Origin: a virus
Length of the DNA stretch: 45,516 bases
Direction: 5' to 3' (one strand)
Virus record (IMG/VR): IMGVR_UViG_3300035703_000154
Location: 1-45,516 of that record
This document shows positions 1-45,516 of the stretch, piece after piece (position 1 is the first letter of the stretch; the number at the start of each line of letters is the position of its first letter). The position numbers were made by a program, and so were the translations under genes. The notes beneath the pieces are model-generated. The model saw nothing but the letters and a program-made list of their open reading frames with translations. It did not search any database and was not told the origin of the DNA.

Positions 1-360
1 AGTATCACCAGTTTTTACAAATCCCCTAAAAACTCTTTTGAAAGTTTTGGTTCCAGTAACTGTTCCAGCACTTGATAATGTAAAGTCTTCTTCAATAAGA
101 TCCCAGTTTGAGTCTAAACCAATAATGGTTACTACTTTTCCATTATCATCAGCACCTACTTGTGCTGCTACAAGAACTCCTGGAGTATTAAAAGCACTCC
201 AAGGATATAAAGTATCTGATTTATCCCATACCGTTGCCGTAACGTTAGTTGATTGTGTTGGAGTTGCACCAAACTTATGGAGTGTTGATGCCCCACGAAC
301 TGATCCGCGAGAAACATTCAAGTCAAACTGTTCATCCCAAATATAATTTTTAAAACCCAT
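1..360 (-). CDS. Virion structural protein, HKFG/GLDxNW family (3' end cut by window edge)
   Basis: The frame opens with ATG at 360 and runs without a stop to the window edge, giving the first 120 residues. The start reads MGFKNYIWDEQFDLNVSRGS, followed by a 'TLHKFG' motif near residue 33, 'PWSAFNTPGV', 'IIGLDSNWDLIEE' and, near the end, 'KRVFRGF'. I recognise this order (an RGS-x-x-G start, HKFG, GLDxNW, RVFR) from a beta-rich structural protein family common in marine podo- and myophages; its exact position in the particle is not known to me. It lies just downstream of the prohead-core-like genes, where T4 has gene 68/21, so it is probably a head or head-associated protein. Family call by remembered motifs only. 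Confidence 0.6.
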   Translation of the reverse strand, partial: MGFKNYIWDEQFDLNVSRGSVRGASTLHKFGATPTQSTNVTATVWDKSDTLYPWSAFNTPGVLVAAQVGADDNGKVVTIIGLDSNWDLIEEDFTLSSAGTVTGTKTFKRVFRGFVKTGDT

Positions 361-362
361 AA

Positions 363-683
363 TCAATCAATCCATTCTAACTTTGATGGGTGGTATCTTT
401 GTGCGTTTTTAATGTTAAAGTTTTTTTCCAGTACTGGATAAATTTGATGAACTACGGCTCCTGGATAATCAGATTGTAGTTGCTCACCTAGTTCTCTTGG
501 AGAAGGAACTCCAGTTTTAGTGACTAACTCTAAACGATATAAACTTCCTTGCCACATTACATCAGCAATGTATCCTTCACCGACTTGTTGTGGTTGTTCT
601 GACTGAGAATTGATATAAAGATTTCCTGTGAAATCACCAGCAATATTAACCGATTCTGAGATAAATTGCTTGAAAGATTTCAT
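363..683 (-). CDS. Small putative internal/prohead protein with capsid-targeting-like N terminus
   Basis: 106 residues from ATG 683. A longer start at 713 exists, but the 683 ATG follows a strong purine-rich ribosome site (GGAAGAGGA) and lies one base after the stop of the preceding gene, so I prefer it. The N terminus MKSFKQFISES closely matches the T4 internal-protein capsid-targeting sequence MKTYQEFIAE-A, including the I-x-E|S form expected for cleavage by the gp21 prohead protease. The rest is a small domain (residues 38-84) with W44, G46, Y49, P60-S61, LQ 69-70, YPG 73-75 and VV 77-78. The same pattern recurs in the 571-residue protein at 7383-9098. Inference: packaged in the prohead and processed. 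The function of the mature part is unknown. Confidence 0.6.
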   Translation of the reverse strand: MKSFKQFISESVNIAGDFTGNLYINSQSEQPQQVGEGYIADVMWQGSLYRLELVTKTGVPSPRELGEQLQSDYPGAVVHQIYPVLEKNFNIKNAQRYHPSKLEWID

Positions 684-684
684 A

Positions 685-846
685 TCATTCCTCTTCCTGA
701 ACTTCTTGTCCAAACATATTCATTGCAACTTGTGGACGAAAACCATCAATTTTTTCCGCAGACTTAGTAAAAAGTAATTCTTTAATTTTATCGCTGATTT
801 GAGAAGGTGACTCGTCAGCTGCAATCATATCAAGAAGGTCATCCAT
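685..846 (-). CDS. 67: gp67-like prohead core peptide
   Basis: 53 residues starting MDDLLDMIAADESPSQISDK and ending in an acidic tail (EVQEEE). In T4 the small prohead core protein gp67 is encoded directly after portal gene 20, begins with an M-(E/D)-x-L-I-x-x-I type helix and ends very acidic. Position, amphipathic start and acidic end all agree, but the T4 protein is longer (about 80 residues) and I could not align them. An AGG about 10 bases upstream can serve as ribosome site, and a TATAAATA box sits just before it, overlapping the end of gene 20. Its TGA (687-685) is one base from the next ATG (683), so the two are probably translationally coupled. Confidence 0.55.
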   Translation of the reverse strand: MDDLLDMIAADESPSQISDKIKELLFTKSAEKIDGFRPQVAMNMFGQEVQEEE

Positions 847-871
847 TTTTAATACCTAAGTAATTTTTCTT

Positions 872-879
872 TATTTATA
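872..879 (-). promoter_or_regulatory. T4-like late promoter box TATAAATA
   Basis: Exact match to the T4 late promoter element TATAAATA on the minus strand. It overlaps the stop codon of the portal gene and lies 26 bases before the gp67-like start, the right distance for a short leader. It would drive the head-core genes to the left. Confidence 0.65.
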
Positions 880-2563
880 TCTCGCCACCCTTGGGCATTT
901 CTACTTGTTTTCCACTTGCTTCTGTTGCTTTTCCCTGTGCATCTAAATTAGGTTCCATTACTGGTTGACCCAAATCCATTTGTGCAGTTTGGTCTAATGG
1001 CATACCTGTTGCAGGATCTACTGGAATATTGGGGTCTGGAATAACTCCATCCTTAATTTCTTTTTCGATTAGTTTATCCTGTTCAATAATCTCAATATCA
1101 GTTTGGCGTAGAATTTTGCGACGAACATAATCTTGAGAAAAATATTTTCCAACATATGGCTCTGCAATTTGCACCATGTTTAATCTCTCATTCATTAACT
1201 CAGATTCTTTGAGTTCTGAGAAATGATTGTCATATAGGAAGTCATACTGAATATGCTCACTCATAATCTCCCAGTCTTCTGGAGAAACAATGTTCTTCAA
1301 AAGTAATTGCGTTCTTAACATATCATTGAACATATTTGCGAATCTCTTTCTCAAACGTCCAACAAACTTAGTGAATTTCAGTTCGTCTCTTAAAATTTCA
1401 GATGAGCGGCCTAAATTAAATCCACCCTCACCATCCATTCTTGATGGTGGAACATTTAGAGAACGATATAGTTTCTTCTTAAAATATTCAATATCAGTAA
1501 TTTCTCCAAGATTCTGACCACCAGGAAGTGTAGTAATCTCTGTACCTCTACCACCTTCGCGGCGAGGTAACCAGAAATCTTCCATCATACTCATGAATTT
1601 TTTATCATCACGAATTTCGCCAGTATTTGCGTCATATACCAGTTTGTTTCTGTAACGCATCATAACATCACGGAGATATTGTTCCGCTTTTACTTTAGGA
1701 AGATTACCTACGTCAATGTAGAAAATTCTACGCTCTGGAGCACGAGACAGTCTGTAGATAACAAGCGAGTCCTCAATCATTCGAAGTTGATTGAGAGCTT
1801 TAATTGCTTTATGGAGATATGAAAGGGTATTACCTTTATTTCTATCTACAAGTCCAGAAGTGCAGTAAGAAACGGAATCTTTTGTCATTTTGATTCCTTG
1901 ACTTGCACCAGTAGATGCAAAGTTTCCTGTTGGGTAAGATGTCTTAGGATTGTAAATAAAATACTCTTCGATTTCTGGAAAGTCATAATCCATGGGATTA
2001 TCACTTTGAAGAATTGAGATATTTCTATTGTACGCTTTATCAGATTCTTTTTTCTTCTCTTTGCGAATATAACGCATTTTCATTGCGTCAATGTATCGCA
2101 ATTCTTGAATTCCTTCTTGTGGGTTTTTTAAATCAATTACTTTGTGGTAGTAAATTCTCCCATCAACATACCAATTTCTATAAATTTCATGACACTTCTT
2201 GTCAAAATCTAAAAGATTTAAAATATGCTTAAATTCTTGCCTAATTTTTTTCTTGAGACCATCACTTGCATTGAGATTAGATAACTCAATTTCTACTGGA
2301 GTATCATTAGTATCTGATACAATGGCTTCATTTACAATATCTTCAATGGCACTATCAACTTCTGGGTGAAGTGCCATTTCACGATATCTTTTAATTAATT
2401 CAAACTCTGTTCTATATACGCCTTCTAAGTCTACATACGAACCAAAAAAACCACTACTCATGTAGTGGTCAACCCCGTCCTCATTATTTTGAGGAACGGG
2501 GGAAACTGCACTTGGAGATAGTGGTTCAGTATCCTCTATTGAGAATCCAAATAACTTTGCCAT
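875..2563 (-). CDS. 20: Portal vertex protein gp20
   Basis: 562 residues (T4 gp20 is 524). This is the dodecameric portal through which DNA enters and leaves the head and to which the packaging motor and the neck attach. The N-terminal third has the family stretch 'YRTEFELIKRYREMALHPEV' followed by 'DSAIEDIVNEAIV'. The core has 'YNPKTSYPTGNF', 'SGLVDRNKGNTLSYLHKAIK' and 'LRMIEDSLVIYRLSRAPERR', and the crown region has 'RSLNVPPSRMDGEGGFNLGR'. The C-terminal 50 residues are proline- and acid-rich. It follows the tail-tube gene by 28 bases, with an AATAAATA box at the junction. Gene order 17-18-19-20 is exactly that of T4. Confidence 0.95.
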   Translation of the reverse strand: MAKLFGFSIEDTEPLSPSAVSPVPQNNEDGVDHYMSSGFFGSYVDLEGVYRTEFELIKRYREMALHPEVDSAIEDIVNEAIVSDTNDTPVEIELSNLNASDGLKKKIRQEFKHILNLLDFDKKCHEIYRNWYVDGRIYYHKVIDLKNPQEGIQELRYIDAMKMRYIRKEKKKESDKAYNRNISILQSDNPMDYDFPEIEEYFIYNPKTSYPTGNFASTGASQGIKMTKDSVSYCTSGLVDRNKGNTLSYLHKAIKALNQLRMIEDSLVIYRLSRAPERRIFYIDVGNLPKVKAEQYLRDVMMRYRNKLVYDANTGEIRDDKKFMSMMEDFWLPRREGGRGTEITTLPGGQNLGEITDIEYFKKKLYRSLNVPPSRMDGEGGFNLGRSSEILRDELKFTKFVGRLRKRFANMFNDMLRTQLLLKNIVSPEDWEIMSEHIQYDFLYDNHFSELKESELMNERLNMVQIAEPYVGKYFSQDYVRRKILRQTDIEIIEQDKLIEKEIKDGVIPDPNIPVDPATGMPLDQTAQMDLGQPVMEPNLDAQGKATEASGKQVEMPKGGEI

Positions 2564-2585
2564 TATTAAATGTTTAACTTTCTAC

Positions 2586-2593
2586 TATTTATT
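2586..2593 (-). promoter_or_regulatory. Late-promoter-like box AATAAATA before gene 20
   Basis: One-base variant of TATAAATA, overlapping the TAA stop of gene 19 and 22 bases before the portal ATG at 2563. The same variant occurs at several other operon boundaries here. Confidence 0.4.
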
Positions 2594-3182
2594 AACCGTT
2601 TGCTCCGCCAGCTCCAGTTACGGAAATCGACTGAACCTGGAACTCAACTGTAAATTCTTCAATAGTATCTGAAGAATCATATGAGAGGTCAATAGCAGAA
2701 ACATTTGTTGGGAAAATATCAATAAATTCATACTCTTTCAGAACTGCATTTGCACTTCCAGAACTATCTTGGCTGCTTAGTGAAGAACCTCTTCCCAGTT
2801 GATAAACCTTTGCATTCACCATATATGCATTTGGATCTGTAGCTCCAAGGTTGGTATCAAGTTTTGCAATGAGTTCAGTCCAAGCCTCAAAAGCATTTCT
2901 AAGGACAAAACCTTCATCATTGATGATAGTTACAGTCCAAGTATCAATGGTTCTGTCTCCAGCAACCTTAAAAATTCTTCCTCTGAATGGAACATCAATT
3001 GATGCAATGTTCTGAGCAGGAAGTGCTGCTGACTTACACATGAATCTGAAGTTGTCAGAATCCCAAGAAATGTTTCCTGGTAAGTTTGCAAGTTCAACTT
3101 CAAATAAATTGGGGCGAGCACCGCCCCCAATGAGTGCCGATTTAAATTGAGAGATTGTTTTGTTGTCTCTTGTTGATGCCAT
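2592..3182 (-). CDS. 19: Tail tube protein gp19
   Basis: 196 residues (T4 gp19 is 163). It polymerises as stacked hexameric rings to form the inner tail tube inside the gp18 sheath. Family features are the start MASTRDNKTISQFKSALIGG, then 'RPNLFEVELANLPG', 'FRFMCKSAALPAQNIASIDV', 'PFRGRIFKVAGDRTIDTWTV' and 'IINDEGFVLRNAFEAW'. The C-terminal strand ends 'EFTVEFQVQSISVTGAGG'. The start is fixed by a strong AGGAGG ribosome site 8 bases upstream. It lies between the sheath and portal genes as in T4; the strong ribosome site suits a protein needed in many copies. Confidence 0.95.
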   Translation of the reverse strand: MASTRDNKTISQFKSALIGGGARPNLFEVELANLPGNISWDSDNFRFMCKSAALPAQNIASIDVPFRGRIFKVAGDRTIDTWTVTIINDEGFVLRNAFEAWTELIAKLDTNLGATDPNAYMVNAKVYQLGRGSSLSSQDSSGSANAVLKEYEFIDIFPTNVSAIDLSYDSSDTIEEFTVEFQVQSISVTGAGGANG

Positions 3183-3201
3183 GATTTTCTCCTCCTTTTT
3201 T

Positions 3202-3209
3202 TATTTAGA
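3202..3209 (-). promoter_or_regulatory. Late-promoter-like box TCTAAATA before gene 19
   Basis: One mismatch to TATAAATA, in the 35-bp gap between genes 18 and 19 and just ahead of the AGGAGG ribosome site. The identical variant recurs before the fibre gene at 25912-25919. Confidence 0.35.
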
Positions 3210-3217
3210 TGGGTGGA

Positions 3218-5404
3218 TCAAACTGTACCAGCTACTTCTTCAAAACTAATACCAGTTCTGGTAGCAACAAATGTCAGAGTGATGTAGTTGATTGACTTGG
3301 CTGGTTTCAGGAAGATATCAGCTCTAAATTCATTATTGTCGATGACATCAGGAGTGTTGTTTGTGCTATCGCAAACAACAAGGAATCCATAGAGACCTCT
3401 CTTTGCCTGTACATCACGGAGATATGGTTCAACAATGTTTCTAAAGTTTGCTCTTGTCAGTTCATCGTTGAGTTCGAATAGTTGAGCTTCTGCTGCTCTT
3501 TGGAGTGCTTGCTCAATGGTAAGGAAAAGACGGCGAACATTGATTCTATCAAACGCAGATGCATATGCTAGACCAGTCTTATCTCCGAAGAGGAGAGTTC
3601 CAACTCCAGGCTGAGTTACAATTGAATTGATTCTCTTTGGATAGAGTTGGTCTCTTTGTGCCTTATTTGGATTGTATGCAAGTTTGATTGCATTGTTCAG
3701 AATACCGCGCTGTTGTCCTGCAGGTGAGAACCAAGGATAAGCAACAATATTTGTGCGGCACATCAATCCTGCAACATCTGGGTTGCAAGGAATATATCTA
3801 AACTTGTTATTAAATCTATCATAAGTGTACTTATATCCAGTATCAAATACTGCATAAGATGAAGAAGAAAGTGAACTAAAGAATTCAATTAGATTTGTTG
3901 TTTGAGTCGTGGTGTTTGTGACACCGACTAGATCTGCTCTATGTGGACCAACTGTAGCAACACAATCTTTTCTTTGCTCAGCAATTGAAATTAGATAATT
4001 TGCCTTTGCTTGAGAGTCTTGCTTGGAATCAAGTCCTGGGCCCATGATTAGATAGTCAACCTGATTTTCGTCCTTATTGGAGAAAAGATTGTATGAAGTC
4101 ATTAGGTCGCCCAGAGTTGCCTTAAGACCACCCAAAGCTGAATAGTCAACACCGCCACCAAGAGTATAAGTTTTATTTCCAATAGCACTGAAAGTCACAT
4201 CCTGAGCATTTAATCCCCAGAGTGAACTTGCAGTTGGGATTTGAGTATATCCTGATGGTGTAGTAAATCCAGTCGCTCTAGGAGCAGTTCCCCAGTATGC
4301 ATCTGCAGCACTAGATGGATTTCCTCCAGCATAGATTTGAGATGAGAAATCTGCAATAAACTGTTCGTACCAGATTTTTTGTGGTGAGTTTACTGCTGAA
4401 ACAGTGTCAAGTGCTTTGGAGAGATTTACATGCTTTTCAATAATTGTTCCCTGATTGCCTGTGATATTTCCCAGGTCATCAACTACAACAACGTGAATTC
4501 CATCATTCTTACCATTTCTATCTAAAACATACTTGTTTGTAGATGGTTTTGGTGCAATTGAGCTCCAATAAATGGTAGTATTTGATAGATTCAGAGTTTG
4601 CTGATCATACCAGTCACTGATTGTTGCAGCTGTTGCTGTTCCTGTGCTAATACCAGAGTTATTAACGAAAGTGAGACTTGATGACGCAGTAAACGCAGCG
4701 AATGTTGAATTTTCTGCATAGTCAATTTCGGTTACAGTGCCTGCAGAGGAAACTCTGGAGAGAACTTTAACACTAATGCTGCTAGAACCATTTGCATCAG
4801 TATTGATTCCTGTAATGATTCCTTTGATATATCCAGTAAAGGATGATGTAGATCCTGCTCCAGGAATAACTGCATTGTTAAGTGCAGAAATTACTCCGTT
4901 TCCGATTTGAGCACCAATTGATCCTAAGTTAGTTGTATTAATACCGATAATTTGATCTGCTAAATCATCGATAACACAAACTTTAAGACCATTTGCCCAA
5001 GAACCTGGATTCTTCGCTGCAAATGTAAAATTGTTTGCTTCCGAATGATTATTTAAGTAATCATCGTAATTATCAATTTTTAGGATTGATGTTGAAGCGA
5101 TACCTACACCTGCGTTTGCGTTATTTAAGGTTGAACCGCCTGTTCTAACAACCTTAAGAACGCCACCATATGAGAGGTATGAGGAAGCACTCATCCAGTA
5201 CTCATATTGAGAATCTGTATTTTGTGGTTTACCAAAAACGTTGATTAAATCTTGTTCTGTCGCAATGTCAACTGGGTAATCAACTGGACCAATTGGAAAA
5301 GGTCCTGCAATTGCACCAATATTATCTAAAACATTATCAGCTCTTCCTACAGTTAAGTCAACCTCTCTAGTAAGTACACCAGGAGATAATTGAGGAGTCG
5401 CCAT
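3218..5404 (-). CDS. 18: Tail sheath protein gp18
   Basis: 728 residues (T4 gp18 is 659). Contractile sheath subunit. The N terminus 'MATPQLSPGVLTREVDLTVG' and the 'NIGAIAGPFPIGPVDYPV' region are typical of T4-like sheaths. The conserved C-terminal half has 'GPHRADLVGV', 'GYKYTYDRFNNKFRYIPCNP', 'YPWFSPAGQQRGILNNAIKL', 'QRDQLYPKRINSIVTQPGVG', 'RINVRRLFLTIEQALQRAAE' and 'GFLVVCDSTNNTPDVIDNNE'. The last of these belongs to the sheath initiator-like fold that forms the inter-subunit mesh. Residues of about 100-330 are a variable, serine/threonine-rich surface domain, which accounts for the extra length. The start has CGGAG upstream. Confidence 0.96.
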   Translation of the reverse strand: MATPQLSPGVLTREVDLTVGRADNVLDNIGAIAGPFPIGPVDYPVDIATEQDLINVFGKPQNTDSQYEYWMSASSYLSYGGVLKVVRTGGSTLNNANAGVGIASTSILKIDNYDDYLNNHSEANNFTFAAKNPGSWANGLKVCVIDDLADQIIGINTTNLGSIGAQIGNGVISALNNAVIPGAGSTSSFTGYIKGIITGINTDANGSSSISVKVLSRVSSAGTVTEIDYAENSTFAAFTASSSLTFVNNSGISTGTATAATISDWYDQQTLNLSNTTIYWSSIAPKPSTNKYVLDRNGKNDGIHVVVVDDLGNITGNQGTIIEKHVNLSKALDTVSAVNSPQKIWYEQFIADFSSQIYAGGNPSSAADAYWGTAPRATGFTTPSGYTQIPTASSLWGLNAQDVTFSAIGNKTYTLGGGVDYSALGGLKATLGDLMTSYNLFSNKDENQVDYLIMGPGLDSKQDSQAKANYLISIAEQRKDCVATVGPHRADLVGVTNTTTQTTNLIEFFSSLSSSSYAVFDTGYKYTYDRFNNKFRYIPCNPDVAGLMCRTNIVAYPWFSPAGQQRGILNNAIKLAYNPNKAQRDQLYPKRINSIVTQPGVGTLLFGDKTGLAYASAFDRINVRRLFLTIEQALQRAAEAQLFELNDELTRANFRNIVEPYLRDVQAKRGLYGFLVVCDSTNNTPDVIDNNEFRADIFLKPAKSINYITLTFVATRTGISFEEVAGTV

Positions 5405-5439
5405 GTTTTTCTCCGTAAAGTCTCAGTTTATCTAAAAAA

Positions 5440-5447
5440 TATTTATT
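5440..5447 (-). promoter_or_regulatory. Late-promoter-like box AATAAATA before gene 18
   Basis: In the 83-bp gap between the zinc-binding ORF and gene 18, 36 bases before the sheath ATG. The gap is AT-rich and contains no other obvious element. Confidence 0.45.
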
Positions 5448-5487
5448 AAAAATATACTTTACACGGGGGAAATGTGACGTGAACAAT

Positions 5488-5718
5488 TCACCAGTCAGGA
5501 TATTCCCATCTATCTAAGATATTAGAAGTCATCCTACCAGTAACGATTCTTTTTATAGAACAATCTTTACATTCATATGAAAAAGAAGATGCCACTGGGC
5601 CTCTGTCCTTTCTTGTTCTATAAAATCCATCAATTAAATTTTTCATCTCTCCACATACTCTGCATTTTCTATCAACTAAAAGCAGATGACCTAATTTTAT
5701 CTGTTTGTCTAATTCCAT
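5488..5718 (-). CDS. Small CxxC...CxxC zinc-ribbon-like protein
   Basis: 76 residues from ATG 5718. That ATG shares its A with the terminase stop (TAATG), a classic coupling overlap; an in-frame GTG at 5736 lies inside the terminase gene and is less likely. Cys19-x-x-Cys22 and Cys50-x-x-Cys53 form a probable zinc ribbon, with basic residues in between (YRTRKDRG) that could bind nucleic acid. The C terminus is aromatic (WEYPDW). I do not recognise a specific function. Its place between genes 17 and 18, coupled to the terminase, suggests expression with the packaging genes. T4 has no gene here. Confidence 0.7.
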   Translation of the reverse strand: MELDKQIKLGHLLLVDRKCRVCGEMKNLIDGFYRTRKDRGPVASSFSYECKDCSIKRIVTGRMTSNILDRWEYPDW

Positions 5719-7367
5719 TAGGTTAAGTATTCCCACATGTATGCTCTATCTCCATACTCATCAGCAAACCAACGATCACCATCAGAATCTATAAAACTAT
5801 TATCTTCCATGCCATCAGAAATAAATCCAAATGGCGACATGTCTTGTTCGATCTGATTTTTTTGCTCTTCATATAATCTCTTTCTTACATCTTGATCAGT
5901 CAGTTCCTTAAAGTAATCTTGTGCAACTAACCAAGCATAGATCACCAAACACATTGCAAGGTCATCATTACACCCTTCTTCTGCCTCAAATGAGTTGTGC
6001 TTTTGAATGAAAGTTGTTAGTTCTGATATGATCTCATAATCATTTAGATATAATTTATCTTCCTCAATCATTGTTTTCAAATTGAGGCATCCGACCTTTT
6101 TAACAGTTTTGGACATCTTTACGCCAAGTTGAGTTTTCTTTCCAGAAAATCCCTGACCAACAATTTGTCCAGCCCTACCCCTCATCGAACACATGAGTAA
6201 ATTTTTATATTCCAAATCATATTGGAGAATACTTGCTACTTGATCTCCAATATCATTTACTTCACAAAGAACAAATGCATCATTATAACTAACTGCTATT
6301 TCGTGGATAATACTTGGAAACAGCATCGGTTTAATTTCATTGTTTCTGTATTTTGCTACTACCTTGTGTGGAAATTGAGTTATGTCTATAACGGTAAATG
6401 CAGAATAGTCGTTCCCGACACCTCTAGCAACGTCTACAGTGACCACATAATCATGTTGGTCCTCTGGATCTACATAAACATCTAACCCTGCACTACGAGT
6501 CTTAGGATGATCGTATACGAGGTTCCTAAGTTTGCTTGGAGCTATTAGAGTATCAACAGAACCTAGAAATTCGCACTCAAACTCAACTTTAAATTGTTGT
6601 TCAGATGTGTTTGCAATTGTTTGCTTTTTCCACTCTTCATCACGCCCAGGAACTTCACTCCAATGAACGTCTGTAAATACATATTCATTCTTACCCTTTT
6701 CCGCATCGTGCCACATTCGGTAGAAGTGATTCATACCATGTGGCGTAGATACAATAATTACTTTTGTATTTTTACCTGAAGTAATTGTTGGATAAACCGA
6801 AGCAAAGAATGAATCTGCAATATGATTTGGAACGAATGCAAATTCGTCCAAGAAAAGAATGTTAAAAGACATTCCTCGAACAGCAGATGCTGATGTAGAA
6901 GCAGCAAGAATTTTAGATCCATTCTCCAGTTCAAGAGAACCTTTATTCCATGATATAATACCCTGCTGCATCCACTTTGGAAGGTTCTCATATGCTGTTT
7001 GGAGTCTATCCAAAAGTTCTCTTGCAGTTGCTGCTTTGTTTGCAAGAATACCGATGTTTACATTATCATTGAATACTGCATAGTGCAAAAGAAAAGATAC
7101 CACTGTAGTAGATTTTCCAGTCTGACGTGGCATCTTACAGATATTAAATCTGTGCTTATGGAAATTATTAATTAATTTCTCTTGGAAATGATATGGTTTA
7201 AAAGTTTGAAGACCATGATCCAGGGTTACAATTTTTACATAATTGTTTGCAAAATAAACAGGATCACTCTGACACTTGGCAAACTCAAGAATCTGTTCTT
7301 GAGTAAACTCGATGGCAGTATTGGCTTTCTTTAAAAGCGGATTACCAAGATAAACATCATTTGACAT
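5718..7367 (-). CDS. 17: Terminase large subunit gp17
   Basis: 549 residues (T4 gp17 is 610). ATP-driven DNA packaging motor and headful nuclease acting at the portal. The ATPase domain shows the Walker A segment RQTGKST at residues 81-87, Walker B ILFLD with catalytic Glu175 (LFLDEF), and the coupling motif IVSTPHG near 205-211. The C-terminal RNase H-like nuclease begins at 'VVTVDVARGVGNDYSAFTVI' with Asp312 as first metal ligand, continues with 'CEVNDIGDQV', and has the last acidic motif in 'CNDDLAMCLV'. An AGG lies 10 bases before the ATG. It is preceded by the 571-residue mosaic protein instead of directly by gene 16 as in T4. Confidence 0.97.
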   Translation of the reverse strand: MSNDVYLGNPLLKKANTAIEFTQEQILEFAKCQSDPVYFANNYVKIVTLDHGLQTFKPYHFQEKLINNFHKHRFNICKMPRQTGKSTTVVSFLLHYAVFNDNVNIGILANKAATARELLDRLQTAYENLPKWMQQGIISWNKGSLELENGSKILAASTSASAVRGMSFNILFLDEFAFVPNHIADSFFASVYPTITSGKNTKVIIVSTPHGMNHFYRMWHDAEKGKNEYVFTDVHWSEVPGRDEEWKKQTIANTSEQQFKVEFECEFLGSVDTLIAPSKLRNLVYDHPKTRSAGLDVYVDPEDQHDYVVTVDVARGVGNDYSAFTVIDITQFPHKVVAKYRNNEIKPMLFPSIIHEIAVSYNDAFVLCEVNDIGDQVASILQYDLEYKNLLMCSMRGRAGQIVGQGFSGKKTQLGVKMSKTVKKVGCLNLKTMIEEDKLYLNDYEIISELTTFIQKHNSFEAEEGCNDDLAMCLVIYAWLVAQDYFKELTDQDVRKRLYEEQKNQIEQDMSPFGFISDGMEDNSFIDSDGDRWFADEYGDRAYMWEYLT

Positions 7368-7382
7368 AATGAAACCTACTTA

Positions 7383-9098
7383 TTAATTACAATTCCAGCG
7401 GCGAAGTGCTTTATTGATATTGCTATCTGGATCTCTGGAAGTCTTTGCTGAAGTTAATTTTGACTTCATACCCTTCATACGTCTACAAAAAGATTTGCGA
7501 CGAGATGCTCTTTTTCCTGTTGGATTTTTTTCTGTAACTGCAGTTTGGAGTTTTGAACCTGGATTTTCACGACGATAAGCATCCACTGCTTTTTGGCTTA
7601 ATCCATCAGTTTTATCTTTTCTATTTACTGATTGCCAATCTTCTTCGATTTCAACTTCTTCGCCCATAGTTTTGACATAATTTCTATTTGGTCCTGGTTT
7701 TGCTGCGCTTCCACCTTGAGGGCCAAGAACTTGAATTAATGGTTGACCCGATTGAAACTCTGAGACTGAGTGATAGAGAACAACAGAACCTGGATAAACT
7801 TTTTGAAGTTCATCTGAAATTTCTTTTTTAGTTGGAAGTTTGACCTGGGGGAAAAACATTTTAATAGAATAGTATTTTCCTCTCCAAGAAATAGTAACTG
7901 CAAATATATTTCCTGTTTGTGCCTGTAAACGTGTTGCCTCTTCAATTTGAGATTTAAATCCTTTTATTGGTTCTGGATCAATTAAATCTACGATTTCTGC
8001 AAAAGTATTTCCATCTGCGTCCTCAATGGTTACATCTTCTTTCTTTACACAACGATTATACTTCTTTCCAAAAAGTGTCTGCGTTCCCTTTTTCTTATAT
8101 CCAGGCCAACACTTCATTTCCTCCATCTCACCGCTTGCAATATAATCTGCTGCAGTGTCAATGTAGTCTGCTGCTTTAGTGATTTTCGATTGAACCCATG
8201 CCTCAAGATCTCCTTCACCTTTACCAACTTTTGCCTGGAGTCTCTTTACTGCATCGGCAATGGTTTTGAGTTCAGATCTTGTCATTGAATATTCTTCATC
8301 TTTGATAGAAACTTTATCCCAAGCCTTTTCTCCATAAGAACATTCGGATCTAGTTTCTCTTTTGTCACATAATGGACAATATCTCTCTTCTTCGTGCATG
8401 GTTGACTCCGATTTATTTCCCCAATTTGCTGCTCCAACTTTACGACATTTGACAAGTGCTCCAGATGCATATGCACTTGGCCAAACGTCATAGCGAGACT
8501 TTACCTTATTGTAGCAAGCATCTTTTTTGCCACTACCTTTACCTGGTTTGTCTTTAACTTCTTGTAAATCCATTTCTTCAGTTCTTACGTTAGTTGGCTT
8601 TGACCCACCAGTTTTTTGGGGTTGATTTGGATCTTGAATATTTTTTCTGCGTCTTGCTGCTTCTTCTTCATCTTTAGATAGAGTTCTTTTCATTTTAGAA
8701 CTTCCACATTTTGGTGTAGAAGTTTGTCCTGGTTGACGAGCACATGGTTTACCTGCCCACTTTCCACCAAGTTGAACCCATCCTTTCTTACCATCGGATG
8801 ATTTTGATTTATTAAACCAATCATGAAGACCTTCATCTCCCGATTTAGTTTCTTCTTTTACATCTTTAAACTTTTTATGATGCTTTTTAGCATCTGCTTC
8901 CATCTTTTTCAAACGAGTATAATAATCTGGAATTTCGTCAAGATGTTGAAGAGCAATATCCATTGCCAATTCATGATCTTTAGTATGTTCATGCTCAATT
9001 GGTTCTCCCATATCAAGTTGCTTCTGTATAAAAGAAACATCAAGACGATGCTTCTTAGCAATTTGTTCAACTGTTTTATGGGATTTAAATTTACTCAT
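7383..9098 (-). CDS. Mosaic protein of several phage-specific modules between gp16 and gp17
   Basis: 571 residues, basic, no known enzyme motif. Visible blocks: residues 1-75, a helical DUF5661-like segment ('LAMDIALQHLDEIPDYYTRL'); 90-136, 'GWVQLGGKWAGKPCARQPGQ' plus STPKCGSSKM; 192-229, 'SRYDVWPSAYASGALVKCRK' and VGAANWGNKS; 241-253, CPLC and a further Cys; 270-350, a helical block with 'WVQSKITKAADYIDTAADYI'; 396-446, a domain with W405, G407, LQ431-432 and YPG435-437 matching the small protein at 363-683; 500-571, 'AYRRENPGSKLQTAV' and 'RRKSFCRRMKGMKSKL', ending ALRRWNCN, a C-terminal block I know from other T4-like marine phages (DUF6321-like). Domain names are from memory. The linkers are charged and low-complexity. 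Function unknown; the position suggests a link to packaging or the head interior. Confidence 0.75.
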   Translation of the reverse strand: MSKFKSHKTVEQIAKKHRLDVSFIQKQLDMGEPIEHEHTKDHELAMDIALQHLDEIPDYYTRLKKMEADAKKHHKKFKDVKEETKSGDEGLHDWFNKSKSSDGKKGWVQLGGKWAGKPCARQPGQTSTPKCGSSKMKRTLSKDEEEAARRRKNIQDPNQPQKTGGSKPTNVRTEEMDLQEVKDKPGKGSGKKDACYNKVKSRYDVWPSAYASGALVKCRKVGAANWGNKSESTMHEEERYCPLCDKRETRSECSYGEKAWDKVSIKDEEYSMTRSELKTIADAVKRLQAKVGKGEGDLEAWVQSKITKAADYIDTAADYIASGEMEEMKCWPGYKKKGTQTLFGKKYNRCVKKEDVTIEDADGNTFAEIVDLIDPEPIKGFKSQIEEATRLQAQTGNIFAVTISWRGKYYSIKMFFPQVKLPTKKEISDELQKVYPGSVVLYHSVSEFQSGQPLIQVLGPQGGSAAKPGPNRNYVKTMGEEVEIEEDWQSVNRKDKTDGLSQKAVDAYRRENPGSKLQTAVTEKNPTGKRASRRKSFCRRMKGMKSKLTSAKTSRDPDSNINKALRRWNCN

Positions 9099-9115
9099 TT
9101 ATATAATTGAACCTT

Positions 9116-9127
9116 TATTTATTTATT
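9116..9127 (-). promoter_or_regulatory. Double late-promoter-like box AATAAATAAATA
   Basis: Two overlapping AATAAATA boxes (9116-9123 and 9120-9127) over the end of gene 16, 18-29 bases before the 571-codon gene. A near-match TATAAATG also overlaps that gene's start. Confidence 0.4.
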
Positions 9128-9557
9128 GATCCAATTTTTCTTGAGACTGTTGCTTAAGTAATTTCAATAGTTCTGCGGTAGAACCAACGAAAAGCGAATT
9201 ATTAACTGTTGTTGGTCCTTTTTGTTTATCCTCTTCAACATCCTTCAATTTTTTCTGAAGATCCATCAATTTATCGGTCGCATCGGCCACATTTTTAATG
9301 AGTTGTCCTGCAACTTCATATGCACGAGGCATCTCACTTTCTTGAGCAAGTTCTAAAATGCCATTAATTGCTTCTTGTCCTTTTTCAATTAAGGAGTATA
9401 AATTTCCACGAGTATATTCATAGTCCTTTTTAATATCGTCAATTCCATTAGATATTTTTTCAATTTTTTCTGGAGTAGAGTCTTCATTCATTGGTACTAT
9501 TTCAGCCTCTACTTTGAAGGTATCGTTTAATTTGTCGAAGTTTTTAGTCATTTTCAT
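9123..9557 (-). CDS. 16: Terminase small subunit gp16
   Basis: 144 residues (T4 gp16 is 164). DNA-recognition and regulatory partner of gp17; forms rings of helical subunits. The central helical region has the family signature 'DIKKDYEYTRGNLYSLIEKG', 'QEAINGILELAQESEMPRAY' and 'EVAGQLIKNVADATDKLMDL'. The C-terminal segment 'VNNSLFVGSTAELLKLLKQQ' is also typical. It starts with ATG overlapping the gp15 stop by four bases (ATGA), so translation is coupled to gp15. The second Met (MTKNF) is possible but lacks that overlap. Confidence 0.93.
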   Translation of the reverse strand: MKMTKNFDKLNDTFKVEAEIVPMNEDSTPEKIEKISNGIDDIKKDYEYTRGNLYSLIEKGQEAINGILELAQESEMPRAYEVAGQLIKNVADATDKLMDLQKKLKDVEEDKQKGPTTVNNSLFVGSTAELLKLLKQQSQEKLDQ

Positions 9558-10555
9558 AATGTAGTTCCACTAAATCCAAAATCGTCGCCTTCTTCGATTA
9601 AAGTATTATCTGTAGAAGTTATTGATTTTATTGGAGATCCTTTTAAGTGAGATGTTATTGTTGTATTATCTCTACCTCTTTCCACAGTTAATACATTTCC
9701 ACTCTTTAACTTCACGTACACTTCTTCACCTTCAAGATCTAGATATGAATTTGGAGAGATCAAAGTTGCATTATCAACTTCGATTAAGGTATCTGTAGTT
9801 GTAATATCCTTGGATAAAATTGCAACAATTGTTCCTGTATAATTTTTGATTGCTCTTGGTTCCGCTGAATAAACAACTTCTCTTGTTGCATTGTCTGTTG
9901 TTGCACCAGTAAGATAACTGACAGTTGCCTTTTTGATAACGTCTTTTGTTGCAGAAGAAACTGGTCCAAAGAGATATGTTTTAGCTGTAAATCTCAGTGT
10001 ATATAATAGAACTCTTCTTGTTGTGAAATCTCCTTCATAATCATCTTGCATGGTAACATTTTCGAGAACTATGGGAATATCTCTTTTCTCATTAATTCCC
10101 TCAACTAGTTCAATTGTAATATTATATGCTGGTTGAAAATATGGTAAAATTTGCTCAATGATTTGTAAAGCATCATCATTGAGTTTAGACATTATGCTTA
10201 ACTCAAACTGCATGTTATAAGGAACAGGCATAAAAACTTTTTTTATTTCTGCACCGTTACTTGCATCTTTTGTGGTAAATGTTTGAGTTGTAGTTACTTT
10301 TCTTGAAGGGTCATAAGTAAGTCCAGTGAACTCAAATGACATTCTTGGCAATGTCATCGCAACCGTCTTATTTAAATCTGGGGACTGATTTAATCTGGCT
10401 AAGAATTTTTGCGTTGGACCATAAGCCAAAGGAACTTTTAAAACACTTACAACCTGATCTGCAGAATTTTTATGTTCTATGCTTATATTATTAAAGAGAG
10501 AACCAAATGCGATTACGGTTCTTCTTAAAATTTCGTTATAAAAATATTCAAACAT
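9554..10555 (-). CDS. 15: Tail sheath stabilizer / neck protein gp15 with inserted module
   Basis: 333 residues (T4 gp15 is 272). Hexameric terminator that caps the tail and joins it to the neck. The conserved core spans about residues 1-215: 'MFEYFYNEILRRTVIAFGSL', 'VPLAYGPTQKFLARL', 'LPRMSFEFTGLTYDPSRK', 'PVPYNMQFELSIMSKLNDDA' and 'RVLLYTLRFTAKTYLFGPVS'. Residues 247-312 are an extra small beta module ('SYLDLEGEEVYVKL' ... 'TVERGRDNTT') of the same type as modules in the giant baseplate proteins here. After it a short conserved-looking tail, DDFGFSG, ends the protein, so the module is an insertion ahead of the tail. A CATAAATA box precedes the gene. Confidence 0.93.
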   Translation of the reverse strand: MFEYFYNEILRRTVIAFGSLFNNISIEHKNSADQVVSVLKVPLAYGPTQKFLARLNQSPDLNKTVAMTLPRMSFEFTGLTYDPSRKVTTTQTFTTKDASNGAEIKKVFMPVPYNMQFELSIMSKLNDDALQIIEQILPYFQPAYNITIELVEGINEKRDIPIVLENVTMQDDYEGDFTTRRVLLYTLRFTAKTYLFGPVSSATKDVIKKATVSYLTGATTDNATREVVYSAEPRAIKNYTGTIVAILSKDITTTDTLIEVDNATLISPNSYLDLEGEEVYVKLKSGNVLTVERGRDNTTITSHLKGSPIKSITSTDNTLIEEGDDFGFSGTTL

Positions 10556-10597
10556 TACTGAGTTCCTGATATGTTATTGCGTAAGCATAATAACTTT

Positions 10598-10605
10598 TAT
10601 TTATG
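10598..10605 (-). promoter_or_regulatory. Late-promoter-like box CATAAATA before gene 15
   Basis: Seven of eight bases match TATAAATA. It contains the TAA stop of gene 14 and lies 43 bases before the gp15 start. Confidence 0.5.
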
Positions 10606-12025
10606 GCATTCCAAATGGATTACTTTCACTAAAATCAATTATGGAGTCTGCTTCTAGTTCTATTTCCTCATTGTTTGCATATCCATCATTATTAATATTC
10701 AAATCAATTGCCCTTATCTTGTAACTTGCACTTGATGCTGTTCCGACTATAGTTTCTCCGGCAATAAAAGATCCTGTAACATTTGAAATTTGCAATTGGT
10801 TGGTAACAGAATTCCAATTTCTTACAACTGCAGTAACCCCACTGGTGCTTCCAATTATTGTTTCATTAAATGCAAATGTTCCAATTCCAGTATTAGTTGG
10901 TGGAGAAATTGTAATTGTTGGAGCCTGGGTATACGCAAGGCCTGCATTTGTAAGTCTAATTGCAGTTATTGATCCAGCAGCACTTACTATTGCAGTTGCC
11001 GCAGCTGCTACAGAAGATATTCCACTAACAGTAACAGTTGGCGGAATTGAATACCCCGATCCAGAATTTGTTACTGTTATAATTCCTACGATACCATTTC
11101 CTATTGTCGCTGTTGCTTCTGCTCCAGATCCACCGCCACCAATAAATCTTACCTTTGGTGTCGTTGTATATCCGTATCCTGGATTTATAATTTGAACTGC
11201 TTGCACAGACTTCGCATTGGGGTTTACATTGTCATTGCATACAACGATTCCGTCAATCATTACAGCAGTAGCAATACCAGTAATTCCACCAATCGGAGCA
11301 GATGAAATACCAACTGTAGGAATGCTTGTGTATCCGCCACCACGATTTGTAACAGATATTGATCTAATGCCACCATTTACGATAGAAGCAATTGCTGTAG
11401 CGGTTACTCCTGCACCAACTAAAGTTAATGTTTGTGTTCTTCCAATATAAATTTTTCCATCTTCACCAACACCAGTTGCGGAATCTGTTCCCTCAAGGGC
11501 ATCATCGATATTATCAATTCCTGTGTTGATAATCTCATCTTCATATCTAAAGAGCTCACATTTTAGAACATAAACATAATTTTTTTGAAGTTGATAGAAA
11601 GGTTTTTCATGCTCAACATATTTTATTTCAAATAAACGATCTCCTAATGGAAAATAAATTAGATCTCCCTCTTTTGGTCTTTTTGACAGTTTTATATTTG
11701 CTTTTCTTGCAATTAAAGGTGAAATATACTCATGATATCTTTCTTGGGAAATTATAAGAGTTATTTCATTGGTCGCCTGTATTCCAAATTTTGAAAGAAT
11801 AGTTGTATTGTCTGCATATCCATCATAATTTTCTACGTATGCTTCTATTGGATATGCATTGTCAAATTCGGACTCTATAACTTCTCTTATAACAGTTTTT
11901 TCTGTTATATATTTTCTTGGCATATAATAAACTTCAACCCCATACATTCTTAATTGTTCATTAATTAAGTCTTGTATTAGTCCTTGCTCGTGTTTAGATC
12001 CCTGTAGGAAAAAAGGATTTAACAT
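10601..12025 (-). CDS. 14: Neck protein gp14 with large beta-repeat insert
   Basis: 474 residues, against 256 in T4. It completes the neck below the portal with gp13. The conserved core is at residues 1-165 ('MLNPFFLQGSKHEQGLIQDL', 'YGVEVYYMPRKY', 'DNAYPIEAYVENYDGY', 'GDLIYFPLGDRLFEIKYVEH') and the gp14-type end is 'ADSIIDFSESNPFGMP'. Between them, residues 205-375 hold four glycine-rich repeats anchored at Tyr232, Tyr286, Tyr325 and Tyr365, each of the form V-x-x-x-G-x-G-Y-x-x-x-P-x-V-x-I. Residues 388-440 form a different module (IIGSTSGVTAVV ... FIAGETIVGTAS). The extra 200 residues are therefore an internal insertion that would decorate the neck surface. Confidence 0.92.
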   Translation of the reverse strand: MLNPFFLQGSKHEQGLIQDLINEQLRMYGVEVYYMPRKYITEKTVIREVIESEFDNAYPIEAYVENYDGYADNTTILSKFGIQATNEITLIISQERYHEYISPLIARKANIKLSKRPKEGDLIYFPLGDRLFEIKYVEHEKPFYQLQKNYVYVLKCELFRYEDEIINTGIDNIDDALEGTDSATGVGEDGKIYIGRTQTLTLVGAGVTATAIASIVNGGIRSISVTNRGGGYTSIPTVGISSAPIGGITGIATAVMIDGIVVCNDNVNPNAKSVQAVQIINPGYGYTTTPKVRFIGGGGSGAEATATIGNGIVGIITVTNSGSGYSIPPTVTVSGISSVAAAATAIVSAAGSITAIRLTNAGLAYTQAPTITISPPTNTGIGTFAFNETIIGSTSGVTAVVRNWNSVTNQLQISNVTGSFIAGETIVGTASSASYKIRAIDLNINNDGYANNEEIELEADSIIDFSESNPFGMP

Positions 12026-12029
12026 ATTA

Positions 12030-12878
12030 CTAACCGATCATATCTAAAGGTGGAAGTTCGTATGTACTTGACATTTTTTCCATTATAATATCAATTTCTC
12101 TTTGAGCATCATCATATAACTGTCTTCCATTTAGCTCAACTCCACCTGGAAGTTTTACCCCCTGAAATTTAATTAAGTTTTGTCCCCATTGACGCTTGAT
12201 GAGAGAAGTTAAATATGGTTTTAAAAATGAATCGTTCCAAACTCTACTAAAATCATTTGGATTTAAAGCCCTATAGCAATCTATAATCAAATAATCTCCA
12301 ACAGTAACACTTCCCCAATCAATATCAAGATATAATCTATCCATTCTTTGATTAAATCTTATTTGCTTTTGTGTAGTTAGTAAAAAGTCAATATCCTCAA
12401 GATAAGTTTTTAACATGGCATATGTTAAAATTTCAGTCGAACCCCAATAGTAAATATCATTTAAGAACAATTGATATTTCACACTAAACATATTATTTGT
12501 TGTAGTGTTTGATCCATCAAAATGATATATTTTTTGAATTCCAATAATAGATGGTGGAACTTGAAGAAAATTACTATTTTCTTTATACGTAAAAGTAGTT
12601 GCAGTTCCTACAATATTTGCTGTTGCCGTTGTTATTGCTATTCCCGCAGAGGGAGATTGTCCATTAGGAGCTCTTCCTCTGTTGATATCATCCTGAGTTA
12701 TTTGATACTTTAAAAACATCTGAGAGACGCCATCAAAATGTCTCTCTTGGAAAAACTGTATAGCATCATCTACGAGATCATCAATTTGTTCATCCGCAAC
12801 ATTAATTTCCAAAACTGGCGCACCCAGTTTTCTCTTACAATAATCAATTAATTCTTGCCTACTATTTGGTTGCGCCAT
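12030..12878 (-). CDS. 13: Neck protein gp13
   Basis: 282 residues (T4 gp13 is 309). Head-completion protein that binds the portal after packaging and accepts the tail. Signature regions: 'RQELIDYCKRKLGAPVLEIN', 'EQIDDLVDDAIQFFQERHFD', 'YWGSTEILTYAMLKTYLEDI', 'FNQRMDRLYLDIDWG' and 'SFLKPYLTSLIKRQWGQNLI', with the C terminus 'IDIIMEKMSSTYELPPLDMI'. Its stop is 4 bases before gp14, as expected for a coupled pair. An exact TATAAATA box lies 23 bases upstream and an AAGGGG ribosome-site-like stretch 13 bases upstream. It carries no large insert, unlike its partners gp14 and gp15. Confidence 0.93.
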   Translation of the reverse strand: MAQPNSRQELIDYCKRKLGAPVLEINVADEQIDDLVDDAIQFFQERHFDGVSQMFLKYQITQDDINRGRAPNGQSPSAGIAITTATANIVGTATTFTYKENSNFLQVPPSIIGIQKIYHFDGSNTTTNNMFSVKYQLFLNDIYYWGSTEILTYAMLKTYLEDIDFLLTTQKQIRFNQRMDRLYLDIDWGSVTVGDYLIIDCYRALNPNDFSRVWNDSFLKPYLTSLIKRQWGQNLIKFQGVKLPGGVELNGRQLYDDAQREIDIIMEKMSSTYELPPLDMIG

Positions 12879-12900
12879 GTACTTAATTACCCCTTATGAA

Positions 12901-12908
12901 TATTTATA
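12901..12908 (-). promoter_or_regulatory. T4-like late promoter box TATAAATA before gene 13
   Basis: Exact late-promoter octamer on the minus strand in a true intergenic gap, 23 bases ahead of the gp13 start. It would begin the neck-packaging-tail operon. Confidence 0.65.
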
Positions 12909-12922
12909 GATTGGTAAGATAA

Positions 12923-13111
12923 TTAAATATTTTTCATTTTAAAACTTCCAAGATCTGATACAACTTCTTGTTGCTTCAGATATAGTTTTAAATAACACTT
13001 TGCAATGTTTTTAATTTTATCAATATCCTCTATTTCATCAATTTCGGATGCATACTTAAAATATTCAAAACTTTTACTTAAATTTTCTAAGTCAATTTTA
13101 TCGGGATCCAT
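12923..13111 (-). CDS. Small conserved-looking hypothetical protein
   Basis: 62 residues, acidic helical start (MDPDKIDLENLSKSFEYFKY) and a second helix 'IKNIAKCYLKLYLKQQEVVS'. It overlaps the upstream gene's end by 14 bases and has a good AAAGGAG ribosome site 9 bases before its ATG, so it is clearly expressed as part of the operon. I know similar short ORFs between the tail and neck genes of T4-like cyanophages, but no function. The sequence looks fully alpha-helical, without membrane segments or cysteine clusters. Confidence 0.65.
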   Translation of the reverse strand: MDPDKIDLENLSKSFEYFKYASEIDEIEDIDKIKNIAKCYLKLYLKQQEVVSDLGSFKMKNI

Positions 13112-13325
13112 TTAGTAACTCCTTTAATAAAGATTTAATCTCATCTATATCACCTTTCATATTAGCAAGATTATCTTCCAAGTTTTGTATTTTTTGATTC
13201 TCTTCACTTTTTGCATTTTTCCTGGAAATATACTCTTGATATTCTGACATGTTTTTATTAACTATAAAATTAGTATTTTTATCTCTAAGTAAGTGAGAAT
13301 GTCCTTCAACCTTCAAATAATCCAT
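13098..13325 (-). CDS. Small coiled-coil hypothetical protein
   Basis: 75 residues from ATG 13325 (MDYLKVEGHSHLLRDKNTNF). A TTG start at 13340 is possible but would overlap the preceding gene; the ATG lies one base after that gene's TGA, the usual spacing here. The N-terminal part resembles the VEGHxxLxRDKxxxxI start of small cyanophage proteins. The C-terminal half has hydrophobic heptads (IQNLEDNLANMKGDIDEIKS) and probably forms a coiled coil. It lies between the 2496-residue structural gene and the 62-residue gene, so a structural or assembly-factor role is likely but unproven. Confidence 0.65.
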   Translation of the reverse strand: MDYLKVEGHSHLLRDKNTNFIVNKNMSEYQEYISRKNAKSEENQKIQNLEDNLANMKGDIDEIKSLLKELLNGSR

Positions 13326-13326
13326 A

Positions 13327-16300
13327 TCATGCCAGGGCAATAGTTCTAAGATCTTTCAATCTAGGTACATAAACTTGATTTGTAGATGTTGCCACAATCT
13401 TTATGCGGAAACTTCTAAATGGTGGCAGATTATCTGCAGTAAATGCATATTCCGAAAAATCAATTTCAGAGGATAAGAACCCAAGTGCATTAGATGGTTG
13501 AACAAATTTATCTGAACGACCATCATTGTTTGCTGGATTTATAACTTGATTTCTATAATCGAGATTTAGATAACCTGGGAATGGAATAAAGATAGGATCA
13601 AAATTAGATCTCTCACTGATAGCATAGAAAGCACGTATATCTGAATATGTATTAATGTATGCGTTTAGCAAGACTTTGATTGATGTTGCTGGATTTTCCA
13701 AACTAATTTCTTTGGAAATATATTGGAAAGCCGATGGATCATTTGCAATTTCATTGACTCTTGGATCAGATGCATAATCAGTAATTACAGAATTAACTCT
13801 ATTCGAAGTTAAAATTGTGCTAATTCTCTGAGTATCAAGAACAGGAGATAATTTTGTATTAGTTGTTCCAAGGAGTAATTTCAGATTTAGAGATCTGTCT
13901 CCTGGAACATTAATTAAATTGAGCTCTTCATTGATTGATGATGCAATTAATCTTGGAGTATTTAAATAATTTGGTACATTTACTGATACCGACTCGAATC
14001 CATTATTTGTAAATGGAATTTCATTTCCACTGAGACTTGTACCAGTCGTCGTTCTAACTTCAGCACTTAATGAAGTTCCTTGTACGGTTAGATTCTGTAC
14101 AACGGGAGTTATAATCTCAAATGGTATGTTTTGAGTTGCCCTAATATTAAGGCCTCCAGAAGACTTAGTTTGATTTTGATAAAGTTTTGGTAAAGGTGAA
14201 TCTGTAGATCTATCAGCACCTAAGGTAGAAGTATTCAATTTAATGTGATAAGAATCAAAAGATATTGGATCTGAAATAGTCACATCTCCCAAATAATGAT
14301 CTCTATTAATTCTCCATAGAGAAATTCCATTCAATTCATACTTGTAAACTGGAGTTCCAACTGGATATGTAAGTGGGTTTGTTCCTCTTACGATATTTCC
14401 GCCAATTATGCCTGGGGATGTTGCAGTATACTCAATTATTTCATTACCAATTAATAAATATCCTGGATTTGTAGTGCTAATACCAACATTTTCGAATGTT
14501 CCAAAGGAAGATGAATCATCTACCGATAGTGCTCCTGTTGAATCTGAAGAATAAGCAGCACTTAATTTTGTTGGCTTTACATCTGGTTGTACGTCATATA
14601 AGAAAACATAATTATCAGAAGAATACATTCCATGATTTCTATGATTCACTTTGATATGAAGGCCATCATTAACCACAACAATATTTGATACCTGCACTCC
14701 ACCACCAGTTGATGCATTTAGATTTGTTGTAATTCCAGAGTTATTAATATATCTTACGGTATTTGCAGCACCAACAACAAATTCACCCTGAACATTGTCT
14801 AGAACTAATTCTTTTGTACTACCAATAGAGACAACTGACAATCTAGCATTAAGTCCAGTATTAAATTGACCAGTAGCAATTCCTAAGACATCACCAACTT
14901 GGTATCCATTTCCACCATTAACTATAGTAGCTCCACTGGAGACTATAGATCCGTTTGCAACTGTAATATTTGCAGTTGCACCTCTTCCATTTCCAGTGAT
15001 TGTCTCTAAAGCAATTCCATTGAAAGTTGCACTACCAGTGTAACCAATTCCGGTGTTAATTACTCTAAGAGATCCAGTTGCAGTACCAGCAGATCCTACA
15101 TAGTTACCACTAGCATTTGTGCCACCCTGTATGATCGTATTTCCTAATGTTAGACCAGAATCATTTAAATCTGATCCGATTCCGATTCTAACCTTTCTCG
15201 AATTCAAACTTAGTGCATCTGGAAGTAATCTTGCAATCTGTCTATTTCCTTCAGTTAGTTTTGGACTATAGAATTCAACGCTTCCAGATTCTAAGAATTC
15301 AGCTCTGTATAAAGTAAACTTCAAATCTTCCCACTGACTTGCTTCCCAAGTCGAAGCATTTTGGGACTTAAATAGTGATCCCAAATATGGTTGGTTTGAA
15401 ATAAATGTCTGAGTGATTAAATCAGTCTCACCAATTCTGGAAATATAAACGCTATATTTTGTGGAAACAGATGCTAAACAAATGCAATATTCTTTACCAC
15501 CCTCTAGATAAACTGGTGCTTTGAATTGAATATTTGTTGCAACAGAACCATCTCCTGAAGTTTGAACTTGAGAAGGTTCAAGAACAACCTCAGATAGAGG
15601 AATAACATGTTGTGTTGGGAATCCATTTTGCATGGTTCTCAACTGGAAAGTCACTGGAACATCTAAATCATCTTTTGATCTGAAGAATACATCGCAACTT
15701 GTTAGGAAAACTCCTGTTTCATCATCAATTAGGAATGATTGTGCAAGGGGATCATACCAACCAATATTAACATTTTGAGAAGTTTGACTGATTATTCTAC
15801 TATTAACTACTTGAGTTCCCGTTGTTCTTGCAACAGATCTTTCTTGGAATTCTTGCTTATTTTCAATTCTAGCATTTCTTACTGAAATGATATTTTCCTG
15901 AACAGTTTCTAGTGTCCCACTTGCAGTAAATCCTTCTTCTGCAATTGTTGTAGCAGAATTTTGATCATTCAGTTCATTGTTAACGAGAGTTAGTACTTTG
16001 CTTCCCGTTTCAAATCTTGGGTGAACATTAGTATTTGGATTTGGGATGAAGAAACTACCAATAAGTACAGCTGAAAGATCAGAAAGCAATCTTACATTTG
16101 TGATTGTAGCCTGAGCGCCGCTAGTTTCACCAACAAGAATCATGTCTGGTTCTACCCATCCACTATATTCTCCCTGGGGTTCATTTGAAAGAGAGAATGT
16201 ATCTACGTTTAGAATTGATGATGTTGAAGAGTATGCTCCAGAAAGAACTTGATTTGTATATGGATTTTGTGAATAGGTTGATGTTGGTGCATCATAAGGA

Positions 16301-19300
16301 CCTTCTTTATGGTTTGGTTGAGCAACCCTAAACCTAATGCGAGCAGATGTTTCAATAATTGGTTCTGGTCCTAATCCAGTTTTTCTCATTACCCCACGTA
16401 CCTTTTCTCCAACAGCAAAAGTGCCAGAGATCATACTAATTTCTAAGAGTTTTGGAACACAATATTTTGTAACATCTACTCCATCAAAGAAAGCATAGAT
16501 TCTAGTGAGTGGTTTTAATTTTTTCGAAACAAACTGAATATTACGAGATCTCATAAATGGAACAAGATCTCTACTTACGATTCTGTCCCCAACAGAGGTA
16601 TTATCAAACTGCTCAGTAACAGCTAAAGTAGTTCCAGTTCTTCTTTCTACGCCAGTATCTCTAACTTCGGTTAAAGTTTCCTCTACTACATTAGTAAAGT
16701 TAATTCCTTGAGCGCCAAATTGAACACCAAAAGGCCAGAAATCGACCCAACGAGTTTGTCCTCCAGCGAGATGACCACTGCCGCTTAAGTTATTTGTAAA
16801 TGTTGTATTTGTCCTTGTAGTTGTAGTAACATCTCTACCAGTCCAATTTGTAACCCAAGCATTCCAAATAGTCGGAGCAAATCCCGTTTGAGGATCAACA
16901 TTGAGAGTTCTTGCAGCATTGGCAAGAGTTTCTGCATAATTGCCTTCGGCATTAATAATTTTTGCTTCTATTCTTACAGTATCAACCCAAGTATCTGATG
17001 CTGGAGTTAATTCAACGGTTCCTTGCCAGAAACTAATTAGGAATGGAGTGACACTCTCTGCTCTTGTTGCAAAGGATTGTTTCAGCCACTCAACTTCAGC
17101 ATAATCTAGAGTTACAATATCTCCAGTTTTTCTAATATTAACCCCTTCAATGGGAGAAAATGCTAGATCTGCATTTGGATCATTATTTACAATAGGTCCA
17201 GTAACTAGATCAATTGAACTTGTGTAGTGGCTAGGTCTAAGTTCTTTGTTTGTTAAATCAATACTGTTATTTAATTGGGTTTTTGTTTCTTGTGCAAGAG
17301 TTGATGTAAAGTTATCAACAAAAAATCCAGACTTAAATCTATTGATACCATCAGCATCTGGTACAAATAAGTTAGCAGTATCTGTTTCTAGAAGAGATAG
17401 CGTTGTATAGTATTCAAGACTTCTAATTCTATTTTCAAGTTGTTTAATATCAACCATTCTATATCTCTTGTGCTCCAAGAATTCTATTGAAGCTTGAGAT
17501 GTATCATATAAGTAAGGTGGTAATGTAATAGAAGCAATTTCAAGAGCATCGTCAACAGAAACTGGTTTTTCTGGTCTTTCCGATGGAGTTCCATACTTAA
17601 CTTGGAACTTTCCATCTTTAGATAGATAAATTCTGTCAATTCTTCCAAGATAGAAAGAAAATGTAGTTACGATTGATTCATCGGATGCAAGAACATTTGC
17701 AGCAGAATTACCAGATGCATTGAAAGTTCTACCATAAAATTCAAGCGGAGATCTTGCACCTTCAGAAACTGTATATGAAGAAACTCTTGGTCTGATATCA
17801 ATTATATCAGAATTTCTAATAGTATTAACTCTAGGAATCTCCAATCCATAATCATAATTACTATATGAATTTACGGTTGTGATATCACCATCATCTGTTG
17901 TGTCATAATATCCACTTTCAAAGTATACTTTAATTTTCTTGGATGGTTCATTTGAGTCGGACTTTCTAGAAATAACTCCATAATCATAAAAAGTTCCATT
18001 CTGACCAGATCTGAACTTATAGTTACCAGAAATATCAAAACTTAGAGAATCAAGGGATATGATAGTTGCACTAATACCTGATTCTGAGAATAATATAGTT
18101 TCCCCAACTCTAAATGTGTTTTGATTTTTGTATACAAATGATATTTGAGAAGTGCTTAACTTTTCTGCACAAATAGCGACAGCACCACTTGCTTGTCCTA
18201 CTATTCTTTCTCCAATAACCAAATCTGATGTTGTTGAGGTTTGTCCTGTAATCGAAGTTAGTGTAGCTGTTGGTGCGGAAGGATCGGTAGTGTCTGATGA
18301 CTCATAAATTCCATGAACTTGGACAATATCTGGAACGTTTAGCGATATAATTTCATCCTGAACTCTTGTTCCATATGCATAATTTCCAAAAGTAAGTCCA
18401 TCATCAAATGTAGATGCTCCAATTCCAGATCCTTCATATTTTGACTTATTAATAACAATTGAACCAACTCTATTTTTTAATTTTACTTTAGATTTTGGTT
18501 TAATCTTTCTGAGAGTTGTTATTAAGGTTGCACCTGTATTATTAGTGCCCAAATTATAAATTTGTAATTGAGTTCCTCCAGATATAAATGCAAATTTATC
18601 CGAAGTCAACACCTCAATTGTTCCATCTGATCTGATTAAAGAATATCTTTCTTCGTCAAATGGTAAGAATGTTTCGTTATCGCCAGCAGATACTGGAATT
18701 GATAGTTGGTTTCCAGAAATATTTACCGTAAATGACTTTCTTATTGTAAGAGTTGCATTTTCTAATGAAACATTTGAAATATTAGTTTTTGGTAACTTTG
18801 TGAAAAGTGTATTATCTGTAGAAGATTCTAAATTGGTCTTTAATATTGTTAAATCGGTTACGGACAATGATGATGCGGGTAATTTACCCGATGCTATTCC
18901 TGGAACTGTAGTTACTCCAGCAATACGGACTGTAGATGCACCAACTCCAGTTACTCTAGCAAAGATTGGCTCAGAAATTGTAGAATCACTGAATTTTACT
19001 AAGTTTCCTACTTTAACATTATTTCCTGGGAATAAAACATTAGGAGAAGTTATTGTGCTTATTCCACCAGAAAGAGCACTAATAGTTGCAATACCAACAT
19101 TAAATGCATTTGATTGAATAGTATCAGCACTAAAGGTAGATCCAGACCCAACGATTCCATAAACCGATTTTACATCGGAAACTCCATATGATGTTACTGC
19201 AACTGCAACAACACCATAATCTATACCATCAAATGAGAAAGACTCATTTGGTAAAAATTCTCCACTCTTATCATAAACAGTAAGAGCAGTTCCAACAGAA

Positions 19301-20817
19301 ACCGCATCTTTCAGGAATGCAGTTGCTCCACTACTTTTTCCCTTAATAAACGTAGGTACAGTTAAAGTAATTGGTTCATTAACTGCAATTTCTGTAATTG
19401 TCTGAATATCATATAGTGAAATATTCCATTGATTTAAATTTAAATTGCTGCTATTATAAGATCCAGATTCTAATTTGAAATCATATACTCTAGCAACACC
19501 AATTTCTTTACCGTTTGCTATTGTTGAGGAAGTTCCTACTCTCTGATCTCTTAGACTTAAAACATATGTATTTCCGATTCCTATTGCAGGAGATCCATAG
19601 ACTCTATTTAAGGTAAAAGTTGGACCTGTATTGTAATTTATTGATTGATCTTCTAAAGTTTTTGTTGTTCTTGGTTTATTGACATCTAGAAATGTTGGGC
19701 TGATTGTTTCTACTTCATATCCCCTTACAAAGGCCTTTCCTGGGGATACTTGGTAAAGTGCAAGATTATCCGAAGGAGTTGAACCACCATATGTCAACTG
19801 ACCTTGATTAAAAATGCCTTGATTTCCTTGTAGGTTATTTAATGACTCTTTAACCGAAATTTGGAATGGATTAGTAACGTAATCACCAGACTCTGCATAT
19901 GTTCTTCTCGCAAGTTCGTCTGTGATTATGCTATATTCGCTTGTTTGCTTTTGACTTTTTATGACACCATTTGTAATGGTTGCAAGTTCTACGAAATTTG
20001 AATCATCAAAATCAGTTAAACTCTTTTTGAATAGAGAAACAGATATTTTTAATCTATCAGCTCCTGGTGCTGCATAGTTATTAAATCCCTGTGAGTTATC
20101 ACTAAGAGTTTCGTCAGTGTATGAGTTAATAATTTCTTCACTTACAAATAGACCAACCCTATAATTTGGAGTATTGGTGTATTGATCTAGTATTAGTGTC
20201 TCCGTCTTAACATTTACAAATTGGCCACGTACAAAATAGACACCTTCAGAAATATTAAATGCTGATCCGATAGATGTTGCATTATTTGCAAGTGTAATCG
20301 CAAAAGGTGTTCCTACGGAGATTGAAGTATTGCCAAGAAGTCCAGATGTGATTGTAGTATTACAAATTAAAGATTCTGCATCAGAAAATTGTTGTGTTGA
20401 ATTATTCTGAGTGTTTGAGTTTAGATAACTGACGTATAGTGTCAGGTTTCCTCTTTCGGAATCTTGAGGTAAAAGAATTTTATCAACAACAGCACTAACT
20501 CCCGATGTTTGTCCTGTTATTTTTGTTCCTACTAGTTGCTCTGCATATGCAGAAACTGGAATTCCATTATAATTATTGTCCAGTTCTACTGCATAGTATA
20601 AAGAATTATATCCCGTGTTACCTGGGATTACCTTTGCACCTTCCTTAAAGAAATGTTGTCCAAACTTCTCAATTTGATTCTGAAGGATTGATTGTAGAGT
20701 TGTTAATTCTCTAGCTTGTACAGGATACCCTGGTTTGAATAAAACCCTATGGTAGTCATTATTTGCATTAAAATCATCAAAATATGGAGCTACATTAAGA
20801 TTGGTTTGCTGAGACAT
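13327..20817 (-). CDS. Very large virion protein with DUF4815-like N terminus, baseplate/fibre-associated
   Basis: 2496 residues. The N terminus ('NVAPYFDDFNANNDYHRVLF', 'KPGYPVQARELTTLQSILQN', 'QIEKFGQHFFKEGAKVIPG') is the DUF4815-type start found on long structural proteins of T4-like cyanophages. The middle has TSGA modules (near residues 90, 855 and 1560), 'SVDDALEIASITLPPYLYDT' and 'YRMVDIKQLENRIRSLEYYT', a helical segment shared with other phage fibre/baseplate proteins. Around residues 1915-1985 there are glycine-rich GxGY repeats, and around 2120-2155 a 'LLIGNEIIEYT' module. It sits between gp8 and gp13, where T4 has genes 9-12 and wac, so it may replace those peripheral baseplate proteins. 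No frame break was seen. Confidence 0.85.
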   Translation of the reverse strand: MSQQTNLNVAPYFDDFNANNDYHRVLFKPGYPVQARELTTLQSILQNQIEKFGQHFFKEGAKVIPGNTGYNSLYYAVELDNNYNGIPVSAYAEQLVGTKITGQTSGVSAVVDKILLPQDSERGNLTLYVSYLNSNTQNNSTQQFSDAESLICNTTITSGLLGNTSISVGTPFAITLANNATSIGSAFNISEGVYFVRGQFVNVKTETLILDQYTNTPNYRVGLFVSEEIINSYTDETLSDNSQGFNNYAAPGADRLKISVSLFKKSLTDFDDSNFVELATITNGVIKSQKQTSEYSIITDELARRTYAESGDYVTNPFQISVKESLNNLQGNQGIFNQGQLTYGGSTPSDNLALYQVSPGKAFVRGYEVETISPTFLDVNKPRTTKTLEDQSINYNTGPTFTLNRVYGSPAIGIGNTYVLSLRDQRVGTSSTIANGKEIGVARVYDFKLESGSYNSSNLNLNQWNISLYDIQTITEIAVNEPITLTVPTFIKGKSSGATAFLKDAVSVGTALTVYDKSGEFLPNESFSFDGIDYGVVAVAVTSYGVSDVKSVYGIVGSGSTFSADTIQSNAFNVGIATISALSGGISTITSPNVLFPGNNVKVGNLVKFSDSTISEPIFARVTGVGASTVRIAGVTTVPGIASGKLPASSLSVTDLTILKTNLESSTDNTLFTKLPKTNISNVSLENATLTIRKSFTVNISGNQLSIPVSAGDNETFLPFDEERYSLIRSDGTIEVLTSDKFAFISGGTQLQIYNLGTNNTGATLITTLRKIKPKSKVKLKNRVGSIVINKSKYEGSGIGASTFDDGLTFGNYAYGTRVQDEIISLNVPDIVQVHGIYESSDTTDPSAPTATLTSITGQTSTTSDLVIGERIVGQASGAVAICAEKLSTSQISFVYKNQNTFRVGETILFSESGISATIISLDSLSFDISGNYKFRSGQNGTFYDYGVISRKSDSNEPSKKIKVYFESGYYDTTDDGDITTVNSYSNYDYGLEIPRVNTIRNSDIIDIRPRVSSYTVSEGARSPLEFYGRTFNASGNSAANVLASDESIVTTFSFYLGRIDRIYLSKDGKFQVKYGTPSERPEKPVSVDDALEIASITLPPYLYDTSQASIEFLEHKRYRMVDIKQLENRIRSLEYYTTLSLLETDTANLFVPDADGINRFKSGFFVDNFTSTLAQETKTQLNNSIDLTNKELRPSHYTSSIDLVTGPIVNNDPNADLAFSPIEGVNIRKTGDIVTLDYAEVEWLKQSFATRAESVTPFLISFWQGTVELTPASDTWVDTVRIEAKIINAEGNYAETLANAARTLNVDPQTGFAPTIWNAWVTNWTGRDVTTTTRTNTTFTNNLSGSGHLAGGQTRWVDFWPFGVQFGAQGINFTNVVEETLTEVRDTGVERRTGTTLAVTEQFDNTSVGDRIVSRDLVPFMRSRNIQFVSKKLKPLTRIYAFFDGVDVTKYCVPKLLEISMISGTFAVGEKVRGVMRKTGLGPEPIIETSARIRFRVAQPNHKEGPYDAPTSTYSQNPYTNQVLSGAYSSTSSILNVDTFSLSNEPQGEYSGWVEPDMILVGETSGAQATITNVRLLSDLSAVLIGSFFIPNPNTNVHPRFETGSKVLTLVNNELNDQNSATTIAEEGFTASGTLETVQENIISVRNARIENKQEFQERSVARTTGTQVVNSRIISQTSQNVNIGWYDPLAQSFLIDDETGVFLTSCDVFFRSKDDLDVPVTFQLRTMQNGFPTQHVIPLSEVVLEPSQVQTSGDGSVATNIQFKAPVYLEGGKEYCICLASVSTKYSVYISRIGETDLITQTFISNQPYLGSLFKSQNASTWEASQWEDLKFTLYRAEFLESGSVEFYSPKLTEGNRQIARLLPDALSLNSRKVRIGIGSDLNDSGLTLGNTIIQGGTNASGNYVGSAGTATGSLRVINTGIGYTGSATFNGIALETITGNGRGATANITVANGSIVSSGATIVNGGNGYQVGDVLGIATGQFNTGLNARLSVVSIGSTKELVLDNVQGEFVVGAANTVRYINNSGITTNLNASTGGGVQVSNIVVVNDGLHIKVNHRNHGMYSSDNYVFLYDVQPDVKPTKLSAAYSSDSTGALSVDDSSSFGTFENVGISTTNPGYLLIGNEIIEYTATSPGIIGGNIVRGTNPLTYPVGTPVYKYELNGISLWRINRDHYLGDVTISDPISFDSYHIKLNTSTLGADRSTDSPLPKLYQNQTKSSGGLNIRATQNIPFEIITPVVQNLTVQGTSLSAEVRTTTGTSLSGNEIPFTNNGFESVSVNVPNYLNTPRLIASSINEELNLINVPGDRSLNLKLLLGTTNTKLSPVLDTQRISTILTSNRVNSVITDYASDPRVNEIANDPSAFQYISKEISLENPATSIKVLLNAYINTYSDIRAFYAISERSNFDPIFIPFPGYLNLDYRNQVINPANNDGRSDKFVQPSNALGFLSSEIDFSEYAFTADNLPPFRSFRIKIVATSTNQVYVPRLKDLRTIALA

Positions 20818-20823
20818 AATTCT

Positions 20824-22374
20824 TTAGAACTGCAAAATGACTTTAATATCTTCTTTTTGATTTAATGATCTTGTTATTGAAGGTCTATTATCAACGTAAA
20901 TTATATTTCCCGAATACTTTTGAACCTCGGGATTTGCGAGACCATTTGCAAAAGTTTGACCAAGATAGTATGTCCTATTATTTATTACAGTAGATATACC
21001 CGTAAAGGCAGAATCTATTGTTAGATTGATTGAACCACCATTGATAGTTAATGATCCAGATCCTGTAGGAAAACTTGTGAATTCAATAAGGTCAAATCCA
21101 TAGGTTGGATTTGTAATTGCAACACCTACAGTTGTAAATCCAGCAATCGATCTATCCTGCCAATACTTTAGTACTCCAGTTGTTTGGTTATAACTTACTA
21201 CTCTTCCGACAGCAGTAGATCCAGTAGATACTGTTTGAGTAATATATGAGTCTGCACTAAAAACTGCAGAACTGTATCCAGCACCAACCAGTTTTATTGC
21301 TCTTAATGCACTTGCTTTATCTAAACTTAATCTCTGTGTTGATCCAAAAGATTTTGGATTTTCTACAATTCCAACTCTTGCAATTTGATTTCCAGTAATG
21401 AAATCTGGATTTTCGTTATCATTTTCAATTCTTGAATATACTAAAACGTTATATGCACCAAGTTCTCTATAAATATTTGCCCCATGTCCCCCTTTTGGCG
21501 TAATAATAACATCAAAAGATGGCCTTAATGTTCCTGTTGGGACACCACCAGCAATCAAGTCAACATTCCCATAAGTATATCCAGATCCTTGATTTGAAAT
21601 GGATATTGATTCTACTTGTTGATCATTATTGACAGTAATTGTACATTCTGCTCCAGTACCATCACCTCTAATGGGAACACGAGTGTAAGTTCTATTTGCA
21701 GTTCCTACACCAACACCTCTTCCAGTAATGGTGATTATTTTTATAGATCCATCTACAGCATTATCTCTTACTGCAGCATTATCTACACCAGTTTCCCAAT
21801 CTGATGGGACTGGCATAAAGTCCGTAGATTCAAATTTTACAATATCAGATGGTTTGATTGTGTATAGGTATTTCCAAATATATCCATCTCCACTAGTTCC
21901 AGCAGATCTTGGCTCTAGATCAGTAAAAGTTGGCTCATCAAGGGATGGTTTGCCATTTGGATTATCTGGATTTGTTCCATTTTGTAAACAGATATAAACC
22001 CTATAATCACTATTTAAAACATAATAAAATGAGGAGTATAAATTAGTTGCTCCAGATACCGAAGCAGTATTTGATCTTGTATAGTCATGGCGGTACATGT
22101 CATATGTTGTTCCAGAAGACCAGACTCTTTTTTGAACAACTTGTCTAACATCTGTAGCATTAATTTTTTTTAATGCTATCATAGTATCCCAATAATTATT
22201 CTCATCATCAAAACTATCTTTTGGTGCTGGGGGATTTATATCCCAGTCAGATTGAATATCATTGGGATTTGATAACCCGACAAAAGAATAATAAGAATTC
22301 TCTGAAGTTTTAATTCCAGAAACAAAATTCTTTGCGTTTAATATTCTAATCTGATCAGTTATAATAGCAGCCAT
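20824..22374 (-). CDS. 8: Baseplate wedge protein gp8 with internal insert
   Basis: 516 residues, against 334 in T4. Wedge component joining gp7, gp10 and gp6. Conserved pieces: 'ENNYWDTMIALKKINATDVR', 'VQKRVWSSGTTYDMYRHDY', 'YYVLNSDYRVYICLQNG', 'GDGYIWKYLYTIKPSDIVKF' (T4 has GDGYVWEYLFEIPP) and the C terminus 'GNIIYVDNRPSITRSLNQKE' plus DIKVILQF (T4: MIYMENRPPI ... INILFTF). Residues of about 225-465 are extra and include a glycine-rich repeat (SISNQGSGYTYGNV, about 228-275) and a TAVGRVV module. The insert lies just before the conserved C-terminal strand pair. Confidence 0.92.
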   Translation of the reverse strand: MAAIITDQIRILNAKNFVSGIKTSENSYYSFVGLSNPNDIQSDWDINPPAPKDSFDDENNYWDTMIALKKINATDVRQVVQKRVWSSGTTYDMYRHDYTRSNTASVSGATNLYSSFYYVLNSDYRVYICLQNGTNPDNPNGKPSLDEPTFTDLEPRSAGTSGDGYIWKYLYTIKPSDIVKFESTDFMPVPSDWETGVDNAAVRDNAVDGSIKIITITGRGVGVGTANRTYTRVPIRGDGTGAECTITVNNDQQVESISISNQGSGYTYGNVDLIAGGVPTGTLRPSFDVIITPKGGHGANIYRELGAYNVLVYSRIENDNENPDFITGNQIARVGIVENPKSFGSTQRLSLDKASALRAIKLVGAGYSSAVFSADSYITQTVSTGSTAVGRVVSYNQTTGVLKYWQDRSIAGFTTVGVAITNPTYGFDLIEFTSFPTGSGSLTINGGSINLTIDSAFTGISTVINNRTYYLGQTFANGLANPEVQKYSGNIIYVDNRPSITRSLNQKEDIKVILQF

Positions 22375-22392
22375 TTGACAGAGGTTTTTATC

Positions 22393-22400
22393 TATTTATT
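22393..22400 (-). promoter_or_regulatory. Late-promoter-like box AATAAATA before gene 8
   Basis: In the 30-bp gap between the fibre gene and gene 8, 19 bases before the gp8 ATG. Confidence 0.45.
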
Positions 22401-22404
22401 GAAC

Positions 22405-25400
22405 TTAAATATGATTCTTAATCTGGACGGAAAGTGATCCAGTATCAACTGCAGCATCATTACTTTGTCTATTGATTGAGAGATCTACATGAGTTGTGGA
22501 TCTTGCAATACCAACATAAGAAGCAAATCCTTGATCCATTCCTTGCGATAGAACATAATAATCATTTCTATTTGTATATGAACTTGCAAAAGTTACACGA
22601 TAGTTTCCACTGGATTGCTGAGAAACAGTAACACCAGAGGTTCCTCTCCAGGTTGGTGATGTGCCTAAACCAATCTCACCATACTTATCTGCTGGTGGTT
22701 GAATATAAGATGAAAGTGTTCCAGTAGTTGGAAGTGCAGTTCTTGGAGGAGTGAATGTTGTAGTTGAAGCAGTACCAATAGAAGTATATCTCTGGCCTGC
22801 AGTTCCAACACCTGCGGAAATTCTTACATCATCGTAAATTGCATCAATGCTAGTAGCACTGCCACCAGTAGTGTTTATGGAAACACCATTTATTGTAATA
22901 GTTCCATGATTAGGAGTTCCTCCAATATTTAATTGATTATTGTTTACATTGATTATGTTATTGTCAATTACTGCATTTAAATATGTGTTATTGGATTCTA
23001 CTCCATTAAGATAAAAATGAAGTGATCCATTGCTAGATTCCCTAACTAATGCAATATGATTCCATTTTTGGTTGAAAATTGAATTAAATGCTGCTCCAGA
23101 TGTACTATAAACAATTTGATTTGTTCCGTTTTCATTAGCCCATTGAAAGTACTTGTTTGAATATATATCAGTTGACGCAAACAAAGCAAGTTGTCCGCTT
23201 GTGTTTGAGTTTGTAATTGCAAATATTGATACAGTATGATTTTCGGCAGTATTATCAAAATAAATCCAAGTTTCAAATGTCCAAGAACCGGTAAAATCAT
23301 ATTCAGATCTATAAGGATAAGTTAAACCAGCATTACCAAAACTATTATCATTTCTATATGCACCAGTTCCAATTGTAACCGCAGAACCAACAATACTAGA
23401 ACCGGCACTTACGACAATTGGAGTTGCACCGAACTTTGCATCAGTGTAATCAGTATCAAATGTTGCTCTGAAAACAACACTATCCCATTCAGTATCTGCA
23501 GGAACAGAAACTGGAGTTCCTGCAGAAAGAACAAACTCTCTCCATGCACTTCCATCATAGAAGAATGGAGCTCCACCAATTCTCTTGATTTCTCCTACTG
23601 TTCCTGATGTTCCTACGATGGTTGTATTATTAGTTGCAAGCTTTACACCACCATCAACAGAGATAGTTCCACCTACTGATACATTTGAACTTAATGTAGA
23701 AATACCAGAAACACTTAATTGGTCTGTAAAAGTAGTTCCAGTGACTGTTACACCAGTACCACTGAATACTGCATAATTACTATTTCCATCACCTGAAGTT
23801 ATTCTTACATTTGCTCCTGCTGTAGGTCCCGCACCTAATATAAGGGGTGTGGTTCCCCCAGGTCCTCTTATTTGGAATAAACCCGATCCATATGAAATAT
23901 ATCCCTGAGCGGCATTTCCAAAATAAATAGGAATACCATCCGCAACATTCATTCCTCCAGTATTAACATTTATAGTTTGTGCGTTTAGAGTTCCAAAATT
24001 AGAAGTGCCACTAAAAGTAGAAACACCAGAAACATTCAGAGTTTCAAGAGAAGTATTTCCTTTTACTGTAAGAGCACTTGTTGGATTTGTGGTTCCTAAT
24101 CCAATATTTCCTGCGGCATTGGCAATAAGTCTAATATTACCAGCACCATCAGAAAGAACTACATTATTTGATGAAGTTCTGATATCAAGTCCTCCGGAAT
24201 TTCCATCATACATTCCCAAGATTGTATTACTTGATCCTGATGTGATTGAACTACCAGCACTTCTTCCAAGAAAAGTATTATTGATTCCAGTTAAAAGTGA
24301 AGATCCAGCATAAGCTCCAATTGCAGTATTAGCATCATAATTGCTAAATGCAGTATCACCTAAAGAACCTAATGCACTTATTCCAAAAGCAGTGTTAAAA
24401 TTACTTGCTTGGTTAACTCCTAAAGCATTATAACCAACAGCAGTGTTTTGTTGCCCACTTCCACCATTATAGTTTTTACGACCAGCACCTTGACCAACAT
24501 GCACACTGGTAGAACCACCTGAAATATCAATTTCTCCCACCTTAAGAGGTCCACCAAGATATAAACTAGTAGTTCCAGTAGCAACTGGACCAATTGTAGC
24601 AATACCAGAAACACTTAAACCACCACCTGTTGGACCAGAAATAGTTAGGTTTCCATTAACCTCAGCACCAGTTGATAAAGTTCTTACTCTCCAGTATCCA
24701 GCATTTAATGCTGTATTTGCTGATAACGCAGCACCATTTGCATCTGCAGATATAAGTGAAACTCCGCTTACTTGAGATACTCCGTAGGTTGTTACAAAAT
24801 TTGTGTACGCATTAGTACTACCATATCTCAAATAAGCATTAGTTCCATCTCCAGAAATAGTAGCAATACCAGAAACATTCAAAGTTTCTAGAGAAGTATT
24901 TCCTTTTACTGTAAGGGCACTTGTTGGATTTGTGGTTCCTATTCCAACATTAGAAAGTGTATGAATTCCTGCTGCTGTTGATACCCACTGAGTACTAATT
25001 CCACTGCCACCAGAGCCAGAGGCATTAATAGTTGCAACTCCATTAGAAATCGTTGCTTCTAAATTATTGCCAAAGTTAATAGTTGCTGCAGTACCAATTG
25101 GAGACCCACTATCTTCAATAACAACCCCAGAACCTGTGGCAACGATACCTGTTAATCCAGATCCATCACCATAAAATTGGTTAGCTGAGATAGATTCTAC
25201 ACTAATATTTGGTACAGTAAGAGTATTTGTGTCTGTTCGATAAGTTAAATCAACATCAGCTCTTACATATTGTGCTGTTGTTCTATCTTCAACAAATGTT
25301 GGATAATAAATTGTAGTTAATCCATTTGTGTTTATAATATCAACACTTGTTGCAACTCCACTAAATCCCCCTCCGCCAGTAGCCGTAATTGTTACATTAC

Positions 25401-25890
25401 CCGAAGATTGATTTACTGAGATACCAGTTCCTGCTGTAATATAAGTAACTCCTGCACCAACTGAAATAGAAGTGCCACCTATTGTAATTGCAGATGCATT
25501 AATCGTCCCTGTTGCACCATCAATTGTTACACCAGATCCTACATTGATTTTATTAGTAGTGCCATTCAATGTAATACTAGATGTTCCAATCGTAACTATA
25601 CCAGTAATTCTTGCATTACCATTTACATATAAACTTGTTCCAGATGCTCCAACTGCTCCAACTTCCAATAGAAATCTTGGATTTGTAGTTCCAATTCCAA
25701 CATTTCTTGTTGTATTAATTCCGGTAGCAGTAGCACTCCACATAGGAGCTGTAAGATTTGAAGTGCTTCCTGCGCCCAAATAACTATAAATTTCAAGAAA
25801 GTTATCATTAATAATGCCACCGGCAGAACGTAAATTATCACCTGTCCCATCATTTGGTGTTGCGCCGGTGTTTATTGCTACTCTTGCCAT
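22405..25890 (-). CDS. Fibre/adhesin: gp10-like N terminus, YadA-like repeats, LamG-like domain
   Basis: 1161 residues. The N terminus (VAINTGATPNDGTGDNLRSA then GGIINDNFLEIY) matches the start of T4 gp10 (NIGNVVDDGTGDYLRKGGIKINENF), so it is probably anchored to the baseplate. Then come many GIGTTNPxxxLxV beta repeats, a run with QQNTAVGYNALG, NTAFGISALG, NTAIGAYAG and NTFLGRSAG (about residues 460-565) resembling trimeric YadA-type head repeats, and a LamG/concanavalin-like sandwich at about 850-990 ('WTFETWIYFDNTAENHTVSI', 'QKWNHIALVRESSNGSLHFY'). The C-terminal tip of about 100 residues starts at 'YGEIGLGTSPTWRGTSGVTV'. Likely receptor-binding; the LamG part could bind surface sugars. Two near-identical 83-bp segments occur inside the gene. 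Confidence 0.85.
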   Translation of the reverse strand: MARVAINTGATPNDGTGDNLRSAGGIINDNFLEIYSYLGAGSTSNLTAPMWSATATGINTTRNVGIGTTNPRFLLEVGAVGASGTSLYVNGNARITGIVTIGTSSITLNGTTNKINVGSGVTIDGATGTINASAITIGGTSISVGAGVTYITAGTGISVNQSSGNVTITATGGGGFSGVATSVDIINTNGLTTIYYPTFVEDRTTAQYVRADVDLTYRTDTNTLTVPNISVESISANQFYGDGSGLTGIVATGSGVVIEDSGSPIGTAATINFGNNLEATISNGVATINASGSGGSGISTQWVSTAAGIHTLSNVGIGTTNPTSALTVKGNTSLETLNVSGIATISGDGTNAYLRYGSTNAYTNFVTTYGVSQVSGVSLISADANGAALSANTALNAGYWRVRTLSTGAEVNGNLTISGPTGGGLSVSGIATIGPVATGTTSLYLGGPLKVGEIDISGGSTSVHVGQGAGRKNYNGGSGQQNTAVGYNALGVNQASNFNTAFGISALGSLGDTAFSNYDANTAIGAYAGSSLLTGINNTFLGRSAGSSITSGSSNTILGMYDGNSGGLDIRTSSNNVVLSDGAGNIRLIANAAGNIGLGTTNPTSALTVKGNTSLETLNVSGVSTFSGTSNFGTLNAQTINVNTGGMNVADGIPIYFGNAAQGYISYGSGLFQIRGPGGTTPLILGAGPTAGANVRITSGDGNSNYAVFSGTGVTVTGTTFTDQLSVSGISTLSSNVSVGGTISVDGGVKLATNNTTIVGTSGTVGEIKRIGGAPFFYDGSAWREFVLSAGTPVSVPADTEWDSVVFRATFDTDYTDAKFGATPIVVSAGSSIVGSAVTIGTGAYRNDNSFGNAGLTYPYRSEYDFTGSWTFETWIYFDNTAENHTVSIFAITNSNTSGQLALFASTDIYSNKYFQWANENGTNQIVYSTSGAAFNSIFNQKWNHIALVRESSNGSLHFYLNGVESNNTYLNAVIDNNIINVNNNQLNIGGTPNHGTITINGVSINTTGGSATSIDAIYDDVRISAGVGTAGQRYTSIGTASTTTFTPPRTALPTTGTLSSYIQPPADKYGEIGLGTSPTWRGTSGVTVSQQSSGNYRVTFASSYTNRNDYYVLSQGMDQGFASYVGIARSTTHVDLSINRQSNDAAVDTGSLSVQIKNHI
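24026..24108 (-). repeat. 83-bp internal repeat, copy A
   Basis: About 78 of 83 bases match copy B at 24869-24951, in the same frame. It encodes the 'NPTSALTVKGNTSLETLNVS' segment. Confidence 0.8.
24869..24951 (-). repeat. 83-bp internal repeat, copy B
   Basis: Partner of 24026-24108, 843 bp apart (a multiple of three). Recombination between the copies would delete 281 codons in frame, including the YadA-like run. Confidence 0.8.
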
Positions 25891-25911
25891 TATTGCAGTT
25901 TAGTTTAGAAG

Positions 25912-25919
25912 TATTTAGA
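25912..25919 (-). promoter_or_regulatory. Late-promoter-like box TCTAAATA before the fibre gene
   Basis: Same variant as before gene 19. It contains the TAA of the giant gene and lies 21 bases before the fibre ATG. Confidence 0.35.
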
Positions 25920-28900
25920 CCAGGTAGTTTCTGAATTTCAGAGGAGTTGTTCTTTGAACAATTGCTGATGTTGTAATTCCATTTACTCCACCATCACCGT
26001 AAAAATTAAATGAGTTACCCTCACTTCTCTCAGACAAGTCAATTCTACCCCAACTGTAATTTCCAAAATAATTTGATGATGTAACGATACCAGTATATCC
26101 ACTACCAACAGTTCCAACACTATCAAAAGTAAATAGAGAACTAGTTGAATCAAATGTTATTAGTGTTGAACTAAAGTTTATAGTGCTGAGTCCAACACTA
26201 GAAAATCTAGCATAAACTCTCTTGACATAAGTTGTACCGATACCAATAACGTTTGATTGCGTTACAAACGCTGTTTCAACTTGATAAACATTATCTATGA
26301 ATTGAGTTCCAACACCAATTTGTAAGTTTGAAACATCTCTAGAAATTATAGAAGTGCTGCCAAAACCTACATTTGAGTTATAAACAACAAAGTAATCATT
26401 TACATCTATCTGACTGATTGTAACAGCAGTTCCAACTAAAGAAGAATTTCTAAGGAAAGAATCTTGTGGAATATAGAAATCAAATATCAATTTGTCGAGA
26501 GATGTTGTTGAAGTTGTTCCAAATCCAACAATCACTCCAGAATCTCCAGAATAAGAAATAACATTATTAGTTTCCACAACAGGTTGTGGGGAGGATATTA
26601 AGACTTGTGGGGGATTCGATTGTGAATATCCAGATCCTGCACTTGTAATCGCAATTCCGGTAACGGTTCCACCCAAACCAATTATTACAGATCCAAATGC
26701 CTGACTAGTTGTTCCAACTCCAGCAACAGATCCAAAACTTACAGTAGCTGTTGTATATCCAACTCCACCATCAGAAATTGCCACAGATGAAATTGACCCA
26801 AGACCAGAAACAACTGCTGTTCCAATTGCACCAGATCTAGAATCCTGTGAAAGAATTTTTATATTCTTTTGGAAAGTAAGTGAAGTATCATTTTCGTTTT
26901 GGGCATCAAAGAATGGTTTTAGATTATCAACATAAATTGTCGTTGATCCAATACCAACTGATTTAATAATGTATGCAAAAGGATTAATGACTGGTTCATA
27001 AAGCATTCTGTCTTTGGCCACCTCTTTTTCATTAATAATTCTGTCCTCAGTTTGTCTGCACCAGACAACAGGGCGAAGAAGATTCTCATCATTTGTATTA
27101 CCTGGACCAAAGTATGGATTTGTTTCAATTAAATCTGTTGAATTAATTGAAGTAACAATTCTTGGATCCTCTTGAAGAGTTGGTTGTTGCCCAAGAGTAT
27201 AATCATACCCTATCGTTAAGTCATCACCAACCTTTACGGTTTCTAGTATATCTCTGTAAACAACATCGACTGAACCACTTCCCTTGTAGAAGAGAATCTT
27301 ACAAGTATCTCCAACTTTTGGAGCTTCAGTAAATGTTATTAGACTTCCACCTTTAAATACATATCCCTCACCAGGAACTTGTAAAATATCATTTACAAAT
27401 ACTAATAAAGTATCTTGAATTTTGATATTTGATCCTCTAGATGACTTAATTGATACTAGAACATCTGCAACTGTTAATGGGAATATAATTGTTTCGCCAT
27501 CAAATAAATGCTCAATATTGTCAAGAACCTGTAATTCACCTATTGACCAACCAGAGAACTTATCAGAGAATGTATTTTGAATCGAAATCTGGAACTCTGA
27601 GAAATTGGAGGTTGTTGGGATTCCTGTTATTCCACCAACAGGAACTGTAAGAACATCTCCTTGCGAATATGAATATCCAGTATTTGATAATTCAAAATCA
27701 ATTACACTAGATCCTTGGCCAACTACAATATCAATAGTTGCCTCTGTTCCAAAACCAGATGAACTATCACTATGAATTAGTGGGATATTGGTATATGAGA
27801 GTGGATCATCAATCAATACAAATGGTGGATTTGATGTTGTATATCCAAATCCGGGATTTGTTATAGTTACTGTCGTTGAAATACTTCCTGCAATTATTGT
27901 CGAATATCCAACGTGAGTAATTGTTGAAATGCCAACAGAACTATTTGCAACACTAACATTAACAAATCCAATTTGCGGATCTGATATCTTAATAGTTGCT
28001 TGCGTTCCGTTTGGAATAGTATATGGACTTGTTACACCAGTTCCAACATAAACAAAAGTTGATCCTATGGAAGTTATAACACTTCCATTTTCTATAAATG
28101 TTCCAACTCCAATTGTACAATTAGAACCAGTGTTTAGTAGGTTTAGTAAACTGAAAAGACTGTTATTATTCTCTAGGTAAATTACTGTAGAACCAGCACC
28201 AATTGAATATGAAGTATCTGTAATTATTTTGTATGTTTCTTGGCCTCTGTATCCAGATCCAGTATTTCCAACTGAAATAGACTGAACTGTTCCACCGAAA
28301 GAAATGATAGATGATCCTCCAGCAGAAACCAATGGTTGATATCCAAAACCTTCCGTTGACCCAACAGAAACAATAATTCCACCCGAAGGTAAATTGGAGG
28401 TATTGATATCATAAGGTGCAGCAGTTGCTGATCCTGTAAATGATATTGAAGTTACTCCCACAGATTCAGTTAGATTGTAATCATATGATAATCCTGGACC
28501 TTGGAATATATCATTGATCAATATAATAGCATTCTCGGTTGAGAATCCAGAAACATTTGTTTGATTATATTTTAGTGTAAAATCAGTTTGGATGCCATCA
28601 AATTCGGAGGAAATATCATCGAATACATGATTTTTATGGTATGCCTCATCTGAAGAATTAACAATACCAGATCTAATAAAAACTCTTCCGTGGAAATAAG
28701 ATCCTGTTGAAATTCCAGACCAATCTCTTTCATCTGGAGGATTTGTCGTGGAAGATAGTGAAAGATTTCCAAAAGGTGCGGCTGCAAAGTTCAGGACATT
28801 ATCAACAATGTTGTAGTTTCCTGTAATCTTAGTAACTAAACCTCCAGTAGAGTATCCTGCTAGAGCAGTTCCAAGCCATGGTCTACGAACTCTGATTGCA

Positions 28901-31900
28901 TTGGTTGATGCGATACCAACGCCCTCGATTCTCATAATTTCATTTCCAATTCTAATCAAATCTCCGCCAAAGAATGATGTTATTCCACTAAAATAAATGA
29001 TATTATCTGTAGTATAGACAATATCCGATAATGTGGTTGTTATTGCAGTAGATACAACAGGAGATTGGATTAAGTTATCAACAGAAATTATGGCCTTTGC
29101 ATTTTGATTTACTGCTGTAAATTTGTGAAGGGTGCCAATACCAACATCAGTTAAATCTAATACTTTTGGAACAGCCTTTAATGCATTTTCAGCACTACTT
29201 GCAATCTTAATTCTATTTTCATCAACTTTAATTGCATAAACACTTGATGGAACTTTGGATGTTGTTCCAACTCCAACAAAACTTGTTGCTGCTATTCCAA
29301 TTGCCTGAGTTGTTCCTGCTCCTGCATGAGCATATGTTATATTTTCTCCAGTAACAAAGAAATGATTTGGAATTTTTATAGTGTTGTCTAAAATATTGAC
29401 AATATCAGTATCACTTCCATCAAAATATCTTTCAAATATAGGATTCCCATCATATGTTAAATTGAAGGATCTTCTAATATCCGAATTAGTTCCAGTATAT
29501 TGTGAATATGCAGTTTCAATAGTTGCATTATTAAAACTTACAATATCTCTTGAATCATCTTCATGCCTAATCGCATTCATATAAACTTTTACTTCAGATG
29601 CAATATTAGGCAATGGTGTGAAAACTATTTCAGTTACATCTCCAGTTCTTCTTGTACCTAGGGTTCCCAATCCAACAGATGTTTCTAGATTTGCATATTC
29701 ATTATAATAAATTTCAGATGCTGGATTTGCTGAGTTATATGAGTCAACTACAATAAATTCAGATAACTGATATCTATTGTTACTAGTATCATTGACTTGT
29801 ATTATCAAATATGCACCATCATAATTATCCACAAAACTAGCAATAACATTTTCCGTTGGAGATGAAGTTGATGCAATAGAAGTTTTTCTGGACTCCAATA
29901 ATGCATGTTTCATCGCATAAGTTCCAATTCCAGTCCCAGTAAATGTGCTGTCAGTAAAAGCTATAGTCAAAGCGTTTACTGTGACTGCAACTCCAACTCT
30001 TGGAATGAAGTCAACTTTTAAATTTGAACCAGAAATGTATGACTTATAAGTTCCAAATCCAATAGTTGAATAAGTTTCACTATTTGTTGTTAGTTGACCA
30101 TACTCAAGTAAGTCAACATTTGTTCCATCACTGATAACATTCAACTCATCAAATTCATATTCCCCATTTACTCCGGTAAATTGAACTAAAACTTTTAATG
30201 AACTGTAAGTTGAAGCAACACTAACTATAGTCGATGTTGTTCCTGCAGATACAACAGTGCTATTGTTTGAAATATCAATAATTCCACCAAAAACATCATC
30301 ATCTAAACTGATAGAACCTAAAATATCACTGATATTATATGATAGAATTGTTACGTCGTAATCATTTATGGTATAGTTTGTTGGATAGAAGAATAAAACT
30401 CCATCCGTTCCTTCAATACCAAAGTCAAAAGAACCTAAATCATATTCGGTTTCAACTCTTCCATACTGATTAATGTAACCCTGGGAATTATCATGGACTA
30501 ATGTAACTTCTAGTAACTGTCTTTGCGATACAAATCTCTTATCAGTCACTAAAGTTATATACTTTTGAGATCTTGCTGATGCTAATGGGAATCTAAAGAC
30601 TTCAGTATATTTTGAAGGCCTTGGATTACTATTGAATGTTCCAGAAATATCGTCAATCAGTAAAACCCTATTTCCAACGGATTCAAAATAATCAGTCAAA
30701 ACTTTATTCTCAAATATAATTTCATCTGAATAGATTTGAGAATTTATTTCAATAGAATTTTCTTTAACTAAATCAAAATCATAAACACAGTTTAAGTCTA
30801 CAAATGATACAATATCATTAACAATTTCTACTGAAGTTAATTCTGTAGAAATACCGACAACTAGAGAGTTTGTTAGGTATTCTGGAAGTTGAGATTCTAA
30901 TTGATAATCTGAGAATTTTTTATATCCTGCTGTATGATTTAAAGTGCTTACCGCATCATCCCAGGTATCATAGTCTACTCTAGATTTTAATGAATATGAG
31001 AAGTTCTGATAATAAAAATTATCTTGAATTCTTTGAATGTTATCATTTAAAAATCCAGCGTTTTCTTCCCACCCATTCTCTACTTTGGATGTTGCGCCCA
31101 ACTTCAAGAAAAAGTCAAAGGAGATAGTGCCTATTGATACTCCTTGAGTTTCCGATGAGGTTCCTCTAATAATTTCATTTTCATTAAAGTTCTCTTTAGA
31201 AATTACCTTTAGATAATTTGTTTTTGGATCCCAACTTTGGACGTATCCAATTTTGCCGTCAACGATAGATTCTACAGTTTCACCAACAAGATAATTGTTT
31301 GTTTTCAATACTGGATTAAATATTGGGAAATATTTTTCTGGAATAATTCTTCCAGAAGAATTGATCGGATCAAAAACTCCAGGATATTCTGAATTATTTA
31401 AAAATCCCTGAAGGTTATATGTAATCGATCCCTGACCACCTAGATTCTCATTTACTGCGGTGATAGTAAACAATCTATAATTATATTCCGAAGAATTGTA
31501 TCCTTTTGCCAAAGGATCATCATTTATACTGATATTCTCAATCAGTACTTTATCATTTACCTTGAATGGGAAGGAATCGGCAGTGCTAAATCCTACAGCT
31601 AAACTCACTGTAACATCCTTTGTTGCCGTTGTAAATCCAATATGTGAGATTTTTACTCCGTTAGAATTTTGTATAGGTAAAATTCTTGGAGTTACTCTGT
31701 TAATACCAAAAGTATTTTTAAGTATAGTTACTCTAGTATCGCCATAATTATATCTCAGATCAACATCGTCAATTAAATTATTTGTTTTTCCATCAAAAAC
31801 CAAGAGTTTGGGTATTGTACCATAACCTCTTCCATATGAAGTAATTCCAATATAATCAAATGATGACAGGGGATCAATTTTGATTGTTTGTGGTAAAGAA

Positions 31901-34900
31901 ATTGATGGTCTTAATGTTAAATCTGATGGGAAATCAAATCCAATATCATTGATTTTAACTTTCTTTATTTTTCCTATTGTATTGCTTTCTGCATCAAGGA
32001 TAGCATTTTTTCCTGTATTAGTTTTGACAGTGGTAATTCCTGGCAGAGAATAATAATTAGATCCTTTATTTGTTATTTGAACTTTTGAAATAGGGCCTAC
32101 TGCATTTAAAGAATCTGTCTCATATTTTATAATTGATGATGAAGAATATGATGATCTTTCTGGAGAAGATTTTAATCCATATGTAAAGGAAGTGGAAGAT
32201 GCAGACGATACAACATGTTTCCCAGAATAACGACTCTTTTTAACTTGTACTTGATTATTGGAATCTACCAAGTAATCTGCAGTAATTTCTGTTTTTTCTT
32301 TCGGCGCATTTCCTTCAAAAACTGGAATTAAATTGTAATATAAATTTTCTGGAGTATTTTCTTTTATTGACAATGTGACTTTTGCATCACTTGTTATTCC
32401 TACAGTACCAGCTCTTTGAACATCAAAAATTCCATTTTCTTTAGTTGTATCAAATAGTTGAGTAAATGAGGAATCGGTATACAAATTAAATTGGAAAGCT
32501 GGATATGAATTCAGTTGATTTGTATATGCCAAAGAAGAGTCGGATAGATCAAAAATTATTGAAGAATTTCTATAAACTTCAATCGGAGGATTAACAGCAG
32601 ATAAAGTTCCATTTCCAGCAGTAGTAATTTCAACAGTGGATGGTATTAAAGAAATTGAATCATAGTAAGTATTGGATAATTTAACAATATCATTATCAAT
32701 CTTTACGATGTAATAAATCCCATTATTATTCAATCCACCAGAAGGAGATGATGATGTATGAATAACTTTTTGGCCATTTTGAAGTCCATGATTTTGAATC
32801 GTGATCTCATTTGCCAGCACATTAACATTTGCGGACAGAAAATCTTTTGGATTTACTACTAATCTTCTATTATAATCATTGTACTTGATAGTAAATGATG
32901 TAGATATTGATGGATTAACGTCAATGTAGACAACATCATTATTTTGTAAACCATGCGTCTCTGCCGTAGACACTGTGACCAAATTTCTAGTTATTTGGCC
33001 TGATAAAACTGGATAATTGGTTTTAAAACTATGATATAGTCCTGTACCAATTCCAGTAAAATAAAGTGTGCTTGAACTTGCCGTCGTGCTTGCAATACCA
33101 ACAAAAGTTCCTGTGGATCCAAGACCAACCTTTACTGTAGAAATACCAATTAAGTCATTTGTTAATCTTACCGCATAAACTAAAGATTGGTCAGAAAGTG
33201 TTAATGCAGTTGAAATTCCATTTGTTGATACTTGAATTGCACTACCACCATTCATGGAGTAGATTAATTCATCACCTGTAGAAAGATTGTGATTTGGAAG
33301 ATATATTGATCTTGTTGGAATGAATATGCTAGTAAGTCCAGCTCCTGGATTTGAGAATGCTATAGTTGTACCAATTCCAACCCCAGATAATGTCCCCAAT
33401 CCAACAGAATCGATAGGATTAAAATATATTTCTTTATTAATTTTAGATGAGTAGTTTGACCCAAATCCAATATTTGCGGTAAATTTTCTAGAATTTTCAT
33501 ATATTAAGGTTGAAACTGAATGTGCGGTTCCAACAGTCCCATTAACTTCTCTTAAAACTCTAATTCTTGATGATCTTTGATCAACATTCAATACTTTAAT
33601 CTTTTCAGATCCTATTGATAGGATATCATTTTCTCTAATGTATGGATATGAAAGATTTCCTGAAACTGAGACATAAGTAACTATCCCAGTTGAAGTCGCA
33701 CTATTAATTCCAATTATAGTACTTCCAATACCAGAAACTGCTAAAGTATTTCTGTTTATATCAATGTTGTATGATCCTTCAAGTAGAGATGAAGAAGTAT
33801 TTAATCCAACAATAGTAACAATGTCATAATCTGTTAAATTGTGTGGATTATTTGTAAATGCAATATATTCTCCTTTATTTTCGGATGGATAAAATTCCAC
33901 ACCATAAATTGTGCTACTAGCAACACTAATAGAACTTACCGACTTTCCTGCAATTCTTGATACTTTTGCAGACGCTCCAAATCCACGATTGTTATTATTA
34001 TCGTATAAATTATCAAAAACTAACTGATCGTTTACTTTATAATCACTACCACCGGTAGAAATAGCAACATTATTGATAGTTCCTGGAATTACTGATTGAA
34101 CATCGATGGTTTGATTTAGTGAATTTGGTAAATTTATGTAAGAGTATGGTTTTGTATTTGATCTTAGATTATATGGGGTAGTGTTTCTTACCCAATCAGT
34201 TTTGTTCAAATCAATAGTATCTTGATTTGAAGAACTTTCAAAATTAAAATCAATAGGAACAGAATAATAATTATCGCCAATTAAGTATGGGAATACTGGT
34301 CTCTTATAACCAAGGAATGCTCCAGAAGAGTCTGCATTTGATGCACTAACAGTTGCAAAATATGCATAAGTTCCATTTGGAAATTCTGGGGTTACGCAAA
34401 ATCTTCCATTATTCTCATCTAGAATAGTTTCATCATTTACTTTTTCATAGGTATAGTCTTCTACGAAAAATCCCTCTGGGAATTCTGATAGCGATGGTCT
34501 GTTTTCCTTAAGATCAATTTTGTATCCAGACTTCATCTGGGATACTATTCCACCTCTTTTAGTGATATATCCATATGGACCATAAATTGGATTTCCATCA
34601 TAGGCCCAACCAATTATTGGAGAATGGTCTGAAGATGTAATTTCTGAGTTGGCAATTTTCTTTAGATCTTTCTTTCCATATAAAACTTTTCCTGAAGAGT
34701 CATTTGCGTATAAAATTTCTCTAAGTTTTCTTGGCGCATATATGTTCACATACTGTAAACCATAGTTTGCAGATATTCCTGTGGTCAAAAATCCATCATC
34801 ATTTGTTATATTTCTTACATTCTTTTGGAATAAGTTTACTCTCCAACTTTGAACTTCTGGTTCAAATACTGCACCAGATCCACTTGCATTTACTAATAAT

Positions 34901-37900
34901 GATGTATTATTTGATGTATACCCAATTCCACCTTCAATAACCTTTACAGAAATTAATTGTCCGTTAGAAATGATAGGAACCAAAACAGCTCCAACACCAT
35001 CTCCAATAAGTTCTAGGTCGGGAATTGACTTATAATTTGATCCTACATTATTTACTAAAACTTCTGTAATTTGACCATTGTTAATAACGGGTGTTACTTG
35101 TGCATTAGAACCTGTCAATATATTGACGTTTGGTTTTCTAACTAGGTTAATAACGTTAGAACCATAACCAGATCCTTTGTCTGATAAATGTAAAGATGTA
35201 ATAGAACCTCTAAAAATTGGTTGAACTTTACATTTAAAATCATTACCGCTTACGGAAGAAATTCCTACATTACCAATTACCTCAACAGAAATTTCTGGAT
35301 AGTTAAAGGTATGAGTACCACTTCCAAAAGAAAGAAAATCTACATACTGTTTTGTTCTGTAGAAAAATTCTGGATCGTTGCTAGGACCAATATTTGACAA
35401 GATAAAATTATCATTATCAACTTTTGTTACGTAATAATTTGTGTCGTTGGTTAATCCACTAATTACTGTTCCGTTGGTCGAATATTTTACAATTTCTCCA
35501 GAGTTATAGTCATGATTTTGAATATGCACACTATTCAAAGCCGTTGATATTCCAACTTCATCTACTGTTCTCTTTTTATTTTGATAACCAGTTCCAGAGT
35601 CTACTACATTTATTGATGAAACTGCAGACTTTTTATTGTAAGACTCTAGAATATGATTACCAATACCATATGATGTTAAATTAACGGTGTTAATTCCCGA
35701 TATTGCATCACCAAAAGTTTTATGTAACTTAACAGTATATGGAGTCTTAACTGAAACAAAATACGAAGAGTCTGTAGAAAGACCACCGACTCCTCTTTGC
35801 GAGTTTGTTCTGTATATTACTTGTTCTGCATTTCTAAATTTGTGATATGTTGAAAATCCTATGGTTGATTGTGTTGAACCAAGAGAAACTAAATCGGAGT
35901 TTATTTCAGAGTTAAATGAAACCTGATGAGTAATCAGTTTCATATTTGCGACAGCTAAAGCACCTGATCCATTGCCGCCAGTTATTTTAATAATTGGTGC
36001 TTCAGTATAATCAAAACCAGAATCTAGAATTTCAATTCTTCTTAAAGAACCAGAAACAGCACAATTTACAGTAGCTCCAACACCCTGTACATCAGTTATT
36101 AATACATCTGGTGGACTGATTATATCATAATCATTTCCGCCGTTAATAACATCAATTTTCAATACTTCTCCATATGTCACTAAATCATTTGATTTATAGT
36201 TTAAAATTTCAGTACCATTTATGAGAATTCCAGTTTGTCCTGGAATAGTTGGATGTAATTTACCATCACTTTTTGGTGCGTTTATTTTTCTGAGTAATTT
36301 CTGAGACTCTAAGGTTTTATTTGAGAACTTATATGGTATTAATTTATTATTTGTTACTGTAGTAGTACTCTTTACTGTAACAAATTTCGAATTAAAAATA
36401 TCAGATCTACTTCTAGCAAATTTTACGGTATTAGAATCTATTCTTTTTATAAAATATAGTCCTTCATCAAATAGAGAACTTAGAGTAGTTTTTGTTATAA
36501 TTATATTGCCATCACTATCATATGAGATTATCTCACCAATCTCTGGACTGTAGTATACTGCATCTCCAGTATAGAATCCATGGTCTACTGAGGATGTTAT
36601 TTTAAAAAGATCGCTTGAGAAAGTTCCTGAAAATATAACCTCATTTGCATATGCATCTAATCTCTCATTTCCATAACTTGGAATTGAAGATGAAGCTACT
36701 AATGTACCATCTTTGTCTTTATAAATGTTCTGTACATTAGCATTCAAATCATTTGCAGAAGGATACTTAGAAGAAGTTACTTTAAGTAGGTTCTTTGTTA
36801 CTGTGTAGGTATTCAGTTGGGATAAAGTTCCCTGGCCTCTAATTACTATATTTTTAGAAGACTTAACATCTACAACATAAGAACTTCTCTCTACTCCAGA
36901 GTTATCAGTTATTTTTAATCTGTCATTTATTCTAAAAATATGATCATCCTTTAATGTCAAAGAATATGTCATGTCAGAACTATCAATTAATTCTAACGTT
37001 ATAACTTCATATGTTGATGGAACATTAAAAATCCAATTATTAGAAACAAAATCTTTAGCAAGAACACCAAGTGTCTTTATTTCTGAAGTATCTTCTACTG
37101 AGTAAAAGTAGTTGTCTGAAGGAATTTCTAGATCCTTTAGTACCGAATTGATTCTTACCTTGATTATTTCTGAAGAATCTCCAAATGCCTCTCCATAAGC
37201 ATAAGTATTTGCTGAAATATCAGATCCATCCAGAACAGTACCTGTTACATTTGAGCATCCTATAAATTGATCAATATTTTTTGATTCATATGAAATAACT
37301 CCATCACTACCATCAGTGTATTTTACATACAAAGTGCCTGATGTTGGAAACCCAACTGTAGAATCTACATCAATTGATTCCGTTCCTGCAGTAATTTGTC
37401 CAACTATTTTTGTTTTTGGGTGTACTGAAAATTCTCCAGAAATTGATCCATCAAAATTAATATCTTTATTGTATCCAGAATCAATTTTTAATTTATAATA
37501 ATATTTTCCATCTTTTGATTGAATTTTTTCAACATAAGATACTGGTGCTTTTGCATTGTTAATATTGCCAAATGCATCTTGGAATAAAGTTGACTTTGCT
37601 AGGTTTAGAGGATCCCCAGAAATACTTTCTACGACTAAATCTTGAGTAACTCTGTAATGAGCATCTGAAGGTCTAAAAAGATACTCTTTTGGCCTAATTA
37701 TCTGAACATCTTCGCCATAAAGAGCTCTGAATAGAATTTCAAACGATTCATCCGTTCCCTTGGACGAATAAAAATCTTTCGCTTGCTTAATAAAAGTTGC
37801 TTGGTTTATTTTATCCGATATTGGTCTACTTTCTAAACCTGGAAGTAATTGATATTTTGTTTTTAATAAAAATTCTTTTAAAAATAGAGAACTTAAGTTT

Positions 37901-38370
37901 ATAACAGATGTTCCGGCAACATGATCTTCAGATTCTGTCTCATTAAATATGAGTTTTGAAGTATCATCATTACTTTTATATGAAGAAATTCCACTAAATC
38001 CACGAATACATCCAGTGAAAGAGTTTAAAGTTTTTCCAGTATATGTGATAATTTCATCATCAATTTTAATCAATCCATACGAATCTGGGAATCCAGATGT
38101 GCCATTTGGACTTCTACCCAAATCTACAAATATAACTTCATCATTAAATGCAACGTCATTTGAAAGAATGACAGAATCGGTTAAGTTGGCAACATTGTCA
38201 ATTTTTGTATATTGATCAATATTTTGTATTAGATCCGTTGGAGAACCTTGAACTTCCTGTGAGAGATAATACTGAGATAAGAATTCTCCAACTAATGGGA
38301 ATTCTTCTCTAACATATGCAGGAAGTTGATTTTTAACAATGTTGTTAAACTGGATTCTTTTTTCTTTCAT
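25915..38370 (-). CDS. Giant 4151-residue baseplate-locus protein at the gp7 position
   Basis: Uninterrupted 12.5-kb frame starting 4 bases after gene 6. In T4 gene 7 (wedge, 1032 residues) follows gene 6, so this is its positional counterpart; I see no clear sequence match to T4 gp7. Residues 1-230 are the best-conserved-looking part: 'NQLPAYVREEFPLVGEFLSQ', 'FIKQAKDFYSSKGTDESFEI' and LFRALYGEDV, a pattern I know from large virion proteins of cyanophages. Residues 75-130 carry an 'IKIDDEIITYTGKTLNSFTG' module. Residues of about 735-1175 and 3370-3915 hold many glycine-rich GxGY/GxDY repeats. About 1245-1335 is YHYH-like (PIIGWAYDGNPIYGPYGY ... PNGTYAYFATV). The rest is low-complexity beta-rich sequence. 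No membrane segment was seen. Probably a long radial baseplate or fibre component. Confidence 0.82.
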   Translation of the reverse strand: MKEKRIQFNNIVKNQLPAYVREEFPLVGEFLSQYYLSQEVQGSPTDLIQNIDQYTKIDNVANLTDSVILSNDVAFNDEVIFVDLGRSPNGTSGFPDSYGLIKIDDEIITYTGKTLNSFTGCIRGFSGISSYKSNDDTSKLIFNETESEDHVAGTSVINLSSLFLKEFLLKTKYQLLPGLESRPISDKINQATFIKQAKDFYSSKGTDESFEILFRALYGEDVQIIRPKEYLFRPSDAHYRVTQDLVVESISGDPLNLAKSTLFQDAFGNINNAKAPVSYVEKIQSKDGKYYYKLKIDSGYNKDINFDGSISGEFSVHPKTKIVGQITAGTESIDVDSTVGFPTSGTLYVKYTDGSDGVISYESKNIDQFIGCSNVTGTVLDGSDISANTYAYGEAFGDSSEIIKVRINSVLKDLEIPSDNYFYSVEDTSEIKTLGVLAKDFVSNNWIFNVPSTYEVITLELIDSSDMTYSLTLKDDHIFRINDRLKITDNSGVERSSYVVDVKSSKNIVIRGQGTLSQLNTYTVTKNLLKVTSSKYPSANDLNANVQNIYKDKDGTLVASSSIPSYGNERLDAYANEVIFSGTFSSDLFKITSSVDHGFYTGDAVYYSPEIGEIISYDSDGNIIITKTTLSSLFDEGLYFIKRIDSNTVKFARSRSDIFNSKFVTVKSTTTVTNNKLIPYKFSNKTLESQKLLRKINAPKSDGKLHPTIPGQTGILINGTEILNYKSNDLVTYGEVLKIDVINGGNDYDIISPPDVLITDVQGVGATVNCAVSGSLRRIEILDSGFDYTEAPIIKITGGNGSGALAVANMKLITHQVSFNSEINSDLVSLGSTQSTIGFSTYHKFRNAEQVIYRTNSQRGVGGLSTDSSYFVSVKTPYTVKLHKTFGDAISGINTVNLTSYGIGNHILESYNKKSAVSSINVVDSGTGYQNKKRTVDEVGISTALNSVHIQNHDYNSGEIVKYSTNGTVISGLTNDTNYYVTKVDNDNFILSNIGPSNDPEFFYRTKQYVDFLSFGSGTHTFNYPEISVEVIGNVGISSVSGNDFKCKVQPIFRGSITSLHLSDKGSGYGSNVINLVRKPNVNILTGSNAQVTPVINNGQITEVLVNNVGSNYKSIPDLELIGDGVGAVLVPIISNGQLISVKVIEGGIGYTSNNTSLLVNASGSGAVFEPEVQSWRVNLFQKNVRNITNDDGFLTTGISANYGLQYVNIYAPRKLREILYANDSSGKVLYGKKDLKKIANSEITSSDHSPIIGWAYDGNPIYGPYGYITKRGGIVSQMKSGYKIDLKENRPSLSEFPEGFFVEDYTYEKVNDETILDENNGRFCVTPEFPNGTYAYFATVSASNADSSGAFLGYKRPVFPYLIGDNYYSVPIDFNFESSSNQDTIDLNKTDWVRNTTPYNLRSNTKPYSYINLPNSLNQTIDVQSVIPGTINNVAISTGGSDYKVNDQLVFDNLYDNNNNRGFGASAKVSRIAGKSVSSISVASSTIYGVEFYPSENKGEYIAFTNNPHNLTDYDIVTIVGLNTSSSLLEGSYNIDINRNTLAVSGIGSTIIGINSATSTGIVTYVSVSGNLSYPYIRENDILSIGSEKIKVLNVDQRSSRIRVLREVNGTVGTAHSVSTLIYENSRKFTANIGFGSNYSSKINKEIYFNPIDSVGLGTLSGVGIGTTIAFSNPGAGLTSIFIPTRSIYLPNHNLSTGDELIYSMNGGSAIQVSTNGISTALTLSDQSLVYAVRLTNDLIGISTVKVGLGSTGTFVGIASTTASSSTLYFTGIGTGLYHSFKTNYPVLSGQITRNLVTVSTAETHGLQNNDVVYIDVNPSISTSFTIKYNDYNRRLVVNPKDFLSANVNVLANEITIQNHGLQNGQKVIHTSSSPSGGLNNNGIYYIVKIDNDIVKLSNTYYDSISLIPSTVEITTAGNGTLSAVNPPIEVYRNSSIIFDLSDSSLAYTNQLNSYPAFQFNLYTDSSFTQLFDTTKENGIFDVQRAGTVGITSDAKVTLSIKENTPENLYYNLIPVFEGNAPKEKTEITADYLVDSNNQVQVKKSRYSGKHVVSSASSTSFTYGLKSSPERSSYSSSSIIKYETDSLNAVGPISKVQITNKGSNYYSLPGITTVKTNTGKNAILDAESNTIGKIKKVKINDIGFDFPSDLTLRPSISLPQTIKIDPLSSFDYIGITSYGRGYGTIPKLLVFDGKTNNLIDDVDLRYNYGDTRVTILKNTFGINRVTPRILPIQNSNGVKISHIGFTTATKDVTVSLAVGFSTADSFPFKVNDKVLIENISINDDPLAKGYNSSEYNYRLFTITAVNENLGGQGSITYNLQGFLNNSEYPGVFDPINSSGRIIPEKYFPIFNPVLKTNNYLVGETVESIVDGKIGYVQSWDPKTNYLKVISKENFNENEIIRGTSSETQGVSIGTISFDFFLKLGATSKVENGWEENAGFLNDNIQRIQDNFYYQNFSYSLKSRVDYDTWDDAVSTLNHTAGYKKFSDYQLESQLPEYLTNSLVVGISTELTSVEIVNDIVSFVDLNCVYDFDLVKENSIEINSQIYSDEIIFENKVLTDYFESVGNRVLLIDDISGTFNSNPRPSKYTEVFRFPLASARSQKYITLVTDKRFVSQRQLLEVTLVHDNSQGYINQYGRVETEYDLGSFDFGIEGTDGVLFFYPTNYTINDYDVTILSYNISDILGSISLDDDVFGGIIDISNNSTVVSAGTTSTIVSVASTYSSLKVLVQFTGVNGEYEFDELNVISDGTNVDLLEYGQLTTNSETYSTIGFGTYKSYISGSNLKVDFIPRVGVAVTVNALTIAFTDSTFTGTGIGTYAMKHALLESRKTSIASTSSPTENVIASFVDNYDGAYLIIQVNDTSNNRYQLSEFIVVDSYNSANPASEIYYNEYANLETSVGLGTLGTRRTGDVTEIVFTPLPNIASEVKVYMNAIRHEDDSRDIVSFNNATIETAYSQYTGTNSDIRRSFNLTYDGNPIFERYFDGSDTDIVNILDNTIKIPNHFFVTGENITYAHAGAGTTQAIGIAATSFVGVGTTSKVPSSVYAIKVDENRIKIASSAENALKAVPKVLDLTDVGIGTLHKFTAVNQNAKAIISVDNLIQSPVVSTAITTTLSDIVYTTDNIIYFSGITSFFGGDLIRIGNEIMRIEGVGIASTNAIRVRRPWLGTALAGYSTGGLVTKITGNYNIVDNVLNFAAAPFGNLSLSSTTNPPDERDWSGISTGSYFHGRVFIRSGIVNSSDEAYHKNHVFDDISSEFDGIQTDFTLKYNQTNVSGFSTENAIILINDIFQGPGLSYDYNLTESVGVTSISFTGSATAAPYDINTSNLPSGGIIVSVGSTEGFGYQPLVSAGGSSIISFGGTVQSISVGNTGSGYRGQETYKIITDTSYSIGAGSTVIYLENNNSLFSLLNLLNTGSNCTIGVGTFIENGSVITSIGSTFVYVGTGVTSPYTIPNGTQATIKISDPQIGFVNVSVANSSVGISTITHVGYSTIIAGSISTTVTITNPGFGYTTSNPPFVLIDDPLSYTNIPLIHSDSSSGFGTEATIDIVVGQGSSVIDFELSNTGYSYSQGDVLTVPVGGITGIPTTSNFSEFQISIQNTFSDKFSGWSIGELQVLDNIEHLFDGETIIFPLTVADVLVSIKSSRGSNIKIQDTLLVFVNDILQVPGEGYVFKGGSLITFTEAPKVGDTCKILFYKGSGSVDVVYRDILETVKVGDDLTIGYDYTLGQQPTLQEDPRIVTSINSTDLIETNPYFGPGNTNDENLLRPVVWCRQTEDRIINEKEVAKDRMLYEPVINPFAYIIKSVGIGSTTIYVDNLKPFFDAQNENDTSLTFQKNIKILSQDSRSGAIGTAVVSGLGSISSVAISDGGVGYTTATVSFGSVAGVGTTSQAFGSVIIGLGGTVTGIAITSAGSGYSQSNPPQVLISSPQPVVETNNVISYSGDSGVIVGFGTTSTTSLDKLIFDFYIPQDSFLRNSSLVGTAVTISQIDVNDYFVVYNSNVGFGSTSIISRDVSNLQIGVGTQFIDNVYQVETAFVTQSNVIGIGTTYVKRVYARFSSVGLSTINFSSTLITFDSTSSLFTFDSVGTVGSGYTGIVTSSNYFGNYSWGRIDLSERSEGNSFNFYGDGGVNGITTSAIVQRTTPLKFRNYLV

Positions 38371-38374
38371 TTGA

Positions 38375-40300
38375 TTATGATCTTACTAAATTCCCGTTGT
38401 TATAACTTGGTGTTACGATATAACTTGATGCCGATGGGTCAAGGCCTGACGATACTTTATCGACAACCATTTCAAAATTACTATTGGTAATATCTAATTG
38501 TAAATACAATGCTTGTAGTCCAATCACGTCATTCGATTTTGGAATTGCTGATATTTCAATAATGGTTTGTCCATCTTTCTGTTTTCCTGAAATAATATTA
38601 ATAGGATTTAATGTCACAATTCCCTTAACATAATCAATGCGTCCAACATTTCTTCTAACAACAGTTGGTGTTGGTGAATTTACTGTTGGAACAGTAAACA
38701 AGAAAATAGAACCATCAGTTCTATTCGTATTTGGAACATCTGACAAATATACATCATTTTGAATATCATTTATTCTAAAAGCAGATGATTTTATATTATA
38801 ACCATCCATACTCTTTATATGAAATGCATTACCAAATTCTATTTGATATTCAACTATCGAATTCAATACAACTCTTAAATCTCTCCTCATTTGAATTGTT
38901 GTAATATTGGAGGTCACTGATTCATGACTATCATCTATAACTTTTAAGAATTTACTGTACTTGAACCTTGCTCCATATCTATTTAACTCAGATGATTCTG
39001 CGTACTTATTTGCATTTGCTTGAATAACACTTGAGACATAAGCAGAACTTGGTGCAAGATTTGTATTGTAATATATTTTTGAATTTGCTTCGATATAAAG
39101 ATATTTGAGATCAAGAATTTCTGGAACAATTCCTGCAACAGCGTATTTTTTTAGATCTCTTTTAATATCCTCTTTGATCAGATTTGGAAGAAAGTCTCCA
39201 AACTTTGGTTTAATGCTAATAAAAACTTTTCCGTATTGTGGTGGAATGAGTTCCTCTCCACCAAATACTGATATTGATTCAGTCTCTTCATAAATTTTTG
39301 CAGGTATTAAACTTTCATAATCATTGGCAGTTAAAGCTCTATTCTGTGATGCATATATTCTTGGCGCATATTTTCTGATGGATTCAACAGGTTCAATATT
39401 TTCTCCCCCCGAAGAAGGTAGATCTGTTGTAATCAAAGAAATACCAGAAGAAACCGTATATTCTATACCATTTCTAGTGTAGCTTATTCTGCCAGAAAAT
39501 GCAAATTGACTTACTCCATTTGCACCATCGCCATTTGAAACAATATAAGATGCCTCTATAAAGTTTCCTTCCTCAAGAGCTCTTCCAAAAACACCATCAC
39601 CAAAGATAATTTCATATCTTTCATCTTCAATCTCTTGAATAAAGAATACATTTGATGTATTAGTAACTCCAAAAAGATTATCGTTCTTAGAATACTTTAC
39701 AGATGCTGTTGCTTGCTCATTATTTCTAACTGATACTGAGATTGTTTTTGTATCGATTCCTACGTTAGGTAAAATATATTTTTGATTTTTGTTTAGTGAA
39801 TTATATGTAAATGAGTTTGTGACTAAAACACCTTCATAAATTTCTATATTACTGAAGGTTGCAATTCCATCTATTACTGGAACAGTAATATCGTCTGGGA
39901 TTGAGAATACAAATGACTGATTTCCAAATATGCCAGAGGTTGAGGCAACAGGACCCCTACGAAGAGTTACTGTTGCGGGTGATGGAAGAGTATTGGTAGT
40001 ATCAACAAAGAAACTTACTCTAGCTTTTGCAGATCTTCTTGACCTTGGTACATATCCAATATTTCTTGCTAGTGCAACAACATTTTCTCTCAATGTAGCA
40101 CTATCAATGAATACTTCATTTGCAACCATGTTTGCATTATATGAAGTAATATATGTGTTGTATGCCAATACATCAAGAATGGATGAGAGGTTTGACCCCT
40201 CAAAGTCATAATCGGTAAAACTTGAGTTTGCTCTCAAGTAATCTCTTAATGTTGCTTTAATCTGGTCGAAGTCCAGATTTGTAAAGTTGACTAATGGCAT
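38375..40300 (-). CDS. 6: Baseplate wedge protein gp6
   Basis: 641 residues (T4 gp6 is 660). Forms the dimer ring that holds the wedges together (baseplate J family). Diagnostic stretches: 'MPLVNFTNLDFDQIKATLRD', 'YDFEGSNLSSILDVLAYNTY', 'ANEVFIDSATLRENVVALAR', NIGYVPRSRRSAKARVSFF, 'YEIIFGDGVFGRALEEGNFI', 'SGGENIEPVESIRKYAPRIY' and 'ASQNRALTANDYESLIPAKI'. Its ATG follows the gp25 stop directly (TAAATG), so the two are translated together. No insert is visible; its length is near that of T4. Confidence 0.96.
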   Translation of the reverse strand: MPLVNFTNLDFDQIKATLRDYLRANSSFTDYDFEGSNLSSILDVLAYNTYITSYNANMVANEVFIDSATLRENVVALARNIGYVPRSRRSAKARVSFFVDTTNTLPSPATVTLRRGPVASTSGIFGNQSFVFSIPDDITVPVIDGIATFSNIEIYEGVLVTNSFTYNSLNKNQKYILPNVGIDTKTISVSVRNNEQATASVKYSKNDNLFGVTNTSNVFFIQEIEDERYEIIFGDGVFGRALEEGNFIEASYIVSNGDGANGVSQFAFSGRISYTRNGIEYTVSSGISLITTDLPSSGGENIEPVESIRKYAPRIYASQNRALTANDYESLIPAKIYEETESISVFGGEELIPPQYGKVFISIKPKFGDFLPNLIKEDIKRDLKKYAVAGIVPEILDLKYLYIEANSKIYYNTNLAPSSAYVSSVIQANANKYAESSELNRYGARFKYSKFLKVIDDSHESVTSNITTIQMRRDLRVVLNSIVEYQIEFGNAFHIKSMDGYNIKSSAFRINDIQNDVYLSDVPNTNRTDGSIFLFTVPTVNSPTPTVVRRNVGRIDYVKGIVTLNPINIISGKQKDGQTIIEISAIPKSNDVIGLQALYLQLDITNSNFEMVVDKVSSGLDPSASSYIVTPSYNNGNLVRS

Positions 40301-40702
40301 TTATCTAGTAGGTTGCAAAATGAACTGTAATTGTTGAACTGGAACATCTGCACCAATAATTCTATAAATGATTACCACATCAAATGAACCATTGTCATAA
40401 TCTGGACTCGACTGAACATCAATTAATTGAACTCTTGGCTCATAATTTTGAATAGAATTTCTAATCTCATCCGTAATAATGGAAGCAGAAATTTCATCAA
40501 TGTTCTCAAAAAGTGATTTAGTTATTTTTGATCCAAATCTTTCATTAAAAAACTTCTCACCTGGAATGGTAAACACAATATTTCTTATAGAACGAGAAAT
40601 AGCATTCTCGTTCTTAAGACCAATAAGATCACTATTCAGAGGATTAATCTGAAAGGTCATACTAATATCTTTAAATCCTTGGCTTACCCTTTCTAAAGGC
40701 AT
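40301..40702 (-). CDS. 25: Baseplate wedge protein gp25
   Basis: 133 residues, essentially T4 length (132). Sheath-polymerisation initiator at the baseplate (gp25/lysozyme-like family, without lysozyme activity). Signature: FKDISMTFQINPLNSDLIGL, 'NENAISRSIRNIVFTIPGEK', FFNERFGSKI with the E-R-F-G core, then 'EIRNSIQNYEPRVQLIDVQ'. It starts 30 bases after the 83-residue ORF, behind an AATAAATA box. First gene of the baseplate module in this window. Confidence 0.96.
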   Translation of the reverse strand: MPLERVSQGFKDISMTFQINPLNSDLIGLKNENAISRSIRNIVFTIPGEKFFNERFGSKITKSLFENIDEISASIITDEIRNSIQNYEPRVQLIDVQSSPDYDNGSFDVVIIYRIIGADVPVQQLQFILQPTR

Positions 40703-40722
40703 TGAATACTATAAATCTACCT

Positions 40723-40730
40723 TATTTATT
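40723..40730 (-). promoter_or_regulatory. Late-promoter-like box AATAAATA before gene 25
   Basis: In the 30-bp gap before gp25, 20 bases ahead of its ATG. It would start the gp25-gp6-gp7 transcript. Confidence 0.5.
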
Positions 40731-40732
40731 CA

Positions 40733-40984
40733 TCAAAATTCAGATAATGGGATAGGTTCTGTTCCATATTCCCAATCATCATAGTCATCATCATTACGAA
40801 TTTTTTCATGAAGATCTTTTTGGATTTGAAAATCATGTTTTTTGGGAGTAAGGTCATCATTTGCGATTTCACGAAGCATTTTTTGCTTCTCTAACTTGTC
40901 TTCCCAACCATAATCTCCAGATAAGTGGGTTGTTCCCCACATTTCGTGCATGTAATTTGAGTCTCTATCGGTTTGTTTGGTCAT
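40733..40984 (-). CDS. Small acidic hypothetical protein
   Basis: 83 residues. Its ATG overlaps the stop of the 217-residue gene by four bases (ATGA). The N-terminal half has MHEMWGTTHLSGDYGWEDKL, followed by a charged helix and an acidic C terminus (NDDDYDDWEYGTEPIPLSEF). It resembles short ORFs seen before gene 25 in T4-like cyanophages, but I know no function. No cysteine pairs or membrane segment; the high content of W, Y and D suggests an exposed, partly unstructured protein. Confidence 0.65.
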   Translation of the reverse strand: MTKQTDRDSNYMHEMWGTTHLSGDYGWEDKLEKQKMLREIANDDLTPKKHDFQIQKDLHEKIRNDDDYDDWEYGTEPIPLSEF

Positions 40985-41634
40985 TTTTGCTCCTGATTTG
41001 AAAAATCAGAACTTTTTACGGGGTTGCTATCCCGTGTATCGATAAAAAATCCTCTTCTTAGATAGTCTTTGTCCTCAACAAAGGTTAAATCTCCCATTTT
41101 TTGGGGCCTATCGTTCCTCCAAACAGGAACTGCAACTGTATTATTGTATCTAAAGTCTGGATTTCTTCTAAAATGTACTTCAATTAGGCGATTTCCAATA
41201 AATTCGCAGTTAATCCATTCATAGTTACCCTTTAAATTTGATAAAATTGAAGGAAATTTCACTTCTCTATCAATTTTTTCCCATTTTTTCCATTTATATA
41301 GAGGATCATCATCGTCTCTAGTACCTCTAACGACTAACTTTGCCTCTTGATGTTGAAAATCAACACTTAAATGCTCACCTTTGTAGATCTCACACCAAAA
41401 TTCAGCTGGATGAAGGTGATCTGTAACATTATCAATCCATTCTATACGAGAAAATCGTCCCATACCAAGTAAATTAATACTCGGTCGGACGATATAATAC
41501 CCTGGATATGGAACAGGCACTCCTACAGGTCCACAGAGATGCCTTAGACGTTGATTTAAGAACAGTTTGTTATATACCCATAGATCTTCGTCATGAATTG
41601 AGTTCCATTCATCCTGAGAATCTAAGTGGTACAT
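40981..41634 (-). CDS. Conserved-looking hypothetical protein, 217 residues
   Basis: Starts with ATG inside the end of the 69-residue gene (13-base overlap) and ends in the ATGA overlap with the next gene. Notable segments: 'NQRLRHLCGPVGVPVPYPGY', YIVRPSINLLGMGRFSRIEW, AEFWCEIYKGEHLSVDFQH, 'NLKGNYEWINCEFIGNRLIE' and VHFRRNPDFRYNN. The 'YIVRPxxNLLGMG' piece faintly recalls ATP-grasp nucleotide loops, but I see no complete active site, so I do not assign one. I remember similar ORFs in cyanophage genomes. Its place between small genes and gp25 does not settle a role. Confidence 0.7.
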   Translation of the reverse strand: MYHLDSQDEWNSIHDEDLWVYNKLFLNQRLRHLCGPVGVPVPYPGYYIVRPSINLLGMGRFSRIEWIDNVTDHLHPAEFWCEIYKGEHLSVDFQHQEAKLVVRGTRDDDDPLYKWKKWEKIDREVKFPSILSNLKGNYEWINCEFIGNRLIEVHFRRNPDFRYNNTVAVPVWRNDRPQKMGDLTFVEDKDYLRRGFFIDTRDSNPVKSSDFSNQEQK

Positions 41635-41831
41635 AAACCTACATGATTGCGATGGAGTGTATAGTTCTTTTGAATTCGAATATCAGAGTTTTTAAAGGTC
41701 CAACATTCTCCATTACTATCTAGAAAGACAACCCATTCTAGATCATGTTCTTGCGAACGATCGATCATAAAAAAAGCCCAACCATTACCCTTTGGAGTAA
41801 TGACTGGGATTTGTGGGTTTAATTGAAGCAT
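41622..41831 (-). CDS. Small hypothetical protein
   Basis: 69 residues (MLQLNPQIPVITPKGNGWAF). The ATG follows the stop of the basic 46-residue gene without a gap, and the end overlaps the 217-residue gene. The middle reads 'MIDRSQEHDLEWVVFLDSNG' ECWTF, suggesting a small beta sheet similar to short cyanophage proteins that lie in the same operon. No known function. Its tight packing within a run of seven coupled genes is the main evidence for a real gene. Confidence 0.65.
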   Translation of the reverse strand: MLQLNPQIPVITPKGNGWAFFMIDRSQEHDLEWVVFLDSNGECWTFKNSDIRIQKNYTLHRNHVGLCTT

Positions 41832-41972
41832 TTATTTTCCTTGTCCACGGTACTTCTTCTTGCGTCCATTGCGAGAGGTTGGACTAAGCAATGTACGAGG
41901 AGAACGTCCCTGACGAGTCTTCTTCGGTACTCCGGGTTGAAACAGAATTTTGCTACTTCCGCCTTTAGCCAT
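41832..41972 (-). CDS. Short basic peptide (46 aa)
   Basis: MAKGGSSKILFQPGVPKKTR continues with RSPRTLLSPTSRNG and ends RKKKYRGQGK. Thirteen or so Lys/Arg in 46 residues imply nucleic-acid or capsid-interior binding. A strong GGAGG ribosome site lies 8 bases before the ATG, and the ATG directly follows the upstream TAA. The pattern FQPGxPxKTRQG ... KKYRGQG is one I know from T4-like cyanophages. Function unknown. Confidence 0.7.
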   Translation of the reverse strand: MAKGGSSKILFQPGVPKKTRQGRSPRTLLSPTSRNGRKKKYRGQGK

Positions 41973-42122
41973 TTAAATTTCCTCCAGTTCAATTAAATTA
42001 GGATCAATGTCATCACCCGAAAAGTATTGTTCGGATAGATCTTGAAGGATCTCAGCACATTCTTCATGAGTAAGATCCTTATAAATTTTACGTCCTTTAT
42101 AAAGTACATTATAAAGTTTCAT
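41973..42122 (-). CDS. Tiny acidic protein, paralogue of the next gene upstream
   Basis: 49 residues: MKLYNVLYKGRKIYKDLTHE, ECAEILQDLS, ending IDPNLIELEEI. Same plan as the 46-residue product of 42125-42265: a short beta hairpin, 'DLTxEE', a helix with LQ(D/E)L, and a DP-x-x-IE tail. Two bases separate the genes. Acidic, probably a small alpha/beta fold; function unknown. Confidence 0.7.
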   Translation of the reverse strand: MKLYNVLYKGRKIYKDLTHEECAEILQDLSEQYFSGDDIDPNLIELEEI

Positions 42123-42124
42123 CT

Positions 42125-42265
42125 TTATGCATTCTCAGTTGGAATCATTTCAATTTTTTGAGGATCATATTCTCCCGTATCTGCTAATTCCTGAAGAACC
42201 TGAAGTGATTCTTCATAAGTAAGATCAGATTGAAGTAATTCTCCAATGTAGTAGATGTTATACAT
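42125..42265 (-). CDS. Tiny acidic protein, tandem paralogue
   Basis: 46 residues: MYNIYYIGELLQSDLTYEES, then LQVLQELADT and EYDPQKIEMI. It begins five bases after the glycosyltransferase stop. The shared DLT-(H/Y)-EE, LQ-(D/E)-L and DP-x-x-IE positions point to a local duplication with the 41973-42122 gene. Function unknown. Confidence 0.7.
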   Translation of the reverse strand: MYNIYYIGELLQSDLTYEESLQVLQELADTGEYDPQKIEMIPTENA

Positions 42266-42270
42266 GGTGA

Positions 42271-43038
42271 TCAGATAATGCGAGTTTTTTCATGACCAAC
42301 TCTAATCCGAGGATCGCACCAGATCTTAAAGCCCTGTTCAATGGCATCAAGACAGAATGACACATCTTCTCCACACATATCCTGAACTGCTCCGGATTCA
42401 AAGACTTGCATCTTGGGAGCAAACCAAGGATACTCAAGATTCTCAAAGACACCTTTCTTAATGAGAACCCAACCAAAACCTGTGTAGTCTACAGTGAACG
42501 GCTTACGACGCTTGCTGATCGATTCCACAGTTTCGTGATTCATGACTCCACCATTCTTGCGGAAATCATCTTCCTCCAACCAATGGGCTACTGAGGTTGT
42601 GTGACCATCTTCGGTTGCATACCAACCAGCAGTAATCTCACGCTCTTCACCTTCTGCAGGAAGTGCCATATCGCACAGTTGCCAGAACTTATTTGAGTCG
42701 AAGACAATATCCGAGTCAATCCAAAGTTGATAATCATACTCTAGTTTTCCATCCCAGGGTACTTGCTTCGGACCACGGAGAACATTTGCACCTAGACACT
42801 TACAACGTGCAAAGTTAACCATTGATGAGTAATCTTGAGAAATCTGAATACTCATTCCATTTTGTACAAGATCAAAACAAAGTTGTACAAATGCTTTTAG
42901 AAAGATAAAAGAACATCCTCTTCCAGGAAGACAGAAGACAATACTCTTACCCTTCATTCGTTCTTTAATTGCATCATAATCCCATTCACTAGTATTGGGT
43001 TTTGGTGCAGCAGCTTTAACAGTAAATCCTTTTGCCAT
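42271..43038 (-). CDS. GT-A fold glycosyltransferase
   Basis: 255 residues. Transfers a sugar from a nucleotide-sugar donor; the acceptor is unknown. 'SIVFCLPGRGCSFIFLKAFV' is the first Rossmann strand and helix, 'NFARCKCLGANVLRG' follows, and 'YDYQLWIDSDIVFD' contains the metal-binding D108-S-D110. The later part has 'VDYTGFGWVLIKKGVFENLE', the acidic G223-E-D225 motif typical of the acceptor side, and a final His249 (RVGHEKTR) that can complete the metal site. Residues 1-20 are an extra basic leader. It is the first gene after a sigma70-type promoter and heads the operon running into the tiny genes. Similar proteins occur at this place in cyanophages. Confidence 0.8.
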   Translation of the reverse strand: MAKGFTVKAAAPKPNTSEWDYDAIKERMKGKSIVFCLPGRGCSFIFLKAFVQLCFDLVQNGMSIQISQDYSSMVNFARCKCLGANVLRGPKQVPWDGKLEYDYQLWIDSDIVFDSNKFWQLCDMALPAEGEEREITAGWYATEDGHTTSVAHWLEEDDFRKNGGVMNHETVESISKRRKPFTVDYTGFGWVLIKKGVFENLEYPWFAPKMQVFESGAVQDMCGEDVSFCLDAIEQGFKIWCDPRIRVGHEKTRII

Positions 43039-43062
43039 AAGAAAAATAAACCTTCAAGATCA

Positions 43063-43092
43063 ATTTTATCAGTCTATATATGCTTTTGTCAA
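43063..43092 (-). promoter_or_regulatory. Sigma70-type promoter before the glycosyltransferase
   Basis: Minus strand: TTGACA (43092-43087), 18-base spacer, TAAAAT (43068-43063). The -35 is perfect and overlaps the stop of the upstream 63-residue gene. Expected transcript start is about 20 bases before the glycosyltransferase ATG. Host-polymerase (early or middle) promoter. Confidence 0.65.
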
Positions 43093-43280
43093 TGAGACGA
43101 ATTACTGATCATCTCCTTGTTTACAATCAATTCTTCATACGTTAAATCCTCCCCATTGTATCTTGTATCCAAGACCCCAATGAGATTCTTCAAGGTATTC
43201 CATGTATTTCTAAATTCTTCTTCCTTCAAAGAATGAAATAAACACTTATCCTTTGCGTATATGTGATAAATCTTTTCCAT
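43089..43280 (-). CDS. Small hypothetical protein (63 aa)
   Basis: MEKIYHIYAKDKCLFHSLKE then EEFRNTWNTLKNLIGVLDT, ending EELIVNKEMISNSSH. I recognise the 'KIYHIYAKDxCLFHSLKEEEF' start from T4-like cyanophage genomes, where it is annotated only as hypothetical. Probably a small alpha/beta protein. No clear ribosome site; GGGAAA lies rather far upstream. Its TGA is part of the -35 element of the next promoter. Confidence 0.7.
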   Translation of the reverse strand: MEKIYHIYAKDKCLFHSLKEEEFRNTWNTLKNLIGVLDTRYNGEDLTYEELIVNKEMISNSSH

Positions 43281-43282
43281 AT

Positions 43283-43312
43283 AAAAAAATTTCCCAAAAA
43301 TTTTTGTGGGGG
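43283..43312 (-). terminator. Weak hairpin plus T-run
   Basis: On the minus strand CAAAAATTTTTG is a perfect dyad, flanked by CC/GG pairs with one bulge, and followed by a run of seven T. AT-rich stem, so only a weak terminator or a pause site, between the membrane-protein gene and the 63-codon gene. Confidence 0.3.
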
Positions 43313-43315
43313 CAC

Positions 43316-43456
43316 TTAACGGGCTAACGCATTATATATCACAGCAATCAAAAATCCAAGGGGAATGAATATAATTCTTCCCATACTCTTTGGATATCTG
43401 ATCATCCATCCTGCGAGAACAACTCTCCAGAAATTCCAGTACGGTGCTTTTTTCAT
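43316..43456 (-). CDS. Small membrane protein (46 aa)
   Basis: MKKAPYWNFWRVVLAGWMIR then YPKSMGR and the hydrophobic segment IIFIPLGFLIAVIYNALAR. One or two short membrane helices with a basic, aromatic N terminus. Its ATG overlaps the stop of the basic 45-residue gene (ATGA), so it is translated with it. The start resembles short ORFs of T4-like cyanophages that I remember. This frame is preferred to a longer overlapping one because of the ATGA coupling and the clear membrane pattern. Confidence 0.72.
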   Translation of the reverse strand: MKKAPYWNFWRVVLAGWMIRYPKSMGRIIFIPLGFLIAVIYNALAR

Positions 43457-43590
43457 TTCTTCTTTCTTTTTGAAGAAGCTCTTTTTTGTGCTGGAGTTCT
43501 AAAAATGCCCGTTGCACAACTCTTATTCTTTTTGTGCTTTCCTCCGAAGATTCCCCAACCATAACAGTTTGCTTTCTTCTTGGGTGCCAT
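43453..43590 (-). CDS. Short basic Cys-containing peptide (45 aa)
   Basis: MAPKKKANCYGWGIFGGKHK, KNKSCATGIFRTPAQ, ending in a Lys/Arg-rich tail. Two cysteines (residues 9 and 25) and many basic residues; it could bind nucleic acid. It ends in the ATGA overlap with the membrane-protein gene. A GGAAG ribosome-site-like stretch is 10 bases before the ATG. I do not recognise a function; the coupling and the GATAAATA box 33 bases upstream support it as a gene. Confidence 0.55.
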   Translation of the reverse strand: MAPKKKANCYGWGIFGGKHKKNKSCATGIFRTPAQKRASSKRKKK

Positions 43591-43622
43591 TTTTTACTTC
43601 CGGAAAATTTTTAAATGTATGA

Positions 43623-43630
43623 TATTTATC
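43623..43630 (-). promoter_or_regulatory. Late-promoter-like box GATAAATA
   Basis: One mismatch to TATAAATA, 33 bases before the basic-peptide gene. It lies downstream of the sigma70-type promoter at 43734-43762, so the pair may give early and late expression. Confidence 0.35.
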
Positions 43631-43640
43631 GGTCGATTTG

Positions 43641-43670
43641 TCACCTCTGTAGGTTAGGGTAGTTTGGCAT
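43641..43670 (-). other. Possible nine-codon leader ORF
   Basis: ATG to TGA encoding MPNYPNLQR, inside the transcript leader expected from the promoter at 43734-43762. No ribosome site is visible. Could be chance. Confidence 0.2.
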
Positions 43671-43733
43671 TTTTATAACCGCAACGCCGCACCGCGCTAT
43701 AAACAACCGACCGCAAATAACTGTCGAACCACT

Positions 43734-43762
43734 ATCATAACACTGATGCCCCTCAGTGTCAA
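43734..43762 (-). promoter_or_regulatory. Strong sigma70-type promoter with inverted repeat in its spacer
   Basis: Minus strand TTGACA (43762-43757), 17-base spacer, TATGAT (43739-43734). The spacer and the -35 end form a perfect 7-bp dyad, ACACTGA-N6-TCAGTGT (43740-43759), which could be a repressor or activator site. The 217 bp from 43591 to 43807 hold this promoter, the leader ORF and the GATAAATA box but no clear gene. Confidence 0.7.
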
Positions 43763-43807
43763 CATCGCTCACGCTCTGTCTAACGACTAAGGGGCACACA
43801 GTTAGTA

Positions 43808-43948
43808 TCAGAACTCGATCACATCTGCAGTCGGTTCAGCATAAGCAATCGACTGCTGATTGTCTTCGGTGAGACTATCAAGGATCTGCAGAATTTCGCT
43901 GCCAGTGTTACCTTGAGCCAGCAGAGAGAGCATCACGGACTTGGACAT
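43808..43948 (-). CDS. Short hypothetical protein (46 aa)
   Basis: MSKSVMLSLLAQGNTGSEIL continues QILDSLTEDN and ends AEPTADVIEF. A helical start with the pattern 'MLxLLxQGNxGxEILQILD', which I know from short ORFs in T4-like cyanophages. Acidic; no cysteines or membrane segment. No obvious ribosome site before the ATG (TTTCTTCTTTATT), as is common for these tiny genes. GC is higher here than in the structural genes. Function unknown. Confidence 0.65.
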   Translation of the reverse strand: MSKSVMLSLLAQGNTGSEILQILDSLTEDNQQSIAYAEPTADVIEF

Positions 43949-43989
43949 AATAAAGAAGAAAAGTGTTGTGAACTGTGTGTGCCTAGTTT

Positions 43990-44010
43990 ATACTCATGCG
44001 ACAGGAGTAT
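43990..44010. promoter_or_regulatory. Inverted repeat ATACTC-N9-GAGTAT
   Basis: Perfect 6-bp dyad 12 bases after the 82-residue gene and 42 bases before the 46-residue gene. No T-run follows, so it is not a terminator; a TATAAA on the minus strand overlaps its left arm, which would fit an operator or leader hairpin. Confidence 0.3.
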
Positions 44011-44021
44011 GTGTTACTGAC

Positions 44022-44270
44022 TCAGAGATCTTCGATCATGTCATTGAGTTCGTGGAAGTTCAACATATCACTGGTGAATGATACTCCGTCAGGTGTCTTA
44101 GTGATAAGCCCTTCGATGGAATCTACGAAGTCCTGATAATCATCACAACGACGTGCGATATCATAAAGACCCTCATCATTCTGAATCCAGAGTGACACAT
44201 TCCAGGTCTCATAATTCGTCCAACCGTTATAGTCGGTGTCGAGAATGTTGGTCTGGTAGGTAACAGTCAT
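44022..44270 (-). CDS. Small acidic protein with NYETWNVSLWIQND motif (82 aa)
   Basis: The stretch 'WTNYETWNVSLWIQNDEGLY' is a signature I know from a small protein family (DUF7249-like by memory) that is frequent in cyanophages and some plasmids. The rest, 'ARRCDDYQDFVDSIEGL' and 'LNFHELNDMIEDL', is helical and acidic. Start at ATG 44270. The ribosome site is weak, and a TATTGG-N15-CCAATA dyad lies 34-60 bases upstream (44304-44330). Function unknown; the context suggests early expression. Confidence 0.72.
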   Translation of the reverse strand: MTVTYQTNILDTDYNGWTNYETWNVSLWIQNDEGLYDIARRCDDYQDFVDSIEGLITKTPDGVSFTSDMLNFHELNDMIEDL

Positions 44271-44303
44271 TTGGGAGAATCTTGTGGGGTGTGGTCCTTA
44301 CAC

Positions 44304-44330
44304 TATTGGTACACTTTCAGGGGCCCAATA
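44304..44330. promoter_or_regulatory. Inverted repeat TATTGG-N15-CCAATA
   Basis: Dyad in the 84-bp gap between the 57- and 82-residue genes. No convincing -35/-10 pair was found with it. Confidence 0.25.
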
Positions 44331-44354
44331 AGTCTCACTCAGCATCCCTGGGTA

Positions 44355-44528
44355 TCACCAACGGTCAGGACAGCTGAGGTCTTCGACATATGCTTCGACG
44401 TGCTCAGCTGGTTCCAACTTGAATACCTTCTCCCAGTCAAGCTGATGAGGGTCGAAGTCTTCAAATACTTCAAGCTCCAGAGTGACCCTATAACGATGCT
44501 TCTGTGCTTTCTGATAGGCAACCGACAT
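44355..44528 (-). CDS. Small hypothetical protein (57 aa)
   Basis: Start chosen at ATG 44528 (MSVAYQKAQKHRYRVTLELE), which has GGAG 8 bases upstream and lies 29 bases after the -10 of a strong promoter; a longer frame from 44585 would begin inside that promoter. Body: 'VFEDFDPHQLDWEKVFKLEP', ending DLSCPDRW. The pattern 'KYRVTLxLxVFxDFxPHQxD ... FKLEP ... CPDRW' is one I know from short cyanophage ORFs. Likely a small alpha/beta protein; function unknown. Confidence 0.7.
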   Translation of the reverse strand: MSVAYQKAQKHRYRVTLELEVFEDFDPHQLDWEKVFKLEPAEHVEAYVEDLSCPDRW

Positions 44529-44556
44529 AAGTGTGCTCCGTTGGTGTTCTTTGAGT

Positions 44557-44585
44557 ACTATAAGATACCTGAGGATTATTGTCAA
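44557..44585 (-). promoter_or_regulatory. Strong sigma70-type promoter
   Basis: Minus strand TTGACA (44585-44580), 17-base spacer, TATAGT (44562-44557). Drives the 57-, 82- and 46-residue genes toward the left. Confidence 0.7.
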
Positions 44586-44597
44586 CGTCCTGGGGAG

Positions 44598-44605
44598 TAT
44601 TTATC
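44598..44605 (-). promoter_or_regulatory. Late-promoter-like box GATAAATA
   Basis: One mismatch to TATAAATA; 13 bases upstream of the sigma70-type promoter at 44557-44585 and 69 bases before the 57-residue gene. Confidence 0.25.
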
Positions 44606-44731
44606 AGGAGTGCTTATGTTTTATGAGGGGATCTGTGGGGATTTGATAACGCGGGGGTGCTTGACATTTGTGCGGGTGTGTGATAGCTTGCTGGCAAAGA
44701 TAACGACCCTGAGAGACATTAAAAGACACAT

Positions 44732-44790
44732 AAGTTACAAGGTCTCAGAGGATTTAAAAGGGCTTAATCACAAGACCTAGAAGGATTTAA
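44732..44790 (+). repeat. Two imperfect 26-27-bp direct repeats
   Basis: 44732-44757 and 44764-44790 share the order ACAAG(G/A)(T/C)CT ... AG(A/G)AGGATTTAA. A weaker third copy may lie to the left (ending at 44725). Confidence 0.4.
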
Positions 44791-44798
44791 GACAGCCT

Positions 44799-44828
44799 TT
44801 TTCCACAGATTCCACACACTTTTCCACA
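44799..44828 (+). promoter_or_regulatory. Cluster of three DnaA-box-like 9-mers
   Basis: TTTTCCACA, GATTCCACA, TTTTCCACA within 30 bp, the first two directly adjacent. TTTTCCACA is the box form reported for cyanobacterial DnaA and one base from the E. coli TTATCCACA. Confidence 0.45.
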
Positions 44829-44910
44829 AGGCTGTTAAAAACACGTTTATATTTAAAAAAGGCTTTATTAACCTTTTATTATACTTTTTAACGTTATTTT
44901 GACTAAAAAG

Positions 44911-44939
44911 CAATAAAAAAGACCCCTATAAGTGGGGTC
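44911..44939 (-). terminator. Rho-independent terminator
   Basis: On the minus strand GACCCC-ACTTATA-GGGGTC forms a 6-bp G:C-rich stem followed directly by TTTTTT. It sits 12 bases after the stop of the 75-residue gene and ends that small operon. Confidence 0.8.
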
Positions 44940-44951
44940 ACTATGTTATAA

Positions 44952-45179
44952 TCAATCAATGCCTAATCGGTACTGGGCATAACGCTTTGCATCCTTTCTT
45001 GTCTTGAATCTTGCTTGCTTACCATCGAATCTTAGGGGTTCAAACTTATACCGAAGCTTGTTATTGTGTATAATCTTTCGACTGTAAAAGTAGAGAGCAA
45101 ACATACCTTCATCGCTCTCATCTTTGGTCTTTTCCTTGTTAATGATGAAAGGCAGATTAACAGTGGTAAGAGTAATCAT
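44952..45179 (-). CDS. Small basic hypothetical protein (75 aa)
   Basis: Start chosen at ATG 45179 (MITLTTVNLPFIINKEKTKD); a longer frame from 45236 would overlap the upstream gene. Body: 'MFALYFYSRKIIHNNKLRYK', then FEPLRFDGKQARFKTRKDAK and RYAQYRLGID. Strongly basic in the second half, where KTRKDAKRYAQYRL is a probable helix. It is the last gene before a clear terminator. No recognised family. Confidence 0.6.
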   Translation of the reverse strand: MITLTTVNLPFIINKEKTKDESDEGMFALYFYSRKIIHNNKLRYKFEPLRFDGKQARFKTRKDAKRYAQYRLGID

Positions 45180-45186
45180 CGTTTGA

Positions 45187-45324
45187 TTAGTTAGTAACAA
45201 GTTCAGCAGGAGATCCACAAGAACGATAGAACTCAATCATCCTATTTGCCTCATCAAGTGTAGAGAATGATTGTGTCCTCCATTGTTGTTGATAAGGAGT
45301 GAAATAACGAATCGTGAACATCAT
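45187..45324 (-). CDS. Small hypothetical protein (45 aa)
   Basis: MMFTIRYFTPYQQQWRTQSF followed by STLDEANRMIEFYRSCGSP. Strand-strand-helix pattern (FTxRYFTP ... QWxTxSFSTxxEAxRMIxFYRSCGSPA), which I know from short cyanophage ORFs. Either of two adjacent ATGs could start it. Seven bases after its stop the 75-residue gene begins. Function unknown. Confidence 0.65.
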   Translation of the reverse strand: MMFTIRYFTPYQQQWRTQSFSTLDEANRMIEFYRSCGSPAELVTN

Positions 45325-45331
45325 TTAGGAT

Positions 45332-45502
45332 TCAGTCTTGAGAATGAAGAATGTCGATCATCTTTTGGTGAAACTTATCAGCATCAGTCACACATTCATA
45401 AGACAACTGTGCATTTTCGATGTCATACTGTTTCATCTCAAGAGTGTGAATCACATCACCCAGAAGTTCAGTTAGTGCGAATACTTTGTCTGCATCAGTC
45501 AT
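45332..45502 (-). CDS. Small helical hypothetical protein (56 aa; start may lie beyond window)
   Basis: MTDADKVFALTELLGDVIHT, LEMKQYDIENAQLSY, ending FHQKMIDILHSQD. All helical, acidic. The frame stays open to the window edge (codons for Tyr-Ser-Lys-Leu precede the ATG), so the true start could be further right. Its stop is 7 bases before the next gene. No recognised function. Confidence 0.6.
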   Translation of the reverse strand: MTDADKVFALTELLGDVIHTLEMKQYDIENAQLSYECVTDADKFHQKMIDILHSQD

Positions 45503-45516
45503 CAGTTTAGAGTACA

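What the first reader, a model, noticed from the sequence alone, without database searches (positions are those of the whole stretch)
630..683. T4-type capsid-targeting leader on an unknown small protein
Seen: MKSFKQFIS-E|S at the start of the 106-residue protein encoded right after a gp67-like core gene. Known: T4 internal proteins carry MKTYQEFIAE-A, which directs them into the prohead and is cut by gp21 after I/L-x-E. The match in seven or more positions, the cleavage-compatible I-S-E|S and the location in the head-core cluster together suggest a cargo protein injected with the DNA into the host. If right, its mature domain (residues 11-106) is a candidate effector, and similar MK-x-F-x-x-F leaders could be used to find cargo proteins genome-wide.
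Basis: partly seen in the sequence, partly recalled or inferred. Interest (0 to 1): 0.75.

Follow-up and report, generated by a model that had tools for sequence, protein, structure and literature searches.

The report
Cyanophage head-cargo protein with T4-like leader
A small, widespread protein of viruses that infect cyanobacteria starts with the same kind of ten-residue address label that phage T4 uses to load proteins into its head, and the same label sits on enzymes already found inside cyanophage particles, so it can be read as a packing list of proteins these viruses probably inject into their hosts.

Summary
A 106-aa gene (window 366-683, minus strand) follows a gp67-like gene and begins MKSFKQFISE|S. 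It belongs to phrog_1742, a Kyanoviridae family of unknown function; F7, E10 and S11 never vary and the leader is the most constrained segment (pN/pS 0.057 versus 0.160 in the core).

Leaders of this type are rare (0-5 per genome) and far above chance. They sit on unrelated proteins, including enzymes that published mass spectrometry found in cyanophage virions: NMNAT/cytidylyltransferases, a SAM lyase, protein kinases. A profile trained only on this family and T4 IPs, applied to S-CREM2, which lacks the family, scores 5 of 219 proteins positive; all five are virion-detected. Near relatives carry gp21 and a matching L-x-E|A/S site in the major capsid protein.

Main caveat: family members were not detected in the two virion proteomes that could show them, so a core component lost at maturation remains possible. 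Injection and effector activity are inferred.

The mature part is a beta-beta-alpha-beta mini-domain, also present in the neighbouring 571-aa multidomain protein. The leader system is known from T-even phages; I found no open-access description in cyanophages.

The parts
654..683 (-). Leader residues 1-10, MKSFKQFISE (capsid-targeting-type propeptide)
651..656 (-). Predicted prohead-protease cut I-S-E10|S11
   Evidence: E10 and S11 invariant; the MCP of relatives has L-x-E|A/S at the T4 gp23 cut position
366..653 (-). Predicted mature protein, residues 11-106 (96 aa), phrog_1742
   Evidence: E 5.3e-42
435..578 (-). beta-beta-alpha-beta core, residues 36-83, flanked by low-confidence arms
   Evidence: AlphaFold2, block pLDDT about 70-91
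690..693 (-). GAGG Shine-Dalgarno in the end of the gp67-like gene, 6 nt before the ATG
   Evidence: read from sequence
685..846 (-). gp67-like prohead core gene, 53 aa
   Evidence: position after gp20
872..879 (-). TATAAATA, T4-late-promoter-like, just upstream of the gp67-like gene
   Evidence: total count in the window is not above chance, so positional hint only
875..2563 (-). gp20 portal
1..360 (-). Downstream gene cut by the window edge; resembles SSCSM1_31, an MS-detected virion protein
   Evidence: comparison by eye
7383..9098 (-). 571-aa multidomain protein (DUF5661, DUF5872-like, beta-beta-alpha-beta module, DUF6321); counterparts SSCSM1_29 and S-CREM2 gp137 are MS-detected virion proteins
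7719..7982 (-). Module homologous to the 106-aa protein's core, preceded by an invariant I/V-x-E15 then mostly A
   Evidence: (hhalign 96%, E 2.2e-9)

Best explanation
The 106-aa protein is a head-targeted protein of a T4-like freshwater cyanophage. Its first ten residues act like the T4 capsid targeting sequence: they bind the prohead core during assembly, and the prohead protease gp21 then cuts after I-S-E10 and frees a 96-residue beta-beta-alpha-beta protein, which stays in the head among the DNA and enters the cell with it. The same leader marks a wider set of packaged proteins in these phages (NMNAT, SAM lyase, kinase, GNAT, ART-like, DUF5661/5872/6321 modules). Shown by sequence: leader, its conservation, its rarity, its sharing by unrelated proteins, its association with published virion proteins, the presence of gp21 and a matching MCP site in relatives. 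Inferred: targeting, cleavage, retention in the mature head, injection, action in the host.
For: Leader invariance F7/E10/S11 and lowest pN/pS. Rare and far above chance. About 28 unrelated mature families behind the same leader in 80 IMG/VR proteins. Independent-family test in S-CREM2: 5/219 positive, 5/5 MS-detected, p 6.5e-4; 4.4e-5 within non-structural proteins. Regex hits pooled over four proteomes: 5 of 8 detected, 1.5 expected, p 0.007. S-CRM01 kinase, reported from virions in PMC10665884, starts MISFDQFLSEK. T4 control recovers two internal-protein genes. gp21 in relatives, MCP L-x-E|A/S aligned with T4 SFLTE|AEIGG. Homologous module sits in SSCSM1_29 and S-CREM2 gp137, both MS virion proteins.
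Against: Orthologues SSCSM1_30 and SSZBM1_191 are not in the published virion lists (45 and 30 proteins), although both offer tryptic peptides of detectable size and similarly small proteins were found. Virion proteomes may contain contaminants, as their authors say. An L-x-E also occurs inside the folded core (residues 65-67). I had seen the regex hits in S-CREM2 before building the profile, so that test is not blind. No direct data on cleavage or ejection.
Confidence: 0.66

Rival explanations
1. Prohead-core component: the leader takes the protein into the core, but after gp21 cleavage it leaves the head, as T4 gp68 does (240 copies in the prohead, 0 in the mature head). It then helps assembly and is not injected.
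For: Absent from two virion proteomes; next to the gp67-like gene in the window clade; an extra L-x-E inside the protein; gp68 precedent (PMC9026906).
Against: In most cyanophages the gene lies not beside gp67 but between the multidomain 'gp114' gene and a structural gene; missing from S-PM2, Syn9, S-SM1 and S-CREM2, so not a required core part; compact conserved fold after the leader.
Confidence: 0.21
2. Minor virion or assembly protein at the neck, vertex or portal whose N terminus only resembles the targeting leader, with no cleavage.
For: Genes around it encode portal and structural proteins; short motif.
Against: Leader shared with about 28 unrelated families and enriched in non-structural virion enzymes.
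Confidence: 0.07
3. Chance or lineage-inherited N terminus without a sorting role; the protein acts in the infected cell.
For: No direct test; orthologues undetected in virions.
Against: Reversed-pattern controls 0-1; same leader on unrelated proteins; strongest purifying selection on the leader; association with MS-detected proteins.
Confidence: 0.06

Closest known systems
T4 internal proteins IPI-IPIII and their capsid targeting sequence (CTS), matured by gp21
   Same: 10-residue N-terminal leader M-K-[ST]-[FY]-x-x-F-[IL]-x-E, L/I-x-E cut, conserved leader with diverse mature parts (PMC3012670, PMC9026906)
   Different: Different phage family (Kyanoviridae) and hosts; mature domain not recognised as an IP by Pfam; P1' is Ser; packaging and cleavage unproven; cargo set includes NMNAT, SAM lyase, GNAT and a kinase
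phrog_1742 (unknown function)
   Same: Full-length match, E 5e-42
   Different: No function or head targeting recorded there
Virion-associated regulatory proteins of cyanophages (NMNAT, APH/ChoK-like kinase, SAM hydrolase; PMC9602691, PMC10665884)
   Same: Same leader; same phage family
   Different: The papers report presence in virions but no targeting signal; those enzymes are larger and unrelated in sequence
T7 Gp2 / RNA polymerase epsilon (YkzG) fold
   Same: Small beta-beta-alpha-beta topology; top Foldseek hit 4lk0_M, prob 0.99, TM(target) 0.73
   Different: E 0.19, not significant; not reproduced with the homologous module

Membership tests
T4-type CTS-bearing internal head proteins | N-terminal ~10-residue leader like MKTYQEFIAE | tested here: met
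   5/10 identical, 9/10 similar; conserved across the family
T4-type CTS-bearing internal head proteins | gp21 site L/I-x-E at the leader's end | tested here: met
   I-S-E|S invariant at E and S; sequence only
T4-type CTS-bearing internal head proteins | Cognate prohead protease in the phage, with matching MCP site | tested here: met
   gp21 and MCP L-x-E|A/S in near relatives; the window itself ends before these genes
T4-type CTS-bearing internal head proteins | Protein present in mature virions | tested here: inconclusive
   Orthologues absent from two published proteomes; a related module is in MS-detected proteins
T4-type CTS-bearing internal head proteins | Leader cleaved; mature N terminus at residue 11 | not testable with these tools
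   Needs semi-tryptic or N-terminal proteomics
T4-type CTS-bearing internal head proteins | Ejected into the host with DNA | not testable with these tools
   Needs an ejection assay
phrog_1742 | Profile match over full length | tested here: met
   E 5.3e-42, residues 1-100
T7 Gp2 / RNAP epsilon fold | Significant structural match | tested here: inconclusive
   E 0.19 with prob 0.99; not replicated with the homologous module

The most novel reading that the evidence does not exclude
T4-like cyanophages run a T4-style targeting system as a general effector-loading route: one 10-residue leader on dozens of unrelated genes, sometimes in tandem arrays, sends enzymes that act on NAD, SAM, protein acetylation, ADP-ribosylation and phosphorylation, plus small folds like this one, into the head for injection. 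The 571-aa polyprotein-like neighbour would be several such cargo modules fused together.
Probability: 0.55. Interest if true: 0.88.

Novelty: new member of a known kind. Interest (0 to 1): 0.7.

Why it matters
Several cyanophage papers report non-structural enzymes in virions and cannot say whether these are packaged or contaminants (PMC9602691, PMC10665884). A short sequence label shared by those very enzymes gives a mechanism and a simple predictor, and turns hundreds of unknown genes in abundant aquatic phages into candidate injected proteins. The label also predicts the exact mature N terminus, which existing mass-spectrometry data could test.

Tried and rejected
Pfam for the 106-aa protein: nothing. 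PDB sequence search: only weak RPA matches, E 0.1. The T7 Gp2-like fold was considered as a host RNA-polymerase inhibitor lead; the second model of the homologous module did not reproduce it, so it is not claimed. S-CBWM1, a non-T4 cyanomyovirus, has no pattern match, and the single S-TIM5 match is on a protein with no recognised cargo domain; S-PM2 and HTVC008M have no strict hits. TATAAATA as late-promoter evidence: count not above chance, kept as a positional hint. A literature query for gp61.1 failed for a term-length reason and was not repeated.

Full report
1. What is there. The minus-strand gene at 683-366 (stop 365-363) encodes MKSFKQFISESVNIAGDFTGNLYINSQSEQPQQVGEGYIADVMWQGSLYRLELVTKTGVPSPRELGEQLQSDYPGAVVHQIYPVLEKNFNIKNAQRYHPSKLEWID. 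It starts one base after the stop of a 53-aa gene that follows the gp20 portal gene, with a GAGG ribosome site in that gene's last codons. The next gene, cut by the window edge, resembles SSCSM1_31, a virion protein of S-SCSM1. The window is a 45.5-kb virus record from a T4-like cyanophage.

2. The family. The protein is phrog_1742 (E 5e-42), with 139 hits among phage records, all cyanophages, and hundreds in IMG/VR. It is absent from S-PM2, Syn9, S-SM1 and S-CREM2. In most isolates the gene sits directly after a multidomain 'gp114'-type gene, often with overlapping stop and start, and before a structural gene; in the window clade this block is split and the gene follows gp67. Alignments of 18 and 31 members keep F7, E10 and S11 in all, although bodies fall to about 41% identity. 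Over 52 close homologues pN/pS is 0.057 in residues 2-11, 0.160 in the core and 0.11-0.14 elsewhere.

3. Is the leader more than chance? Scanning start codons in 12 phage genomes gave 0-4 strict leaders each. In 11 further genomes the pattern occurred 25 times against 1 for the reversed pattern; two of those 25 are tiny non-genic frames (13 and 18 aa). In T4 the scan recovers two adjacent internal-protein genes plus gp61.1.

4. What carries it? Behind the leader lie about 28 families with no mutual similarity. Pfam and PHROG hits include GNAT acetyltransferases, PARP/ART-like, DUF5661, DUF5872, DUF6321, a DPBB lytic-transglycosylase-like domain, one 5'-3' deoxyribonucleotidase-like protein, a HiPIP in S-SRM01 and a SAM lyase in S-CREM2 (PF23780, E 2e-19). 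One freshwater contig (G003) has four leader genes in about 2 kb. Fifty-one of 80 leader loci have T4-like cyanophage hallmark genes in the fetched flank.

5. Link to virions. In S-CREM2 the three strict leaders are gp6 (SAM hydrolase), gp14 (kinase) and gp154 (cytidylyltransferase), all detected by mass spectrometry as non-structural virion proteins. A position profile trained only on phrog_1742 and T4 IP leaders scored all 219 S-CREM2 proteins: five were positive (gp154, 6, 136, 14, 13), all five MS-detected, none core structural (p 6.5e-4, or 4.4e-5 among non-structural proteins). I had seen the regex hits before making the profile, so this is not a blind test. A broader rank test of non-structural MS proteins versus the rest is weaker (p 0.02), as expected if only a few carry the leader. 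S-SCSM1 NMNAT (SSCSM1_91) and the S-SM1 cytidyltransferase (T4-GC190) have the leader and were MS-detected. The S-CRM01 kinase, cited as virion-borne, starts MISFDQFLSEK. Pooled over four proteomes, 5 of 8 strict leaders are MS-detected, 1.5 expected (p 0.007). The three misses are SSCSM1_30, SSZBM1_191 (this family) and SSZBM1_192.

6. Protease. Near relatives encode gp21, and their major capsid protein has [SF]-L-x-E|A/S (SFLTEA, LMES, LAES) where T4 gp23 has SFLTE|AEIGG. Ser at P1' of the leader is therefore compatible with this clade's protease. T4 gp21 specificity L/I-x-E is from PMC9026906.

7. Mature domain. AlphaFold2 leaves residues 1-10 disordered and builds a beta-beta-alpha-beta core at 36-83. 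The same module lies in the window's 571-aa protein (7719-7982; hhalign 96%, E 2.2e-9), there preceded by an invariant Glu in I/V-x-E-A, and in SSCSM1_29 and S-CREM2 gp137, both MS-detected. In Sf-FS3 the module occurs alone with its own leader (82 aa). DUF5661, DUF5872 and DUF6321 also occur alone with leaders. The 571-aa protein thus looks like fused cargo modules (inference). The PDB fold match to T7 Gp2 is not significant and not reproduced.

8. Mechanism and doubt. The best reading is CTS-type targeting to the prohead core, gp21 cleavage at E10|S11, retention and ejection. Only the sequence side is shown. Non-detection of the family in two proteomes, despite usable tryptic peptides, leaves room for low copy number or for a core protein lost at maturation like T4 gp68.

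9. Novelty. Reviews already describe T-even internal proteins as diverse defence proteins joined only by a CTS (PMC3012670). In the open-access library only one paper holds both 'capsid targeting' and 'cyanophage', a T4 review; subscription papers were not searchable. I file it as a new member of a known kind, with an unexpectedly broad cargo set.

Noticed in passing
NC_000866 18966-19130 (-), locus L477: T4 gp61.1 (54 aa, unknown) begins MKTFKEFIKE, a near-perfect targeting leader, beside adfA (61.2) in what PMC9391042 calls a possible anti-TA island.
   Followed up: partly
window 7383-9098: 571-aa protein made of DUF5661, DUF5872-like, beta-beta-alpha-beta and DUF6321 modules, each seen elsewhere as a separate leader-bearing protein: looks like fused head cargo.
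   Followed up: partly
S-CREM2 gp12, gp14; S-CRM01 128c, 130c; NMNATs of S-SCSM1, G001, DSL-LC02, S-SRM01: Unrelated cargo proteins share a second N-terminal module (L-G-L-x-x-D-G-H-G/G-F-G-x-W/Y-x-D... V-A-R-T) behind the leader; function unknown.
   Followed up: no
L246-L249 (G003:79736-81555, -): Four tandem leader-bearing genes in a freshwater phage, one GNAT-like: possible cargo island.
   Followed up: partly
L225 (S-SRM01 47292+): 67-aa leader protein with a HiPIP domain (PF01355, E 6e-5): a possible packaged iron-sulphur protein.
   Followed up: no
S-SCSM1 SSCSM1_93 (91626-91835): 70-aa MS-detected virion protein ends in ...KKRTFKEFLEYIE, a leader-like motif at the C terminus.
   Followed up: no
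S-CREM2 gp12 (7704-10313 -): MS-detected protein annotated Cas9-like has the leader motif LRFASFMAEAA displaced to residues ~17-27 (possible later start or internal signal).
   Followed up: no
window 872-879 (-): TATAAATA, T4-late-promoter-like, upstream of the gp67-like and leader genes; another at 12901-12908 (-) just upstream of the gene starting at 12878.
   Followed up: partly
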